From the NCBI RefSeq assembly GCF_004104375.1, contig NZ_QOVM01000003.1, forward strand, positions 186,001 to 250,000: a stretch of 64,000 nt of DNA, given 5' to 3'. This document shows positions 1-64,000 of the stretch, in pieces. Position numbers and translations under genes: made by a program. The notes beneath the pieces were generated by a model. It searched no databases. It saw nothing but the letters and a program-made list of their open reading frames with translations, and was not told the DNA's origin. Origin of the DNA: Leeuwenhoekiella aequorea (GTDB lineage Bacteria; Bacteroidota; Bacteroidia; Flavobacteriales; Flavobacteriaceae). Numbering within the stretch: the first letter of the stretch is position 1; every line of letters starts with the position of its first letter.

Positions 1-34
1 CCTGAAGTTTTTTATTAAGATCAATTTGTATCAT
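1..34 (-). CDS. modC: Molybdate ABC transporter ATPase ModC, N-terminal fragment cut by the window edge
   Basis: Only the first 11 codons are present, reading MIQIDLNKKLQ. The ATG overlaps the TGA of the upstream permease in an ATGA arrangement, which implies translational coupling. The identity rests on position: modA, a TOBE protein and modB lie directly upstream, and the missing member of this transporter is its ATPase. The short N-terminus fits an ABC ATPase start, but no Walker motif is visible here. Confidence 0.6.
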   Translation of the reverse strand, partial: MIQIDLNKKLQ

Positions 35-702
35 TTAATGATGCCTTTTAAGAGGTTTCCGTTTACGAGATAAACCACAAGAAGTATAGAAAATGTGATA
101 GCAAAAAGTATGAGTGAGTAATAATTGGCTGCATCATAATTAAGTGCTTCTACCTCATCATAAATTGCAATAGAAGCTACTTTAGTTCTACCTGGTATGT
201 TTCCTCCTATCATCAAAACGACACCAAACTCCCCTACTGTATGTGCAAAAGATAATACTATACCGGTAAGAATTGCAGGTTTTATCTGTGGTAACTGAAT
301 TTTGAAAAGTGTTTGCCATTTAGACTTTCCCATAACATATGAAGCTTCGGTAATCGATTTTGAAATGGAGCTTAAGCCAGATTGTAAGGGATGTACCATA
401 AATGGTAAGCTATAAATAACGGAAGCTATTACCAGACCTGTAAAAGAAAATACCAATTTTAATCCGAAAACAGCATTGAGCCAAGATCCTAAACCCGAAT
501 TGGGACTAAATGCGATTAAAAAGTAAAAACCTATTACGGTAGGTGGTAATACCAGTGGCATACTTACCAATGTTTCTATAATAGGTTTGAAACGAGATTT
601 TGTATGACTTAACCAGAATGCAACAGGCGTTGCGACCAGCAGTAAAATTAAGGTAACTACCAGTGCAAGCTGAAAAGTAAGGGTTAGCGGTTCCCAATTC
701 AT
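31..702 (-). CDS. modB: Molybdate ABC transporter permease ModB
   Basis: Inner-membrane permease that would pass molybdate delivered by ModA and be driven by ModC. The 223-residue length is normal for ModB. Hydrophobic segments lie near residues 8-30, 45-65, 83-103, 145-165 and 195-215. The cytoplasmic EAA loop is visible as EASYVMGKSKWQ at residues 119-130, followed by the usual proline at about 138, and is the contact site for the ATPase. The segment AHTVGEFGVVLMIGGNIPG (154-171) is typical of ModB. Start and stop overlap both neighbours by ATGA, so modA-TOBE-modB-modC reads as one transcript. Confidence 0.93.
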   Translation of the reverse strand: MNWEPLTLTFQLALVVTLILLLVATPVAFWLSHTKSRFKPIIETLVSMPLVLPPTVIGFYFLIAFSPNSGLGSWLNAVFGLKLVFSFTGLVIASVIYSLPFMVHPLQSGLSSISKSITEASYVMGKSKWQTLFKIQLPQIKPAILTGIVLSFAHTVGEFGVVLMIGGNIPGRTKVASIAIYDEVEALNYDAANYYSLILFAITFSILLVVYLVNGNLLKGIIK

Positions 703-1103
703 AAACTACGTAGCATTACTTCGTTTAACTTTATCATCGCGATCACCTCGTCTTCAACTTTTAAATCAAGAGCCACAGCAGCTGCCGCACTTATAATAGC
801 CGTAAAAATACCTGCATCAGACTTTAGATCTAATTTACAGAGTAAGTTTCCAATTTCTAAATGCGTAATAATTGCAGGTATTTTATTTTGTAAACTAATA
901 CCACTTTGATCTCCTAAACCTATTATTACTTCAGTTTCTTTAAATAGGATACTCACCTTTGCATTACTCTTCAAGTAGGAAGCCGTTTCCGGAGTATCAA
1001 TGACAATCGCTTTCATTAATATATCTGAAGTAACATCAATATCAACTATTGATAAGTTTCCATTTACGTGGACCGTTTTTATGAACCCTTCAAAATTATT
1101 CAT
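699..1103 (-). CDS. Stand-alone TOBE/Mop-type molybdate-binding protein
   Basis: A 134-residue protein made of two tandem TOBE (Mop) repeats, about residues 3-66 and 70-134. The first repeat contains GFIKTVHVNGNLSIVDID and the second contains AIITHLEIGNLLCKLDL. Such di-Mop proteins bind molybdate or tungstate oxyanions in the cytoplasm, and the same fold forms the regulatory C-terminus of many ModC proteins. It sits between modA and modB, overlapping modA by 8 bp and modB by an ATGA. I infer a molybdate-storage or sensing role. Which of these applies cannot be decided from sequence. Confidence 0.8.
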   Translation of the reverse strand: MNNFEGFIKTVHVNGNLSIVDIDVTSDILMKAIVIDTPETASYLKSNAKVSILFKETEVIIGLGDQSGISLQNKIPAIITHLEIGNLLCKLDLKSDAGIFTAIISAAAAVALDLKVEDEVIAMIKLNEVMLRSL

Positions 1104-1866
1104 CTACCGAATATCCAAAATCTTTGAGAATATTTTGTCCTTCCGCAGAGAAAAGATAAGAATAAAAAGCCTGAGCATCTTTTTCAGATTTCTTATCCCT
1201 TTTTAAAATAACTACACCCTGAGCGATAGGATCGTATAAACCTGGATCGATAACTGCCCAATTGCCTTTGTTTTTAAGATTAGTAGATTTTACTACTGCT
1301 AAAGCTGTAAAACCTATATCTGCAGCGCCAGAAGTTATAAATTGATTAGTCTGAGAAATACTTTCTCCAAATACTAATTTATGACTAATGCTGTCGTATA
1401 ATTTTTGAGTATTTAAAACAGCAATAGCTGCGCTCCCATAAGGTGCTGTACGCGGATTAGCAATTGCTATATGATTTATAGTAGAATCTGTAAGCATACG
1501 TAACAGTGGTAATGAATTATTATTATAAGACCAAAGTACCAATTTGCCGTAGGCATATACTTCTGGTTTTTGTTGCGCAAAACCTGCTTCATAAATTGCC
1601 TGTGGGTAATTCATATCTGCTGCTACAAATAGATCATAAGGAGCGCCCTCTTTAATTTGGGCAGTTAACTTACCTGACGAACTTATAACAAGTTCGCATT
1701 CAATTCCTGTTCTAGCTGTAAAATCTGCTGTTAACTGCTGAATAGCAAATTGCATATTTGCCGCTGTGGCTATACGTAATTTTTTATCTGAGTGTTGGGT
1801 ACAAGAAAAAAGACTGCCTAAGCAAATAGCTAAAAGTATAAGTGCAACCTGAGATCGCCCGTTCAT
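1096..1866 (-). CDS. modA: Periplasmic molybdate-binding lipoprotein ModA
   Basis: Substrate-binding protein of the molybdate importer, 256 residues. The N-terminus is a lipoprotein signal with lipobox L-F-S-C and Cys22 as the lipidated residue. The mature part begins with the ModA-like LRIATAANMQFAIQQL and later has SSGKLTAQIKEGAPYDLFVA, the usual anion-site Ser and the APYDLF motif. First gene of the mod operon. An 11-bp perfect dyad about 40 bp upstream of the ATG (1905-1941) is a candidate operator. Confidence 0.92.
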   Translation of the reverse strand: MNGRSQVALILLAICLGSLFSCTQHSDKKLRIATAANMQFAIQQLTADFTARTGIECELVISSSGKLTAQIKEGAPYDLFVAADMNYPQAIYEAGFAQQKPEVYAYGKLVLWSYNNNSLPLLRMLTDSTINHIAIANPRTAPYGSAAIAVLNTQKLYDSISHKLVFGESISQTNQFITSGAADIGFTALAVVKSTNLKNKGNWAVIDPGLYDPIAQGVVILKRDKKSEKDAQAFYSYLFSAEGQNILKDFGYSVDE

Positions 1867-1904
1867 ATAGTTTGTTTAAAGAGCATTCAATATATAACTA
1901 CAAT

Positions 1905-1941
1905 TTAAATAGAATCGTTATTTGACGCGAATTCTATTTAA
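1905..1941. promoter_or_regulatory. Perfect 11-bp inverted repeat upstream of modA
   Basis: The arms TTAAATAGAAT (1905-1915) and ATTCTATTTAA (1931-1941) are exact inverted copies separated by 15 nt. The centre lies about 57 bp upstream of the modA ATG, in a good place for a repressor or activator of the mod operon. It does not match the ModE consensus that I know. The alternative is an mRNA leader hairpin. No convincing TAnnTTTG box was found beside it. Confidence 0.4.
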
Positions 1942-2033
1942 CAAATAAAATAGTAGGTTTTCATCCAAATACCTAAATCAAAAAAACAGCAAGGATTATC
2001 TGATAGTATAATTTCACGAGGTTTCTACATAAA

Positions 2034-2064
2034 AAAACTTCCATATTAAAAATATGGAAGTTTT
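2034..2064 (-). terminator. Rho-independent terminator of the DsbA/FrnE gene
   Basis: Arms AAAACTTCCATATT and AATATGGAAGTTTT form a 14-bp perfect stem with a 3-nt loop, followed on the minus strand by a run of T. It lies about 20 bp after the stop at 2083. Confidence 0.85.
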
Positions 2065-2082
2065 ATAAGCTTTTAGTAGCAA

Positions 2083-2805
2083 TTAGCAACAATCGCCATA
2101 AGCATCACAACTTTGGCCTTGCATTACATCAAAAGCTAATGTGTCCTGGCTTGCGTACCATTCGCTATATGCTTGATCTAAAACATTACTGAATTGCTCC
2201 TCTGGTTGAGCTCCTGATACAGCATATTTTCGGTCAAAAACGAAAAAAGGTACACCATTAACTCCAAGTTTTTGAGCTTCTGCTATATCTTGTTCTATAT
2301 AAGGCAGAAAATTCTCTTCACGTAATTCAGTTTGAATATCTTCTTCTGTTAACCCCACTTCAAGACCTAGCTTAACAAGAACATCAGTAGCATCAATATT
2401 AAAACCTTCAATAAAATAAGCTTTAAGCAAACGTTCTTTCATTTGATTCTGAAGTCCGTTATGTGCAGCTAAATGTATTAGCTGATGCCCTCTTTGTGTA
2501 TTGGCAACAACCACCTTATTGTAATCAAAATCAAGTCCTGTAGATTTTGCATATGCGGTAACATGCTCAATAGCATCTTGTGCCTGGCTGTCTGTCATCC
2601 CTTTGCGCTCTTTTAAATACTGAAGACTGTTTATTTTACTATTCGTTTTTAGATCTGGAGCAAGAGAAAAACTTTTCCAGATTACTTCTATATTATCTCG
2701 GTGTGAAAACTGTTTTAAAGCCTTATCAAAATTACGTTTCCCAATGTAGCAAAACGGACACATGATATCACTCCATATTTCTACCTTCATCGTGTTTGGT
2801 GTCAT
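2083..2805 (-). CDS. DsbA-family (FrnE-like) thiol oxidoreductase
   Basis: Thioredoxin-fold oxidoreductase of the DsbA/FrnE subgroup, 240 residues. The CPFC active site is at residues 16-19 in the context EIWSDIMCPFCYIG, and the cis-proline region is NGVPFFVFDRKYAVSGAQ near 195. No signal peptide is seen, so it is probably cytoplasmic, as FrnE proteins are. The last residues, CDAYGDCC, add Cys233, Cys239 and Cys240, a tail that could act as a second redox or metal site. Met6 is an alternative start. Monocistronic, with its own terminator. The natural substrate is unknown. Confidence 0.88.
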   Translation of the reverse strand: MTPNTMKVEIWSDIMCPFCYIGKRNFDKALKQFSHRDNIEVIWKSFSLAPDLKTNSKINSLQYLKERKGMTDSQAQDAIEHVTAYAKSTGLDFDYNKVVVANTQRGHQLIHLAAHNGLQNQMKERLLKAYFIEGFNIDATDVLVKLGLEVGLTEEDIQTELREENFLPYIEQDIAEAQKLGVNGVPFFVFDRKYAVSGAQPEEQFSNVLDQAYSEWYASQDTLAFDVMQGQSCDAYGDCC

Positions 2806-3033
2806 TTTATAAGTTTATAATTACCGTTATATAGTCGGAAAAAATCGATGTAAATTACAAAATATCACTTCTGATTCGGCAAAATGGAGGTTTCTATATA
2901 TCATTGTTTCCATCGAAACTAAAAATATTAAGTCGAAACAGTTATAACGAAAATTGAAATTTTAATCAACCCACTTTGTCTGTTATGCTTCTTTTAGCCC
3001 GCCAAAGTAGAATTTATGAGGATGAATTTATTT

Positions 3034-4083
3034 CTAAATGTCTTCGCTCTCAATTAGCTTTTGAGCAGTTATATTTGCCGCGTATACTGCTCCATCCATA
3101 TAACCCGGGAACTGAGGACTGGTTTCAGAGCCGGTTAAATAAAGTCTGTCGTCAAACAGAATATCATTATAAATAGGATTCCCATTATTTTGATGTGGAA
3201 ATAAAGGGGTGTGGGAAGGTTCATATGTAAATGCCTCGTGTGCCCAGATACATTCTTTGTAGGATATAAATTGGGTAATTGCCTCACCAAAAACAGCAAT
3301 TAGCTGATTTAAAACGCGCGACTGCCGTTCTGCCGGATCCAATACCATATAGGAACCATTCATAAAACCGCATAAAGCATATTTAGATCGCTTATGATCA
3401 CAGTGATCGTAAAACTCTGTAATAGGCCCAGTATTACTAAATAACGTTCCTGAAATTTGTTGTTGCTCCCAAAATGGCTCTTCAAACGTAAGCGCTACTT
3501 TTATAGAGTCTTCCATCCACGTGTGTGTATGCTTTGCAGTTTGGCAAACTAAATCTGGTAAGCAGGGCATAAAATCAATACGGTTTACGATTAATTTTGG
3601 AGGTAACGCGAGAACTATTTTGCTGGCAGTAAAAGTTTCATTGGCAACCACTTCTACTTTATCAAGATGAAATTTTATCTCTTTTACTGTTTGATTGAGT
3701 AGAAGGTCTGCTTTGTTAAGTTTGTTATATAATGCGTTAATCAAAGTTGAAGAACCACCTGAAATTCGATAGCTCGCCGGTTGACTTGGTATTTGAATAG
3801 ATTGCGCAGGCGATGTTGACAAAGGCTGAAAAAAAACCGTTCCTGACATATACTGCTCAAAATATTCTAAATCTAGTTCGTTAAGTAGATCTTTCAGATT
3901 TACGTGCTGCTCCCCAAACCAGGTAGCGCCTAGCTCAACCGGGGTGTCTAACTGGTCATAGGAAGTATGTATTCTGCCACCCACACGCTCTCTAGCTTCA
4001 AGAATTTTAAACGCAATTCCCTTTTGCTGTAAACGATATGCGGTTAATAAACCGCTCAAACCTGCTCCAATTATTAAAATCAT
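3034..4083 (-). CDS. Flavin-dependent amine oxidase family protein
   Basis: FAD-dependent oxidoreductase of the monoamine oxidase family, 349 residues. The dinucleotide-binding motif GAGLSGLLTAYRLQQKG is at residues 6-22, followed by the ribose-binding Glu29 and the GG doublet of ERVGGRIH. Near the C-terminus LTGSETSPQFPGYMDGAV is the typical FAD-contacting segment. It is shorter than the usual 430-450 residues, so the substrate domain is compact. No signal peptide. The substrate cannot be told from sequence. It appears to stand alone, with unrelated flanking genes. Confidence 0.85.
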   Translation of the reverse strand: MILIIGAGLSGLLTAYRLQQKGIAFKILEARERVGGRIHTSYDQLDTPVELGATWFGEQHVNLKDLLNELDLEYFEQYMSGTVFFQPLSTSPAQSIQIPSQPASYRISGGSSTLINALYNKLNKADLLLNQTVKEIKFHLDKVEVVANETFTASKIVLALPPKLIVNRIDFMPCLPDLVCQTAKHTHTWMEDSIKVALTFEEPFWEQQQISGTLFSNTGPITEFYDHCDHKRSKYALCGFMNGSYMVLDPAERQSRVLNQLIAVFGEAITQFISYKECIWAHEAFTYEPSHTPLFPHQNNGNPIYNDILFDDRLYLTGSETSPQFPGYMDGAVYAANITAQKLIESEDI

Positions 4084-4217
4084 ATTCTAAAAATAAGTAA
4101 GGTAATAATTATTATTAGCTTGGGTAAAAAGTAAATTTAAACCAACGGCAGAGTTAGAATTCAGGCTTTAAAATAAATTTAAAATAAAGGGATTATTGCT
4201 TGGGGTGATAATATGCG

Positions 4218-4751
4218 TCACTTAGATTTCCCTTCTCCTTTGAAGTTCTGTGAATTATTTTTAAAGAGAATATTAAATGTAGTTAGACTTCCATAGATAC
4301 GGGTAAGGTATTGCTGTAAATCTACTTTTTCCTGATCGTCTAGATTTTTACTCGAGTTTATCTTTTGCTCCATAACTCGTATACGATCTCTCACCATAAC
4401 GATTTTATGAAAAAAAGCATCGATTGCTATTTCCTTGCTGGCAAGATTGGGGTCACCAGGATTTAAAGTGATAGATCCTCCCTTCCATTTATCTGCTATA
4501 GGAACAATTTCAGATATATCAGAATATTGTTTCAGTAAATTTCTCAAGGTGCTTTCAACTTCATAAAAAGACACACTATCAACCTCATCTTCAACGGCCT
4601 CAACGGTATCAAATTCCGAGTCCAGCTCAATAGTTTCTAAACCACTATCAATAAATGTAACCCAATAAAGTTTTGATGTTACATTAGTCACTACTCCCAT
4701 TCCGAATTTTTCGTGCTTAATTCTTGAACCTATTCCAAGTAAATTTTTCAT
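4218..4751 (-). CDS. Conserved protein with N-terminal UvrD-C/KOW-like beta domain
   Basis: A 177-residue cytoplasmic protein. The first 45 residues, including GSRIKHEKFGMGVVTNV, resemble the small Tudor/SH3-like tail of UvrD/PcrA helicases, where a V-x-H-x-x-FG-x-G-x-V pattern contacts RNA polymerase. The rest is helical: residues 60-80 and 90-165 include a segment reading KEIAIDAFFHKIVMVRDRIR. It ends in a lysine-rich tail. I infer binding to RNA polymerase or nucleic acid from the N-terminal pattern only, and do not recognise a named family. Confidence 0.6.
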   Translation of the reverse strand: MKNLLGIGSRIKHEKFGMGVVTNVTSKLYWVTFIDSGLETIELDSEFDTVEAVEDEVDSVSFYEVESTLRNLLKQYSDISEIVPIADKWKGGSITLNPGDPNLASKEIAIDAFFHKIVMVRDRIRVMEQKINSSKNLDDQEKVDLQQYLTRIYGSLTTFNILFKNNSQNFKGEGKSK

Positions 4752-4827
4752 TTAATTGTATTTATTCTACATCGAATATAAAATTTTTATAGGATAAACA
4801 ATTATGTAGAAAAGTGAAAAGAGATTA

Positions 4828-5568
4828 CTACAGTTTCTTATCAATCATATTGAATTGAAAATACTCTTCTTTAATACTCTCGTAATTAAGACTGTAATGA
4901 ATGTACATACCTAGAGCACACAAAAACAAAAAGCGGTCAAAAAAATAAAAAATTTCAAAATTGAAATAATAAGCAAATAAGGCTGCAATATCTGAGAAAA
5001 TAAATGCAAACGCGAAGAATGTATAAATCAATGACCTGGAGCTATTATATTTATTGTTGTAGGCTATGGCTTCTACTCCTAATAACATCATTGATGCACC
5101 GTATAGATATAATAAAATAGGCTCGATACCATCGTGGAAAGTATAACTCACCATATTCATTATAATATACAAGGTATACGTATTTGCAGCAACCAGAACT
5201 GAAGTTATTAAAACTATACCTGGCTTAAAGCTTATTTCAGAAATCTTTGGTAACCGCTCTAAAACTATGGTAACATATGCTAATGTGCCAAATATTAAAT
5301 ACAGCTTGTAACCCCAGGATTCTTCATAAAACTGAAAAAAGACATCCTTTATGCATAAAAAGAGTAATGCTGAAAATATCCAGAAACTGTAATATTTCTT
5401 CTTTATAATAAAATATAAGCTGAATAAAATAACAGTTGTGAGGCGGGCGAGTCTACTGGTTTCTAAATCGGAAAATCCTATAATTAGAAGATTGACAGCA
5501 GTAGCCAATGTAATTAGAAGTACAAAATAAATGTTACTTCTAGTTTTTATAGAATTAAAGATACTCAT
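4828..5568 (-). CDS. Integral membrane protein, YhhN-like
   Basis: A 246-residue membrane protein with about eight hydrophobic helices spread over the whole length and short loops. Length and topology match the YhhN (lysoplasmalogenase/TMEM86) family, and the segment FSDIAALFAYYFNF near residue 190 recalls the SD motif of that family. The match is weak and the catalytic aspartates are not all clear, so enzymatic function is not claimed. It stands alone on the minus strand with 76 bp before the next gene. Confidence 0.5.
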   Translation of the reverse strand: MSIFNSIKTRSNIYFVLLITLATAVNLLIIGFSDLETSRLARLTTVILFSLYFIIKKKYYSFWIFSALLFLCIKDVFFQFYEESWGYKLYLIFGTLAYVTIVLERLPKISEISFKPGIVLITSVLVAANTYTLYIIMNMVSYTFHDGIEPILLYLYGASMMLLGVEAIAYNNKYNSSRSLIYTFFAFAFIFSDIAALFAYYFNFEIFYFFDRFLFLCALGMYIHYSLNYESIKEEYFQFNMIDKKL

Positions 5569-5649
5569 GAAACGATTTATCGTGTAAACGAATTACTTGT
5601 TAAACTTACGACAAAACAGAAGGTAGAGTTTTAGGTTTTCTAAAGTAAT

Positions 5650-6648
5650 TTAAAAATCAACAATAACGCCTATCCCTAATTGTTGTTTCCATTGTGTTCT
5701 AGCACCCATAGTAATCTCTTCACCATCAATGTTTGTTTCCGTAATTTTGATGTCATTATCATACTTTAAATGAGATCCTAATCGGGCAAGAACAAAACTA
5801 TTAACCTTAAAATTTAAGTTCAATTCCCAATCTACATCAATATTTCCAAAGCTATTTAAATAATCTGTATAGAGGTTTATTGAATTTGTGAAGTTTATAT
5901 TCTCCATAATGGTAGCCTTAAGCACACTTTGTAAAAGAATACCAAGCTCGCTATTTACTTTCTCTCCATTCTTTATAATATTCCCATCTGCATCGCGCAC
6001 TGCAGGTGTTACCCCAAAAGAACCATTATTTGCAAGCTCCTGATCTAAAACAAAAGTAGATTTATATGTAAGTGGGGATGCGTAGATAGATAAATTCTCG
6101 ATATATTTCCCGTATTCACCACCTACACCCAGAAATACATAACCCGGAGCCATAAATTGAGAGATAGGCACGCTGGTGTCTGGATATTTGTACCCATTTG
6201 TAAATTGAGATGCAAATCTAAATTTAGCAGAATAATACCAATTTGATAATGTATCTTTCCTATAACCATAATCTGAAGTAATTTCTAGAAAATCATCGGT
6301 TTTGCGTAGTTCGCGTCCTTCCTGACTGTTGATACCAAATCTACCTGAAAATTTATTTCTCCACTTGGTATTATTGTCACTATAATTTCTTTCTACCACA
6401 AGTTCTGCTAATCCCGAGATAGAGTTACTACCTCCAGAATTCCAATTAACAAAAGCAACCTCACTAAGATCTAAGCCAATACGATTTGATTCTGACCAGT
6501 TTGTGGGTTCTACAATAATAATCTGTTCAGTTAATCTCTTTACTAAATTCTTTTTAATAGGTAAAGGAAAAGCCACGTGTTGAGCAGCTGCATTTTGACT
6601 ACCAATAAAACCTGAAATTATAAATAAGGAGAATAAAAATTTATACAA
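5650..6648 (-). CDS. DUF3078 outer-membrane protein
   Basis: A 332-residue secreted protein with a signal peptide ending near the residues NAAAQ. It has the DUF3078 pattern: FVNWNSGGSNSISGLAEL near residue 68, followed by alternating strands and regular aromatic residues (KWRNKFSGRFGINSQEG, YYSAKFRFASQFTNGYKYPD) that predict a beta-barrel. It ends IGVIVDF, with a terminal phenylalanine as in many outer-membrane barrels. It starts 21 bp after purM and is probably cotranscribed with it. Its function is unknown. Confidence 0.8.
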   Translation of the reverse strand: MYKFLFSLFIISGFIGSQNAAAQHVAFPLPIKKNLVKRLTEQIIIVEPTNWSESNRIGLDLSEVAFVNWNSGGSNSISGLAELVVERNYSDNNTKWRNKFSGRFGINSQEGRELRKTDDFLEITSDYGYRKDTLSNWYYSAKFRFASQFTNGYKYPDTSVPISQFMAPGYVFLGVGGEYGKYIENLSIYASPLTYKSTFVLDQELANNGSFGVTPAVRDADGNIIKNGEKVNSELGILLQSVLKATIMENINFTNSINLYTDYLNSFGNIDVDWELNLNFKVNSFVLARLGSHLKYDNDIKITETNIDGEEITMGARTQWKQQLGIGVIVDF

Positions 6649-6669
6649 ACCGAAATTGTTTAATTACTG

Positions 6670-7848
6670 TTAATAGGTAAACGTGCCAACAGTACTTTTA
6701 ATTGTTAACCTTTTTGAATCTGCAGATTCTACGCGTCCAATAATCTTGGCCTCAATATTAAAAGACTTTGAAATATCTATAATTTGCTGAGCTAATTGAG
6801 GATCTACATAAAGTTCCATACGGTGCCCCATATTAAAGACTTGGTACATCTCTTTCCAATTTGTACCACTCTCCTCTTGAATTAATTTGAATAGTGGAGG
6901 TAATTCAAAAAAATCATCTTTTATAATATGTAAGTTTTCTACGAAATGTAAAATTTTTGTTTGTGCACCTCCGCTACAGTGAACCATACCATGTAAAAGA
7001 TTCTTATCTACATCTTGTAGAATTTTTTTAATCACCGGCGCATACGTACGTGTCGGAGATAAAACCAGTTTACCGGCATCTAAAGGTGAATGAGCTACCG
7101 CATCTGTTAATTTTTTTGACCCGCTGTATACGAGATCTTCGGGAACAGCGTGATCAAAGCTTTCTGGATACTTTTTTGCAAGATATTTTCCAAAGACATC
7201 GTGACGTGCCGATGTAAGACCATTACTTCCCATCCCACCATTATATTCCTTTTCATAAGTTGACTGTCCAAAACTTGCCAGACCTACAATAACATCACCA
7301 GGCTTGATGTTCTTATTGTCTATAACATCCTCCCGTTTCATTCTCGCAGTTACTGTAGAATCTACGATAATAGTACGTACAAGATCTCCCACATCTGCAG
7401 TTTCACCCCCAGTACTATTAATAGTCACACCGTGATTTTTGAGATCTTCAATTAATTCTTCGGTACCGTTAATTATAGCAGAAATAACTTCTCCAGAGAT
7501 TAGGTTTTTGTTTCTACCAATGGTGGATGAAAGCAAAATATTATCTGTTGCTCCTACACATAGTAAGTCATCAACATTCATAATTAAAGCATCTTGTGCG
7601 ATCCCTTTCCATACTGATATATCCCCAGTTTCTTTCCAGTACATATAAGCCAGAGAAGATTTTGTGCCAGCACCATCTGCGTGCATAATTAGACAATGCT
7701 CCTCGCTTCCCGTAAGATAATCGGGTACAATTTTGCAAAAAGCCTGCGGAAACAGTCCTTTATCTACATTTTTAATAGCATTATGCACATCTTCTTTTCC
7801 TGCGGAAACTCCGCGATCTGCGTACCTCTTTGAAATCTCTTGGCTCAT
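6670..7848 (-). CDS. purM: Phosphoribosylformylglycinamidine cyclo-ligase (AIR synthetase)
   Basis: Converts formylglycinamidine ribonucleotide to aminoimidazole ribonucleotide with ATP in purine synthesis. The 392-residue length matches the longer Bacteroidota form. Recognisable parts are RYADRGVSAGKEDVHNAI at the N-terminus, HADGAGTKSSLAYMYW near residue 55, DALIMNVDDLLCVGATD near 85, NSTGGETADVGDLVR near 145, and HCSGGAQTKI near 290. Start is supported by a TACTTTTG box only 17 bp upstream. It is followed closely by the DUF3078 gene. Confidence 0.93.
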   Translation of the reverse strand: MSQEISKRYADRGVSAGKEDVHNAIKNVDKGLFPQAFCKIVPDYLTGSEEHCLIMHADGAGTKSSLAYMYWKETGDISVWKGIAQDALIMNVDDLLCVGATDNILLSSTIGRNKNLISGEVISAIINGTEELIEDLKNHGVTINSTGGETADVGDLVRTIIVDSTVTARMKREDVIDNKNIKPGDVIVGLASFGQSTYEKEYNGGMGSNGLTSARHDVFGKYLAKKYPESFDHAVPEDLVYSGSKKLTDAVAHSPLDAGKLVLSPTRTYAPVIKKILQDVDKNLLHGMVHCSGGAQTKILHFVENLHIIKDDFFELPPLFKLIQEESGTNWKEMYQVFNMGHRMELYVDPQLAQQIIDISKSFNIEAKIIGRVESADSKRLTIKSTVGTFTY

Positions 7849-7865
7849 TTTTGTCAGTTATTTTG

Positions 7866-7873
7866 CAAAAGTA
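7866..7873 (-). promoter_or_regulatory. Bacteroidota -7 promoter box for purM
   Basis: The minus strand reads TACTTTTG followed by C, an exact TAnnTTTG box, 17 bp before the purM ATG. No clear -33 TTG is present. A short leader is common in this phylum. Confidence 0.5.
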
Positions 7874-7882
7874 AGAAATAAA

Positions 7883-7906
7883 AACGTCCTGATATTTCAG
7901 GACGTT
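7883..7906 (-). terminator. Terminator at the end of the curli operon
   Basis: The 10-bp arms AACGTCCTGA and TCAGGACGTT flank a 4-nt loop, and a T-rich stretch follows on the minus strand. It lies 27 bp beyond the last curli-operon gene and overlaps the purM promoter zone. Confidence 0.8.
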
Positions 7907-7932
7907 CTTAAGGTTGATTAGTTATTCAAAAA

Positions 7933-9456
7933 TTATTCTTCCCAGTCGGGCATAAAAGCATTTGTAAATAAAATATTATCTGAGGTATATTCGCTCAACG
8001 GACTAACCAAAACATTAGGTACAGAATTAATATTACTTGGTTTTCTAGTAAATATGATTGCTCCTTCAGAAGGGGACCATCGTGGTTGTATATCATTAGA
8101 TCCACTAACTGCTCCATTATCAAACAAACGCTCGACACCGGTATTTAAATCATAAATGAAAATTCTATTAGCAAATTGCCGATATTCATTATTTTGAGAG
8201 CCGGAAGTATCTTTAGAATATAAAAGTTGGGTCCCATTGGCATTTAAATCAATTCCCTTTACAGCACCCATCGCATTTTGAAAAATCACACGTTCTTCAG
8301 TTCCAGATGATAATCTAACGGTATAAACTCTCACATTATAGCCATCACTATTATTTGTTTTTAAAGCAATTAAATTATCGTCGAATTGGGACACGCTAAC
8401 CTCGGATATAAAACTACCATCGGTTGTTTTGTAAATTAAAGTACTTCCTCCACCATCAGGGTTTATACTATACAGTTTATCAAAATTAGGATAATACAGC
8501 TTACCTCCATTTTGAGCCCACGTATAGTCTATTTCATCAATTCTAAAGCCATTTACAGGAATGGTGCTTGTTACTTGCTTAACACCTGAACCGTCGAGAT
8601 TCATAGTATGCAATTGAGTGGCACCATTAACCGTTCTAAGAAATGCTATTTTTGAAGTTTCGTTATTTTTATGAGGTCTAAAGCTATTAAATGATTCAGA
8701 TGTTAGTTTAAACTCATTAAAGTTAACTTCAGCATCTTCTTCATTACTTGCATCTTTTTTATTGCCTGAGTAAATAACACTATTGCCATTAACAGACTTA
8801 ACATAGAAATAATTATTCTGCGGTGTGCTATTTGTGCTAAATTGGCTCACTGTACTTTGTACTTCACTGCTATCATCTGAAGCACTTACTTGCCAAAAAT
8901 AATTTGTACCTAAATTAAGATTCTCAATTGTTACGGTCGTATCTGCAACCACCTCTCTAGATATAATTTCATTAGTTGTACCGTTTCTTAGTTGAAATTT
9001 ATAAGTTATTTCATCGGTATCACTTTCTGAAGAAGACCAAATAAATTGGATATTAGGTTCTAAGTTTGATGCACCATCTGTGGGAGTCAACAGTTCCGGA
9101 ACTAACGGTTCTATATTATTAGTTTTACTTACTTCTAATTCAAAAACTACACTACTCGTCTCATTATTAAGTATGGATACAGCTTCAAAAGCATCCGCAT
9201 ATATATCGGATTCCGCTTGCACTGAATATTCTCCTACACTTATTGTTTCTATAACAAAATTACCAGATGCATCTGTAAATACTGTACTTGATGCGGGACT
9301 AGTTACAATTTTGATGTTTTCGAGTGGTGTATTAGTAGTTTTTGCAACAACGGTACCCGTTAGACGGCCAACTCCATTCTCCTCGATGGTATCTTCACTG
9401 CAACCTGCAAGAATAATAAGTGTGCTAATAATTAAATAAAATATTTTATTCTTCAT
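7933..9456 (-). CDS. Curli-operon lipoprotein: CarboxypepD_reg, Fn3-like and beta-propeller domains
   Basis: A 507-residue lipoprotein, with Cys19 of L-A-G-C as the lipid anchor. Residues 30-110 form a carboxypeptidase regulatory-like (CNA-B-like) beta sandwich. Residues 118-210 form a fibronectin III-like domain containing NLGTNYFWQVSASDDSSEVQ. Residues 215-505 contain repeated TolB/PD40-type blades, for example IAFLRTVNGATQLHTMNLDG, KLYSINPDGGGS and RIFIYDLNTGVERLF. It starts 4 bp after csgG and is the last gene before the terminator, so it is part of the curli transcript. E. coli curli operons have no such gene. I infer a surface scaffold, adhesin or fibre-binding role. Confidence 0.82.
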   Translation of the reverse strand: MKNKIFYLIISTLIILAGCSEDTIEENGVGRLTGTVVAKTTNTPLENIKIVTSPASSTVFTDASGNFVIETISVGEYSVQAESDIYADAFEAVSILNNETSSVVFELEVSKTNNIEPLVPELLTPTDGASNLEPNIQFIWSSSESDTDEITYKFQLRNGTTNEIISREVVADTTVTIENLNLGTNYFWQVSASDDSSEVQSTVSQFSTNSTPQNNYFYVKSVNGNSVIYSGNKKDASNEEDAEVNFNEFKLTSESFNSFRPHKNNETSKIAFLRTVNGATQLHTMNLDGSGVKQVTSTIPVNGFRIDEIDYTWAQNGGKLYYPNFDKLYSINPDGGGSTLIYKTTDGSFISEVSVSQFDDNLIALKTNNSDGYNVRVYTVRLSSGTEERVIFQNAMGAVKGIDLNANGTQLLYSKDTSGSQNNEYRQFANRIFIYDLNTGVERLFDNGAVSGSNDIQPRWSPSEGAIIFTRKPSNINSVPNVLVSPLSEYTSDNILFTNAFMPDWEE

Positions 9457-9460
9457 CTGT

Positions 9461-10897
9461 TTAATTTTTTGGGGATTTTACTTGAGAATCATCACTTAAA
9501 CCATCCTTCTTTTTATTTGTGAAATTGAAATAGTATTTGAGTCCCACTCCAAAATTGAAATAAAAATCATCACGCTTGCCATTAACGAGATTGTCTACCT
9601 TATCTGAAAATGTAATATTGTGTTCCCCCCAAATACGCATTCCTATTCTTGGAGAAATAGCATATTCTATCCCGGCGCCATATTGAACTTTAGCATCTGT
9701 TTGATCAGCATCGAGTCCTAAAAATCCATCATTTTCAAATCCGAATAGAATTCCGCCTCCCCCATATATATAGGGAGACAATTTATCATTACGCAACAAT
9801 CTAAACTCTGCGTTGAGATCTATACTTGCAAAACTTTCTTCAAAAGTACTACCCGTTTTAAATCTCATATATGCGCTGTTCACATTTAAACTCACGACCT
9901 CACTCAAACCAAGATTGTATCCTATTTTAGCCATAGGCCCAAAATGTGTATCACTATAATCTGCGTCAAGTAAAGAAGTCCCTAAGGAGAAATTAATTGA
10001 ATTCTTAAATTTTTGCTGAAAGAAAATTCTATTATAGATACCTGTAGATTCTGCTATTTCTTTTTCTGCATTATAATTAGCAACGACCTCCTCGTTAACC
10101 TGATTGCCACCTTTTGCTGACCAAAATCCGCCTTCTATACCTTCAACAATTAGATCGTGAACTGCTTTCTCTACAGCATCTTTTATAGCTAATTGTACCG
10201 GCTCATTACGTGTAATTCCCATCTCAGTTTCTAACAATCTTTGAAACTTCACAAAGCGAAAAAGACTGGCGTCTAAAGCTTGAGATAATATGGTTTTAGA
10301 TACATATACAGTTTTTAATATCTCACCATTGCTAGTTGATACCATTCTCAGGTATACCGTTATTCGATCTTGACGGTATTTTGCTGAACCTCCAAGTCCA
10401 AAATATCGCGCTCCTACTCCTCCGGTTATAATATTTGTATCATAAGATACGATACCTCCTTCTAATATAATTCCGGCATATTTAAGGGGTGGTAATGGTG
10501 GCTCGTTAGGATTAAGATTTTTAATATATTCCTGTTTAGTGTTCCGTATAATATTTCGTTCCGTAGAAAGATTACTTAAATTTTCACGTTCTATAGGAAT
10601 AAACCAGCCACTATCTTCTAAAGCTTTTAAGAGAATTGCTGTTGAGCCTTGGGTTACTGCAGTACTAAATGTACTTCCGTTTTCCACTGCTTTATATTGC
10701 CCTGTTTGATCACTAAAGTTGTAGACAGCAACTTCTACCGGGGATTGTGCGGGAGGTAATCCCAAAAGAGTTTTTGTCGATTTTGAATACTCTCCTAATC
10801 GTGCGGGAGTTTGATCAAATGGTTGATTAAAGTATGCTCCACACGATGAAAGTAGAAACACACTCATTAAGTAAAGTTGTAATTTGTAATACTTCAT
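9461..10897 (-). CDS. csgG: Curli secretion pore CsgG fused to a C-terminal beta-barrel
   Basis: Outer-membrane lipoprotein pore that exports curlin subunits, 478 residues against 277 in E. coli. Cys19 is the lipobox cysteine. Residues 50-265 follow E. coli CsgG closely: VYNFSDQTGQY, FSTAVTQGSTAILLKALEDSGWFIPIERENL, GGVGARYFGLGGS and TSKTIL-like VSKTILSQALDASLFRF. At the pore constriction Phe56 is kept (Phe77 here), but the positions of Tyr51 and Asn55 seem changed. Residues 290-465 add an OmpA-like barrel (FSLGTSLLDADYSDTHFGP, YIYGGGGILFGF, FYFNFGVGLKYYF). It is 6 bp downstream of csgF and 4 bp upstream of the terminal lipoprotein. Confidence 0.93.
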   Translation of the reverse strand: MKYYKLQLYLMSVFLLSSCGAYFNQPFDQTPARLGEYSKSTKTLLGLPPAQSPVEVAVYNFSDQTGQYKAVENGSTFSTAVTQGSTAILLKALEDSGWFIPIERENLSNLSTERNIIRNTKQEYIKNLNPNEPPLPPLKYAGIILEGGIVSYDTNIITGGVGARYFGLGGSAKYRQDRITVYLRMVSTSNGEILKTVYVSKTILSQALDASLFRFVKFQRLLETEMGITRNEPVQLAIKDAVEKAVHDLIVEGIEGGFWSAKGGNQVNEEVVANYNAEKEIAESTGIYNRIFFQQKFKNSINFSLGTSLLDADYSDTHFGPMAKIGYNLGLSEVVSLNVNSAYMRFKTGSTFEESFASIDLNAEFRLLRNDKLSPYIYGGGGILFGFENDGFLGLDADQTDAKVQYGAGIEYAISPRIGMRIWGEHNITFSDKVDNLVNGKRDDFYFNFGVGLKYYFNFTNKKKDGLSDDSQVKSPKN

Positions 10898-10903
10898 AAA
10901 TGA

Positions 10904-11311
10904 TTATTGATTTGGGACAATTACCTGGGTTTGTTCTCCAGTAGATGTATCTAGAATATTAATTACTAAGCCTTCTTCACTTTCAAAGACTTCCACAGCC
11001 AGAGAACCATAAGTGAAGGTTCCTTCTTGATCAAAGTTGCCAATCCCATCGATTTGTTGTTGAAGTAGTGTTCTTGAAATCTGACTTAACAATTGACGGT
11101 TTAGATTATCACCAAACTCTTCTAATTCCGATTGTTGTTCAGATTCATTTCGAGGGGCGGTATGACCATTTTGTGCCGAAGCCGAACTTAGCATCCAAGT
11201 ATAATTAAAAGTATCTCCCCCAAATGCTGGATTTATAGGCTTATACGAAAACTGTTGAGAGAATACACTTGCAGAGCTAAATAGCAATAAAAAAAGTAAA
11301 CATTTTGTCAT
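10904..11311 (-). CDS. csgF: Curli assembly factor CsgF
   Basis: Secreted 135-residue protein that in E. coli sits in the CsgG pore and couples secretion to nucleation. A signal peptide ends at about residue 19 (SVFSQ). The mature N-terminus FSYKPINPAFGGDTFNYTWM has the CsgF pattern NPxFGG that inserts into CsgG. SASAQNG and the C-terminal EEGLVINILDTSTGEQTQVIV match the E. coli protein in order and spacing. One bp separates it from csgE. Confidence 0.93.
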   Translation of the reverse strand: MTKCLLFLLLFSSASVFSQQFSYKPINPAFGGDTFNYTWMLSSASAQNGHTAPRNESEQQSELEEFGDNLNRQLLSQISRTLLQQQIDGIGNFDQEGTFTYGSLAVEVFESEEGLVINILDTSTGEQTQVIVPNQ

Positions 11312-11312
11312 A

Positions 11313-12089
11313 TTAATATCTTATAAATTCATTTTTTCGCTGATCAAGTTCTTGGAGATAGGCAATTGATCTATTTAATGCGATTGACGCATTTCTAATT
11401 AAAAATGCTTTTCTGGGTTGAGCAAAAAATTGCCAAACTAATTGGTCTGCTACAAATACAGAAATACGTGTGTTTATTCCTCTACCAGGAACTTCTTCTA
11501 TTAAGATATCTTTAGAGGATCTAATTTGTTTATTAAAATATTCAGAATAAAAATATCGGTAAAAATCTTTGCCTGCTTTGGTAATTGTATTTTCAAGAAC
11601 GAAACCATCCATGACAAAACCATCTGAAGGTGCCGCTTGATCTTCATTTGACACAGCCATCTGAGTATCCTTTTTAAGAGCGCTTAAATCGGTTTGCCCT
11701 CCATTTTCTAATACTATGCGGTCTTGACCGAGTGGCTTATCATCAAGGTCATAAATTATGAGAACTATAATAGTTTTATTACTTACACTGTAATTTACAG
11801 TTATAGAAGGGAGAATTAACTTCTGATGAGCCTCAATAAAGATCCGATCAGATTTATTTTCTTTGGTAATTTGTCCATCAGATTCTGTAGTAAAAAGTAA
11901 GAGGTCATACTTTAAATTAAAGTCTGTATTTGTAAGGTTTTCAGCTGTACCTATAAAATTATAGAATTCACTATTTTTTTCAATTAATACTTCTGCTTTA
12001 ATTTCTTTATTTATAAACTGACTAAATCCCAATAAAGGGATTAAAGTAATACTAAATATAATTAGGTATTTGGGGGTACTTAAAAACAT
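11313..12089 (-). CDS. csgE: Curli chaperone CsgE with N-terminal CsgH-like domain
   Basis: Periplasmic curli accessory protein, 258 residues, about twice the length of E. coli CsgE. The signal peptide ends near residue 24 (LLGFSQ). Residues 27-130 form a beta-rich domain with NLTNTDFNLKYDLLLFT and LGQDRIVL, like CsgH of alpha-proteobacterial curli systems, where CsgH blocks premature amyloid formation. Residues 156-256 are CsgE: GFVLENTITKAGKDFYRYFY, IEEVPGRGINTRISVFVADQ and FLIRNASIALNRSIAYL align with the E. coli protein. The CsgH assignment is by pattern and less certain than CsgE. Gap to csgB is 9 bp. Confidence 0.88.
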   Translation of the reverse strand: MFLSTPKYLIIFSITLIPLLGFSQFINKEIKAEVLIEKNSEFYNFIGTAENLTNTDFNLKYDLLLFTTESDGQITKENKSDRIFIEAHQKLILPSITVNYSVSNKTIIVLIIYDLDDKPLGQDRIVLENGGQTDLSALKKDTQMAVSNEDQAAPSDGFVMDGFVLENTITKAGKDFYRYFYSEYFNKQIRSSKDILIEEVPGRGINTRISVFVADQLVWQFFAQPRKAFLIRNASIALNRSIAYLQELDQRKNEFIRY

Positions 12090-12098
12090 TTTATTCTA

Positions 12099-12635
12099 TT
12101 AATTAATACTTCTCACAATAAGATTTGGCGAAGCTTCAGTTTGCGAAAATTTTAAAGTTTTAGTAAGTTCGTTCGCATTATCTCTTATAAAATTTAAATT
12201 ATTTCCTTGTTGCGAAAGTTCAAGTGATACATCAAGTGATACATTATTAATATTATCAATAATTGTATTTGAATTTCCTCGCTGTTTAATATTAGCATAA
12301 GCTGTTCTAGCAGTATAGTCAAGATTTGTAATATTGTAGCTACCATCTTGTAGTATTGTTATGGAACTATTTGCAGTATTAGTATTGACTGTTGAATCAT
12401 TATATGATCCTATTTGGGTTAGAAAAACTGAATTTCCTTGAATATTTTTTAAGTTGACATTTGATTCAAATGCTCCTCCTAATGACTCCATTAATGCTTT
12501 AGGATCTGTATTAGATTGATTGGGATCTATATAAGTTTGGCTAGTTATAACTGGTAAAGTAATTAATGACAATAACATATAATTTAAAAAACAGAAATTA
12601 AGTTTGCATTCTCGAAGTTTGATTGTATGTATCAT
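12099..12635 (-). CDS. csgB: Minor curlin / nucleator, CsgB-like
   Basis: Secreted 178-residue protein with a few degenerate curlin repeats: GNSVFLTQIGSYNDSTVN, SITILQDGSYNITNL, AYANIKQRGNSNTIIDN and VSLELSQQGNNLNFIRDN. These give the alternating pattern with Q-x-G-x-x-N turns that builds the curli beta-helix. The N-terminus is long (hydrophobic LNYMLLSLITLPVITSQ after a charged stretch), and Met20 is a possible alternative start. Its position between csgA and csgE and its low repeat count suggest the surface nucleator rather than the main fibre subunit. Confidence 0.8.
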   Translation of the reverse strand: MIHTIKLRECKLNFCFLNYMLLSLITLPVITSQTYIDPNQSNTDPKALMESLGGAFESNVNLKNIQGNSVFLTQIGSYNDSTVNTNTANSSITILQDGSYNITNLDYTARTAYANIKQRGNSNTIIDNINNVSLDVSLELSQQGNNLNFIRDNANELTKTLKFSQTEASPNLIVRSIN

Positions 12636-12664
12636 ATTTAATTTATTTACAATTATTTAAATAA

Positions 12665-12694
12665 GAAAGGGCGTGTTTTGATGCACACCCTTTT
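12665..12694 (-). terminator. Intercistronic hairpin between csgA and csgB
   Basis: On the minus strand GAAAAGGGTGTG pairs with CACGCCCTTTC around an 8-nt loop, with one mismatch, and is followed by CTTATTT. It lies about 32 bp after the csgA stop. It is a weak terminator or RNA stabiliser that would leave csgA mRNA in excess over csgB-G. Confidence 0.55.
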
Positions 12695-12725
12695 CTCTTT
12701 TTAACTACTAATATTCTTCAACGTA

Positions 12726-13967
12726 TTAGTAACCTGATGGTGTCATTTGAGTTTCAGGAGTCGTATCTAAACTTCCTTGACCTGCAAAATTTTCTTGTAA
12801 AGTTGTTATAGAATTATTTCCGCCACCACCTTGAGTGTAAGTTGCAGAATGACCATTACCAAACTGAGATATTATAGCAGAACCCTGAGACCACTTTTGA
12901 GTTAAATTAATTTTATGGTCAGAACCTTCTTGATAAAGATCTGCATATTGGCTATAACCTGACTGATCTACATTTACCATGTTGTTATCTCCAAACTGGT
13001 GTACAAATGCTTCTTGACCTCTAGTCGTTTGCTTAACAGTTGCTTTGTTATCAGATCCATCTTGAAGAACTTCAGAGTAACTACCCGGATCACCATAAGG
13101 ATCAATACTTTCTTGAGTAACATTAGCATTGTTACCAGTAGAACCCATTTGATGTACAATAGCCACATCTCCACTTCCTGATGTCAAATCAACGTCATCC
13201 CCGGTTTGAGTAACTTTTGCAGTGTTATCATCAGAATCTTGGTAAACATAAGCCTCAGCATAATTATTATCCTGCAACACTGTTGCTTTATTGCCTTGAG
13301 TCTTAATTTGTTCAACAATAGCTAAGTTATCCATACCAGTTGTGCTTATTGTAGCCATGTTTTTAACACCGGCAACTGCGTAAGATTCCTGATTTACACG
13401 AGCTTTATTTCCAGTACCAGTTTGGTCTACATCCGCCTCGTTTCTAGGAAAATTTGCATTAGGTGCAGAAGGTTGATTTGGCTTTCCTACTTGGGTAACT
13501 TTCGCTTGGTTGCTATCACCTGTTTGCATTACATCTGCCTTACTCTGGTCATATGTTTGCTTTACTGTAGCAGTGTTACCTGTTAAAACATCAGATGATC
13601 CAGATTGAGTTACTTTAGCCCAGTTTCCTACCGCTGCCATACCTGTACCTTGAATGATAGTAGACTTGTTTCCAAGATCATCCTGATCAACATAAGCCTT
13701 GTTAAAAGATCCTCCTTCCTGTGTTGCAGCAGATACGTTTTTCTCACCTACTTGATCAACTTTCACAAGGTTACTTGCACCAAATTGAGTTGACACAGAA
13801 TTATTTGCTGTTCCATTTTGTGTAAGATCGGCATTGTTCATTGTTCCTGCTTGATAAGCATGTCCAACGTTTGAACTTCCAGTTTGGGTACCTGTAGAGG
13901 TATTTTGCTGTGCAAAAGCAACAGCCCCGATCATTAGCGCTGCTGCGCTTAATACTACTTTTTTCAT
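12726..13967 (-). CDS. csgA: Major curlin subunit, large CsgA-like amyloid protein
   Basis: Secreted amyloid subunit. The start is placed at 13967 because MKKVVLSAAALMIGAVAFAQ is a clean Sec signal peptide; a longer frame extends 18 residues upstream without one. The 413-residue product has roughly 17 curlin-type repeats of 20-25 residues with the core N-x-A-x-V-x-Q-x-G-x-x-N, for example NKATVLQ, NQAKVTQVGKPNQ, NMVNVDQSG and NKATVKQT. E. coli CsgA has 5 repeats in 151 residues. Several repeats have insertions rich in Asp, Ser and Pro, so strand turns should vary in length. First gene of the curli operon. Confidence 0.92.
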   Translation of the reverse strand: MKKVVLSAAALMIGAVAFAQQNTSTGTQTGSSNVGHAYQAGTMNNADLTQNGTANNSVSTQFGASNLVKVDQVGEKNVSAATQEGGSFNKAYVDQDDLGNKSTIIQGTGMAAVGNWAKVTQSGSSDVLTGNTATVKQTYDQSKADVMQTGDSNQAKVTQVGKPNQPSAPNANFPRNEADVDQTGTGNKARVNQESYAVAGVKNMATISTTGMDNLAIVEQIKTQGNKATVLQDNNYAEAYVYQDSDDNTAKVTQTGDDVDLTSGSGDVAIVHQMGSTGNNANVTQESIDPYGDPGSYSEVLQDGSDNKATVKQTTRGQEAFVHQFGDNNMVNVDQSGYSQYADLYQEGSDHKINLTQKWSQGSAIISQFGNGHSATYTQGGGGNNSITTLQENFAGQGSLDTTPETQMTPSGY

Positions 13968-14389
13968 AATAGAAAGTTTTAAATTAATAATATATAGAAT
14001 GGTTAATAATATACTTGGCAAACAATATTCGGCTTAGATCAGAAGGGGTAAGATCAATAAACCAAATTCTAACTATATAAGGGATTATAGCCTGCGTAGA
14101 AATCAATTTTCATCATCCTTTACTCTTTCAACGCAAGGCTAAATTAGGAAAAACTAATGTGCTGATTTTATGAATTCTATAACTTTTCGATGAAAGTACA
14201 AGTAGACTATAACGATGTAGAATCTGAAGCCTTGTAGATAAAGGCATCCCCAGCAAAAAGGGAAAAACACCCTTTCTAATATCAAAAAAATATGTGTAGT
14301 CTTTTACCTACATCATTTGTAGGTAAAAGATAATTATGTAAAGTTAAATTAACGTTTTAGACTCATGGATTTGTGTCTGAAACTCTAAA
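13968..14389. promoter_or_regulatory. 422-bp control region upstream of csgA and downstream of glnN
   Basis: No gene is seen here. For csgA the best promoter box is TATTGTTTG on the minus strand (14019-14027), one base longer than the TAnnTTTG consensus. A 6-bp stem AAAGGG/CCCTTT lies at 14257-14275. A 13-bp perfect dyad at 14300-14330 is listed separately. The length is unusual for this compact chromosome and fits a promoter with several regulator sites, as at curli operons elsewhere. Confidence 0.45.
14300..14330 (-). terminator. 13-bp perfect inverted repeat after glnN, terminator or operator
   Basis: Arms TCTTTTACCTACA (14300-14312) and TGTAGGTAAAAGA (14318-14330) with a 5-nt loop. It lies 60 bp beyond the glnN stop. 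On the minus strand a T7 run begins about 10 nt after the stem, so termination is plausible but not textbook. It could also bind a regulator of the curli promoter. Confidence 0.5.
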
Positions 14390-16573
14390 TTATCTCAAAT
14401 TGAGTAATTCTCTGTTCTTTGCAAGAGGCCAAAGCTTATCTTCTACTAATAATTCTAATTTATCTGAAGCATATCTAATTTTGTTAAAATATGGAATTAC
14501 TAATTCGTTATACGATTTAGCTCTATCCTTTATATCTAGTAGATTTGCTTCTTTTCTTACAGCTATCATCTCTGTGATTGCCTCGTTAACAATTTTTAAA
14601 TAAGAAGATATTTGCTCAATTATATTTAGCTGTTCACTGGCCATAGTTTTATAATCTCCTTCAAAAATTTCTTTTAAACCTTTTACATTCTTAATCAATA
14701 AATTTTGATATCTTATTGATGTAGGAATTATATGATTGCGAGCCATATCTCCCAGGACTCTACTTTCAATTTGAACTCTCTTAATATATTCTTCAATTTC
14801 AATTTCATGTCGTGCTTTGAGTTCGATAGAATTCATAACATCCATTTCTTCAAATAAGGATAATGTCTGCTTAGCTAATTGAATATCTAAAGCTTGTGGT
14901 GTCGTACGATTATTGCTAAGTTTACGCTTTTTTGCTTCAGCTTCCCATTCCTTACTATAACCATCTCCTTCAAAGCGTATTTTCTTTGATGCTTTAATAT
15001 ACTCACGAAGAATATTGAAAATAGCATCATCCTTCTTCATACCCTTACTTTCTATAAGTGTATCAACTTCGACTTTGAAATCTTTTAATTGCTTTGCTAC
15101 AATTGTATTTAAAACAACCATTGGCTTTGCACAGTTGGCTGTTGAGCCGACTGCTCTAAATTCAAATTTATTACCTGTAAAGGCAAATGGAGATGTTCTA
15201 TTACGGTCTGTATTGTCTAACAAAATTTCGGGGATCTTACCCACAACATTGAGTTTTAGATCTGTCTTCTCTTGCGGAGATAATTTTCCATCTGATACTT
15301 TTTCTAACTCATCAAGTACCTTCGTTAATTGTTTTCCGATAAAAACAGACATTATTGCCGGTGGTGCTTCATTTGCCCCTAATCGATGATCATTGGAAGC
15401 AGATGCCACAGAGGCTCTTAATAATTCTTCATGATCTTGAACTGCTTTAATTGTATTTATAAAGAATGTAAGAAACTGGAGATTCTTCATAGGAGTACTA
15501 CCGGGGCTCAACAAATTGACTCCGGTATCTGTTGCCAGTGACCAGTTGTTATGTTTTCCGCTACCGTTAATACCTGCAAATGGTTTTTCATGAAATAAAA
15601 CCTTGAGTTTATGTCGGTCAGCTACACGTGCCATTAGATCCATAATCAATGAATTATGATCGACTGCTAAATTTGCCTCTTCAAAAATAGGTGCCAACTC
15701 AAATTGGTTTGGTGCCACTTCATTGTGTCTGGTTTTTACCGGAATTCCAAGAAGCATACACTGCTGCTCTAGATCCTTCATAAAATTTAAAGCTCTAGAA
15801 GGTATGGATCCAAAATAATGATCATCTAACTGCTGTCCTTTTGCAGGTGCGTGACCCAGCAAGGCCCTTCCTGTTTGCATAATATCTGGTCGGGAAGCTG
15901 CTAATGCCGCATCAATGAGAAAATATTCTTGTTCCCATCCCAAAGTTGCAGTCACTTTAGTTACCGACTTATTAAAGTATTTTGCAACTTCTGTAGCAGA
16001 ATTATCAATGGCATTTAGCGCTCTTAGTAATGGAGTTTTGTTATCTAAAGCCTCACCTGTGTACGAAACAAACACAGTAGGTATACACAAAGTCGTATCT
16101 AAAATAAATGCTGCAGATGTAGGATCCCAGGCGGTATAACCGCGTGCTTCAAAAGTATTGCGAATTCCACCATGTGGAAATGAGGAAGCGTCTGGCTCTT
16201 GTTGAACCAGCTTTGCACCTTCAAATTTTTCAATGGCACTTCCATCAGACAAACTTTCAAAAAAGGCATCGTGCTTTTCTGCTGTTGCACCTGTTAGAGG
16301 TTGAAACCAATGTGTATAATGAGTTGCTCCTAAACTAATTGCCCATTGCTTCATTCCGGCAGCAATACTATCTGCCATCAATCTATCAATCTTAGAACCT
16401 GTATTTATTGCATCTTGAACAGCTTCAAAAGCATCACTAGAAAGAACCTGACGCATAGCTTGTTTCCCAAAAACATGCTTACCATAAAGTGCAGATCTGC
16501 GCTCATTTTCTTCAATAACTACTGGTTTTCTTGAAAGACTTTCTTTCAGTGCAAAAAATCGTAAAGTATTCAT
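14390..16573 (-). CDS. glnN: Type III glutamine synthetase
   Basis: Makes glutamine from glutamate, ammonia and ATP. The 727 residues match the type III (GlnN) length. The N-terminus FALKESLSRKPVVIEENERRSALYGKHVFG is the type III signature region. Metal and substrate motifs follow in order: RHNEVAPNQFELAPIFEEAN near residue 280, GINGSGKHNNWSLATDTG near 335, NDHRLGANEAPPAIMSVF near 395, and NRTSPFAFTGNKFEFRAVGS near 460. The C-terminal 200 residues are helical, as in this type. It diverges from a type II enzyme across a 201-bp spacer. Confidence 0.95.
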   Translation of the reverse strand: MNTLRFFALKESLSRKPVVIEENERRSALYGKHVFGKQAMRQVLSSDAFEAVQDAINTGSKIDRLMADSIAAGMKQWAISLGATHYTHWFQPLTGATAEKHDAFFESLSDGSAIEKFEGAKLVQQEPDASSFPHGGIRNTFEARGYTAWDPTSAAFILDTTLCIPTVFVSYTGEALDNKTPLLRALNAIDNSATEVAKYFNKSVTKVTATLGWEQEYFLIDAALAASRPDIMQTGRALLGHAPAKGQQLDDHYFGSIPSRALNFMKDLEQQCMLLGIPVKTRHNEVAPNQFELAPIFEEANLAVDHNSLIMDLMARVADRHKLKVLFHEKPFAGINGSGKHNNWSLATDTGVNLLSPGSTPMKNLQFLTFFINTIKAVQDHEELLRASVASASNDHRLGANEAPPAIMSVFIGKQLTKVLDELEKVSDGKLSPQEKTDLKLNVVGKIPEILLDNTDRNRTSPFAFTGNKFEFRAVGSTANCAKPMVVLNTIVAKQLKDFKVEVDTLIESKGMKKDDAIFNILREYIKASKKIRFEGDGYSKEWEAEAKKRKLSNNRTTPQALDIQLAKQTLSLFEEMDVMNSIELKARHEIEIEEYIKRVQIESRVLGDMARNHIIPTSIRYQNLLIKNVKGLKEIFEGDYKTMASEQLNIIEQISSYLKIVNEAITEMIAVRKEANLLDIKDRAKSYNELVIPYFNKIRYASDKLELLVEDKLWPLAKNRELLNLR

Positions 16574-16636
16574 TTTTGGATAGATTTTTATGAATTCGAA
16601 AATTCTAAGCGGTAAAAATATATAATTTCGTAATAC

Positions 16637-16656
16637 ACCCCTCTATAGGTAGGGGT
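16637..16656. promoter_or_regulatory. ACCCCT-N8-AGGGGT dyad between the glutamine synthetase genes
   Basis: The 6-bp arms ACCCCT (16637-16642) and AGGGGT (16651-16656) lie 64 bp upstream of glnN and 119 bp upstream of glnA. A further CCCCCT occurs at 16691-16696. G/C runs stand out in this AT-rich spacer, so a nitrogen-responsive operator is plausible. The regulator is unknown. Confidence 0.4.
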
Positions 16657-16727
16657 AAATTAAATTTATTGAATAGATTTCTAATTAAGACCCCCTAAAA
16701 CAAGAATGCTAGATATTAAAGATTTGT

Positions 16728-16735
16728 TATATTTG
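16728..16735 (+). promoter_or_regulatory. -7 promoter box of the type II glutamine synthetase gene
   Basis: TATATTTG is an exact TAnnTTTG box, 39 bp before the ATG at 16775. No strong TTG is found at the expected -33 position, which would fit an activator-dependent promoter. Confidence 0.5.
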
Positions 16736-16774
16736 TAATTAGTTTAATTCAAAAAATTTAAAATTAATTTTATT

Positions 16775-17791
16775 ATGGGCAAATCAAAATTAGAGTATAT
16801 CTGGTTAGATGGTTATTCTCCAACTGCCAATCTAAGAAGTAAAACCAAAGTTGAAGATGATTTTAGTGGTAAACTAGAAGATTGTCCAGTATGGTCTTTT
16901 GACGGTTCTTCAACGAAGCAAGCTGAAGGTGGATCTTCTGATTGCCTATTAAAGCCCGTAGCAATTTATCCTGATCCTGCACGTAGAGATGGTTATTTAG
17001 TAATGACTGAAGTTTTAAATGCAGACGGTTCTCCGCATGAATCTAACTACAGAGCACAGATTGATGATGATGACAATGATTTCTGGTTCGGTTTTGAGCA
17101 GGAATATTTTATTATGGATAAAAGCACGCAATTACCTTTAGGATTCCCGGTAGGTGGTTACCCTGGTCCTCAAGGTATGTACTATTGTTCTGTAGGTGGT
17201 AAAAACACACATGGAAGAGCGTTTGTAGAGGAGCACGCAGATTTATGTATTGATGCCGGCCTTAACTTTGAAGGTATCAATCAAGAGGTTGCAAGTGGAC
17301 AGTGGGAATTCCAACTTTTTGCTAAAGGCGCTAAGAAAGCCGGTGATGAAATCTGGATTGCCCGTTATTTACTACAAAGACTTACTGAAGATTATGGATA
17401 CTATATAGAATTTCACCCTAAACCAATTAAAGGGGACTGGAATGGTTCTGGTATGCACGCCAACTTCTCAAATACAACGCTACGTACTGCTGGCTCAAAA
17501 GATGTTTATGACACAATTTGTGAATCTTTTAGACCTCTTGTTAAAGAACACATCGAAGTTTATGGTGAGTTCAATGATCAACGTTTAACTGGTAAACACG
17601 AGACTGCATCTATAAGTGATTTCTCTTACGGAGTATCAGACCGTGGTGCTTCAATACGTATTCCTATTATCGCTGTAGAAAAAGGATGGAAAGGATGGTT
17701 AGAAGATCGTCGTCCAGCTTCTAATGGTGATCCTTACCGTATTGCAGGTAGAATTGTAAAAACTGTAAAAGGAGCAGAAAAGCATCTATAA
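16775..17791 (+). CDS. glnA: Type II (eukaryote-like) glutamine synthetase
   Basis: A 338-residue glutamine synthetase of the short type II class common in eukaryotes and present in many Flavobacteriia. Visible motifs are LEYIWLDGYSPTANLRSKTK at the N-terminus, WSFDGSSTKQA near residue 40, WFGFEQEYFIMD near 107, GLNFEGINQEVASGQWEFQ near 160, GDWNGSGMHANFSNT near 220 and GASIRIP near 292. It pairs with the type III enzyme on the opposite strand. I infer that the two are used under different nitrogen conditions. Followed by a strong terminator. Confidence 0.94.
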   Translation: MGKSKLEYIWLDGYSPTANLRSKTKVEDDFSGKLEDCPVWSFDGSSTKQAEGGSSDCLLKPVAIYPDPARRDGYLVMTEVLNADGSPHESNYRAQIDDDDNDFWFGFEQEYFIMDKSTQLPLGFPVGGYPGPQGMYYCSVGGKNTHGRAFVEEHADLCIDAGLNFEGINQEVASGQWEFQLFAKGAKKAGDEIWIARYLLQRLTEDYGYYIEFHPKPIKGDWNGSGMHANFSNTTLRTAGSKDVYDTICESFRPLVKEHIEVYGEFNDQRLTGKHETASISDFSYGVSDRGASIRIPIIAVEKGWKGWLEDRRPASNGDPYRIAGRIVKTVKGAEKHL

Positions 17792-17812
17792 TTTGCCTTC
17801 TGAAAATATAAT

Positions 17813-17839
17813 AAATGCCCGCTTTATGTGGGCATTTTT
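17813..17839 (+). terminator. Terminator after the type II glutamine synthetase
   Basis: Arms AAATGCCC and GGGCATTT with a 9-nt loop, followed by further T. It lies between two convergent genes and probably serves both directions. Confidence 0.8.
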
Positions 17840-17851
17840 ATTTTTAAGGCC

Positions 17852-18805
17852 TTAACTAAAAGCCATTCCTATAAATACACAGTATGCTGCAAATAATATA
17901 AATCCCTTCCACCTGTTTAGTTCTAATTTCAGGGGAAGTAATCCTAACGGCAATAATAGTAATGCAAACCCTAGTAACCAAAACATATTTGTATCTAGTA
18001 TTTGAGGATCAATAACCTGTATAGGTGTTATTAAAGCAGTAAGTCCTAATACCGAGGCTATATTAAAAATGTTAGATCCTATAAGATTCCCAAGCGATAT
18101 TGCTTTTTCTTTTTTGAGAGCTGCAATGATAGATGCAGCTAATTCCGGAACACTGGTTCCTATAGCTATAACCGTTACCGAAATCGCATAATCACTCACC
18201 CCTGCCATTTCCGCAAGGTCTTTTGCTCCACGCACCAGCCATTCAGATCCAAAATATAATGCTAAGGCTCCTATAAGTAGCCATACCGTAATTTTAAAAT
18301 AAGAAGTGGTTGAAAGGCCAGCATCAATTTCGTCGTTCTGACCTTCTTCTGTGGGTTTAGCATTTTTAGCTCTGCGTATAAGAACTATGAGATATATTAC
18401 TAGAGAAGCTAACAAGACAACACCTTCAAGCCTTGAAATTTGATTGTCATTTACCAGAGCGAGATAAAGGCCCAAAGAATACAAAACCATTACCGGCCAA
18501 TTAAACCTAAAAAAATCGCGGTCAATTCCAAGAGTAGAAATAATTGCTGTAAGACCTAGTACTAAACCAATATTTGCAATATTACTCCCTATAACATTCC
18601 CCAAGGCAATGTCTGAATATCCTTCTAAAGCCGCTTGTAAACTTACCAGTAGTTCTGGAGCAGAAGTTGCAAAAGAAACTACCGTAAGTCCGATTACCAT
18701 TTTTGAGAGGTTAAGTTTAAATGATAAACCTACCGATGCACGAACAAGAAACTCACCTCCAATTACTAGAAGTGTTAGACCTAATAAAATAAATACTATA
18801 CTCAT
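17852..18805 (-). CDS. Calcium/sodium antiporter, CaCA family (YrbG-like)
   Basis: Inner-membrane cation exchanger of 317 residues with about ten hydrophobic helices. The two inverted alpha repeats are clear: FATSAPELLVSLQAALEGYS with GNVIGSNIANIGLVLGL near residues 46-85, and AIGTSVPELAASIIAALKK with GNLIGSNIFNIASVLGL near 213-255. The acidic residue in each S-x-P-E motif binds the transported cation. A cytoplasmic loop near residue 150 is rich in Glu and Asp. No operon partner is visible. Confidence 0.92.
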   Translation of the reverse strand: MSIVFILLGLTLLVIGGEFLVRASVGLSFKLNLSKMVIGLTVVSFATSAPELLVSLQAALEGYSDIALGNVIGSNIANIGLVLGLTAIISTLGIDRDFFRFNWPVMVLYSLGLYLALVNDNQISRLEGVVLLASLVIYLIVLIRRAKNAKPTEEGQNDEIDAGLSTTSYFKITVWLLIGALALYFGSEWLVRGAKDLAEMAGVSDYAISVTVIAIGTSVPELAASIIAALKKEKAISLGNLIGSNIFNIASVLGLTALITPIQVIDPQILDTNMFWLLGFALLLLPLGLLPLKLELNRWKGFILFAAYCVFIGMAFS

Positions 18806-18896
18806 TTACAATTTTTAAAATCGCGAAGATACATAACCGCTTACTAACACTTTTTTGATCTGCGATGCTTTTCAAATAACTAGCTTACTTATATTT

Positions 18897-19724
18897 TTAA
18901 CCCTTTAATGCATCTAAAAGTTTTACAGTCTCAACTGCTTCCTTCACATCGTGAACTCTTAATATAGAAGCTCCTTTTTGTAATGCTATTGCATTTAAAA
19001 CTGTGGTTCCGTTAAGGGCATCTGCTGCTGAAGTATCAAGCGTTTTGTAAATCATAGATTTTCTAGAAACTCCTATTAAAATTGGTACATCTGCTATTTG
19101 CAGCTTTTCAGTATTTCTTAATAAATCAAAATTATGAGAGATTTTCTTAGCAAATCCAAATCCCGGATCGATAATGAGATCGTTAATGCCATAAGATCGG
19201 GTAGTAGCTATGCGCTCGCTAAAATACAAAAGTACCTCTCGCACCACATCCTTGTAATCTGCAAATTCTTTCATTGTTTGAGGAGAACCCTTCATATGCA
19301 TCATAATGTAAGGAACTTGATAATCTGCAATTGTTTTGAGCATTTGATCATCAAGAACTCCTGCAGATATATCATTAATGATCGCCGCACCTGCTTTAAT
19401 TGCCTTTTTTGCCACTTCAGCTCTAAAAGTATCTATAGACAAAATGACTTCTGGAAAATTCTTTAATAATAATGTTACTACCGGAAGTACACGTTCAAGC
19501 TCTTCATTTACCGATATATCTGTCGCGCCGGGCCGAGAACTATATCCACCTATATCTATAAATGTCGCACCATCGGTAAGCATTTTTTCCGCTAGACCTA
19601 AAATTTCTGAGTCATTTTTAATCTTTCCGCCGTCATAAAAAGAATCTGGTGTTATATTTAAAATACCCATAACGCGAGGTATTGAAAGATCTATGAGTTT
19701 TCCTTTACAGTTAATGCTTTTCAT
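18897..19724 (-). CDS. folP: Dihydropteroate synthase
   Basis: Condenses p-aminobenzoate with dihydropterin pyrophosphate in folate synthesis and is the sulfonamide target. It has 275 residues. The signature MGILNITPDSFYDGGK is at residues 19-34, DIGGYSSRPGA near 57, INDISAG near 115, MHMKGSPQTM near 143 and VSRKSMIYKTL near 220. Divergent from the DUF1599 gene with a 147-bp shared upstream region. No operon partner. Confidence 0.95.
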   Translation of the reverse strand: MKSINCKGKLIDLSIPRVMGILNITPDSFYDGGKIKNDSEILGLAEKMLTDGATFIDIGGYSSRPGATDISVNEELERVLPVVTLLLKNFPEVILSIDTFRAEVAKKAIKAGAAIINDISAGVLDDQMLKTIADYQVPYIMMHMKGSPQTMKEFADYKDVVREVLLYFSERIATTRSYGINDLIIDPGFGFAKKISHNFDLLRNTEKLQIADVPILIGVSRKSMIYKTLDTSAADALNGTTVLNAIALQKGASILRVHDVKEAVETVKLLDALKG

Positions 19725-19871
19725 GAATTAGAACTATGTTTTTTTAGATTGCGTATTTTAAGCGAAATTTACGGAAAATGAATGAGCCTAATTCCTGAGG
19801 AATGTTTCAGAATTAAAATTTGCAGGCTTTATTCCTTATTAATTAGTATCCTTGGGATTTAATCTATATAA

Positions 19872-20420
19872 ATGAAGCAAACTTCAGCGCAATACGATAA
19901 TGTTATAACCACTTGTCGTAATCTATTTTCAAAAAAAATGAGTGACTACGGAAGTGCCTGGCGCATATTGCGATTACCATCGCTTACCGATCAGATTTTT
20001 ATAAAAGCGCAGCGTATACGCGGACTTCAGCAGAATGAAGTGCATAAAGTTAATGAAGGAGAAGCTTCAGAATTTATAGGCATAATTAACTATTCTATTA
20101 TGGCTTTAATTCAACTCGATAAAGGTGTTGTAGAACAGCCAGATCTAAGCCTTGATGAAGCCTTAGCAAGTTATGACCAGCAAGTGGCCATAACAAAAAA
20201 TCTTATGGAGAATAAAAATCACGACTATGGTGAAGCTTGGCGTGATATGCGCATAAGCTCTTTAACAGATCTTATTTTACAGAAGTTACTGCGTGTGAAA
20301 CAAATTGAAAATAACGAAGGTAAAACCCTAGTTTCTGAAGGTATAGATGCAAATTATCAAGATATGGTAAATTATGCCGTTTTCGCGTTGATATTAATGG
20401 AGGTAGATTCCGCTAAATAA
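19872..20420 (+). CDS. DUF1599 protein with an internal duplication
   Basis: A 182-residue cytoplasmic protein made of two similar halves. KMSDYGSAWRILRLPSLTDQ in the first half (residues 21-40) is matched by NKNHDYGEAWRDMRISSLTD in the second (about 115-134). Each half continues with a helix rich in Lys/Arg and then a second helix with a conserved Asn-Tyr (IINYSIMALIQLD, MVNYAVFALILME). This is the DUF1599 family, which I recall being linked to modified-nucleotide metabolism, but the function here is unknown. First gene of a plus-strand run; 8 bp to the next gene. Confidence 0.85.
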   Translation: MKQTSAQYDNVITTCRNLFSKKMSDYGSAWRILRLPSLTDQIFIKAQRIRGLQQNEVHKVNEGEASEFIGIINYSIMALIQLDKGVVEQPDLSLDEALASYDQQVAITKNLMENKNHDYGEAWRDMRISSLTDLILQKLLRVKQIENNEGKTLVSEGIDANYQDMVNYAVFALILMEVDSAK

Positions 20421-20428
20421 AGAAAACA

Positions 20429-22141
20429 TTGAAAAAACTAATTGGAGTAATTCGAATTTTTGTAGGTATTCTTTTTATAATATCAGGGTTTATTAAACTC
20501 AATGATCCTGTAGGTTTCTCTTTTAAGCTACAGGAATATTTCTCTCCAGATGTTTTAAACATTGAGTTTATGAGTCCGTTTGCATTGGGGCTGGCCATAA
20601 TCCTGGTTATTGTAGAATTGGTTTTAGGGGTTGCCCTAATTATAGGGTATTATAAAAAAGCTACTATGTGGCTTTTGCTATTAATGATTCTCTTTTTTAC
20701 GTTTCTCACATTTTATTCGGCATATTTTAATAAGGTTACAGATTGCGGTTGTTTTGGTGATGCACTTCCACTTACTCCCTGGCAATCATTTTCTAAAGAT
20801 GTAGTCTTACTTATTTTAATTCTTATCTTATTTTTTAATTTAAAATACATCCAGCCATTCTTTTCAAATTTTGGCAGATCAATTGTGATCTTCGCTACTT
20901 TTATAGGTTGTTTAAGCTTTGGGTATTACGTGTTAATGCACCTTCCTGTATTTGACTTTAGGGCCTATAAAGTTGGAGTAAATATTAAAGAAGGAATGAC
21001 TGTTCCTGAGGATGCCGAGAAAGCTATTTTTAATTATAATTGGAAATTTGATATCAACGGTACAGAGAAAATAATCACAACTCAAGGAGAATATCCTGCT
21101 TCTGAAGGTACATTTATAGAAGTAGATACCGAAGTAGTATCTCAAGGTTACGTCCCTCCTATTCATGATTTTACTATTGAAAGAGACGGTGAAGATTATG
21201 CTGAAGAGTTTTTAAGCGCTCCTAATGTTATAGTAGTAATCGCCTACGATTTAAATAAAACCGAATGGAATGGCTGGCTTGTTATAAAAAAACTGACCAA
21301 TGAAGCTATTAAAAAGGGATATACAGTAATCGGCCTTACCTCGTCGGGTGAAGCAGAAGTTAATGATCTATTAGAAAAGCAAAATCTAAACTTTGAATTT
21401 TACTTTACAGATGCTACTGTTTTAAAAACGATTGTACGCAGCAATCCTGGAATTCTGAAGTTAAATAAGGGTACTATTCTTCAGAAAAAACATTGGAACG
21501 ATGCGGAAGAAATTGAACTCCAAACTATATCTCTTACTAATGCCGATATCGATTTTGATTTAAAAAACCGACTTGATAGTATTGCAAAATACGATCAATT
21601 GTATCGTCCTTTACTTCAAGAAACAGACCTCGAAAAACGGGAAGCACTCGCTCAAAAATTAGGGCTGACTAAAGAGGATTATTCCGGTGATCTATGGAAA
21701 AAACAACGGCTACTCGATACGAGTAATTTAAAAGTCGTCAAAAATATATTAGATAACTATGGGTATCCGGGTAAATCAATTGTAGGCGAACCTACAAATC
21801 TTATTGCCATAGATGTTATTGAACATAATCCCATTCACATAGATCAGTACCTCGACTTATTTAAAGAAGCCGCGGCTAAGGGAGAGCTGCCAATGACGCG
21901 TGTCGCTGCATTAGAGGACAAGTATCTTATGCAGCAACATAAAGAACAAATATATGGTACGCAAGCACAGATAACCGCAACTAATGGTTTTTTCATATGG
22001 CCTATTAAAGAACCTGAGGGGGTAAATGGGAGACGTGCAGATGCTGGTTTTGATCGTACTATCGAGGAATACGCAGCCGAATTAATGGGTGAAAAAACTA
22101 CCTACAAAGTTTTAAAATTATCTGATATTAAAACACTCTGA
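20429..22141 (+). CDS. DoxX/MauE-type membrane protein fused to a DUF6624 domain
   Basis: A 570-residue protein starting at a TTG, 8 bp after the previous stop; no ATG is near. Residues 1-145 contain four helices of the DoxX/MauE (BT_3928-like) family with the motif CGCFGD at 106-111. Residues 150-365 form a periplasmic-type region with a thioredoxin-like stretch (NVIVVIAYDLNKTEWNGW) but no C-x-x-C. Residues 380-550 match DUF6624: YDQLYR, LDNYGYPGKSIVGE, IEHNPIHIDQYL and HKEQIYGTQ. In relatives I know, the first part ends near residue 365, so the DUF6624 tail looks like a fusion. A redox or quinone-linked role is only a guess. Confidence 0.8.
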   Translation: MKKLIGVIRIFVGILFIISGFIKLNDPVGFSFKLQEYFSPDVLNIEFMSPFALGLAIILVIVELVLGVALIIGYYKKATMWLLLLMILFFTFLTFYSAYFNKVTDCGCFGDALPLTPWQSFSKDVVLLILILILFFNLKYIQPFFSNFGRSIVIFATFIGCLSFGYYVLMHLPVFDFRAYKVGVNIKEGMTVPEDAEKAIFNYNWKFDINGTEKIITTQGEYPASEGTFIEVDTEVVSQGYVPPIHDFTIERDGEDYAEEFLSAPNVIVVIAYDLNKTEWNGWLVIKKLTNEAIKKGYTVIGLTSSGEAEVNDLLEKQNLNFEFYFTDATVLKTIVRSNPGILKLNKGTILQKKHWNDAEEIELQTISLTNADIDFDLKNRLDSIAKYDQLYRPLLQETDLEKREALAQKLGLTKEDYSGDLWKKQRLLDTSNLKVVKNILDNYGYPGKSIVGEPTNLIAIDVIEHNPIHIDQYLDLFKEAAAKGELPMTRVAALEDKYLMQQHKEQIYGTQAQITATNGFFIWPIKEPEGVNGRRADAGFDRTIEEYAAELMGEKTTYKVLKLSDIKTL

Positions 22142-23214
22142 TTTCCTTTTTCTTAAATAAAGTATGGTATGCCCTGTTAACCCTTTTTGGGGTGATAACA
22201 GTCGTTTTTCTATTATTTACAGTACTTCCCGGAGATCCCGCGCGTATGATGCTTGATCAAAATGAAGATCCCGAGCAGCTTGCAATTATTAAACATAAAT
22301 ATGGTTTTGACAAACCCGTAATTACGCAATACATCTATTATCTCAATGATTTGTCTCCGCTTTCATTGCATTCAACAAATTCCAAAAACTATACAAGTCT
22401 TAAAACAGGAAAGTACACGTATACCCCATTAATCACAGTAAATAAATACAATCTTGTTATTAAAGAACCCTACTTAAGAGAATCTTTTCAGAAAACCGGC
22501 AAAACAGTTGTAGATGTTATTTCAGAAACCTTACCAAATACGATTGTACTTGCTTTAAGCGCAATTAGTCTCGCTATTTTTCTAGGTATATTTTTAGGTA
22601 TCGTATCTGCAAATGCTAGAGATACCTGGCTAGACAAAATCATCCAAGTTATTAGTACTTTAGGAATGAGCGTTCCCAGTTTCTTTAGCGCTATTCTTTT
22701 TGCATGGCTGTTTGGGTATGTACTTCACAAGTTTACAAATCTCAATATGACGGGTAGTTTATACGAGATGGATAATTTTGGTGAAGCAATAACCATACAA
22801 TGGAAAAATATAATTTTACCGGCCATTGTTTTAGGTATACGTCCGCTGGCAGTAGTAATCCAGCTTATGCGCAATTCACTTCTGGAGGTTTATAATCAAG
22901 AATATATACGTACTGCACAAGCAAAAGGATTAAGTAAATGGCAAATAGTCTGGCGCCACGCTATAAAAAATGCATTAAATCCTGTGGTAACAGCAGTCTC
23001 TGGATGGTTTGCTTCAATGCTAGCCGGAGCTGTATTTGTTGAATATATTTTTGGCTGGAATGGTCTGGGCAAAGAAATTGTAGATGCGTTAAACACTTTA
23101 GACCTTCCTATAATAATGGGATCTGTTTTAGTTATTGCCACAATGTTTATTCTGATTAATATCCTTGTCGACCTTATTTATGGTCTTTTAGATCCTAAAG
23201 TCCGTATTAAGTAA
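22141..23214 (+). CDS. ABC transporter permease, DppB/OppB family
   Basis: Inner-membrane permease for peptides, nickel or similar solutes. The motif PGDPARMMLDQ near the N-terminus and the C-terminal GAVFVEYIFGWNGLGKEIVDAL are typical, as is the EYIRTAQAKGLSKWQIVWRHAIKNA loop (EAA-type, contacts the ATPase). Start is uncertain. A GTG at 22192 would cut the first helix. Homologues need about 17 more residues, which are open here (FFLNKVWYALLTLFGVITVV) back to an ATT or CTG at 22141/22138, overlapping the previous stop. I use the ATT. No partner ATPase or binding protein is next to it. Confidence 0.85.
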   Translation: MSFFLNKVWYALLTLFGVITVVFLLFTVLPGDPARMMLDQNEDPEQLAIIKHKYGFDKPVITQYIYYLNDLSPLSLHSTNSKNYTSLKTGKYTYTPLITVNKYNLVIKEPYLRESFQKTGKTVVDVISETLPNTIVLALSAISLAIFLGIFLGIVSANARDTWLDKIIQVISTLGMSVPSFFSAILFAWLFGYVLHKFTNLNMTGSLYEMDNFGEAITIQWKNIILPAIVLGIRPLAVVIQLMRNSLLEVYNQEYIRTAQAKGLSKWQIVWRHAIKNALNPVVTAVSGWFASMLAGAVFVEYIFGWNGLGKEIVDALNTLDLPIIMGSVLVIATMFILINILVDLIYGLLDPKVRIK

Positions 23215-23411
23215 TGCAAATGTTGTAGAATAGATAGACTAACGTTATTTTTATATCTTATCATTTTTCTATATTTCTATCTCTTTATTTGAGATATTTC
23301 CCACGCTGATACGTACAACCAATTTCATATTCTGGAAGTGACTATTGTTAAATTAGCTACTGAACAATGATTAAAAAAGATATAAATACAACAACTACAA
23401 ACCTATATACC

Positions 23412-24161
23412 ATGAGAAAAAATATCGTAGCCGGTAACTGGAAAATGAATACCGATCTAGCCGAAACTCAAGATCTTATTTCAGGATTAAAAAAAATTGC
23501 AAAAACTTCTAATGCTGAGGTTATTATTGCTCCTCCTTTTGTTAATCTATACAGCGCATTTGAGTCTGTAAAAGGCCTAGACATTACAGTTGCAGCACAA
23601 AATATGCATCAATCAGACTCAGGAGCTTTTACTGGTGAGATAAGTGCTAGTATGTTAAAAAGTATAGGCGTTAACACGGTAATTTTAGGGCACAGTGAAC
23701 GTAGAGCTTTTTTTAACGAGAAAGAAGATTTGCTTGCAGAAAAAGTAAATACTGCACTAGAAAATGATATGACAGTTATCTATTGCTTTGGTGAAGAACT
23801 AAAAGATAGAAAGTTTAGCGAGCACTTTGAGGTTGTACACAAGCAAATTAGCAATGCATTGTTTCATCTAGATGCTTCTGCCTGGGAAAATATTGTATTA
23901 GCCTATGAACCTGTTTGGGCTATAGGAACTGGAGAAACAGCAAGTCCAGATCAGGCTCAGGAAATGCACGCATATATACGTAAAACAATTGCAGATGAGT
24001 ATTCTGAAAATGTTGCCGAGAAAGTTACCATTCTTTATGGAGGAAGTGTTAAACCTAATAATGCTGAAGAAATTTTTTCTAAACCAGATGTAGATGGTGG
24101 TTTAATAGGTGGTGCTTCTCTTAAGGCTGAAGACTTTATGGCTATTGTAAACGCATTTTAA
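23412..24161 (+). CDS. tpiA: Triosephosphate isomerase
   Basis: Interconverts dihydroxyacetone phosphate and glyceraldehyde 3-phosphate. Start is placed at 23412 so that the protein opens with MRKNIVAGNWKMN, the normal N-terminus; the frame extends 15 codons further up without homology. In the resulting 249 residues the catalytic residues are Lys11, His94 (ILGHSERR) and Glu166 (AYEPVWAIGTG), with the phosphate loop LYGGSVKPNN and GGLIGGASL at the end. Followed 9 bp later by prmA. Confidence 0.96.
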   Translation: MRKNIVAGNWKMNTDLAETQDLISGLKKIAKTSNAEVIIAPPFVNLYSAFESVKGLDITVAAQNMHQSDSGAFTGEISASMLKSIGVNTVILGHSERRAFFNEKEDLLAEKVNTALENDMTVIYCFGEELKDRKFSEHFEVVHKQISNALFHLDASAWENIVLAYEPVWAIGTGETASPDQAQEMHAYIRKTIADEYSENVAEKVTILYGGSVKPNNAEEIFSKPDVDGGLIGGASLKAEDFMAIVNAF

Positions 24162-24170
24162 TATATATAA

Positions 24171-25007
24171 ATGGCTGAAGCATATTCTGAATACGAGTTC
24201 AAAGTAAATCCAGTAAATCCCGGGGCAGAAATTCTCATTGCCGAACTAAGTGAACTTGATTTTGAAAGTTTTGATGAGACTGAAGATGGCGTTAAAGCCT
24301 ATATTCTTTCTGCATTAGATAAAACTGATTTATTAAAAGATATTTATTTACTCCAAAATCCGGAATTCGAAATCAGTTACTCGGTGAACCTTATAGAGCC
24401 CGTAAACTGGAACGAAGAATGGGAAAAAAACTTCGAACCTATTGAAGTTGATGGTATTTGCTCTGTAAGGGCTCCTTTTCACCCTAAACCCGATACCGAG
24501 TTTGATATTGTTATTGAACCAAAAATGTCTTTTGGTACTGGTCATCACGAGACCACACATTTAATGATTAAGCATTTGCTTAAACTGGATGTAGAAGGAT
24601 TAAAAACGCTCGATATGGGATGTGGCACCGGTATTCTGGCAATCTTGGCAGCTCTAAAAGGTGCACGACCTGTAGAAGCTATAGACATTGATCCTTGGTG
24701 TTATGAAAACACGATGGAAAATGTAGCCCGCAACGGAGTTGAATTTATTGAAGCATTTGAAGGTGATGTTAAACTAATTGATGGTAAACAATATGACTTG
24801 CTCATTGCTAACATCAATAGAAATATACTTTTAGCAGATATTCCTACCTACGCAAGTTGCCTCACTGAATCAGGAACTCTATTACTCAGCGGTTTTTATA
24901 CTCAGGATATTCCGGCAATTACAGAAGTTTGTAATCAACACGGTCTAAATTTTATCATGAATTTTGAAAAAAATAATTGGGTAGCTTGTAAATTTGTAAA
25001 AAATTAA
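24171..25007 (+). CDS. prmA: Ribosomal protein L11 methyltransferase
   Basis: SAM-dependent trimethylation of ribosomal protein L11. It has 278 residues with an N-terminal substrate-recognition domain (1-110) and a Rossmann methyltransferase domain. SFGTGHHETTHLMIK is the PrmA signature near residue 122, TLDMGCGTGILAILAALKGA is the SAM-binding motif I near 145, AIDIDPWCYENTMEN is motif II and LLIANINRNIL carries the N-I-x-x-N-like motif of the family. Lies between tpiA and clpS. Confidence 0.95.
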   Translation: MAEAYSEYEFKVNPVNPGAEILIAELSELDFESFDETEDGVKAYILSALDKTDLLKDIYLLQNPEFEISYSVNLIEPVNWNEEWEKNFEPIEVDGICSVRAPFHPKPDTEFDIVIEPKMSFGTGHHETTHLMIKHLLKLDVEGLKTLDMGCGTGILAILAALKGARPVEAIDIDPWCYENTMENVARNGVEFIEAFEGDVKLIDGKQYDLLIANINRNILLADIPTYASCLTESGTLLLSGFYTQDIPAITEVCNQHGLNFIMNFEKNNWVACKFVKN

Positions 25008-25032
25008 TATACTGAATTTAAGCTTTTTGCAT

Positions 25033-25308
25033 ATGAGCACTAAAGAAAAGGTACAAGAAGAAGTTGACGTCCTCGAAGCGGAAGATAGAAATAACGAAAT
25101 CATTGTTTACAATGATGATGTAAATACATTTGATCACGTTATAGAAACATTAATACACGTGTGTGAGCATACTCCTATACAAGCAGAACAATGCTCACTT
25201 ATTGTTCACTATAAAGGTAAGTGTACGGTAAAAACCGGCAGCTATGAATACCTCGAGCCAAGATGTAGTGCTCTCTTAGATGCTGGACTTAGCGCCGAAA
25301 TTATTTAG
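25033..25308 (+). CDS. clpS: ClpS adaptor of the ClpAP/ClpCP protease
   Basis: Adaptor that delivers N-degron substrates to the Clp chaperone. Start at the ATG 25033 (MSTKEKV) gives 91 residues; a TTG two codons upstream is possible. IIVYNDDVNTFDHVIETLIH holds the conserved N-D-D-x-x-T-F/MD-H-V motif that binds the N-degron residue, and ALLDAGLSAEII is the usual C-terminal end. Last gene of the run before a strong terminator. Confidence 0.93.
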   Translation: MSTKEKVQEEVDVLEAEDRNNEIIVYNDDVNTFDHVIETLIHVCEHTPIQAEQCSLIVHYKGKCTVKTGSYEYLEPRCSALLDAGLSAEII

Positions 25309-25329
25309 AAAAAACAGAATTTTAATATA

Positions 25330-25358
25330 AAAAGCCTCCTTGTTCAGGAGGCTTTTTT
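25330..25358 (+). terminator. Terminator after clpS
   Basis: Arms AAAAGCCTCCT and AGGAGGCTTTT with a 5-nt loop, then more T. It lies 21 bp after the clpS stop. Confidence 0.92.
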
Positions 25359-25481
25359 CTTATAGATAATTCGGTAGATAAATGGATTTAGTCGATTAAA
25401 TGCAATTATTTAACGTTTAACGGTATTGTTTATCAGATATTTTTTAATAGTTTTCAGAAATCATTAATAAATATCAAATCT

Positions 25482-26351
25482 ATGTTATCAAACACATTTA
25501 AAAAAGTAGCCCTTTTTGGGTTAGGTTGTTCTTTAGTGCTTGCCTCTTGCTCTGAAGATAAAACCGAAGAAGTTGTAGCTGTTACTGAAACCGCTGCAGA
25601 ACTCGAAGTATCACAAGCGATCCTTGATCAAGTAGAAACTTTGGGAATGAATACCAGATATGTAAAGTGGGATTCGTTCTTTTTCCCCGACGGTACTTCA
25701 GAAATGCGCTTATTTTTAGAAGATGACATTGTAGTTACTCCAGAAGAGTTGACAGCTATGGTAAATCTTGAGAGTGCAGAGAAAGGTGTAAAAGGCACAG
25801 ACAAGCAGTACAGAACATCTGCACTGGTTAGTCAAGGCCGCACAATTACAATTGTGGGTTATACCGGCGGTAGCCAGGCTCTAAGTTCTAAAGAACGTAC
25901 AGCACTACAAATGGCGGTAGATAACTACAATAATTTGAGTGGTGTATCTATAACATTCAACCTAACCTTTGGTACGAGTTACCAGAGCCGTGATATGGTT
26001 GTTTATAACAATACCGTAAATAATCCTTCTGGAACTGGTGGTAGTGCCGGGTTTCCAAGTAATGGATTACCTTATAAATATGTACAAATTTATGGTCTTG
26101 CTAATTATAGTACAGACGTTGTAGAGCATGTACTAACACACGAAATAGGTCACTCTGTAGGCTTTAGACATACAGACTGGTTTAGCAGACAAAGCTGTGG
26201 AGACAACGTAAATGAAGGTGGAGATGCAAATCATATTCCGGGAACCCCAACTGGTTATGATTCTACCTCTATTATGTTATCTTGCTTTAGCTCAAGTGCA
26301 AGCGGAGAATTTAATGCTAATGATATTACGGCATTAAATAACATGTACTAG
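25482..26351 (+). CDS. Secreted M57-type (HEIGH) zinc metalloprotease lipoprotein
   Basis: A 289-residue lipoprotein, with Cys23 in L-A-S-C as the lipid anchor. The zinc site is HEIGHSVGFRH at residues 220-230, the H-E-x-x-H-x-x-G-x-x-H pattern of metzincins, and IMLSCFSSS near 265 is a likely Met-turn. The family is the dual-action HEIGH metallopeptidases (M57). Residues 24-110 are a pro-region. It is probably exported and surface attached. Substrates are unknown. Monocistronic between two terminators. Confidence 0.9.
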   Translation: MLSNTFKKVALFGLGCSLVLASCSEDKTEEVVAVTETAAELEVSQAILDQVETLGMNTRYVKWDSFFFPDGTSEMRLFLEDDIVVTPEELTAMVNLESAEKGVKGTDKQYRTSALVSQGRTITIVGYTGGSQALSSKERTALQMAVDNYNNLSGVSITFNLTFGTSYQSRDMVVYNNTVNNPSGTGGSAGFPSNGLPYKYVQIYGLANYSTDVVEHVLTHEIGHSVGFRHTDWFSRQSCGDNVNEGGDANHIPGTPTGYDSTSIMLSCFSSSASGEFNANDITALNNMY

Positions 26352-26370
26352 AAAGATTTAATTCCCCTAG

Positions 26371-26403
26371 AAAAGCCATTTAAAAATTAAATGGCTTTTT
26401 TTT
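26371..26403 (+). terminator. Terminator after the M57 protease gene
   Basis: Arms AAAAGCCATTTAA and TTAAATGGCTTTT with a 3-nt loop, followed by T. Confidence 0.9.
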
Positions 26404-26412
26404 AATTTATTC

Positions 26413-26442
26413 TTGTAGATATCTAAAAAAGACTTATATTTG
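26413..26442 (+). promoter_or_regulatory. Promoter of the tRNA-Arg gene
   Basis: TTG at 26413-26415 and TATATTTG at 26435-26442 are separated by 19 nt, an exact Bacteroidota promoter, 47 bp upstream of the tRNA. Confidence 0.75.
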
Positions 26443-26489
26443 CACCCGCAAAATGAGACAAATATATGGTTCAATTTTGCAAAAATAAA

Positions 26490-26563
26490 GGCCTTGTGGC
26501 GCAACTGAATAGCGCACCTGATTACGGCTCAGGAGGTTCCAGGTTTGAATCCTGGCAAGGTCA
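26490..26563 (+). tRNA. tRNA-Arg (anticodon ACG)
   Basis: The cloverleaf can be folded by hand. Acceptor GGCCTTG pairs with CAAGGTC, D stem GCGC/GCGC, anticodon stem CCTGA/TCAGG with loop TTACGGC giving ACG, and T stem CCAGG/CCTGG. It has 74 nt without an encoded CCA. ACG would be read as ICG after deamination of A34. It has its own promoter and terminator. Confidence 0.95.
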
Positions 26564-26564
26564 C

Positions 26565-26596
26565 AAAAACCACACTTTCTAAGTGTGGTTTTTTTG
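26565..26596 (+). terminator. Terminator after tRNA-Arg
   Basis: Arms AAAAACCACACTT and AAGTGTGGTTTTT with a 3-nt loop, starting 1 nt after the tRNA. Confidence 0.92.
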
Positions 26597-26812
26597 TTAT
26601 ATATACTTCATATCACAAGATATCTGAATATTTGCTTAGTCACTGTTCGGTTATTATTTCCAATTAAATTTTTTTATCCTTCAGAGTATTGTAAGTATTG
26701 CTTTCAATAAATTTTAGTATTTTCCTCAAAATGCCCCAAACACTATACATTGCTGCAAGAATGAATCAGTTTCCGTATACAAATCAGAAAGAGCAAATCC
26801 TTAAAAAATACT

Positions 26813-27967
26813 ATGTCAAAAATCGTATTCAATCTTATATTACTATTTACAGTTTCGGTAATGGTTGCACAAGAAGATGATAGTCCGGATGAGCCTATAA
26901 TCCCTATTAATAAAGCGGGTTTACTAAAAAATATAGATATCACATTTGATATGCGTATGGATTTTCAGGCATATACATTTAGGGGTGGTGATAATTATTA
27001 CAACGGTTTTCAGTTTGAAAACGGATTTACTGCTCTGGGAATTGCTGCTAAAATAAATGATAAGCTAAAATTTAATTTCAGAAATCGGTTTAATAAAGAT
27101 AGTGATGTACAAAGTCTCGATCGATTAGGAAGTAACATCGAACTTGCCTACATAGATGTCAAATTAAGTAACTCGCTTAATATGTATCTGGGTAAAATGA
27201 CCGCTTTTTACGGAGGTTATGAGTATGAGTTTATAGCACGTGATGTTCTTGAATATAATGATATATATGGTAATGCACTCGCCTTTGTTACTGGAGCTGG
27301 CTTGTCGTACAAAGCTTTTGATAATCATAAATTTGGAGTACAAATATTAAATTCCCGTACAGCCTTATATGAGGATCTTTATGGAGATATCATTTCTGAA
27401 AATATACAAGAACCAGACTGGCCGGTATCATTTGTGGGAAACTGGCGCGGAAGTTTCTTTGACGGAAAACTTGAAACCATTTACAGTTTAAGTCATTCTA
27501 CGGAAGTAAAAGATCGTGGCACAACGTTTTTCACTTTAGGTAATAAGTATGAGAATAAGAACCTGACTCTTATGTATGATTTTCATTACAGCTATGAAGA
27601 AATTGATACAAAAGGCATCGTAACAAGCGTAACCAGTGATGAAGTAATTGCAGAAAATGTGACGTATATCGAAAACTGGTTTAGAGGAAAGTATCGTATA
27701 AATCCTAAGTTTGAAGGTTTGCTGACCTTGATGACAAGTAGCGCCTACGACAATGCCGAAACGGGAAAAGACCATATAAGAACAAGCTATGGGATAATCC
27801 CAACCGTTTATTACAGTCCGTTTAAAGACCTCAACGTCAAATTTTACTTTGCCTATATCGGAAGATATTACGATTATTCGGATTACGCCATTAACGAACT
27901 CGGAGCTTCTAGTTTTAATAAGAATGAAGTGCGTATAGGTTTTATAGCACCGCTACTTCTGCTATAA
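26813..27967 (+). CDS. Outer-membrane porin, phosphate-selective porin O/P-like
   Basis: A 384-residue protein with a signal peptide (MSKIVFNLILLFTVSVMVAQ). The mature part alternates aromatic and polar residues in about 16 predicted strands, such as KLKFNFRNRFNKDSD, SLNMYLGKMTAFYGGYEYEF and LNVKFYFAYIGRYYDY. The D-x-x-M-D-F-Q and LGKM elements resemble OprO/P porins, but the family call is by pattern only. An acidic linker (EDDSPDEPIIP) follows the signal. The stop lies 13 bp from the end of a convergent ABC transporter gene. Confidence 0.65.
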   Translation: MSKIVFNLILLFTVSVMVAQEDDSPDEPIIPINKAGLLKNIDITFDMRMDFQAYTFRGGDNYYNGFQFENGFTALGIAAKINDKLKFNFRNRFNKDSDVQSLDRLGSNIELAYIDVKLSNSLNMYLGKMTAFYGGYEYEFIARDVLEYNDIYGNALAFVTGAGLSYKAFDNHKFGVQILNSRTALYEDLYGDIISENIQEPDWPVSFVGNWRGSFFDGKLETIYSLSHSTEVKDRGTTFFTLGNKYENKNLTLMYDFHYSYEEIDTKGIVTSVTSDEVIAENVTYIENWFRGKYRINPKFEGLLTLMTSSAYDNAETGKDHIRTSYGIIPTVYYSPFKDLNVKFYFAYIGRYYDYSDYAINELGASSFNKNEVRIGFIAPLLLL

Positions 27968-27980
27968 AAGATAGAATTTA

Positions 27981-29717
27981 TTAAATGCGAGCTTGATAGG
28001 TAAACAAATTATGATAACGCCCCTCAGAAGCGATAAGTTCGTCGTGTGTACCGCGTTCTGCAATTTGACCATTTTCAATTACCAGAATCTGATCTGCTTT
28101 TCGAATAGTACTTAAGCGATGAGCAATTACAAATGTAGTTCTACCTTTGGTAAGTGTTGCAAGACTTTTTTGAATTAACGCTTCACTTTCAGTATCCAGA
28201 TTTGAAGTGGCTTCATCCAGAATTAAAATTTTAGGATTTGCTAAAACGGCTCTGGCAATTGCAATACGTTGTCGCTGACCGCCAGAAAGTTTAACTCCAC
28301 GCTCCCCTATTAAGGTGTCTAGGCCATCTTCAAAACGATCTGTAAATTCATTAACATAAGCTGCACGTACCGCAGCCTGTAACTCCTCTTCGGTCGCTTG
28401 AGGTCTTGGAAATAAAATATTTTGCTTAATACTTCCTTCAAAAAGAAACTCATCCTGTAAAACCACACCTAGGTTTTTTCTGAAACTATTTAAATCTACT
28501 TTAGTAATATCGTGACCATCTACAGAAATAACACCCTCTTGCGGATTTAGAAATGTTGCTGCTAAACCTGCTATAGTACTTTTTCCCGAACCAGAACTAC
28601 CTACTAATGCCACAACTTCCCCCGGTTTTGCTTCAAAACTTATATTATGTAAAACCTCTTTATTTTCTTCGTAAGAAAACCGAACATTCTCAAAAACTAT
28701 ATGACCTTTAAAGTTTTCCAAAATCTCTGTACGCAGATCCGCATCAGCTTCCGGAGTCATATTCATGAGTTCCTCGGTGCGATCAAGACCTGCCAAGGCT
28801 TCCGTTAATTGGCTTCCTATATTACTCATTTGTACAATAGGAGCAATCATTAACCCCAAGAGAAAAGTAAACGTAAGAAAATCTCCTATTGTAAGCTGGT
28901 CTGTCATAATTTGATAACCGCCTATTCCCATAATTCCAGTTGTTGCCAGACCGAGTAAAAAAGTAGATGAACTGGTCATTAATGCAGTTGCGGTTAGACT
29001 TTTCTTTACATTCTGAAAAAGACGTTCTACACCCTCCTCAAATATTTTATTTTCTTGCTCTTCAGCATTAAATCCTTTAATAACACGTACACCTCCTAAA
29101 GTTTCGGTAAGTCTACCGGTTACTTCCGCATTTATCACCCCTCTATTTCTAAAAATGGGACGTATCTTTTTAAATGCCTTTAGTGCAATCAATGCAAACA
29201 CCGCTAATGGTACTAGAGTAAAAAGCGTCATTGTCCAACTAATACGCAATAATAAGAGAAGCGAAACAACTGCGGTAACCGTACCACCTACTAGTTGCAC
29301 TAAGCCTGTACCTATAAGGTTACGTACACCCTCTACATCACTCATAATACGAGAGACTAATTCTCCTGATTTTGTATTATCAAAAAAGCGAATAGGAAGA
29401 GATAGCACCTTTTTTTGAACTTGAGCACGCAACTCTGAAATCATATACTGAGCTTGTACGCTTAGAATTTTTGTTAAAAGAAACGAGGTGATAGCCTGAA
29501 TTAAAATTGCAAAACCTACAGCAGCCACAAGTAGTTTAAGTAGATCTACTTTTTTATTGGGGATGATATCATCCATTAGATATTTTAAAGATAACGGAGC
29601 AACAAAACTAGCTGCTTTGCTAATCACGATTAAGATTAAACCAATAAATACCAGCTTTCTTCTGGGCCAGATAATCGTTTTAAAAGCACTTAAAATGCTT
29701 ACTTTTTCTTTTGACAT
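27981..29717 (-). CDS. MsbA-like ABC exporter, fused membrane and ATPase domains
   Basis: A 578-residue half-transporter. Six membrane helices fill residues 15-300. The ATPase has Walker A GSSGSGKST near residue 375, Q-loop VVLQDEFLFEGS, signature LSGGQRQRIAIARA and Walker B ILILDEATSNLD. It would act as a dimer exporting lipids or hydrophobic compounds. It is one of two such genes in the window; this one has the canonical signature motif. No operon partner is seen, so the substrate cannot be inferred. Confidence 0.9.
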   Translation of the reverse strand: MSKEKVSILSAFKTIIWPRRKLVFIGLILIVISKAASFVAPLSLKYLMDDIIPNKKVDLLKLLVAAVGFAILIQAITSFLLTKILSVQAQYMISELRAQVQKKVLSLPIRFFDNTKSGELVSRIMSDVEGVRNLIGTGLVQLVGGTVTAVVSLLLLLRISWTMTLFTLVPLAVFALIALKAFKKIRPIFRNRGVINAEVTGRLTETLGGVRVIKGFNAEEQENKIFEEGVERLFQNVKKSLTATALMTSSSTFLLGLATTGIMGIGGYQIMTDQLTIGDFLTFTFLLGLMIAPIVQMSNIGSQLTEALAGLDRTEELMNMTPEADADLRTEILENFKGHIVFENVRFSYEENKEVLHNISFEAKPGEVVALVGSSGSGKSTIAGLAATFLNPQEGVISVDGHDITKVDLNSFRKNLGVVLQDEFLFEGSIKQNILFPRPQATEEELQAAVRAAYVNEFTDRFEDGLDTLIGERGVKLSGGQRQRIAIARAVLANPKILILDEATSNLDTESEALIQKSLATLTKGRTTFVIAHRLSTIRKADQILVIENGQIAERGTHDELIASEGRYHNLFTYQARI

Positions 29718-29846
29718 ATAGCTATTGTTTGGAGCAAAAGTGCTTTATAATTTTATTTCCATCCTACAAGTATTTGATGTTACGTAGAACGTCTACTTAA
29801 TAGTCGTTATACTTAATGAATATTATCAGATTAAAGAGAACTATTA

Positions 29847-29880
29847 AAAAAAAGAAACCCCCACGTTATCGTAGGGGTTT
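29847..29880 (-). terminator. Terminator after the M16 protease gene
   Basis: Arms AAACCCC and GGGGTTT plus an inner ACG/CGT pair around a TTAT loop. On the minus strand the stem is followed by C and nine T. Closes the SusC/SusD/M16 operon. Confidence 0.88.
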
Positions 29881-29902
29881 GTAATTCCAGTAGGATCTTA
29901 GC

Positions 29903-32722
29903 CTATTCTTCTGGTAGTAAAATAAACTCCGCATAATTTGATTCGTCAAAATAGGTGCGAGCTGCTTGCATAAAAAAGTCAGAATCAATCTTAGCAATTT
30001 CTTCCTCATAATTTAAAAAGCTGTCATACTCACGACCTAGCTCGTATGCTTCTCTAATTTTTGAAATCCAGAATGAATCATATTTTAAAAACTCTTCTGT
30101 ATTGCTTAATTCAGCTTCTTTGATTTTAGCTACATTTTCTTGAGAGACTCCGTTTTTCTTCATCGCATTAATCTCCTCAAAAACCTTCTGTTTTAGTGCT
30201 TCAACATTTTCTGGCGCACACGTAAACCGTACTTCCATTCTGTACCAGTCATAAGGTCTGTCTGTCGTGAAACCACTTACACGCACACCATAAACACCAC
30301 CCATATTTTCACGTAATTCTTCAGTAAGCCTTATTTTTAAAACCTTTGCAAGAAGGTTAAGCTTTTTCAATTTTTCTGGTGAATAATCGAGGGTTCCGGT
30401 AAAACGCATATCTACCTGAGCTTTATCATCTATTCCTTTTTTAACCGTTTTTTCTATTTTACCTGTAGCACGACGTAATCCTATATCTCTCCAATTACTT
30501 TTTTCTTTTACGTTAGAGGGCAAGCTAGCGAGATAAATAGTTGCTAATTCCTTAATTTGATCAGGATCAAAATTTCCTGAAAGTATAAACGTAAATTCAT
30601 TTGCATTAGAAAAACGTTCTTTATAAAATGCAAATACCTCATCGAGATTAAGCTCTGCTTCTATCTGCTCTTCCTCAAGTGGAATTGCTCTTAAATGATT
30701 ATTCATCATTGTTTTTGCAATTACTTTTTCAAAGTAAGAACCAGGATTGTCATCAGAATCTTTGTAAAGCGACATTAAACGCTTTTTATGAGAACCAAAG
30801 GTATTAGCATCTTTATTAGGCGCTGTAAAGTACAGATAAATCATTTGAAACATTCGTTCTAAATCCTCACGGTTACTACTTGCAGAGATTAGCTCATCGT
30901 AATAATTTATATATGGAGTTACAGATACATCCTTACCCATATTTAATTTCTGTAGCTGTACATTCGAAATTCCATTTACACCACTTTCAGAAATAATTCG
31001 CCCAGCTTCCCGTGCAGATACATACATCTCATCTGGAGCTACAGAACTACCTCCCGGTCTAAAACCACGCACAGCAATCATATCGTTTTGAAAGGTTGTA
31101 GGTTTTACAATAACCGTTACACCATTTTCAAATTTCCAGGTAGTAACATCAACTTTCTTATTATAGGATGTTTTACTCAATTTACCTGCTTGAGGTTTAG
31201 TTTTCATTAAAGCCACATTCGCCATATTATCTACATAAGGCTGTAATTTTAATGTTCTGGCTTCATCGAGAATGTCTAGAAGTTGTGCTTCTGAAAGAAG
31301 TTTGTTAGCATTCTTATCGGCCGCATTTAATATAACAGCGACATCAGTAGAATTTACCCAAGTATTAGCAATTGCATTTACTTCTTTTAATGTAATTGTA
31401 GGTAAGATCTGCTCATAAAAATTAAATCTAAAATCTTCACTAACAACGGGATCTTCAAAAGTGAAGTTATCTATTAATGCTTCAACATATACGCGATTAG
31501 GTATTTTATCAGATTCGGTTTTAAACAGAGTTGCATTCTGAAGAACTTTTGCTTTATATCGCTCCAGCTCTGATGCTGTAAACCCAAATCGTTTTGCACG
31601 CTCGCTTTCAGCAATTACCGCTTTAATACCTTTTTCTATGCCGTTTTCTTTTAAATCTGCTCTTAAATAGTAGCTGTCCTTATTTCCTAAGAAAAATCCT
31701 ATTCCTGCAGTTGCACTTAAAAATGGCGCATCGCTATCCTGAGTTATCTCACTTAAACGCTCCCGTAACATTCCAGAGTATAAAATTTCTAAAAGTGACG
31801 TTTTATAATCCTTATAACTCAACGTCTTTTCGTGCTCTTTTTTAAAGTAAAAGGCTACAGTAGTTTTTTGAGTTTCCTCATCTGTAATTACTTTTGCAAC
31901 CGGTTTTTTTGACGTTTCAATTTTATAGACGGTACGATCTTTTGCCTCTGAAACCACGTCAAGATCACTAAATAATTCTTTGACCTGAGCTTCTGCCTCT
32001 TTTGCATCAAAATCTCCAACAAGAACAAGAGCCATTAAATCTGGTCTGTACCAGTCTCTATAAAAGCGCTTCATTGCATCGTAATCTGAATTCAGTATAA
32101 CATCAAGACTACCTATAGGAAGCCTACTTGCATATCGTGCATTATTTGTAATAACCGGTATAGATTGATCATACATTCTAGATGCTGCACCACTACGCGC
32201 TCTTAATTCTTCTGCTACTACTCCACGCTCATTATCGATCTCCTCATTAGAAAATGTAATACCTCCTGCCCAGTCTTTTAATATTTGCATGCTGGTATCA
32301 AAAATCTCCTGGTCATCTGTAGGTACAGTAAGTTTGTAAACAGTCTCGTCAAATCCTGTATGTGCGTTTAAATCTGCACCAAACTCCACTCCTATACTCT
32401 GCAAATAATCGATTAGTTCATTCTTTTTGAAGCTGTCTGTACCATTAAAAGCCATATGCTCCACAAAATGAGCTAATCCTAACTGATCTTCATCTTCCAG
32501 AATTGAACCTGCATTTATTACAAGTCGTAATTCTGCTTTATCTTCTGGTCTTGAATTTTCTTTAATATAATAGGTTAACCCATTATCTAAAGTCCCTTTT
32601 ATTACAGAAGGATCCAGAGGCAGCTGCTGCTCCAGATTAGAAAAATTGGTTTGCGCTTGAGTAGCTACTGTACCGCAAAGTGTTAATAACGCGACACTAA
32701 GTGTCTTTACTAATCGAATCAT
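29903..32722 (-). CDS. Secreted M16 (pitrilysin/insulinase) zinc peptidase
   Basis: A 939-residue zinc peptidase with a signal peptide (ALLTLCGTVATQAQ). The inverted zinc motif HFVEH is at residues 85-89 in AHFVEHMAFNGT, and ERGVVAEELRAR near 165 supplies the distal Glu. Two M16 halves follow each other: the first is the active half, and the second (about residues 515-939) lacks the motif. It starts 84 bp after SusD, with no gene between, so it looks like the last gene of an uptake operon. I infer degradation of imported or surface-bound peptides. Confidence 0.9.
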   Translation of the reverse strand: MIRLVKTLSVALLTLCGTVATQAQTNFSNLEQQLPLDPSVIKGTLDNGLTYYIKENSRPEDKAELRLVINAGSILEDEDQLGLAHFVEHMAFNGTDSFKKNELIDYLQSIGVEFGADLNAHTGFDETVYKLTVPTDDQEIFDTSMQILKDWAGGITFSNEEIDNERGVVAEELRARSGAASRMYDQSIPVITNNARYASRLPIGSLDVILNSDYDAMKRFYRDWYRPDLMALVLVGDFDAKEAEAQVKELFSDLDVVSEAKDRTVYKIETSKKPVAKVITDEETQKTTVAFYFKKEHEKTLSYKDYKTSLLEILYSGMLRERLSEITQDSDAPFLSATAGIGFFLGNKDSYYLRADLKENGIEKGIKAVIAESERAKRFGFTASELERYKAKVLQNATLFKTESDKIPNRVYVEALIDNFTFEDPVVSEDFRFNFYEQILPTITLKEVNAIANTWVNSTDVAVILNAADKNANKLLSEAQLLDILDEARTLKLQPYVDNMANVALMKTKPQAGKLSKTSYNKKVDVTTWKFENGVTVIVKPTTFQNDMIAVRGFRPGGSSVAPDEMYVSAREAGRIISESGVNGISNVQLQKLNMGKDVSVTPYINYYDELISASSNREDLERMFQMIYLYFTAPNKDANTFGSHKKRLMSLYKDSDDNPGSYFEKVIAKTMMNNHLRAIPLEEEQIEAELNLDEVFAFYKERFSNANEFTFILSGNFDPDQIKELATIYLASLPSNVKEKSNWRDIGLRRATGKIEKTVKKGIDDKAQVDMRFTGTLDYSPEKLKKLNLLAKVLKIRLTEELRENMGGVYGVRVSGFTTDRPYDWYRMEVRFTCAPENVEALKQKVFEEINAMKKNGVSQENVAKIKEAELSNTEEFLKYDSFWISKIREAYELGREYDSFLNYEEEIAKIDSDFFMQAARTYFDESNYAEFILLPEE

Positions 32723-32806
32723 ATTTATTTTTTAGGGTAAAAGGATTGCCCGCAGCAATTGCAAGCAATCCTGTAATTAGGAATATAGTTGGCTAATCCT
32801 CAAGTA

Positions 32807-34153
32807 TTAAAAATTGTAACCTGGGTTTTGGTTTTCGAAGTTTATAAACTCATTTCCTTCAATCTCAGGAAGTGGTATAGGAAGTATGTATTGATCTACA
32901 CTTGTAATTGTAGGTTTTAACTCCATTGCTTTATCAAAACGAATTGCTGCAAACCAATCTGCCCCATTTTCAAAAGCCAGTTCTTTTATAATTTCTTCAA
33001 AAATTAAATCCAGTACTTCTGCTGTGGTGCTCGCAGTAGCATCATCATTTCCGGCTCTATTACGTATTACATTTAGGGGTGTAAGGCTCGCTTCAACACT
33101 AGCACCACTTCTGGCAAGTGCTTCAGATTTTATTAGATATATTTCTGAAAGTCTCATAAAATACGTGGGTCTATAGGTAGCCGTATTATTGGTTTTCAGA
33201 ACCGTTAATCCGGAATAGGTAATGGGTTGTCTGGGATCGCCAGTCATTAATTCTGGAAACCAGGTTGTACCAGCTCTACCAGTATAAAAGCGCTTTCTGT
33301 TGTTTTGATCTGTATCAGAATTTTCATCTCGATATAATTGTAATATTATTTCTGATGACGAATAACCTTTACTAAAAGCTTCGGAAAAAGTAGGCTCTAA
33401 AGATCTTGCACTATTATTAATAACAAGATCTGCAGCTGCTGCAGCGGCTTCATATTCGCCCATATAAAGTAAAACTCGTGCTTTCAATGCTTGAGCAGCT
33501 ACTTTAGACGCTCTGTAGTTCACATTAAAATCTGGAGCATTTGCAATAGCAAAATCTAAATCTGAAAGTATTTGTGTATAACATTCTTCTACAGTATTTC
33601 GAGCTTTACTTCGCGTCACAAAATTTACAGGCTCTGTTCTTAAAACAATACCTAATTCACTTGATCTATCGTAAAATTGACCAAAATAACGAAGTACATC
33701 AAATGTAGTCATCGCTCTTAAAAAATGAGCTTCACCTATAATTTCTGATCTTAGTGCATCACTAATTTCAGTATCCGGAAGCTTTTGAGTAAGATCTATA
33801 CTATTATTTGAAGCATCCATTACAGCGTAAATAATTTTCCAGAAACTATTTACATTAGAATTATCAGATTGCAAATCATTTTCTGCAAACTCTCCATTTG
33901 CTGTACCTCCACCGGCTGTACTCATCGTACCTATAAGAGCACTTGGTATTAATTCTGAATACATATAATAATGAGAAACTGTATAGGAAACCATTTGTCC
34001 ATATGCTCCATTGAGGAGTGCTTCTGCATCATCACTATTTTCAATAACATTATCTGGAACCAGATTGTTAGGTGGATCTTGATCTATTGCATCTACAATC
34101 TCACAAGAGACCGTAAGCAAAGCCAATAAACTATATATAATATATTTTTTCAT
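32807..34153 (-). CDS. SusD/RagB-family outer-membrane lipoprotein
   Basis: Surface lipoprotein that closes over a SusC channel and captures the ligand. It has 448 residues with Cys17 in T-V-S-C as the lipid anchor. TPR-like helices carry the family patterns NSIDLTQKLPD, IIGEAHFLRAMTTFDVLRYFGQ, KVAAQALKARVLLYMGEYEAA and YFMRLSEIYLIKSEALAR; the end NQNPGYNF is typical for RagB/SusD. It starts 10 bp after the SusC gene. The ligand is not known; no glycanase lies in the same operon. Confidence 0.93.
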   Translation of the reverse strand: MKKYIIYSLLALLTVSCEIVDAIDQDPPNNLVPDNVIENSDDAEALLNGAYGQMVSYTVSHYYMYSELIPSALIGTMSTAGGGTANGEFAENDLQSDNSNVNSFWKIIYAVMDASNNSIDLTQKLPDTEISDALRSEIIGEAHFLRAMTTFDVLRYFGQFYDRSSELGIVLRTEPVNFVTRSKARNTVEECYTQILSDLDFAIANAPDFNVNYRASKVAAQALKARVLLYMGEYEAAAAAADLVINNSARSLEPTFSEAFSKGYSSSEIILQLYRDENSDTDQNNRKRFYTGRAGTTWFPELMTGDPRQPITYSGLTVLKTNNTATYRPTYFMRLSEIYLIKSEALARSGASVEASLTPLNVIRNRAGNDDATASTTAEVLDLIFEEIIKELAFENGADWFAAIRFDKAMELKPTITSVDQYILPIPLPEIEGNEFINFENQNPGYNF

Positions 34154-34163
34154 GATTTATATT

Positions 34164-37100
34164 TTAGAATCTTAAGTTAATACCTAAGGTATATGCACTT
34201 TGTAATGGATATCTGTTTGTATCTCTACCAGACCCTGAGATATCATTATTAAATAAGGTTCCGCCCTGCGGATTTGCTCCTGGATAATTTGTTATTGTAA
34301 ACAGATTTTGAGCAACTCCGTAAATAGCTAAGCCATTTATAAACGAAAAACGGTTTAAAAATTCTTTTGAAAACTCGTACCGTAGATTAAGCGTATTTAA
34401 CCTCAAATAAGAGCCATCGTGAACATAAAAACTAGAGATGCTGCCATTACCATTGGGATCACGATAAACTGATCTCGGTACATTAGTAGGGTTTTCTGGT
34501 GTCCACGCATTAAGAACATCTGTTATTTTGTTTTCAGCAAAAAACGAACTTTGGAAATTCACATTTCGTGTCTGTGCAAACCACAATAAATCATTTCCTA
34601 TTGAATAACTAAATTGTGCAGCTAGAGAAAATTGCTTGTATCTAAATGTACTTGAAAAACCACCATACAGGTCTGGTTGCGCATCTCCTATAACCTCCTG
34701 ATCAAATGAAGAAATTATGCCATCAGGAACTCCATCTGGTCCAGAAATATCTCTGAACCTTATGTCACCAGGAGCAGTCTCATCATCTTGATATACACCT
34801 GCAGGTGCACTTGCATTAAGCGCATCGATAACAGCCTGATCTTGAAAAATACCATCTGCTCTATATCCGTAAATTAAACCTATAGGACTTCCTTCTCTAA
34901 GGCGCCCACCATTACCGGGTATACCAGTTACAAAACCTTCATCATCCTTGTAATCGTCGGCAATTTTTGTTAACTGATTTTTATTTTTTGTAGCGTTAAT
35001 ACGCAGATCCCAGCTAAAATCTTTTGATCTTATTACCGCTAGGTTTAACAAAAGTTCAAGTCCGGTATTCTTAGTTTCACCCACATTTGCAAGTATTGAA
35101 CCGGCACCGGTATTACCGGGAGGAATTACTGGGAAAATAGCATCTTTAGTATTTTTCTCATAATATCCAAACTCTCCTGAAATACGATCATTTAAAAATC
35201 CGAATTCTACACCAAAATCAAGTTGCTGCGTAGTTTCCCACTTTAATTTATCGTTTCCTAATTGCGTTAAGATTACAGCACTATTAGCTCCATAGGTATA
35301 CGTCTCATAGAGTGTACGCCATTGATATGCGCCAAAATCTTGTTGCCCCGTAGTACCTAAACTAGCTTTTAATTTTAGGTTATTAAGTGTTTTATTACCT
35401 TGTAGAAAGGCTTCTTCGGAAGCTCTCCAAGCTACTGCAGCGGCAGGGAAAAAGGCATATTTATTCTCCACGGCAAATTTAGAAGATCCATCTACTCGAC
35501 CTAAAACGGTTAATAAATAACGATCATCATAATCATAATGAACTCTACCAAAATAAGAATGCAATCCAGATCCCTGACTTGTAGATAAACCACCATTGCT
35601 CGAGGTAGCACTACTTACATTACTTAAAACGCCATTGCTAAAACCTTCACCAAAGGCTTTGTTATAAGACGAACTCACTTTTTCAAAAGTGGTACCTAAA
35701 ACACTTTCAATACTGTGTACATCATTAAAGGTTTTAGAATAAGTAAGATTCGAATTCCATTGTATAACAGAAGACTGTGTTCTACTGTCTTGAGCATACC
35801 CATCACCATCTCCTTGTAAACGGCTCCAGCCTCCTCGAGATAAATATTCTGGATAGTAGCTATTTTGATTTCCTGTATTATAATTTACAGAAAGTCTGGT
35901 TTCAGCCTTCAAACCATCTATTAATTCTAGTTGAGTAAAGAATGTTCCTAAAAATAGGAAAGTTTTATTTGTATTAATAGCTTGAGATAATGCTACAGGA
36001 TTTTCAAAGTTACTTCCTGTTGAAAATGAATAATTTCCATCTTCATCCAGTACAGGTAAATCTGGTCTATATATATAAATACGATCAAAAAGTCCTGAGT
36101 CTGTAGCGTCCTGATCTGAGTATGTGGTTTGCAGACGTGTACCAAAAGTCCATTTATCTGTCGCTTTTGTATTTAAATTTAAATTTAAAGTATATCGCTT
36201 TCTATTAGATCCTTCAAGGGCTCCTTGCTCGTTTAAAGCAGATAATGAGGACGAATATTGAGTCGTTCCATTACCACCGCGAATACTCAAGTTATAGTTT
36301 GTTGAAACCTGATTAGAAGGATTTAATTCTTCTTCCCAGTTTGTATCTGCTGTTCCAAAATAAGATCCATCTCTCACACTTTGAGAAAAAGCATCTGTAC
36401 TTGAGCTGTTATTCACAGCGGTAAGCCAAACTGCTTTAAACTGTTCTGCATTTAAAACATCAAGTGTAGGTGTATTTTGTACAGTAGTTGATGCGTTAAA
36501 CTCAAATTGAGTTTTTCCGTCTTTGCCTCCCTGTTTAGTTGTTATTACGATAACTCCGTTTGCAGCTCTGGAACCATAGATTGCTGCTGCAGATGCATCT
36601 TTTAGAACCGTAATAGATTTAATATCACTAGGATTAATATTTCCTATTGGGGTACTTAAGCCTTGATTATCTAATTCTTGCCCTAGATTACTACCTTCAG
36701 TTCCTCCAATAGGAATATTACTTTCAGATACTACAGGAATACCATCAATCACATATAAGGGCTGGTTAGATCCAAATAAAGAAGTGGTCCCTCGAATACG
36801 AATTTTTGATGCCGATCCAGGTTGGCCATTGGGCGAACTCACATTTACACCGGCAACTAAGCCTTGTAAACCCTGGTCTACATTTATAGTAGGAGATTGA
36901 TTCTGAAAACTTTCCATATCAACAACTCCTACAGAGCCTGTGATGTTTTCTTTTTTAACCTCTCCATAACCTATGACTACCACCTCACTCATCTCTTCAA
37001 GTGATTCTTTTAAAGTCACATCTATCTGGGTACGATTTCCTACTTGGGTTTCAAATTTTTCAAAACCTACATAGGTAAATACTAAGGTGCTTTCACTACC

Positions 37101-37631
37101 AGCATTAATACGATATCTACCATCAAAATCTGATGCACTACCACTATTAGATCCCTTTATCTTTACAGTCACGCCGGGAAGCGGCACACCTTTGCCATCT
37201 TTAATAACACCGGTAATTTGTGATTGCACTGTAGAACTAGCAGATTCTATACGTGTACTTATAGCAACATCTGCCGATGGCTTGAGTACAATAAGATTCT
37301 TTCTTATTATATAATCTGTGTTTGAAGATGCTAGAATTTTATCAAGAACTACTTGAATGTTTTCTTCATTCACATTTATATTCAGCAATTTATCTGCGCT
37401 TAATGTTTTCACATTATAGATAAATTTAAAATCGGTGATCGATTCTATTTTTTGCAATACCTGCTCAACGCTGGCATTGCTGAGATGGAGCGTAACCTTA
37501 TTCCGCTGGGAATAAGAATTTGCCTGCAAACTGAATAAGGATACAAAAAGTAATAGCGTAGTGATTTTCATCGCTAGAGAATGTTTGTGTAAACGAGACA
37601 TTATATGCCTCGTACAAATAGGGATTTTCAT
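34164..37631 (-). CDS. SusC/RagA TonB-dependent outer-membrane receptor with STN domain
   Basis: An 1155-residue TonB-dependent transporter. After a signal peptide (MKITTLLLFVSLFSLQANSYSQ, after about 20 extra N-terminal residues) comes an STN domain (residues 50-115, LSNASVEQVLQKIESITDFKF), which contacts a FecR protein. A CarboxypepD_reg domain (135-215) precedes a TonB box-like EMSEVVVIGYG and the plug (IRIRGTTSLFGSNQPLYVIDGIPV, SAAAIYGSRAANGVI). The rest is a 22-strand barrel ending LGINLRF. The STN domain and adjacent FecR/ECF sigma indicate substrate-induced expression. Confidence 0.95.
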   Translation of the reverse strand: MKIPICTRHIMSRLHKHSLAMKITTLLLFVSLFSLQANSYSQRNKVTLHLSNASVEQVLQKIESITDFKFIYNVKTLSADKLLNINVNEENIQVVLDKILASSNTDYIIRKNLIVLKPSADVAISTRIESASSTVQSQITGVIKDGKGVPLPGVTVKIKGSNSGSASDFDGRYRINAGSESTLVFTYVGFEKFETQVGNRTQIDVTLKESLEEMSEVVVIGYGEVKKENITGSVGVVDMESFQNQSPTINVDQGLQGLVAGVNVSSPNGQPGSASKIRIRGTTSLFGSNQPLYVIDGIPVVSESNIPIGGTEGSNLGQELDNQGLSTPIGNINPSDIKSITVLKDASAAAIYGSRAANGVIVITTKQGGKDGKTQFEFNASTTVQNTPTLDVLNAEQFKAVWLTAVNNSSSTDAFSQSVRDGSYFGTADTNWEEELNPSNQVSTNYNLSIRGGNGTTQYSSSLSALNEQGALEGSNRKRYTLNLNLNTKATDKWTFGTRLQTTYSDQDATDSGLFDRIYIYRPDLPVLDEDGNYSFSTGSNFENPVALSQAINTNKTFLFLGTFFTQLELIDGLKAETRLSVNYNTGNQNSYYPEYLSRGGWSRLQGDGDGYAQDSRTQSSVIQWNSNLTYSKTFNDVHSIESVLGTTFEKVSSSYNKAFGEGFSNGVLSNVSSATSSNGGLSTSQGSGLHSYFGRVHYDYDDRYLLTVLGRVDGSSKFAVENKYAFFPAAAVAWRASEEAFLQGNKTLNNLKLKASLGTTGQQDFGAYQWRTLYETYTYGANSAVILTQLGNDKLKWETTQQLDFGVEFGFLNDRISGEFGYYEKNTKDAIFPVIPPGNTGAGSILANVGETKNTGLELLLNLAVIRSKDFSWDLRINATKNKNQLTKIADDYKDDEGFVTGIPGNGGRLREGSPIGLIYGYRADGIFQDQAVIDALNASAPAGVYQDDETAPGDIRFRDISGPDGVPDGIISSFDQEVIGDAQPDLYGGFSSTFRYKQFSLAAQFSYSIGNDLLWFAQTRNVNFQSSFFAENKITDVLNAWTPENPTNVPRSVYRDPNGNGSISSFYVHDGSYLRLNTLNLRYEFSKEFLNRFSFINGLAIYGVAQNLFTITNYPGANPQGGTLFNNDISGSGRDTNRYPLQSAYTLGINLRF

Positions 37632-37685
37632 ACATTTACGTTGTTAGGTTAATTAATTTGAACTAGTTGACTTTACATTTATTAG

Positions 37686-37713
37686 ATCAGGGAATGTTGG
37701 CGCATTTCCTGAT
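37686..37713 (-). repeat. Hairpin between fecR and the SusC gene
   Basis: ATCAGGGAATG (37686-37696) pairs with CATTTCCTGAT (37703-37713), 11 bp with one G-U, around a 6-nt loop. In the minus (operon) direction no T-run follows, so it is not a classic terminator. It may protect or process mRNA. Confidence 0.45.
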
Positions 37714-37717
37714 TTTT

Positions 37718-38881
37718 TTATTTATTCGTTATCGTAATTAAAGTATTGGTGCGTGTAAATTTAAAAGGAGCATCCAGAGCAAAAGCTTCTAGGACCTCAT
37801 CAATAGTTTCTACATCAAAGCTGGCATTAAATTGATCTGTCTTAACACTGGTATTTTTATTAATGATTGTCACATTATATTTACGTTCTAGCTTCTGAAG
37901 AATTTCAGTAAATGTGGCTTCTCTAATAATTAATCTTCCTTCTAACCAAGCTACATGTTCCCAGATATTCGCATCAGCTACCAGTAGAGAACCTGCTTTA
38001 ATATTAAACGACCCTAATTGATTAGGTTTTAAATAAACCGAAGGATTTTGAGTAGATTTCTCATTATACATTTTTACAGAACCCTCTACAAGTGCTACTG
38101 TTACCTCTGCATTTTCGGTATAAGAATTCACATTAAAAGAAGTACCCAATACCTCAACATTTACACCCTGGGTATTTATAACAAAGGGCTGATCTTCCCG
38201 CTTGCTTACATTAAAATACGCTTCTCCATGTAAGGTGATCAATCGTTTCTCTCCACTTTTAAAAGCAATAGGATAGGTAATACGACTACCAGCATTAAGT
38301 CTTATAGAAGATCCATCTCCAAGCTTAAGTGTGAACATTTTACCGTGCGGTACGTTTAACGTATTGTAAGTAATGTCTTCAGAATTAAGTATTGGCTTAT
38401 AAATAAGTGTGTCTGCATTTTGCGAAGCAATTGCTTCCCCTGCCGAGTTAAAGAGCTGTTTAGTAGATTCGGTTTTTATAAATTCAACTTTTCCATCACC
38501 CGTTTCTACACTTAGTGAATTCACTGTACTAGAAGAATTAAAATCTGATGCAAATGGCTGATAATAAAAGTTGAGGAGTATACAAATACCTGCAACTGCA
38601 GCGACGGCAGCATAACGATAAAAAGATTTTCTGCGTGAGGTTTGTAATGGAATGACCGCTTTTCGGTCTTCGACTTTAACTAAAACTTCTTCCCAGGCAG
38701 ATTCAACATCTAGATTTTGCAATGTATGCAAATCTGTTCCTGCTGCTTTTAATTCTTTCAGCTTATTATAAAACGCTTTGTTTTCTGGAGTTTTATTTAT
38801 CCACTCTTCAATCCAAATACGATCTTCTGGACTAATCCTTCTGTTGAGATACTTTAAGAGTAAGCGTATTTCTTTCTTCAT
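37718..38881 (-). CDS. FecR-family anti-sigma factor
   Basis: Single-pass inner-membrane regulator of 387 residues. The cytoplasmic N-terminus (1-85, RISPEDRIWIEEWINKTPENK) binds the sigma factor. A membrane helix lies near residues 88-108 (YAAVAAVAGICILLNFYY), and the periplasmic FecR domain holds LKLGDGSSIRLNAGSRITYP and LHGEAYFNVSKREDQPFVI, followed by VLGTSFNVNSY. The C-terminal DUF4974-like segment (EILQKLERKYNVTI) contacts the STN domain of the receptor. Lies 102 bp downstream of the sigma gene. Confidence 0.93.
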   Translation of the reverse strand: MKKEIRLLLKYLNRRISPEDRIWIEEWINKTPENKAFYNKLKELKAAGTDLHTLQNLDVESAWEEVLVKVEDRKAVIPLQTSRRKSFYRYAAVAAVAGICILLNFYYQPFASDFNSSSTVNSLSVETGDGKVEFIKTESTKQLFNSAGEAIASQNADTLIYKPILNSEDITYNTLNVPHGKMFTLKLGDGSSIRLNAGSRITYPIAFKSGEKRLITLHGEAYFNVSKREDQPFVINTQGVNVEVLGTSFNVNSYTENAEVTVALVEGSVKMYNEKSTQNPSVYLKPNQLGSFNIKAGSLLVADANIWEHVAWLEGRLIIREATFTEILQKLERKYNVTIINKNTSVKTDQFNASFDVETIDEVLEAFALDAPFKFTRTNTLITITNK

Positions 38882-38983
38882 AGCAGCACCAATTAAAATC
38901 AGGTTCTACTAGTAAGAGTCATAAATATTTCTTTGGGGTGACGTGAATTGCGAAAAAAATTATAAAAAAGTAAAATTTAACAT

Positions 38984-39508
38984 TTAAACATCAAACAATA
39001 TCCATAATATTTGAACATAATTCATTGATTCACGCAAAATTCTGTACGCTTTTTTTATCTGGCTTTTTAATGTGTTCTTGGAAATTTCTAAACTTTCTGC
39101 AGCTTCAGAATATTTGTAACCGTGTATAACACACAGTTCAAATGCCTTTCGACATTCGCTAGGAAGCAAATTCAGTTCTTTTAAAACTAGTACAGATTCT
39201 TCTTCTTTAATTAGTTGTGACTCTTGGGATAGATTTTTAGAAGCTAGACGTTCTTCAGCCTTTGTAAGTGATTCTGTAACGGCATTTTGCTTCAAAAATT
39301 TTAAGCAACTGTGGTAAACACTTGTCTTTATATATGCCTCCAGATTATTGATGTGGGCAAGCGAATCAGCTTCTAGAAGTTTTACAAAAACATCCTGCAC
39401 AACATCTTTTGCATTGTCTTTATCTAGAACATAACTGTAAGCAAAGATGCAAAGGCTCGTGTAATTATCTTGAAAAACAGATTTTATTTCTCGCGTTGAG
39501 GTATTCAA
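38984..39508 (-). CDS. ECF sigma-70 factor of the FecI/RpoE type
   Basis: A 174-residue extracytoplasmic sigma factor with only regions 2 and 4. Region 2 has LCIFAYSYVLDKDNAKDVVQ and DVFVKLLEA (residues 20-52), and region 4 has LLPSECRKAFELCVIHGYKY with the helix-turn-helix EAAESLEISKNTLKSQIKKA (about 130-160). With FecR and the STN receptor it forms a surface-signalling circuit controlling the SusC/SusD/M16 genes downstream. First gene of this block. Confidence 0.93.
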   Translation of the reverse strand: MNTSTREIKSVFQDNYTSLCIFAYSYVLDKDNAKDVVQDVFVKLLEADSLAHINNLEAYIKTSVYHSCLKFLKQNAVTESLTKAEERLASKNLSQESQLIKEEESVLVLKELNLLPSECRKAFELCVIHGYKYSEAAESLEISKNTLKSQIKKAYRILRESMNYVQILWILFDV

Positions 39509-39732
39509 AAAAGTTAGGGCTTCTTTATGTTAAAGGCTAAATATAGTTTAGTTCTCGCAAAAAGTAGATCTCTATTCGAATTTTTACGAGGAATGCAATG
39601 AATACCGCAAAGTAATGAGCGTTTACATTTTTAAAACAGCCAATACCATTAAATCAAAAATGACAGGCTTAACATTTTATTTGAAATAATATCATTTCAC
39701 ATTTGGTAACTTCTATTTTTAAATATAATCTG

Positions 39733-41364
39733 ATGAAATCCTTTATAAATAATCCAAAAGAAGTAGTTAATCAAGGCTTGGAAGGCCTGCTTACAAATGC
39801 TAATCTTACCTATCTTGATAGCTTTCCTGAGATACGTGTAATTTTAAAAACAAATATTGATAAATCTAAAGTCTCAGTCATATCTGGTGGAGGTTCTGGT
39901 CATGAACCTGCTCATGCAGGATTTGTAGGAGATGGTATGTTAAGTGCTGCTGTATGCGGAGATATATTTGCATCTCCTTCAGTAGATGCCGTATTAGCAG
40001 CAATTCTTGCTACCACTGGTGATGCAGGCTGTTTATTAGTCATTAAAAATTACACCGGAGATCGACTTAATTTCGGACTTGCAGCAGAACAAGCTCGAGA
40101 TATGGGGATTCAAGTTGAAACTGTGATCGTAGGTGACGATATTTCTCTTGGTGAGGATGTAGAACAACGTGGTCTGGCAGGAACGCTCTTTGTACATAAA
40201 ACTGCTGGTGCTCTTGCACAAGCTGGTAAATCTTTATCGGAAGTAACAGCTATCGCTCGTAAAGTGGCAGATAATACCTATTCTATAGGATTGTCGCTTG
40301 AAGAAGGTCAAAAATTTCAAGATGTCGAAGAATCGCGTTTTGCAGAAGATGAAGCAGAATTAGGCTTAGGAATACACGGAGAGCCTGGAGTAGATAAAAT
40401 AAAAATGGCAACTGCAGATGAATTAATGAATCAGGCTCTCGACAAATTATTAGAATATTTACCCGAAAAACAATCCCAAAACTATGCACTGCTGCTTAAT
40501 AATTTAGGAAGCGTTACGCCACTAGAAATGAATATTTTATTGCGTGCTTTCAATAATTCTGATTTAGCTAAAAAAGTATCGTATCTAGTGGGTCCGGCAG
40601 CACTAATGACTTCGCTTAATATGAAAGGATTTTCGGTAACAGTATTAGAATTAGATGATGAAATTACAGAAGCGCTTCTAGAAAATGCCGCCCCGGTTTC
40701 CTGGTCTATTGCATCTTATGGAAATAAAAAAGCTGTCGAATCTCCAGAATTGCCAAAAATGCTTCAGTATGATTCTTCTTCTAATGCTGAAACATTAAAA
40801 TCTTTAGAGAATATCTTAGATGAATTAATTAGCACCGAAAAAGAACTCAACGCCATTGATGAAAAAGTAGGTGACGGTGATGCCGGCTCAACCTTCGCTA
40901 CAGGTGCAAAGAAAATCAAAGAGTTATTAGACAAACTTCCACTAGATGATCCCGGGAAGTTATTAATAACAATTGGTCGCATTTTGGCTCGAGAAACCGG
41001 TGGATCTAGCGGTGTACTTCTATCCATACTTTTTACACGAGCTGGTAACGCTTATAAAGAAAATACTGACCTGGGTAAATCTTTAGTTGCCGGACTGGAG
41101 AAAATGAAAGAGTTTGGTGGCGCATCAGAAGGTCAACGTACTATGATCGATGCAATGCAACCTGCTTTTAACGTGTTGAGCGATAGTGGTTCTTTAAAAG
41201 AGGCTACGAAAGCTGCACGAAATGGAGCCGATAAGACTAAGGAAATCACTAAGACTGAATTTGGTCGTTCGTCTTATTTGGGTGAAAATTCTCTAAAAGG
41301 AATTCCTGATCCCGGTGCTGAAGCTGTTGCACGTGTTTTTGAGCGCTTGACAAGTACCAACTAA
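39733..41364 (+). CDS. ATP-dependent dihydroxyacetone kinase, DhaK-DhaL fusion
   Basis: Phosphorylates dihydroxyacetone (and perhaps glyceraldehyde) to feed glycolysis. Start at the ATG 39733 (MKSFINNPKEVVNQGLEGL) gives 543 residues; the frame runs 10 codons further up without homology. DhaK spans about 1-325 with SGGGSGHEPAHAGFVGDG and His215 in GIHGEPG, the residue that binds substrate covalently. DhaL spans about 340-540 with GDGDAGSTFATGA near 380 and GGSSGVLLS. A one-chain enzyme of this kind uses ATP rather than PTS phosphate. tpiA is elsewhere in the window. Confidence 0.93.
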   Translation: MKSFINNPKEVVNQGLEGLLTNANLTYLDSFPEIRVILKTNIDKSKVSVISGGGSGHEPAHAGFVGDGMLSAAVCGDIFASPSVDAVLAAILATTGDAGCLLVIKNYTGDRLNFGLAAEQARDMGIQVETVIVGDDISLGEDVEQRGLAGTLFVHKTAGALAQAGKSLSEVTAIARKVADNTYSIGLSLEEGQKFQDVEESRFAEDEAELGLGIHGEPGVDKIKMATADELMNQALDKLLEYLPEKQSQNYALLLNNLGSVTPLEMNILLRAFNNSDLAKKVSYLVGPAALMTSLNMKGFSVTVLELDDEITEALLENAAPVSWSIASYGNKKAVESPELPKMLQYDSSSNAETLKSLENILDELISTEKELNAIDEKVGDGDAGSTFATGAKKIKELLDKLPLDDPGKLLITIGRILARETGGSSGVLLSILFTRAGNAYKENTDLGKSLVAGLEKMKEFGGASEGQRTMIDAMQPAFNVLSDSGSLKEATKAARNGADKTKEITKTEFGRSSYLGENSLKGIPDPGAEAVARVFERLTSTN

Positions 41365-41379
41365 TTAAAAACTTTTGCT

Positions 41380-41610
41380 ATGCTGCAATTAAAGATTGAT
41401 AATTCTCAAGACTATTGGGTTTTAGAAGATCGAGTTAAATCCCTTCTGATACCTTCAGAAATCTGTATAGATAACTCCGTGACAGTTCCGCAGGTGCTTG
41501 ATGATAATAAGTTGGTCTCTGGCGTAGAGGCTATAAATAAATATCTCGATGATTTAGAAAGCTTTACAAAACAATGGTATGCGTGTCGATGTGATATGTT
41601 TCCGCTGTAA
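41380..41610 (+). CDS. Small protein with C-terminal Cys pair
   Basis: A 76-residue protein starting 15 bp after the kinase stop, so probably cotranscribed. The centre VTVPQVLDDNKLVSGVEAINKYLDD resembles the cis-Pro half of a glutaredoxin fold (V-P-Q-V ... G), but the N-terminal C-x-x-C is absent. Instead the end reads WYACRCDMFPL, with a C-x-C. I do not recognise a named family. A redox or metal-binding accessory of the kinase is a guess. Confidence 0.6.
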   Translation: MLQLKIDNSQDYWVLEDRVKSLLIPSEICIDNSVTVPQVLDDNKLVSGVEAINKYLDDLESFTKQWYACRCDMFPL

Positions 41611-41649
41611 TCCTTTTAAAATTATAAAGCGTAATATTTACATTTAATA

Positions 41650-41683
41650 CTGTATTTTTAGCATTCATTTGCTAAAAATACAG
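41650..41683. promoter_or_regulatory. 14-bp perfect inverted repeat just upstream of the GH2 gene
   Basis: Arms CTGTATTTTTAGCA and TGCTAAAAATACAG flank a 6-nt loop and end 5 bp before the ATG at 41689. No T-run follows on the plus strand, so it is not a normal terminator. As DNA it is a strong operator candidate; as RNA it would be a hairpin at the start codon. Confidence 0.6.
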
Positions 41684-41688
41684 TCATT

Positions 41689-44118
41689 ATGCGAACTCCA
41701 CTTTTATTCATCCTTTTAATTATATCTACTACGGTTCTGGCTCAGTCACGATCTATTATAGAACTTCACACTGGATGGAAATTTAAAAAAGGCAATTTTG
41801 AAAATGCATACCAAATTGACTTTAATGATACTGGTTGGCAAAATGTAACCGTACCTCATGATTGGGCTATTTATGGACCATTTGATAAGGAAATTGATAA
41901 GCAAACTGTAGCTATCACACAAAATGGTGAGACCAGCGCTACTGAAAAAACAGGTCGTACTGGATCATTACCATTTATTGGGAACGCCTGGTATCGCAAT
42001 ACATTTGAAATTCCTGAGCATACAGAAAATAAGAAAACGCTCCTCCTTTTTGAGGGAGCTATGAGTGAACCTCAAGTCTACCTCAACGGTGTAAAAATTG
42101 GAGAGTGGGCTTATGGTTATGCTTATTTTTATTTTGACATTTCTAAACATCTTAAACCGGGTAAAAACACACTCGCAGTTAAACTTTCTAATGAGTCATT
42201 TTCTTCACGATGGTATCCTGGAGCGGGACTTTATCGCAAAGTAAGTTTGATCACAAAAAATGCTCAGAGTATAGATCAATGGGGAACTTTTATTACTACT
42301 CCTTTAGTGACTGAAAAGGAGGCTAAAGTCAATATTAAGACAGCTGTAACGGGTAGTGATCTCAAAATGGTCACCAGTATTTATGATAAAACTGGAAAAA
42401 GGATAGCCAGTGATTCTACTTCTACACTATATAATTCTAAATTTGAACAGAATATTAAAGTGAATAATCCCAACTTATGGAGTCCTGAGAATCCATATTT
42501 ATATACATCAGTTTCTCGCTTATATGTCGGAAATAAACTCACAGACGAAGTAAAAACTACGTTTGGAATACGTAGTATTTCCTATTCTTCTGAAAACGGT
42601 TTTCAGCTTAATGGCAAAACGCGCAAATTTAAAGGCGTTTGTCTGCACCACGATTTAGGTCCGTTGGGCACTGCTGTTAATAAAGCGGCTTTAAGAAGGC
42701 AAATGACAATTTTAAAAGATTTAGGTTGTGATGCCATTCGCAGCGCACATAATATGCCCTCCTTTGAGCAACTTGAACTCGCCGATGAAATGGGATTTTT
42801 ATTTTTAGCTGAAAGTTTTGATGAATGGAAAAAGCCGAAAGTTGAAAATGGGTATAATCGATTTTTTGATGATTATGCAGAAAAAGATATTACAAATTTA
42901 GTACGAGCTACTCGCAATCACCCATCAATTGTAATGTGGAGTGCGGGCAATGAAGTGCCAGATCAATATGGAAGTGAAGGTGTAAAGCGGGCAAAATGGC
43001 TGCAGGACATCTTTCATAGAGAAGATCCTACACGACCGGTTACCGTAGGTATGGATCAGGTAAAAGCTACTATGGAATCTGGCTTTGGAGCTATCTTGGA
43101 TATTCCGGGACTTAATTACCGCGTGCATTTGTATGAAGAAGCCTATGATAAGTTTCCGCAGGGATTTATACTGGGATCAGAAACCGCATCTACAGTGAGT
43201 TCTCGCGGAATTTATAAGTTTCCAGTTAAAAAAGCGAGTATGAAAGAATATCCAGATTTACAAAGTTCATCTTACGATCTGGAGTATTGCAGTTGGTCAA
43301 ATTTACCTGAAGATGATTTTATTTTGCAAGATGATAAGCCCTGGGTTATAGGTGAATTTGTATGGACAGGATTTGATTACTTAGGCGAACCTACACCCTA
43401 TGATACAAGTTGGCCTGCACGAAGTTCTTACTTTGGAATGATTGATCTTGCCGGTATTCCTAAAGATCGTTACTATCTATACCGCAGCCGCTGGAATACA
43501 GAAAAGGAAACTTTACATATCTTACCACATTGGAACTGGGAAGGACGTGAAGGCGAGAAAACGCCTGTTTTTGTTTACACAAACTATGATCGCGCAGAAT
43601 TATTTGTGAATGGTAAAAGTCAGGGAATTCAAATTAAAAATGATTCTACACCACAAACGCGTTATCGCCTTATGTGGAATGAAGTCATTTATGAGCCCGG
43701 CACATTAAAAGTCATTGCATATACTCAAGATGGATCTGTAGCTGCTGAAAAAAAAGTTGAAACTGCCGGTAAACCTTACGCTATACAATTAGAAGCTGAC
43801 CGTAAAACTATCACTGCCGATGGTAATGATCTATCATTTGTAACGGTTTCTGTCGTTGATAAAGTGGGGAACATTTGCCCTACTGCAACTAATCGCTTAA
43901 ACTTTAAAGTTACCGGCAACGGAGAATTTAAAGCAGTTGCCAATGGCGATCCCACTTCACTAGAAGCATTTCATAAACCAACTATGAAATTATTTAGCGG
44001 TAAACTAGTCGTTCTAGTTCAAAGTGACATTACCAGTGGTGACATACGCCTAAAGGTTAGTGGAACAAGTTTAAAATCTGCGGTGTTAAAACTCAAAAGT
44101 ACACCTATCAATTATTAA
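41689..44118 (+). CDS. Secreted glycoside hydrolase family 2 protein (beta-galactosidase-like)
   Basis: An 809-residue glycosidase with a signal peptide (MRTPLLFILLIISTTVLAQ). Residues 25-200 are the sugar-binding jelly roll (GTGWQNVTVPHDWAI-like segment, WYRNTFEIP), 205-300 an Ig-like domain, and 305-610 the TIM barrel. The general acid is Glu422 in WSAGNEVPDQ and the nucleophile is Glu556 in VIGEFVWTGFDYLGEPTPY. C-terminal Ig-like domains (DUF4982 and others) follow. The subset is typically beta-galactosidase, but other beta-glycosides are possible. A 14-bp dyad lies at its start. Confidence 0.9.
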   Translation: MRTPLLFILLIISTTVLAQSRSIIELHTGWKFKKGNFENAYQIDFNDTGWQNVTVPHDWAIYGPFDKEIDKQTVAITQNGETSATEKTGRTGSLPFIGNAWYRNTFEIPEHTENKKTLLLFEGAMSEPQVYLNGVKIGEWAYGYAYFYFDISKHLKPGKNTLAVKLSNESFSSRWYPGAGLYRKVSLITKNAQSIDQWGTFITTPLVTEKEAKVNIKTAVTGSDLKMVTSIYDKTGKRIASDSTSTLYNSKFEQNIKVNNPNLWSPENPYLYTSVSRLYVGNKLTDEVKTTFGIRSISYSSENGFQLNGKTRKFKGVCLHHDLGPLGTAVNKAALRRQMTILKDLGCDAIRSAHNMPSFEQLELADEMGFLFLAESFDEWKKPKVENGYNRFFDDYAEKDITNLVRATRNHPSIVMWSAGNEVPDQYGSEGVKRAKWLQDIFHREDPTRPVTVGMDQVKATMESGFGAILDIPGLNYRVHLYEEAYDKFPQGFILGSETASTVSSRGIYKFPVKKASMKEYPDLQSSSYDLEYCSWSNLPEDDFILQDDKPWVIGEFVWTGFDYLGEPTPYDTSWPARSSYFGMIDLAGIPKDRYYLYRSRWNTEKETLHILPHWNWEGREGEKTPVFVYTNYDRAELFVNGKSQGIQIKNDSTPQTRYRLMWNEVIYEPGTLKVIAYTQDGSVAAEKKVETAGKPYAIQLEADRKTITADGNDLSFVTVSVVDKVGNICPTATNRLNFKVTGNGEFKAVANGDPTSLEAFHKPTMKLFSGKLVVLVQSDITSGDIRLKVSGTSLKSAVLKLKSTPINY

Positions 44119-44169
44119 ATGAGCTTAACTCCTTTTTTGTAACTTTATAAAAAAGAAAAAAAGTCAGCT

Positions 44170-44622
44170 ATGAAAACATCTGCACGCTTAGAACAAGCTA
44201 TTAGTAAGCTTTATACGGCATTTCACAACAATACACTTAATCCTGAGTGTTGTAAAAGTTGTGCTGTAGGTAATATACTTGATAATACAGATACCTGGAA
44301 ACATCTTACCGAAGGACACGGATCTTTAAATCTCACTTATGTGGGTAAAGTAAATGAGGCTTTTGGTCGTAAACTTAATGGTTATTCACCCTTAGAATTG
44401 CTTAAAATCGAGGCTGCCTTTCTTAGTGGTTGCGGCTACAAATTGCCACTTTCGCGAAAGAACCGTGATTCTATAAACCGCAGTTCAAAAGAGGTCATGT
44501 TTAATGGAATGTGTGCTGCCGTTGCTATTCTATGCGAGCTTGATGACGTTGCAAATGTTATGGATTTTTCAAAATTATTTGATTTTAAAGAAGATAAACC
44601 TGTTTATGAGCTTTCATTTTAG
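44170..44622 (+). CDS. Conserved Cys-rich flavobacterial protein of unknown function
   Basis: A 150-residue cytoplasmic protein. CCKSCAVGNIL near residue 28 gives a C-C-x-x-C cluster, and further cysteines lie in SGCGYKL and MCAAVAILCELDD. The residues LNLTYVGKVNEAFGRKLNGYSPLELLKIEAAFLSGCG form the most conserved-looking centre. I recall relatives carrying the label Na+-translocating NADH-quinone reductase subunit F, but it has no flavin or 2Fe-2S ferredoxin signature, so I do not accept that label. A metal or redox role is possible. Confidence 0.65.
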   Translation: MKTSARLEQAISKLYTAFHNNTLNPECCKSCAVGNILDNTDTWKHLTEGHGSLNLTYVGKVNEAFGRKLNGYSPLELLKIEAAFLSGCGYKLPLSRKNRDSINRSSKEVMFNGMCAAVAILCELDDVANVMDFSKLFDFKEDKPVYELSF

Positions 44623-44656
44623 TTTGCTATAATTTAATTTTCTTTTACCATCTGGC

Positions 44657-44689
44657 TTGTGGTATTTTCTTCCATTACTTTTATCTTTG
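44657..44689 (+). promoter_or_regulatory. Promoter of the thiamine operon
   Basis: TATCTTTG at 44682-44689 is an exact -7 box. A TTG at 44657-44659 is 22 nt upstream, slightly longer than the 19 nt seen at the tRNA promoters. Transcription would begin just before the TPP riboswitch. Confidence 0.55.
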
Positions 44690-44696
44690 AATTGGC

Positions 44697-44768
44697 TTTA
44701 GGGGTATTCTATATGAATTGAGACAGTCCCTTTGAACCTGTTTGGTTAATACCAGCGTAGGGAAAAGT
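44697..44768 (+). ncRNA. TPP riboswitch (THI element)
   Basis: The conserved core is clear: GGGGT (44701-44705), TGAGA (44719-44723), CCCTTTGAACCTG (44728-44740), then GGTTAATACCAGCGTAGGGA. These match the TPP aptamer in order and spacing. The aptamer ends about 58 nt before thiM. I see no strong terminator, so control is likely at translation. Binding of TPP would reduce expression of the four genes behind it. Confidence 0.92.
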
Positions 44769-44826
44769 AACCGATTATCTTCTCAGTTGAGCAGTTTTCT
44801 AAGGCCGTAACTTTATACATTACCTT

Positions 44827-45621
44827 ATGAAAGAGAAGCTCTGGAATCATATTACTACCGTAAGAAAGCAATCGCCACTTGTGCATAATATCACAAATTA
44901 TGTGGTTATGAATAACACAGCAAATGCGCTGTTAGCTATAGGTGCCTCCCCTATTATGTCGCACGCCCACGAGGAAATGGTGGCGATGCAGCAGATTTGT
45001 AATTCACTGGTAATAAATATTGGTACGCTCGATACATATTGGGTGAAATCGATGCATCTCGCTATTGAGGCTGCTAATAAAAATAAGAATCCTTGGGTAC
45101 TTGATCCTGTAGGTGCCGGAGCAACACCTTTTAGAGACGAGGTGCTGAGCGAACTTCTCAATCTTAAACCTATTGCAATTCGTGGAAACGCATCAGAAAT
45201 ATTAGCTCTTGCTAAACACAATAAAACCCAAACAAAAGGTGTTGATAGTACCGCTTCAAGCTTAGATGCAATTGATGCTGCCAGATTTTTAAATAAACAA
45301 TATAATGCTGTAGTGATAATCTCTGGAGAAACAGATGTGATTGTAAGCGACGAACTAGAAGTTAAACTGAATAATGGTAATTTATTAATGACAAAAATTA
45401 CCGGTATGGGATGTTCTGCTTCGGCAATATTAGCCGCTTTTCTTGCCGTAATTCCAGAAAGTGCTGAAGCCGCAGTTGCAGCTACAGCATTAATAAGTAT
45501 TGCTGGAGAAATTAGTGCCAAATCCTGTGATGGTCCCGGAAGCTTACAAGTTTCTATTTTAGACAAACTTCACAGCATCACAGAAAATGAGTTCTTAAAA
45601 CACCTAAAAATAGAAAACTAA
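44827..45621 (+). CDS. thiM: Hydroxyethylthiazole kinase
   Basis: Phosphorylates the thiazole alcohol HET, a salvage step. It has 264 residues. PLVHNITNYVVMNNTANALLAIGASPIMSHA at the N-terminus, WVLDPVGAGATPFR near residue 95, AIRGNASEILAL near 118 and ITGMGCSASAILAAFLA near 192 are the family motifs. The catalytic Cys is in GMGCSA. First gene of the thi operon, directly below the TPP riboswitch. 1 bp to thiE. Confidence 0.95.
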   Translation: MKEKLWNHITTVRKQSPLVHNITNYVVMNNTANALLAIGASPIMSHAHEEMVAMQQICNSLVINIGTLDTYWVKSMHLAIEAANKNKNPWVLDPVGAGATPFRDEVLSELLNLKPIAIRGNASEILALAKHNKTQTKGVDSTASSLDAIDAARFLNKQYNAVVIISGETDVIVSDELEVKLNNGNLLMTKITGMGCSASAILAAFLAVIPESAEAAVAATALISIAGEISAKSCDGPGSLQVSILDKLHSITENEFLKHLKIEN

Positions 45622-45622
45622 G

Positions 45623-46282
45623 ATGACCCACAATTCGTTTCCTTATCGCCTGTACCTCGTAATTTCTGAGGAAGCTTGTGCTGGTAAAAAATTTTTAACC
45701 GTAGCTGAAGAGGCAATAAAAGGCGGCGTAGATATAATTCAATTACGAGAAAAAAATGATTCCAATGAAGAGTTTTTAGATAAGGCATTGCGGTTAAAAG
45801 AAGTGATATCCAGATATAATGTACCCCTTATTATAAATGATAATTTATTAGTGGCTAAGCAAGTAGAAGCGTTCGGAATTCATGTAGGCAATAATGATGT
45901 GAATCCTACGGAAATTAGAAAAAACTGGACGGCCTGCAAAAGCTTAGGATACTCTATAGAATATTTAGAACAACTTTATAATGAGCAAACCTATACCGCA
46001 GATTATCTAGGAATTAGTCCGGTTTTTAAAACAGATACAAAAACAGACACTGTTACAGCCTGGGGTTTAGATGGGATTAGACAAATAAGAAGCATTACTC
46101 AGAAACCTCTAGTGGCTATAGGCAATGTGTCTTCAATAAACACGCGTAATATTATAGAAGCAGGTGCTGACTGTGTAGCGGTAGTATCTGCAATATGTGC
46201 TGCTGAAAATCCGCAGAAAGCTGCACTTGTTCTTCGTAAAGAGATTGAGAAAGCCTCTGTAAGAGCTTCTTCTCACCATTAA
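45623..46282 (+). CDS. thiE: Thiamine phosphate synthase
   Basis: Joins HMP-PP and thiazole phosphate to form thiamine phosphate. It has 219 residues in a TIM barrel. Motifs: GGVDIIQLREKN near residue 35, PLIINDN near 70, GIHVGNNDV near 90, LGISPVFKTDTKTDT near 130 and PLVAIGNV near 170. The usual signature H-L-G-Q is H-V-G-N here. Coupled to thiM by a 1-bp gap and to thiD by a short gap. Confidence 0.93.
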   Translation: MTHNSFPYRLYLVISEEACAGKKFLTVAEEAIKGGVDIIQLREKNDSNEEFLDKALRLKEVISRYNVPLIINDNLLVAKQVEAFGIHVGNNDVNPTEIRKNWTACKSLGYSIEYLEQLYNEQTYTADYLGISPVFKTDTKTDTVTAWGLDGIRQIRSITQKPLVAIGNVSSINTRNIIEAGADCVAVVSAICAAENPQKAALVLRKEIEKASVRASSHH

Positions 46283-46293
46283 CAAAATTGTGT

Positions 46294-47127
46294 ATGAAAA
46301 AAATGACCTATCCTTCAGTATTAAGTATTGCCGGTTTTGATGGAAGTGGTGGCGCAGGAATACAAGCAGATTTAAAAACAATTTCTGCTCTAGGCTGTTA
46401 TGCTACAACAGTTTTAACCGCTTTACCTGTGCAAAATACTACAGGCGTAAAATCTATTTTTTCTATTCCTGTAACTGTTGTAGAAGAGCAACTCAAATCA
46501 ATTTTTGATGACATTTTACCTTCAGCAATAAAAATAGGAATGGTGCATACCCCGCAACTTGTAGAAACCATTGCCAAATCATTAACTGAAAATCCTAACA
46601 TACCTGTTGTTTTTGATCCTGTAATGGTAGCAACTAGTGGTCATAAACTTATTGAAGATCCCACCATAAAAAGTATTGTTACCCATCTTTTCCCATTGGC
46701 ATCTGTTATTACACCTAATATGGATGAAGCCTCACTATTGGCCAAAATGGAAGTTAAATCTCTCGATGATATGCACACCGCAGGTAGAAAAATAATGCAA
46801 CTGGGTTGTAAATCTGTTTTATTAAAAGGTGGTCACTTACAAACAGATATTCTTACCTCTTTATATTTTAAAGAAGATGGTAGTGTTATAGAATATGAGT
46901 ACAAACGGTATGAAACTAATAATATGCACGGCTCCGGCTGCACATTGTCGTCAGCAATTAGTTCTTACATCGCTCAGGGAGAATCTTTAGAGAACTCAGT
47001 AAAAATGGGTCAGGATTATGTACATCAGGCAATATTTCATGCTAAAGATGTTGTCATAGGTAAAGGCAACGGACCACTTAATCATTTTTTCAATCCGCAG
47101 AAACTTATAAAATATGAAATGGAGTAA
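46294..47127 (+). CDS. thiD: Hydroxymethylpyrimidine (phosphate) kinase
   Basis: Phosphorylates HMP and HMP-P. Start at the ATG 46294 (MKKMTYPSVLSIAGFDGSGG); a TTG two codons upstream is possible. It has 277 residues. Signature motifs: SIAGFDGSGGAGIQADLKT near the start, AIKIGMVHT near residue 75, VFDPVMVATSGHKL near 107, VITPNMDEASLLA near 138, and GSGCTLSSAISS near 215. The next gene overlaps its end by 14 bp. Confidence 0.94.
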   Translation: MKKMTYPSVLSIAGFDGSGGAGIQADLKTISALGCYATTVLTALPVQNTTGVKSIFSIPVTVVEEQLKSIFDDILPSAIKIGMVHTPQLVETIAKSLTENPNIPVVFDPVMVATSGHKLIEDPTIKSIVTHLFPLASVITPNMDEASLLAKMEVKSLDDMHTAGRKIMQLGCKSVLLKGGHLQTDILTSLYFKEDGSVIEYEYKRYETNNMHGSGCTLSSAISSYIAQGESLENSVKMGQDYVHQAIFHAKDVVIGKGNGPLNHFFNPQKLIKYEME

Positions 47128-47770
47128 CACGAGCTGGAATAATATTCAGTCTATTTACGATAAGATAATTGAAATGCCATTTATAAATCAACTAGCAAAT
47201 GGTACGCTTCCACTCGATCAATTTCAATTTTACATTCAGCAAGACTCGATTTATCTGGAGAACTTTGGTAGAGCGCTTGCTCTCATCGCTGCGAGAGCTC
47301 ACGAAGTAGATGATGTTCTAACTTATACCCGCTTTGCCGAAGGAGCAATTGTGGTTGAAAATGCCTTACATGAATCTTTTTTTAAGGAATTCAAAATTTC
47401 AAAAACACACGATGTAAATCCAGTTTGCCATCATTATATTCATTATTTAAAAAGTACAGCTGCGCTAGATCAGGTAGAAGTTGCAATGGCGGCTGTACTT
47501 CCTTGTTTTTGGATTTATAAAAAAGTAGGTGATTATATTTATGAGAACCAATCAGTGAAAAACAATCCGTATCAACAATGGATAGAAACATATGCCGGAG
47601 AAGAATTTGGTTTACTAGTGGACCAAGCGATAAACTGTTGTGATAGAGTAGCTGAAACCTGCTCAGACAACCAGAAAGAACTAATGCATAAAGCGTTTTA
47701 TACAGCAAGCCAACTCGAATACAATTTTTGGGATAGTGCATCAAAATTAAAGCGATGGGAAATTGAATAA
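47114..47770 (+). CDS. tenA: TenA-family thiaminase II / aminopyrimidine hydrolase
   Basis: Hydrolyses aminopyrimidine breakdown products of thiamine to HMP. A 218-residue helical bundle. Catalytic residues of the B. subtilis enzyme are visible: Asp44 (QQDSIYLENF), Cys131 (AVLPCFWIYKKVGD) and Glu202 (LEYNFWDSA). It overlaps thiD by 14 bp. With thiM, thiE and thiD it completes a salvage route that makes thiamine phosphate from environmental HET and HMP or damaged thiamine, without thiC or thiG in this locus. Confidence 0.93.
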   Translation: MKWSNTSWNNIQSIYDKIIEMPFINQLANGTLPLDQFQFYIQQDSIYLENFGRALALIAARAHEVDDVLTYTRFAEGAIVVENALHESFFKEFKISKTHDVNPVCHHYIHYLKSTAALDQVEVAMAAVLPCFWIYKKVGDYIYENQSVKNNPYQQWIETYAGEEFGLLVDQAINCCDRVAETCSDNQKELMHKAFYTASQLEYNFWDSASKLKRWEIE

Positions 47771-47925
47771 ATTGTTAAATAATCAAAAATTGAATATTTT
47801 TTTGTCACATTGTGAATTGCCAAACGTCTTTTAGGTAATTAAGGTTGACAAACTGTTTTCTTTTATTTACTTGGATTAGCCGCCTATAATACAGAAATCA
47901 ATTCGCGTTAATTATATATTTATAG

Positions 47926-47958
47926 ATCCCTTAGCAATTGCTAAGGGATTTTTTTTGC
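47926..47958 (+). terminator. Terminator about 155 bp after tenA
   Basis: ATCCCTTAGC and GCTAAGGGAT form a 10-bp stem around an AATT loop, followed by eight T. Confidence 0.88.
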
Positions 47959-48050
47959 GAAAAACTTTTAAATACAACAAATGGAGGAACCATTGTGACT
48001 ATCAATCACAAAATATAGGGAGCCGGTAACTCTAATGATTAATTTTACAG

Positions 48051-48167
48051 ATGTCGCTGATGTTGCTCAAGGTGAAATATGATTTTAGGAACACTTCGAC
48101 GCAAAGAAGAAACATTGCTCCTTTCACAGATAACATATTAACAACTGGTGTTTCTATTAACTTATAA
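48051..48167 (+). pseudogene. Possible C-terminal remnant of an outer-membrane barrel gene
   Basis: An open frame of 38 codons reads KVKYDFRNTSTQRRN, then APFTDNILTTGVSINL, then stop. Alternating residues and the ending look like the last two strands of a beta-barrel. Upstream, other frames stay partly open (FTDVADVAQGEI) but are broken by stops, which suggests frameshift decay. The match is by eye only, and a chance frame is possible. Confidence 0.3.
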
Positions 48168-48232
48168 ATAATTAAATACCATTTTAATATTAAACCTGCG
48201 CAAAAGACTTTTAATTAGGAGTTTATTTTGCT

Positions 48233-48622
48233 TTAAAAAAAGTTTTGGAAGAAATTAAATAGGAGAAGAAGCCAACCTATGGCTAATAACAGACCACCTA
48301 AGGGTGTAACAGGTCCTAAAAAACGCATCTTACTTCCCGAGGCACTACTTAAAACCAATCCGTAAATTGAAAACGAGAATAATAGTGTACCAACAATAAA
48401 ACAGGTTAACAAAATGGTTTCCAGTCTCGAATTAAAATTTAAATTAAAGCTGATAACTAGTAGCACTATAGCGTGATACATTTGATATTTAACACCGGTT
48501 TCAAAACTGTGCAGCTGCTCTTCGGTTAATTTATTTTTAAGCGCGTGCGCTCCAAATGCTCCAAAAACTATGGCTAAAAAACCAAATAAAGCACCAAAAA
48601 ATTGACTGAGTAAAATTTCCAT
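48233..48622 (-). CDS. DUF423 membrane protein
   Basis: A 129-residue protein with four hydrophobic helices. FGALFGFLAIVFGAFGAHALKNKL at the N-terminus, FETGVKYQMYHAIVLLVISF near residue 40, and GPVTPLGGLLLAIGWLLLL near 100 are the DUF423 family landmarks. Function unknown. Divergent from apt, with an 84-bp shared spacer. Confidence 0.9.
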   Translation of the reverse strand: MEILLSQFFGALFGFLAIVFGAFGAHALKNKLTEEQLHSFETGVKYQMYHAIVLLVISFNLNFNSRLETILLTCFIVGTLLFSFSIYGLVLSSASGSKMRFLGPVTPLGGLLLAIGWLLLLFNFFQNFF

Positions 48623-48706
48623 AACTACAAGGTTGAATAAAAATTAAAGATAAATTTTGAGATTTATTTAATGATCAATTTGCTCCGAAAATTATATCTT
48701 CAAAAA

Positions 48707-49219
48707 ATGAATTTGACAGATTATATAAAAGATATTCCAGACTTTCCAAAAGCAGGAATTGTATTTAAAGACATTAGTCCATTGCTTGCAAATGCCGCTG
48801 CAACAGATAAAGCAATAGAACTTTTAGCAATGGGTTTGCATAACTTTCAAGCTACTAAAGTAGTAGGGATTGAGAGTCGAGGTTTTTTACTTGGAATTCT
48901 ACTTGCGCAACATTTAAAACTGGGATTTGTACCCGTTAGAAAACCCGGCAAATTACCTGGTGAGATAATTAGTCAAAATTATCAGTTAGAATATGGAGAA
49001 GACGCTTTAGAAATTCAAGCAAATAGTATTCAGCCCGGGGATTTAGTAATTATTCACGATGATGTACTTGCAACAGGTGGAACAGCAGAAGCTGCTTGCA
49101 AGCTTGTAGAAAAATGTGGAGGTGTTGTTGTACAATGTAATTTTTTAATGGAATTGGATTTCCTAGAAGGTAGGACTAAAATAGAAAAGTACCAGCTACA
49201 TAGTTTAATTCACTATTAG
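48707..49219 (+). CDS. apt: Adenine phosphoribosyltransferase
   Basis: Salvages adenine to AMP with PRPP. Start at the ATG 48707 gives 170 residues with the normal N-terminus MNLTDYIKDIPDFPKAGIVF and FKDISPLL; the frame extends 12 codons further up. The active-site segment GIESRGFLLG is near residue 60, KPGKLPGEIISQNYQLEYG near 84, and the PRPP loop VIIHDDVLATGGTAEAA near 115. Its stop overlaps the stop of a small convergent gene by 3 bp. Confidence 0.95.
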   Translation: MNLTDYIKDIPDFPKAGIVFKDISPLLANAAATDKAIELLAMGLHNFQATKVVGIESRGFLLGILLAQHLKLGFVPVRKPGKLPGEIISQNYQLEYGEDALEIQANSIQPGDLVIIHDDVLATGGTAEAACKLVEKCGGVVVQCNFLMELDFLEGRTKIEKYQLHSLIHY

Positions 49220-49368
49220 TCTAAAGCATTTTTTGTTACCCACAATTTATATCCAAAAATAGCAAGTTGGAATTTTGTAGCCTTTGTTAAGTCAAGATTC
49301 TTTTTAGTATAACTGGGCAATATTTTCTTATTGATATTTGCCAGAGTTTTAAATATCTGTTTTTTCAT
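49216..49368 (-). CDS. 50-aa basic conserved-looking small protein
   Basis: A small minus-strand gene convergent with apt. It encodes MKKQIFKTLANINKKILPSY at the start and then a lysine-rich stretch TKKNLDLTKATKFQLAIFGY and KLWVTKNALD at the end. I recall very similar short proteins (KALLPSYTKKQLDLSKASKFQLAIIGW type) in many Flavobacteriaceae, some labelled SsrA-binding protein without good reason. High Lys content and an amphipathic N-terminus are visible. Function unknown. Confidence 0.7.
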   Translation of the reverse strand: MKKQIFKTLANINKKILPSYTKKNLDLTKATKFQLAIFGYKLWVTKNALD

Positions 49369-49841
49369 AAACTCTATATTTTATAAGATCAAAATTCTAA
49401 TTATATCAAATTTAGATTTTTATAAACAATCTGCGCGCGCTTTCAGAAAGTGTTAAGAGTTTAAAATGAACTACCCAAAGATAGTTTCGATTACTGTAAG
49501 AATAAGTGTGACCATAATTGTGATTTTTGATTAATAAAATAATTTATATTACAAATTATGCAAGTAAAAATCAGTCTCACAAGTATTTAGCCATTTATTA
49601 ATGTAAGTGAATGCAGTATTGTAAGTAAAAAAATATTAATCACTCAAAACTGAAAGCGACTTATCTTAAGCTACCTTACATTTGACAATAAAATATTGGT
49701 TTAAAACCTTTAGGTGTAATTATCGTAGAGCATAAATTCATAGAATTTTATTTCTCAAGGTAAATTTATTCGATAAAGCAGGCAATTCTATCAATATCAT
49801 TATTTGTAACTGCAATTTCACTGTTCTATGAAGTTAAGAAA
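49369..49841. other. 473-bp intergenic region between the 50-aa gene and blaR1
   Basis: AT-rich, with short frames only. The longest plausible one, on the plus strand at about 49466-49534, would encode 22 residues and has no support. A 7-bp stem ATAATTT/AAATTAT occurs near 49540-49560. I see no terminator for blaR1, no tRNA and no clear promoter box. Confidence 0.4.
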
Positions 49842-51539
49842 TCACTTATCCTTTTTAAGACTAATAAGGATTACTCCAGACTTACCTTTCAATTGATCTT
49901 TGTACGGTTTTATATTTTCTTCTCCTTTTAAAACATTTATAGACTCTATCGTATTTGGATCTATACTATTTAAATCTAAATCTTTTACCACTTTTCCATC
50001 AACCACTATTAAAGCCTTTTGAGAAATTGAAGATGGATTTTGTGACGGTTGAGAAGCATTTATTCTCTCAATTTTTACGTTCTCAAATACACTGTCTGCT
50101 TTTGTTCGCATTTGAATTCTACGAGTGCGTAGATCTTCTCTGCGGGCTGCCATATCTGCACGACGTGAATTCATATCTTTATTCATCGACTCAGACGCTT
50201 CATTTTTATCTTTATTAGATCGCTGTACTACTTTATTAGATCCCGATACAACCCCAAAGCTACCGTCTTCAGTTCTGTATATCACAATATCACCCACAGG
50301 TTTTGAGCTATCATAGGATGTCGTGGATTGACTCCCAGATTCACCATCCTTAACCTCAAGCTTTATAGAAATAATTAATCCTTCGCTATTGTAATTCAAA
50401 TTTGAGTAGTTTAATGTAACGTTATACTCCGTTTTCAATTCATCAACAAGAGCATCTAACTCTTCTTTAGAAGCAGATTTTGATATAATTTTTTTGAAAG
50501 CTTTTGGATCTTGGTAAGAGTCTTTCTGATCAATTATTTGTTCCCCGGTATCAGTACTCATAGTAGTTTCTGTATTAAGTTGATTCTCCCTATTTTTTAT
50601 AGAATGAGCTTTATCATTTTCGATAGCCGATAATTTAGAGGAATTTTTTTCAGTTTCCGAAGCATAACTCACCACCTCTTTAACATTAAAACTCCATACA
50701 AAAACAGCAATTACTGGTAGAATTATAAAAAGCTTTGCTCTTCGCTTGCTGTTAGATTCTTGTTTGTTTAACATAACTATTCGTTTTTTAATGAATGATT
50801 GGTAAAATGAATGTGTAAGATTTAGCATCGCCTTGCGTGGGGCGATAGATACTTGTATTAAAGTAAGCTGATACTTTTTCTGATCTGTTAATTGGTGAGC
50901 TGTTGTCGCGTCTGCCAGAAATTCAAGATTTTGGTCAATTGCCTTTTTATAGAACCACGCCAACGGATTAAACCAGTGTATAATTAATAAAACTTCTGCT
51001 ATTAGCATATCAATACTATGCCTCTGATTGGCATGTGCTTGCTCGTGAAGTAGTACCATAGCCAACTCTTCATCACTATGGTTTTTCTTATCTATTATTA
51101 TGTAATTAAAAAACGAAAAAGGAGACTTTAAACCATCAACTTGAATATAATGATATCCACATTCTGAGTACGTAGATTCTTGTTTAACATATCGGATTAT
51201 TGCATAAAGCTTAATACTGAACAAAATAACCATTATACCCACTCCTATTGCATAAATCAGGCAAGCTAATTCCCAGCCGGTATAGCTAAACCAAGCGTCG
51301 TTAAAATCGTTATTTTGAAAGTTGTCATTTTGAGGGATTTCAAAATTGAGAAGTGGAGATTGTTTATAGATTATACGTGTAAAAGTAAGTGCAGGAGCTA
51401 GTGCTGATATTAAAATACCCATCAACAGAAAATATCTGTTTTCTTTAAAGAATGTCTCTCTTTCTAATAGTATCCTGTATGTAAAATAAAAAATACTTAA
51501 GACAGCAGCACTTTTCAGTAGATAGATAATCAGCTCCAT
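49842..51539 (-). CDS. BlaR1/MecR1-type M56 membrane peptidase with TonB-plug-like tail
   Basis: Sensor-protease partner of a BlaI repressor, 565 residues. Four membrane helices frame the M56 domain; the zinc motif HEQAH is at residues 165-169, followed by IDMLIAEVLLIIHWFNPLAW. A further helix lies near 270-285. Residues 285-500 are polar and low in complexity, with an Arg/Met/Asp-rich stretch near 445-480. Residues 505-565 (ALIVVDGKVVKDLDLNSIDP, IESINVLKGEENIKPY) resemble a TonB-receptor plug. There is no penicillin-binding domain, so the signal is not a beta-lactam by sequence. Starts 4 bp after blaI. Confidence 0.88.
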   Translation of the reverse strand: MELIIYLLKSAAVLSIFYFTYRILLERETFFKENRYFLLMGILISALAPALTFTRIIYKQSPLLNFEIPQNDNFQNNDFNDAWFSYTGWELACLIYAIGVGIMVILFSIKLYAIIRYVKQESTYSECGYHYIQVDGLKSPFSFFNYIIIDKKNHSDEELAMVLLHEQAHANQRHSIDMLIAEVLLIIHWFNPLAWFYKKAIDQNLEFLADATTAHQLTDQKKYQLTLIQVSIAPRKAMLNLTHSFYQSFIKKRIVMLNKQESNSKRRAKLFIILPVIAVFVWSFNVKEVVSYASETEKNSSKLSAIENDKAHSIKNRENQLNTETTMSTDTGEQIIDQKDSYQDPKAFKKIISKSASKEELDALVDELKTEYNVTLNYSNLNYNSEGLIISIKLEVKDGESGSQSTTSYDSSKPVGDIVIYRTEDGSFGVVSGSNKVVQRSNKDKNEASESMNKDMNSRRADMAARREDLRTRRIQMRTKADSVFENVKIERINASQPSQNPSSISQKALIVVDGKVVKDLDLNSIDPNTIESINVLKGEENIKPYKDQLKGKSGVILISLKKDK

Positions 51540-51543
51540 ATTC

Positions 51544-51900
51544 CTATTTTTTTTCTATTATTTCAAGAATCTCACGCAATTCTTTTGCTGAAATTTTTTC
51601 CTCCTTAGCAAAAAAAGAGACCATATTTTTATAAGAACTGTCAAAGAATTTTCGAGTGGCCTCATTCCAAAATTTACGTCCATATGTTTCTCTACTTATC
51701 ACAGGATAATATTGATGTGTTTTGCCGTATGCTTTATAACCCACATATCCTTTATCTACCAGATTTCTAACTATGGTAGATACCGTATTATAATGAAGAT
51801 TTTCATCTTCCAAACCCGCTTGAACTTCTTTTACAAATGCCTTTTCTAACTGCCATAAGACATGCATAATCTCTTCTTCCTTGTTTGTTAGTTTTTCCAT
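51544..51900 (-). CDS. BlaI/MecI/CopY-family repressor
   Basis: A 118-residue winged-helix repressor. LTNKEEEIMHVLWQLEKAFV with VKEVQAGL gives the first helices, and YNTVSTIVRNLVDKGYVGYK is the recognition helix and wing, a very typical BlaI pattern. The C-terminal dimerisation part holds the usual KISAKELREILEIIEKK. In the family, the partner BlaR1 protease cleaves the repressor. Two ACTA-N6-TAGT operators lie 120-160 bp upstream. Confidence 0.93.
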   Translation of the reverse strand: MEKLTNKEEEIMHVLWQLEKAFVKEVQAGLEDENLHYNTVSTIVRNLVDKGYVGYKAYGKTHQYYPVISRETYGRKFWNEATRKFFDSSYKNMVSFFAKEEKISAKELREILEIIEKK

Positions 51901-51996
51901 TAATGATTTTTAGTAGGCTAATTAAGGGGTTAAAAAAATAATATTGAAAAATTCTCTAAGAGTTAATACATAACTCATTTGCAATCAATATTTAAC

Positions 51997-52004
51997 CAAA
52001 TCTA
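51997..52004 (-). promoter_or_regulatory. -7 promoter box for the blaI-blaR1 operon
   Basis: The minus strand reads TAGATTTG, a TAnnTTTG match, about 97 bp before the blaI start. The expected -33 position falls inside the first operator dyad. Confidence 0.5.
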
Positions 52005-52021
52005 TAACTAATTTTTTAATT

Positions 52022-52060
52022 ATAAAACTACTTAACTAGTTTTATAACTATAAATTTAGT
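52022..52060. promoter_or_regulatory. Twin BlaI-type operators
   Basis: Dyad 1 has arms ATAAAACTA (52022-52030) and TAGTTTTAT (52037-52045) with a 6-nt spacer. Dyad 2 has ACTA (52047-52050) and TAGT (52057-52060), also 6 nt apart. The centres are exactly 20 bp apart, about two helix turns. ACTA-N6-TAGT is the same layout as the MecI/BlaI operator. Binding would block the blaI promoter; effects on cdaA are possible because its start is 74 bp away. Confidence 0.7.
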
Positions 52061-52133
52061 ATTTATTTCAGTCGTTAAACGGTTTAAGCCAGCGTAGAAT
52101 TTTTGCCTATTTTTACAAAAACCCAATGAGCCT

Positions 52134-52916
52134 TTGGATATTCTTGAGAATTTTAGAATACTCGATCTTGTCGACATTCTATTAGTTGCAACCCTACTCT
52201 ATTACCTTTACAAATTAGTAAAAGGTACTGTTGCTATAAATATATTTTTAGGTATTTGTATTGTATGGGTAATCTGGAAGATTACGCAACTCTTACAAAT
52301 GGAGATGCTAAGTACAATTTTAGGTCAGTTTATTGGAGCTGGGATGTTTGCCTTAATTGTAGTCTTTCAGCAAGAAATTAGAAAATTTCTATTAATGATA
52401 GGCTCTACTAATATAGGTCGTAAGAGTGGCTTTTTAAAGCATATCAAATTTTTACAGGATGAAGCTAAAGATTCTTCAAACACTAAAGTCGAAGAGATCA
52501 TAGAAGCTTGTGAGAAAATGGGCAGCGACAATACAGGTGCGCTAATCGTTATTCAACGCACGACAAACTTAGATTTTGTAAAAAATACCGGGGATAGAAT
52601 GAGTCTCGAAGTAAACAAGCCTATTCTACAAAGTATCTTTTTCAAAAATTCAACTTTACACGATGGTGCTGTAATTATAGAAGAGAATAAAATAACTGCC
52701 ACACGAGCTATACTACCGGTTTCTAATGAGCGTAATATTCCTTTACGATTCGGGTTACGTCACCGAGCTGCAGTAGGAATAACAGAAAAAACAGATGCAG
52801 TTGCTCTTGTTGTAAGTGAGGAAACAGGCGCAATTAGCTATTTAAAAGACGGCGAGTTCGTTTTATTTAAAAGCACACAAGAGCTTATAGAAATTCTTAG
52901 AAAAGACCTCTCTTAA
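52134..52916 (+). CDS. cdaA: Diadenylate cyclase CdaA
   Basis: Makes cyclic di-AMP from two ATP at the inner membrane. It has 260 residues. Start is TTG at 52134 (MDILENFRILDLVDILLVA); an ATG 8 bp upstream is out of frame and there is no in-frame ATG. Three helices cover about 12-80, followed by a short coil and the DAC domain. Active-site motifs are DGA at residues 177-179 (LHDGAVIIE) and RHR at 209-211 (GLRHRAAVG). The cell-wall-linked second messenger is made next to the BlaI/BlaR1 pair, but on the opposite strand. Confidence 0.93.
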   Translation: MDILENFRILDLVDILLVATLLYYLYKLVKGTVAINIFLGICIVWVIWKITQLLQMEMLSTILGQFIGAGMFALIVVFQQEIRKFLLMIGSTNIGRKSGFLKHIKFLQDEAKDSSNTKVEEIIEACEKMGSDNTGALIVIQRTTNLDFVKNTGDRMSLEVNKPILQSIFFKNSTLHDGAVIIEENKITATRAILPVSNERNIPLRFGLRHRAAVGITEKTDAVALVVSEETGAISYLKDGEFVLFKSTQELIEILRKDLS

Positions 52917-52925
52917 AAAAGTTAA

Positions 52926-54698
52926 TTAGACCATCTCCTGGTTTGCAGCAAATTGCACTTCGTACAGATTGCGGTAATAACCACCCTCTTTTTGAAGCAG
53001 TTCTTTGTGGCTTCCTATTTCTACTATGAGACCTTTATCCATTACAATAATTTTGTCTGCTTTTTTAATTGTCGCTAAACGATGCGCAATTACTATTGAA
53101 GTACGACCTTTTGTAATTTTATTTATAGCTTTTTGAATAAGCTGCTCGCTATTAGAATCTACCGAAGAAGTAGCTTCATCTAGCACGAGAATACCCGGAT
53201 TGCTTACATAGGCGCGCAAGAATGCAATAAGCTGTCGCTGTCCGCTAGATAGCATTGCACCACGTTCTTTTACATTATAGTGATACCCATTGGGTAAACT
53301 ACTTATAAAAGAATCTACTCCTATCGCCTTTGCTGCTTCAATCACATCTGCTTCTGTAATAGAAGGATTGTTTAGGGTGATATTGTTTAAAATAGAATCT
53401 GCAAACAAAAATACATCTTGTAAAACAACAGCAATTTCTGAACGCAGCGAGTCTAATTTCACATCGGTTATATCTATACCGTCAATTTTAATTTTACCGC
53501 TATCAATCTCATAAAATCTACCTAAGAGATTTATGATAGTAGATTTTCCTGCTCCAGTAGAACCTACAATTGCAACCGTTTCGCCAGCATTGACTTCTAG
53601 ATCTATTCCTTTTAAAACTTCCTCATCAGGAACATAACTAAACCGTACTTTTTCAAACGTAAGATTGCCTTGGATATTTTTGAGCGTATGTGTACCTGTA
53701 TCAGCAATTCTAGAATCTGTATCAAGAATAGCAAATACCCTGTTTGCCGCAACCATTCCCATTTGTAATGTATTAAACTTATCTGCTATTTGCCTAAGTG
53801 GTGTAAATAACATTTGAGAAAACTGAATAAAAGCCGTTACGAGACCTATTGTAATTACATCACTTTGAGCAGCACGTAAACCACCGTACCAAACCAAAAG
53901 TCCGATAGTAATCGAGGTCACCATTTCAGCAACCGGGAAGAATATAGAGTTGTACCACACAGTCTTATTCCAGGCACGCATATGTTTTTTGTTGATCTCG
54001 TCAAACTTCTTTTGCTCAACCTTTTCGCGGGAGAATATTTGTACGATTTTCATACCCGTAACGCGCTCTTGAACAAAAGAATTTAGGTTCGCCACCTGCG
54101 TACGCACTTCTTCAAAAGCCACTTTCATTTTTTTCTGAAAAACGCGTGTAGCATATAAAATGAATGGTAAGATCACAAAAATTATCAGCGATAACTGCCA
54201 ACTTTTATAAAGCATAACCCCAGCGATAACAGCCATTTTTAGTAGATCACTTATTATCATAAATAAACCTTCACTAAAAATACTAGCAATGGTTTCTATA
54301 TCATTAACAGCACGTGTTACTAATCTACCTACAGCAGATTTATCGTAATACTGCATTTTAAAGCGAATCATATGCCCAAACAACTTCACCCGAATATCCC
54401 TTACCACTTGCTGCCCCAGCCAGTTAGCAAAATAAATAAACAGTAGTTGAAACAGCGACTCTCCAAGCAGTACAACCAGCGTAAGTTGTATATAGTAAAT
54501 TAAGCTGTCTATATCTTTAGGCTGCATACCCTCATCGATAGCTAACTCTAGATAAATAGGTCGCAAAACAGCAAATACAGAAATTAGGATTGCCGCAAAG
54601 GCAACAAAATAAAGACGTACGCGGTAAGGCTTAGTATAACTAAGTAAACGCTTAAAAAGTCCAAAGTCAAACGCATTTCCTTTATTATCTTCTGCCAT
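52926..54698 (-). CDS. ABC exporter, MsbA-like (second copy type)
   Basis: A 590-residue half-transporter. Membrane helices fill residues 25-320, with an N-terminal cytoplasmic stretch. In the ATPase, Walker A is GSTGAGKST near residue 382, the Q-loop is VVLQDVFLFADS, the signature is LSSGQRQLIAFLRA (one Gly replaced by Ser) and Walker B is ILVLDEATSSVD. Its start overlaps the truA end by 14 bp, so the two are coupled. Substrate unknown. Confidence 0.9.
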   Translation of the reverse strand: MAEDNKGNAFDFGLFKRLLSYTKPYRVRLYFVAFAAILISVFAVLRPIYLELAIDEGMQPKDIDSLIYYIQLTLVVLLGESLFQLLFIYFANWLGQQVVRDIRVKLFGHMIRFKMQYYDKSAVGRLVTRAVNDIETIASIFSEGLFMIISDLLKMAVIAGVMLYKSWQLSLIIFVILPFILYATRVFQKKMKVAFEEVRTQVANLNSFVQERVTGMKIVQIFSREKVEQKKFDEINKKHMRAWNKTVWYNSIFFPVAEMVTSITIGLLVWYGGLRAAQSDVITIGLVTAFIQFSQMLFTPLRQIADKFNTLQMGMVAANRVFAILDTDSRIADTGTHTLKNIQGNLTFEKVRFSYVPDEEVLKGIDLEVNAGETVAIVGSTGAGKSTIINLLGRFYEIDSGKIKIDGIDITDVKLDSLRSEIAVVLQDVFLFADSILNNITLNNPSITEADVIEAAKAIGVDSFISSLPNGYHYNVKERGAMLSSGQRQLIAFLRAYVSNPGILVLDEATSSVDSNSEQLIQKAINKITKGRTSIVIAHRLATIKKADKIIVMDKGLIVEIGSHKELLQKEGGYYRNLYEVQFAANQEMV

Positions 54699-55452
54699 CT
54701 AAATTGAATATTTTTTGAGGATATTTAACTGCAGTTAAGTAAAGACCGTGAGCGGGTGCCGATGCTCCTGCTTCTGAACGGGATCTACTTGCAATTATTT
54801 CTTTTAAGTGCGCGGGAGCTATATTATGCATTCCTACGTCTAATAAAGTCCCTACTACTGCCCGAACCATATTACGTAAAAATCGATCTGCAGTAATGGT
54901 AAATAACAGCTCGGTATTATTGTGTTCCCAGCGCGCTTCAGTAATTTCGCAAAGGTAAGTTTTCACGTCTGTATTTGATCTGCTAAAACACTTAAAATCT
55001 TGCTTACCTAAGAGGTATTGAGAAGCCGCATTCATGCGTTCTACATCTAATTCTTTTTCAAAGAAATAAGAATGTTGGTTTAAAAACGGATTCTTAGCTT
55101 GGTGTATTTTATATTCATAACTACGGACCATTGCATCAAAACGTGCATGTGCCTCACTAGTAACCGGCACTATACGATTTACTGCAATGCTTGGAGGCAT
55201 AAACCTATTTAAGCGGTGTTGTAAATTCTTTAAATCTTTTTCCGTAAATAGGTTTGAAAAATCAAAGTGCGCATATAATTGCTTAGCGTGCACACCGGCA
55301 TCTGTACGTCCCGCACCAGTCACTACAATTACCACTCTTAATAAAGTAGATAATGCCTCCTCTAGCACCTCTTGTACACTTATACTTTGTGGTTGTCGCT
55401 GCCAGCCGTGGTATGGCTGCCCATCATATGCTATTTCAATAAAATACCGCAA
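54685..55452 (-). CDS. truA: tRNA pseudouridine(38-40) synthase
   Basis: Modifies uridines 38-40 of tRNA anticodon arms. It has 255 residues. YDGQPYHGWQRQPQSISVQEVLE is the N-terminal region, Asp51 in GAGRTDAGVHA is the catalytic aspartate, and RFDAMVRSYEYKI near 127 and FLRNMVRAVVGTLLDVG near 200 are typical. It overlaps the ABC exporter gene by 14 bp. A TATCTTTG box on the minus strand lies 25-32 bp upstream. Confidence 0.95.
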   Translation of the reverse strand: MRYFIEIAYDGQPYHGWQRQPQSISVQEVLEEALSTLLRVVIVVTGAGRTDAGVHAKQLYAHFDFSNLFTEKDLKNLQHRLNRFMPPSIAVNRIVPVTSEAHARFDAMVRSYEYKIHQAKNPFLNQHSYFFEKELDVERMNAASQYLLGKQDFKCFSRSNTDVKTYLCEITEARWEHNNTELLFTITADRFLRNMVRAVVGTLLDVGMHNIAPAHLKEIIASRSRSEAGASAPAHGLYLTAVKYPQKIFNLDGRR

Positions 55453-55474
55453 ACTGTAGGTTTGTAATTAAGCC

Positions 55475-55494
55475 TGCAAAGATACATCTTTGCA
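55475..55494. promoter_or_regulatory. Palindromic divergent promoter between truA and the phosphoesterase gene
   Basis: Arms TGCAAAGAT and ATCTTTGCA with a 2-nt spacer. On the minus strand the left arm gives TATCTTTG, an exact -7 box for truA. On the plus strand the right arm gives CATCTTTG, one base off, 46 bp before the phosphoesterase ATG. Confidence 0.5.
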
Positions 55495-55539
55495 AATAGT
55501 CTGAATTCTCCTTAAATACTTTTGGTAAAACGTTTTTCA

Positions 55540-56034
55540 ATGAAAAAAATACTCCTACTTAGTGATACGCATAGTTATATAGATAATCGTATACTCGCAT
55601 ACGCCGAAAAAGCAGATGAAGTATGGCATGCAGGAGATATAGGAAGCTTGCAGGTAACCGATGCCTTAAAAGAACTGAAACCTTTAAGAGCCGTATTTGG
55701 AAATATTGATGATCACGAAATACGAAAAGAATTCCCCTTAAATAATAGGTTTGTTTGCGAAGGTGTAGATGTATTAATCACACATATAGGAGGATATCCG
55801 GGAAAATATTCTCCGGCAATACGGGAAGAACTTAATAGTAACCCTCCAAAATTGTTTATCTGTGGCCATTCTCATATATTAAAGGTTATGCCAGATAAAA
55901 AACTTAATTTATTGCATATGAATCCTGGTGCGATAGGCATACATGGTTTTCATAAAGTACGTACGATGTTGCGATTTACAGTAGATCAGGGTAAAATTGA
56001 TAATCTTGAAGTTATAGAAATTGAAAGAAAATAA
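55540..56034 (+). CDS. YfcE/MJ0936-family metallophosphoesterase
   Basis: A 164-residue cytoplasmic phosphodiesterase. Start at the ATG 55540 puts MKKILLLSDTHSYID at the N-terminus; six extra codons upstream are open. Metal ligands are Asp9 and His11 (SDTH), Asp36 (HAGDIG), Asn58-Asp60-His62 region (VFGNIDDHE), His85 (ITHIGG) and the closing CGHSH near 115. The family hydrolyses phosphodiesters with Mn or Ni; the substrate here is unknown. Monocistronic. Confidence 0.9.
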   Translation: MKKILLLSDTHSYIDNRILAYAEKADEVWHAGDIGSLQVTDALKELKPLRAVFGNIDDHEIRKEFPLNNRFVCEGVDVLITHIGGYPGKYSPAIREELNSNPPKLFICGHSHILKVMPDKKLNLLHMNPGAIGIHGFHKVRTMLRFTVDQGKIDNLEVIEIERK

Positions 56035-56047
56035 TTAACTATAAAAG

Positions 56048-56084
56048 AAAAACCCTGCAAGTTGGCATACTTACAGGGTTTTTG
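56048..56084 (+). terminator. Terminator between the phosphoesterase and DUF4293 genes
   Basis: AAAACCCTG and CAGGGTTTT form the outer stem and AAGT/ACTT extends it inward. Lies between two convergent genes and can serve both. Confidence 0.85.
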
Positions 56085-56108
56085 CACTAATTAACTAAGA
56101 TAGTAGGT

Positions 56109-56519
56109 CTATCGCAACCGGTCAACAGATTTTACAAGATCCTCATCCCGCTTAATTGCTTTGTTGGCCAAAGCTATAAAAACGATAGAAATGATGGGGA
56201 TTAGCATCCCAATACCCTTCTCAGGAGCCGCCGCTCCTCCAGATAAGATTTGCGACTGGTAAACCAATACACCTAGCAAAATAAAGTTCAATATTATATT
56301 AAGTCGCCCCAGTACAAACTGAAGCTTTCTGTTTTTAAAGAAAAAAATAGTAATCAAAGATAATAAAGCGCTCCCAAAGAACAAACCTACTAACTCTAAT
56401 TTATCTACTGCATATACTAAATTTCCTTCAGCTGTAGTATAGACAGGAATAGCAAAAAGCAGCCCTGCTGAAACTAATGCTGCAAGAAACAGATAAATGC
56501 TTTGTATGCGCTGAATCAT
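56109..56519 (-). CDS. DUF4293 membrane protein
   Basis: A 136-residue protein with four hydrophobic helices. Start is placed at 56519 because MIQRIQSIYLFLAALVSAGLL is the family N-terminus; the frame extends another 30 codons without similarity. IFFFKNRKLQFVLGRLNIILN near residue 65 is the central conserved part. It is convergent with the phosphoesterase and divergent from rho; the link to rho is often seen in relatives. Function unknown. Confidence 0.85.
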   Translation of the reverse strand: MIQRIQSIYLFLAALVSAGLLFAIPVYTTAEGNLVYAVDKLELVGLFFGSALLSLITIFFFKNRKLQFVLGRLNIILNFILLGVLVYQSQILSGGAAAPEKGIGMLIPIISIVFIALANKAIKRDEDLVKSVDRLR

Positions 56520-56729
56520 ATATTTTATAAAGCTATTAAGGATGACAAAAATATAAACTTCTTTGAGACTAAGATCATTTAAATAAAAAATATTATCGTA
56601 TAATTGCATTAGAAAGCCTAACCACTTCTATGTTGGTTACTTACTTGCCGAAAAATTTCTTAGACCTTCTTCAAATTTTTTGTTGGTTTTCAAATTCAAT
56701 TACGATACAGAAATTCATACTTATATTTA

Positions 56730-58466
56730 ATGTTTAATATTTCAGAATTAAAAGCTAAAAAACTTCCAGAACTTCAGGAGATAGCTAAAGGCCTAGATAT
56801 CCCAAAATACAGGACCTTAAAAAAACTAGACTTAGTTTATAAAGTACTCGATCAGCAAGCTGCAGATCCTAAAGCAGTTGCCGAGGTATTAGAAGTATCT
56901 TCTACAGATAAATCTAAGGACAATAATGAAAAGTCAAATGCGCCAGACGTTAAAAAGACTCCTAAACCACGCACGCAAAATACAAATAGCAAGAATACGC
57001 GTCCAGAAAGAGATTCTTCTAAAAATAATTCTGAGTCTACATCAAAAAATACCGATGCTAAGCCAGAAAAAACGGAAGCAAGAGAAGAAAGACCGCGCAA
57101 ACAAAGACCAGCTAAGCCAGATTCTGAAACTTCTAAACAAAACGACAACAAGCCACAAAAGGCAAGAACTCGTAATGAGAATTCGTCAAGTTCGAATAAC
57201 CGTTCAAATACCAGAGACCGGGACACTAATGGCAACACTAATAATTCGAACAATAACAATTCTAATAATAGAAATAACAATCGCAATTCTAATTCTGGAA
57301 ACAATGGTAATAAAGATACCAGAAACCGTTACAGAGAGCCAGATTATGAGTTTGAAGGTCTTATAGAAAGCGAAGGGGTATTAGATATCATGCAGGACGG
57401 TTATGGTTTTCTACGCTCATCAGACTATAACTATTTATCATCTCCAGATGATATTTATGTTTCACAATCGCAAATACGTTTATTCGGTCTAAAAACCGGA
57501 GATACCGTTCTTGGCGTAATTCGCCCTCCAAAAGAAGGAGAAAAATATTTTCCACTTATCAAGGTTTCTAAGATTAATGGATTAGATCCTAGTGTGGTTC
57601 GCGATCGCGTTTCTTTTGAGCATTTAACACCATTGTTCCCGAAAGAGAAATTTAATATCGCAGATCGTGAGAGTACTATTTCTACGCGCGTGATGGATTT
57701 GTTTGCACCTATAGGTAAAGGGCAACGTGGTATGATTGTATCACAACCTAAGACGGGTAAAACAATGCTTCTTAAGGATGTTGCAAATGCAATTGCTGCA
57801 AATCACCCTGAAGTTTATCAAATGATTTTACTTATTGACGAGCGCCCGGAAGAAGTAACAGATATGCAACGTAATGTAAAAGGTGAGGTTGTCGCTTCTA
57901 CTTTTGATAAAGAAGCTCATGAACACGTGCGCGTTGCGAACATAGTATTAGAAAAAGCAAAACGTCTTGTAGAATGTGGTCACGATGTTGTGATTCTTTT
58001 AGATTCTATTACACGTCTAGCGAGAGCATACAATACAGTACAACCTGCGTCTGGTAAGATATTAAGTGGTGGTGTAGATGCAAATGCTTTACACAAACCA
58101 AAGCGTTTCTTTGGAGCTGCTAGAAATATAGAAAATGGTGGTTCATTAACTATCATTGCTACTGCCCTTACTGAAACAGGCTCTAAAATGGACGAAGTTA
58201 TATTTGAAGAATTTAAAGGAACTGGTAATATGGAACTTCAGTTAGATCGTAAGATTGCAAACCGAAGAATATTCCCTGCCATCGACCTTACTTCTTCTAG
58301 CACAAGACGAGACGACTTATTATTAAGCGATAACGCAATACAAAGAATGTGGGTAATGCGTAAGTATCTTGCAGATATGAATCCTGTAGAAGCTATGGAA
58401 TTTGTTAGTGAGCGCATCAAACAAACAAGAAATAATGAAGAATTTCTTATTTCTATGAATGGTTAA
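56730..58466 (+). CDS. rho: Transcription termination factor Rho with a large low-complexity insert
   Basis: Hexameric RNA helicase that ends transcription. It has 578 residues against 419 in E. coli. Residues 1-45 are the Rho_N helical domain ([20 protein letters not shown]). Residues 55-205 are a disordered insert rich in Asn, Ser, Lys, Arg and Thr, ending in Asn runs. The RNA-binding OB fold begins near 210 ([16 protein letters not shown]). Walker A is PKTGKT at 340-345, then [14 protein letters not shown] and the Q-loop/R-loop region [14 protein letters not shown]. Inserts of this kind are known in Bacteroidota Rho. No leader peptide was identified. Confidence 0.95.
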
Positions 58467-58488
58467 TATTTGAAACCTTATGTATATC

Positions 58489-58523
58489 AAAAAGCCGATA
58501 TCATTTGATATCGGCTTTTTTTT
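58489..58523 (+). terminator. Terminator after rho
   Basis: Arms AAAAAGCCGATATC and GATATCGGCTTTTT with an ATTT loop and more T behind. Confidence 0.92.
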
Positions 58524-58716
58524 ATTTCAAATATCCTATGACTCAATGAGACAATTTAAGAGTACTCAGCAGCTTAAATAGGCGCACAAACAAAACAATA
58601 TATAAACTAAAAGACACACCTTAGACGTCTTCTATAAATAGGAATTCTAACAGAAATCCAAAAAGAGCTCTAGCAGTTCCCAGCAAACCGATTGTATAAT
58701 TAACTAAACACTGCGC

Positions 58717-58751
58717 ATAAAAAAACGCCTACAATTTCTTGTAGGCGTTTT
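58717..58751 (-). terminator. Terminator after rpsT
   Basis: Arms AAAACGCCTACAA and TTGTAGGCGTTTT with a 4-nt loop. On the minus strand it is followed by TTTTTTTATG. Confidence 0.9.
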
Positions 58752-58773
58752 CAATATTTTTAAAAACAAGTTA

Positions 58774-59022
58774 CTATAAAGCGTTAACGTGCTTAGCAAG
58801 TTGAGACTTTAAGTTAGAAGCTTTGTTATCATGAATGATATTGTTCTTAGCTAACTTGTCGATCATAGAAATCACAGAAGGAAACAAAGTTGTTGCTTGC
58901 TCTTTGTCAGCTTCGCGCAATCTCTTCATTGCATTACGAGTAGTTCTACTCTGGTAACGGTTTCTTAAACGCTTTACTTCGCTATTTCTAATTCTCTTTA
59001 GAGATGACTTGTGATTTGCCAT
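58774..59022 (-). CDS. rpsT: 30S ribosomal protein S20
   Basis: An 82-residue, very basic ribosomal protein. MANHKSSLKRIRNSEVKRLRNRYQSRTTRNAMKRL is the standard S20 start, and DKLAKNNIIHDNKASNLKSQ with LAKHVNAL is the standard end. It lies 23 bp downstream of a tRNA-Glu gene on the same strand with no terminator between, so it may share the tRNA promoter. Confidence 0.96.
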   Translation of the reverse strand: MANHKSSLKRIRNSEVKRLRNRYQSRTTRNAMKRLREADKEQATTLFPSVISMIDKLAKNNIIHDNKASNLKSQLAKHVNAL

Positions 59023-59045
59023 TATCTTGTTCTGTTTTTAAATTG

Positions 59046-59117
59046 TAGCCCGTAGGGGAATCGAACCCCTCTTACCAGGATGAAAACCTGGCGTCCTAAC
59101 CGATAGACGAACGGGCC
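59046..59117 (-). tRNA. tRNA-Glu (anticodon TTC), second of a tandem pair
   Basis: 72 nt. Acceptor GGCCCGT pairs with ACGGGCT, D stem GTCT/GGAC, anticodon stem CCAGG/CCTGG with loop TTTTCAT giving TTC, and T stem AGGGG/CCCCT. The D loop is ATCGGTTA. Confidence 0.95.
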
Positions 59118-59162
59118 ATTATGTCAAATATTTATGCTTAAGGTGCATAACCAACCTTACTG

Positions 59163-59234
59163 TAGTCCGTAGGGGACTCGAACCCCTGTTACCAGGATGA
59201 AAACCTGGCGTCCTAACCCCTAGACGAACGGACC
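59163..59234 (-). tRNA. tRNA-Glu (anticodon TTC), first of a tandem pair
   Basis: 72 nt. Acceptor GGTCCGT pairs with ACGGACT, anticodon stem CCAGG/CCTGG with loop TTTTCAT giving TTC, and T stem with loop TTCGAGT. It differs from the neighbour mainly in the acceptor and D loop (AGGGGTTA). It is 45 bp upstream of the second copy on the same strand. Confidence 0.95.
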
Positions 59235-59257
59235 AATCTTTCGCTTAATTGCGGATG

Positions 59258-59287
59258 CAAAAATACACATATATTTAGATCGTGCAA
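59258..59287 (-). promoter_or_regulatory. Promoter of the tRNA-Glu pair (and probably rpsT)
   Basis: On the minus strand TTG (59287-59285) and TATTTTTG (59265-59258) are separated by 19 nt, an exact Bacteroidota promoter with the same spacing as at tRNA-Arg. Confidence 0.78.
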
Positions 59288-59320
59288 TAGCAAAAGGAAC
59301 TTTTTTTAAAAAAAATTCAA

Positions 59321-60793
59321 TTAATATGCTTTAGCGAAAAGAACACGCATAGTTGCAGGCTTACCACTGTAAACACAAATACCATCTTCCTCCTTGACAT
59401 CCAGCGGAATACAACGAATAGTCGCTTTGGTTTCTGACTTTATGCGTTCTTCACTTTCTTTTGTACCATCCCAAAATGCACTTACAAATCCTGTTTTATT
59501 TTCTAAAACATCTTTAAATTCATCGTAAGTTTCTACTTCGGTGATGTGACTATCTCTAAAGTTTTTCGCTTTATTGAAAAGTGCTTTCTGCATTTCGCTA
59601 AGCAACTCTTGTACGCGATCAACAATTAAATCTTTTGAGACCGTTTCTTTTGTTAGTGTATCTCTTCTTGCTAACTCAACTGTGCGTTTCTCAAGATCCC
59701 TAGGACCTATTGCAATACGCAATGGTACACCTTTAAGCTCATACTCGTTAAACTTCCAGCCTGGCTTGTGCGTATCTCTATCATCATATTTTACCGAAAC
59801 ACCTAGGAGTTTAAGCTCGCGTTGTAATTCTCTCGCCACTTGTGAGATCGAATCTAACTGATCTTCACCTTTATAAATAGGAACTATTACAACTTGTATA
59901 GGAGCAAGATTAGGCGGCAATACCAGACCATTATCATCACTATGCGTCATCACTAGAGCTCCCATAAGTCGAGTTGATACTCCCCAAGAAGTTGCCCATA
60001 CATATTCTTGACCTCCTTCTTTAGTTGCAAACTTCACGTCAAAAGCCTTAGCAAAATTTTGACCTAGAAAATGGCTAGTCCCGGCTTGTAACGCCTTCCC
60101 ATCTTGCATCAAAGCTTCAATACAATAGGTTTCTAATGCACCTGCAAAACGCTCACTCTCTGTTTTAGTTCCCTTAATAACTGGCATAGCCATAAAGTTC
60201 TCAGCAAAATCTGCATAAACACGCATCATTTGTTGCGCTTCAGCTATTGCTTCATTTTGTTTTGCGTGAGCTGTGTGACCTTCTTGCCACAGAAATTCTG
60301 CAGTACGTAAAAATAAACGCGTACGCATTTCCCAGCGTACTACGTTTGCCCATTGATTAACAAGTATAGGCAAATCACGATAAGACTGTATCCACTTTCG
60401 GTACGTATCCCAGATAATTGTTTCTGAAGTTGGTCGCACAATAAGCTCCTCTTCAAGTTTAGCTTCCGGATCAACAATGATGCTTCCATCTTCATCATTT
60501 TTTAATCTGTAATGCGTTACAACAGCACATTCTTTTGCAAAACCATCTACGTGAGATGCTTCTTTACTAAAGTAAGACTTCGGAATAAATAGCGGAAAAT
60601 AAGCATTCTCGTGGCCGGTATCTTTAAACATTCTATCCAGCTCTGCCTGCATCTTTTCCCAGATTGCATAACCATATGGCTTTATCACCATACACCCTCT
60701 AACACCCGAATTTTCAGCTAAATCAGCCTTGACAACTAGCTCATTATACCATTTTGAATAATCCTCTGCCCTCGTAGTTAAATTCTTTCCCAT
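59321..60793 (-). CDS. proS: Prolyl-tRNA synthetase, archaeal/eukaryotic type
   Basis: Charges tRNA-Pro. The 490-residue length and the absence of an editing insert place it in the short archaeal/eukaryote-like class. [19 protein letters not shown] near the N-terminus, [19 protein letters not shown] near residue 115, [24 protein letters not shown] near 155 and the class II end motif region [14 protein letters not shown] are visible. The C-terminus [17 protein letters not shown] is normal for this class. Divergent from the lipoprotein gene. Confidence 0.95.
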
Positions 60794-60923
60794 AAATATT
60801 TATTTGGCACAAATATTGTGACTTAATCTGTAATTGAAAGTTTTGCAACATGTTTGTTAAATGCACAAAATTGACCGCAAAACTAACTAAATTTACAATG
60901 TACAACAATAAAATACGGATGAT

Positions 60924-62072
60924 ATGCGAGGCGTGAACTTAACTCTTAGAACTTTAATAAAACCAGCTATAGCTGCGGTTTTTTCTTTTATTGGATTAGT
61001 TTCCTGTGGTCCATCGCAATATGCAATGAATGATGGTATTTATGGAAGTAGTACGCGTGTTTATGATACGAATTCTCAAGAAGAGATTGCCAGCGACAAT
61101 TCTGGTATTTACGCAAACTATTTTAACCAGGGTGCTTCAGAATTGCAAGATGCACAAGAAGCTGGAACAATTTTCACAGATGTTGACTCATATAGCTCTA
61201 ACTCCCAATATAATGATGACGAAGCGATGCTTCAGGGGGATCTAGCTTATAATGCAAATGCTGGTTGGGGAGACACTTATGACGAGGTTGTAATTAATAT
61301 CTATCCATCTCTTTATAATCAAATAGGTTTTGCCAGACCATTCTGGGGTGGTGGATTTGGATACGGTTATGGTAGATTTGGATATGGTGGCTTTGGCTAT
61401 GGCGCATTTGGATTTAATGATCCTTTCTACTCTGGCTATGCGTGGGGCGGTTACCCTGCATTTGGTTACGGGTATGGTTATGGTTACGGATGGGGATCAC
61501 CTTTCTATTATGGATATAACCCATACTTTGGGTACAACTATAGAGGATACCCCTATTATAGGAACAGGTATTACTCTAATTATAATAATGGAAATATAGC
61601 GTATTCTAATTCTCGTCGCTCAAACAATAATTACACCACAAGTAGAACCTTAAATTCTACAACTACAGCAACTTCAAGATCAAGAAGCTCCTCTAATGTC
61701 AATTATGCCCGTACTAGCAGAACTTACAGTCGTAATAATGTAGGCGTAAATCCTTCATCAAGAAGTAACAATTCAAGATCAGTAAATACAGCGTCAAGAT
61801 CAAATTCTATATATAATACAACCGCTAGAAGAAGCAGCAACACGGTTAGTAGAAGTTCAGGAAATACTACGATAAATAGATCTACTTCTACTCCATCGAG
61901 AACGAGCACGTATTCTAGAAGTAATACTACTTCTAGAACTGTAACTCCATCTCGTACTGTGACACCTACAAGAACCTCGACTCCTACAAGAACTTCTGCG
62001 CCATCTCGATCTAGTAGCTCTAGTTCAAGAAGTAGCAGTTCAGGAAGTAGTCGAAGAGGCGGAGGACGCTAG
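60924..62072 (+). CDS. Low-complexity lipoprotein with Gly/Tyr/Phe-rich and Arg/Ser/Thr-rich regions
   Basis: A 382-residue lipoprotein with Cys28 in L-V-S-C as the lipid anchor. Residues 30-135 are acidic. Residues 135-215 are a Gly/Tyr/Phe-rich block with repeats such as YGYGRFGYGGFGYGAFG and GYGYGYGYGW. Residues 220-382 are rich in Ser, Arg, Thr and Asn, with repeats SRTVTPSRTVTPTRTSTPTR, and end SSRRGGGR. Relatives next to proS are often mislabelled prolyl-tRNA synthetase. The composition fits a surface or matrix protein; function unknown. 24 bp to the next gene. Confidence 0.8.
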   Translation: MRGVNLTLRTLIKPAIAAVFSFIGLVSCGPSQYAMNDGIYGSSTRVYDTNSQEEIASDNSGIYANYFNQGASELQDAQEAGTIFTDVDSYSSNSQYNDDEAMLQGDLAYNANAGWGDTYDEVVINIYPSLYNQIGFARPFWGGGFGYGYGRFGYGGFGYGAFGFNDPFYSGYAWGGYPAFGYGYGYGYGWGSPFYYGYNPYFGYNYRGYPYYRNRYYSNYNNGNIAYSNSRRSNNNYTTSRTLNSTTTATSRSRSSSNVNYARTSRTYSRNNVGVNPSSRSNNSRSVNTASRSNSIYNTTARRSSNTVSRSSGNTTINRSTSTPSRTSTYSRSNTTSRTVTPSRTVTPTRTSTPTRTSAPSRSSSSSSRSSSSGSSRRGGGR

Positions 62073-62096
62073 TCTATAATTTTTAAATTTCTTTAA

Positions 62097-63593
62097 ATGA
62101 AAAATATTGTCATACTCCTAATAGCAGGCCTAAGTATGCAGAGTTTTTATGCTCAAAATATTGCAGACGCAGTTAGATATAGCTCACAAGATATAACCGG
62201 CACAGCTCGTTATCGCGGTGCCAGTGGTGCATTTGGAGCTCTAGGCGGAGATGTTTCAGCTATTAATAATAACCCTGCGGGTTCTGCTATTTTCAATAGG
62301 AGTTTTATTTCTTTATCACTCTCGTCTGGAAATTACGATAATCAAACCTATTACAATGATGGTATAACAGTGTCTGATGAAACAGACATTGATTTAAACC
62401 AATTTGGTGGAGTGTTTGTTTCCCACAGAGGAGGAGCATTAAGAAAATTTGCCTTTAGCTTTAATTATGATCGCTCTACTGATTTTGACAATGGCTACGT
62501 TGCGGTAGGAAATAGCGGTAATTCTATTGGAGAATACTTTTCGGGTTACGCACAAGGAGTACCTTTAAATCTTCTTGAATTAAGAGATGATGAGAGTGTC
62601 TCTAGCCTTTATCAATTTTTAGGCGAAAATGAAAGCTTCGGAGCACAGCAAGCACTATTAGGTTATCAAGGTTATTTTATAAATCCAGATTCTGACGATT
62701 TAAATAATACCAGCTATACAAATGCTCAAAATGGTAATTCTTTTGACCAAGAATATCAGTATTTAAGTTCGGGAAATAATAGCAGATTTACGTTTAACGC
62801 AGCCGCCCAGGTTTCTAAAAATTTATATTTAGGAATAAACTTAAATGCCCATAGTTTCAAATTTAGGAAAGAGACTATCTTTTTTGAAAATGCGCAAAGC
62901 GCTGCAAATGCAGTTTCAAGTTCTCGTTTTAATAATGAATTACGATCGTATGGTACTGGAGCCTCCCTTCAATTAGGAGGTATTTATCACATGTCGCCCA
63001 ATTTAAGACTCGGAGCAACTTATGATACTCCTACTTATTACACAATTTCTGAGGAAACAGAACAATATCTTTCTACAGAAGGAGCAAATGGAAATGTAGT
63101 TCTAGCTCCCAATATAACTAATATATATGAAGATTATGATCTGCAAACTCCCGGAAAAGCGACAGGAAGCATTGCTTATATATTTGGCTCAAACGGATTT
63201 ATAAGTTTTGACTATTCTTATGAAGATTATACTACAATGAAATACAGACCTGATAATGATGTATATTTTCAGCAAGTGAACTCAGATATTGATAACACGT
63301 TAAAAGCAACCTCGACCTATAAAGTAGGTGGAGAATTTTTATCGGGTAACTGGAGTTTTAGAGGAGGATACAATTTTAAAGAAAGTCCTTATCAAGATGA
63401 CTCTATCTTAAGTGATCGCAGCGGCTATACACTTGGTCTTGGATATGCATTAGGTAGCGCTCGCATAGATATTGCCTATGACTGGGCAAAACAAACAAGC
63501 AATCCACGTTTATTTGATGGCGCATTTACAAACACTGCATATGTCGATTCTATAAATACAAATATTATAGCAACCCTCTCTTTTCAGCTATAA
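62097..63593 (+). CDS. FadL/OmpP1-family outer-membrane transport protein
   Basis: A 498-residue outer-membrane protein with a signal peptide (VILLIAGLSMQSFYAQ). The mature N-terminus ADAVRYSSQDITGTARYRGA and then GALGGDVSAINNNPAG carry the FadL-type hatch region with the conserved N-x-P-A-G. The rest is an aromatic-rich barrel ending with TNIIATLSFQL. FadL proteins take up hydrophobic compounds such as fatty acids. It follows the lipoprotein by 24 bp and precedes a strong terminator. Confidence 0.9.
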   Translation: MKNIVILLIAGLSMQSFYAQNIADAVRYSSQDITGTARYRGASGAFGALGGDVSAINNNPAGSAIFNRSFISLSLSSGNYDNQTYYNDGITVSDETDIDLNQFGGVFVSHRGGALRKFAFSFNYDRSTDFDNGYVAVGNSGNSIGEYFSGYAQGVPLNLLELRDDESVSSLYQFLGENESFGAQQALLGYQGYFINPDSDDLNNTSYTNAQNGNSFDQEYQYLSSGNNSRFTFNAAAQVSKNLYLGINLNAHSFKFRKETIFFENAQSAANAVSSSRFNNELRSYGTGASLQLGGIYHMSPNLRLGATYDTPTYYTISEETEQYLSTEGANGNVVLAPNITNIYEDYDLQTPGKATGSIAYIFGSNGFISFDYSYEDYTTMKYRPDNDVYFQQVNSDIDNTLKATSTYKVGGEFLSGNWSFRGGYNFKESPYQDDSILSDRSGYTLGLGYALGSARIDIAYDWAKQTSNPRLFDGAFTNTAYVDSINTNIIATLSFQL

Positions 63594-63612
63594 ACAGATA
63601 TTAAAGTTATTT

Positions 63613-63641
63613 AAAACCCTCAAGAATTCTTGAGGGTTTTT
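63613..63641 (+). terminator. Terminator after the FadL-family gene
   Basis: AAAACCCTCAAGAA and TTCTTGAGGGTTTT form a continuous 14-bp palindrome, followed by T. Confidence 0.9.
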
Positions 63642-63709
63642 AGTAATTATCAAGATTAGATTACCATAAAACAGGCTACCTGTTAGCAGCTTTAAATTGT
63701 TAAATTAAC

Positions 63710-63717
63710 TATCTTTG
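63710..63717 (+). promoter_or_regulatory. -7 promoter box of folE
   Basis: TATCTTTG followed by C is an exact TAnnTTTG box, 34 bp before the folE ATG. The -33 element is not clear. Confidence 0.6.
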
Positions 63718-63751
63718 CAAGCCTTTAGCCTAAGCAGCGACTAATAGCTTT

Positions 63752-64000
63752 ATGAATATGAATTTTGAAAACGAAGAATTAAAAGCGATTGATGAAGCAG
63801 GTGATGATCACCATAGTGCTTCTGCAACTACACCTCTTAGAGAAGACGCTTTTGAAATGAGTGATGCAGAAAAAATTGCATTAATTAAAGAAGATGTAAG
63901 TCACATCATGCATACATTAGGTTTAGACTTAACAGACGATAGTCTAAAAGGCACACCTAATCGTGTGGCTAAAATGTTTGTAAATGAGCTATTTGCAGGC
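63752..64000 (+). CDS. folE: GTP cyclohydrolase I FolE, N-terminal part cut by the window edge
   Basis: The first 83 codons are present. The start MNMNFENEELKAIDEAGDDH is variable in this family. The last part LGLDLTDDSLKGTPNRVAKM with FVNELFAG is the FolE signature (G-x-x-x-T-P-x-R-V-A-x-M). The enzyme makes dihydroneopterin triphosphate, the first step of folate synthesis; folP is elsewhere in the window. The catalytic Cys and His lie beyond the edge. The short second ATG (Met3) is an alternative start. Confidence 0.92.
   Translation, partial: MNMNFENEELKAIDEAGDDHHSASATTPLREDAFEMSDAEKIALIKEDVSHIMHTLGLDLTDDSLKGTPNRVAKMFVNELFAG

Follow-up and report, generated by a model that had tools for sequence, protein, structure and literature searches.

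A six-gene locus in the flavobacterium Leeuwenhoekiella aequorea raises the question of how far a curli system can be rearranged and still remain a curli system. Curli, the sticky fibres of amyloid found in bacterial biofilms, are made via type VIII secretion. They serve as the model functional amyloid, and their mechanism is known nearly entirely from the Enterobacteriaceae. We analysed a window of 64,000 nucleotides (contig NZ_QOVM01000003.1, positions 186,001 to 250,000), of which an earlier note had claimed a complete curli operon with three peculiarities: a single chain that holds a CsgH-like and a CsgE domain, a CsgG with a barrel, and an additional lipoprotein of six domain classes. The note read these features as an unusual merger of functions in this genome and as an incompletely described system.

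All six genes are present at 7933-13967 on the minus strand, as the note had placed them. In window coordinates, from upstream to downstream, the locus comprises the following features:

12726-13967, minus strand: csgA, major curlin subunit, 413 aa, with a Sec signal peptide
12666-12693, minus strand: terminator-like intercistronic hairpin between csgA and csgB, AAAGGGTGTG-loop-CACGCCCTTT, then CTTATTT
12099-12635, minus strand: csgB, candidate minor curlin or nucleator, 178 aa
11313-12089, minus strand: csgE, 258 aa, with a CsgC/CsgH-related domain at about 24-135, a flexible linker at 143-155 and the CsgE domain at 156-258
10904-11311, minus strand: csgF, 135 aa
9461-10897, minus strand: csgG, 478 aa, with the lipoprotein pore subunit at 50-261 and an extra C-terminal outer-membrane barrel domain at 297-457
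7933-9456, minus strand: sixth gene, a lipoprotein of 507 aa, with a carboxypeptidase-regulatory-like domain at 32-108, an FN3-like domain at about 118-208 and a propeller at 214-507
7879-7910, minus strand: intrinsic terminator ending the operon, with a 14-bp stem and a fold z of -6.8

The intergenic gaps, in order from csgA to the lipoprotein gene, measure 90, 9, 1, 6, and 4 bp, which confirms the spacing of 1-10 bp claimed downstream of csgB. csgG is single: the genome holds no second CsgG. A sigma-70 promoter scan was uninformative (28 sites versus 29 expected), and no TAnnTTTG box was found directly upstream of csgA. The operon is flanked by a 727-codon frame upstream (14390-16573, minus strand) and a 392-codon frame downstream (6670-7848, minus strand) that starts 84 bp past the operon; flanking frames of near-equal length stand beside the operon in many loci of the family, which suggests a long-standing, stable site.

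Are these truly curli genes? Searches against the curli profile families answer for most of them well above the Pfam cut-offs: CsgG at 4.6e-64 (216 bits versus a cut-off of 20.8), CsgF at 1.4e-32 (113 bits versus 25.8), and CsgE at 1.2e-14 (54.9 bits versus 25), the last over residues 160-249 only. CsgA matches Curlin_rpt at 1.6e-40 in 10 stretches, and a motif list counts at least 14 repeats of the Q-x-G-x-x-N type. The repeat is weak in CsgB, where Curlin_rpt (0.0012; 19.2 bits) falls below its cut-off of 20.7; the protein matches the NCBIfam models for CsgA (1.8e-8) and CsgB (1.1e-4), and the position of its gene is conserved among the loci of the family. Judged by the defining genes tested, the locus is a real curli operon, with CsgB its least firm member, and the encoded system very likely works like curli.

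CsgE occurs in 42 of 199 genomes of the family and in 10 of 13 genomes of the genus, and nearly all curli loci of the Flavobacteriaceae show the order A-B-E-F-G-lipoprotein. The order is thus conserved, as the note had proposed to check, and the notion of a merger peculiar to this genome falls away, since the six-gene order, an extension of CsgG (38/38) and the lipoprotein (42/42) are all family-wide. In other classes the design is less uniform: either the chaperone domain is encoded on its own, or LysM replaces it. One genome of another class carries three CsgE loci on a single contig (G400:C1; L042, L059, and a third place). The E. coli system (csgBAC-csgDEFG) has in common with the present one the CsgA/B repeats, CsgE, CsgF, and CsgG. 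Unlike E. coli, L. aequorea has one operon with no csgD, csgA precedes csgB with a hairpin between them, the chaperone is fused to CsgE, CsgG has an extra barrel, and there is an extra lipoprotein.

The hairpin between csgA and csgB is strong in the window (fold z -3.74). All 47 family loci tested (L068-L107 and L133-L140) likewise have a strong hairpin in this gap, with z < -2 throughout and a median of -4.7; the sequences differ, and T runs follow many of the hairpins in the manner of a terminator. The terminator scan that located this hairpin and the operon terminator gave an overall site count no higher than in shuffles. The hairpin is possibly a partial terminator that sets an excess of the subunit: it would allow csgA mRNA to outnumber the mRNA of the export genes.

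What is the domain ahead of CsgE? For the window protein, Pfam and NCBIfam alone give no identification of the N-domain, only a chance match. The AlphaFold2 model (48 sequences; pLDDT 89) shows a seven-strand sandwich at about 28-130, then a disordered linker, then the CsgE fold; its pTM of 0.53 is too low for a firm statement on the mutual arrangement of the two domains. The C-domain (157-257) superposes on CsgE 2na4 with a VIA-align Z of 11.1. In a Foldseek search of 350,542 PDB chains, the N-domain places CsgH of R. palustris at rank 1 and CsgC of E. coli at rank 2, with VIA-align Z scores of 11.8 over 95 residues for CsgC and 10.6 over 98 for CsgH. Ig-like domains of unrelated proteins (GH2 enzymes, transglutaminases) reach the same structural Z, so that fold alone does not suffice for the identity of the domain, and sequence decides. 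When the alignment profile of the N-domain, which includes a few LysM rows, is run against all PDB sequences, CsgC comes first (6.9e-8) and CsgH third (0.013). Furthermore, the domain occurs as a stand-alone gene near csgB in Hymenobacter, Pontibacter, Adhaeribacter, and Bacteroidales, and these relatives are recovered again with a profile built from Flavobacteriaceae only. Two stand-alone copies exceed the curated Pfam cut-offs: one for CsgH (2.4e-9; 37.5 versus 27 bits) and one for CsgC (7.9e-7; 29.5 versus 25 bits).

In fold, in sequence profile, and in the place of its relatives beside csgB, the domain resembles the amyloid inhibitors CsgH and CsgC (PDB 2n59, 2xsk; PMC4838910). It differs from them in being fused to CsgE, in lacking a cysteine pair, and in being acidic. 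CsgC and CsgH are described as having a cysteine pair, either CxC (CsgC) or distant (CsgH), and as being about 2 pH units more basic than CsgA (PMC4838910). The window N-domain contains no cysteine, 140 of 147 fused domains contain none, and its pI of 4.57 lies close to the 4.41 of CsgA, not about 2 units above it. The charge difference of CsgC and CsgH is thus not seen in this domain, and the inhibition by charge demonstrated for CsgC does not necessarily extend to it. For the same two reasons, we name the domain CsgC/CsgH-related and do not file it as CsgC or CsgH.

The absence of cysteines and the acidic pI, together with the equal scores of the GH2-enzyme and transglutaminase domains, would also suit an Ig-like module of a generic kind, which serves to stabilise CsgE and has nothing of a CsgC/CsgH-type amyloid chaperone. 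We consider such a module quite unlikely: CsgH and CsgC head the entire structural search, CsgC leads the profile search of the PDB, and the stand-alone relatives adjoin csgB and match the Pfam families of CsgH or CsgC. The claim of a CsgH-like and a CsgE domain in one chain is therefore upheld, with the N-domain as a CsgC/CsgH relative. Variations on the architecture are also found. In L109:5548-6297 (plus strand), L116:8980-9738 (minus strand), and others outside the class, CsgE bears an N-terminal LysM that replaces the CsgC/CsgH-like domain, and LysM is present in 6 of 21 divergent CsgE rows. At L100:5104-6300 (plus strand) and L181, CsgE is about 398 aa long and its chaperone domain is apparently duplicated. 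A stand-alone chaperone-domain protein of Bacteroidales (L214:6517-6936, plus strand) has one cysteine near each end, which is of CsgH type and unlike the fused forms.

The csgE of the window is a plain fusion, with no run of the A10 type. In Flavobacterium, 92 of 399 genomes searched bear CsgE, and in 40 of these 92 the chaperone and CsgE domains lie in different frames (among loci L184, L197, L201, L202, L204, L217, and L233-L276; the 46 loci count some genomes under two names). The junction is exactly A10 followed by G in 39 of the 40, and A12 in one. Its phase is constant (xAA-AAA-AAA-AAG): the CsgE domain is in the -1 frame and the zero frame closes within 34 bases, such that a message with A11 would restore the csgE frame in 40 of 40. 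Several of these genomes are single-contig. Runs of at least 9 A or T are found elsewhere in the split loci at 0.12 per kb. On the tree, which shows four changes, the split genes fall into deep groups. Purifying selection acts on both sides of the junction, and it is strong on the downstream CsgE domain (dN/dS 0.069 when split, 0.054 when fused).

Several explanations of the split genes were considered. Decay into pseudogenes is rejected by the dN/dS of the split genes. Independent translation of the downstream frame is unlikely, as no signal peptide precedes the domain. Downstream RNA hairpins are weak as frameshift stimulators (median z -1.07; 11 of 40 below -2), which speaks for slippage of RNA polymerase rather than for ribosomal frameshifting driven by a hairpin, without deciding between them. 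Slippage of bacterial RNA polymerase on at least 9 A or T is established, for example in dnaX of Thermus (PMC5009743). Programmed slippage that yields both a free chaperone and a chaperone-CsgE fusion is the likeliest reading of these frames, and one we hold to be reasonably probable. No paper on a frameshift in csgE of Flavobacterium was found in a literature search that covered few subscription papers.

The pore protein is also extended. CsgG has the lipobox LSSC, and behind its pore region Pfam detects an OMP_b-brl domain at 297-457 (1.5e-8). A C-terminal extension is present in 38 of 38 aligned relatives, with OMP_b-brl detected in 28. On the basis of Pfam and the alignment, CsgG carries an added C-terminal barrel, as had been claimed. 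Likeness of this part to the barrel PorG of the type IX secretion system (T9SS) is weak (7.5e-6, far below the cut-off).

The sixth protein has the lipobox LAGC, followed by S-E-D-T. It was claimed to be a lipoprotein of six domain classes; it has instead three types of domain, and six is the number of propeller blades. CarboxypepD_reg is found by Pfam at 5.7e-10 and is present in 42 of 42 relatives. In the AlphaFold2 model (pLDDT 90), the six-bladed propeller is of the TolB type, with a Z of 26.2 to TolB 1crz (2.8 Å, 253 residues). Nothing beyond this fold is common to the two: the protein scores 24.7 bits where the cut-off of the TolB equivalog is 343.

Does this protein belong to the curli system at all? 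Within the family, the full-length protein is present in 42 of 42 CsgE-positive genomes and in 0 of 157 CsgE-negative ones (full-length calls at E <= 4.3e-189; the next match, at 6.2e-22, covers one module). With phylogeny ignored, this co-occurrence has a log10 p of -43. In the phylum sample, the 16 genomes with the lipoprotein are all among the 29 with CsgE; the other CsgE carriers, for the most part from other classes, encode a shorter protein or lack it. csgG stands alongside the lipoprotein gene in 78 of 80 loci from named genomes; of the remaining two, L205 is cut by a contig end, and at L224 no csg gene lies closer than about 7 kb. A neighbour of unrelated function, merely co-transcribed with a plain curli operon, would fit with carboxypeptidase-regulatory, FN3, and propeller modules being common in Bacteroidota (every genome has single-module matches) and with the fact that a biochemical link to curli is not known. 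It is rendered very improbable by the strict sorting of the full-length protein with CsgE, and by a linkage kept across orders despite changes in csg order, as in the Hymenobacter arrangement E-F-G-A-B-chaperone-lipoprotein. The additional lipoprotein of the earlier note is thus borne out, and its distribution over genomes marks it as an obligate component of curli in the family and as one specific to that system.

On which side of the outer membrane does the lipoprotein lie? An acidic motif close behind the lipid cysteine, with two or more acidic residues in positions +2 to +6, is present in 25 of 28 of these lipoproteins versus 0 of 29 CsgG. The window protein has C-S-E-D-T, a polar residue and then two acidic ones, as in surface-export signals. 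The signals SDDDD and SDDFE, the latter from F. johnsoniae, work in Capnocytophaga (PMC5080379), and on this likeness we assign the sixth protein a probable place at the cell surface. The propeller itself could point elsewhere. It comes closest to TolB, and PorE/PG1058 of the T9SS joins a propeller to a carboxypeptidase-regulatory fold (PMC5053529); both are cell-envelope propeller scaffolds, and the lipoprotein could be one too, facing the periplasm beneath the CsgG pore with no role as a surface anchor. This placement is unlikely, though less so than an unrelated neighbour: the polar-acidic-acidic signal is absent from CsgG, the score against the TolB equivalog is far short, and Pfam finds no TPR or OmpA_C domain of the PorE kind in the window lipoprotein or among the families listed for its 42 relatives. 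The lipoprotein further differs from PorE and TolB in its domain order and in its tie to curli. A surface position is accordingly the reading we retain.

How much of this design has been described? The curli of Bacteroidetes in Dueholm 2012 (PMC3521004) and in a 2025 update (PMC12822426) likewise combine CsgA/B and CsgEFG without a separate csgC or csgD. The former lists csgA-H, with the Bacteroidetes lacking csgC and, with one exception, csgD; the latter counts clusters of CsgA/B plus CsgEFG and reports curli as widespread in Bacteroidota. Term searches of the two papers brought up neither the CsgE extension nor the CsgG barrel nor the lipoprotein. Taylor 2016 (PMC4838910), searched in the same way, notes a CsgH subgroup in Bacteroidetes and does not state a fusion there. 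Term searches of Sleutel 2023 and of a 2016 review gave nothing on these features; across the curli surveys and reviews searched by term, few of them subscription papers, only CsgA/B, C, D, E, F, G, and H are named. The claim of an incompletely described system thus stands in so far as this body of text goes: it yielded no description of the fusion, the barrel, or the lipoprotein for Bacteroidota. The locus is a family-wide curli variant in which at least one obligate component, to judge from this text, appears undescribed.

Taking the genes, domains, order, obligate co-occurrence, signal motif, and hairpin as the sequence gives them, we infer the binding steps, the orientation of the lipoprotein, and the roles of the hairpin and the barrel. 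A type VIII secretion operon of Bacteroidota type that works by the following steps is, in our judgement, likely. CsgA and CsgB would use Sec to reach the periplasm. In the CsgE protein, the CsgC/CsgH-related domain would hold CsgA unfolded, and the CsgE domain of the same chain would cap the nonameric CsgG pore, such that chaperoning and delivery are handed over inside one protein. CsgG would form the pore, and its extra barrels would ring it with nine small outer-membrane barrels. CsgF would connect CsgB with the exit of the pore. Positioned on the outer face, the sixth protein would most likely tie CsgF, CsgB, or the fibre as it grows to the cell.

A wider proposal is, in our estimate, evenly balanced between right and wrong: that the curli of Bacteroidota are a distinct subtype with an obligate, unnamed surface lipoprotein, and that many Flavobacterium set the ratio of free chaperone to pore-capping fusion by programmed slippage on A10, where the unslipped message would give the chaperone domain alone and the slipped one the fusion. 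The frameshift in Flavobacterium, if programmed, would be an uncommon example of an amyloid chaperone under the control of recoding. With a sixth component that is obligate, and with an amyloid chaperone naturally fused to a pore cap, the system would reveal the steps of amyloid export that are open to rebuilding.
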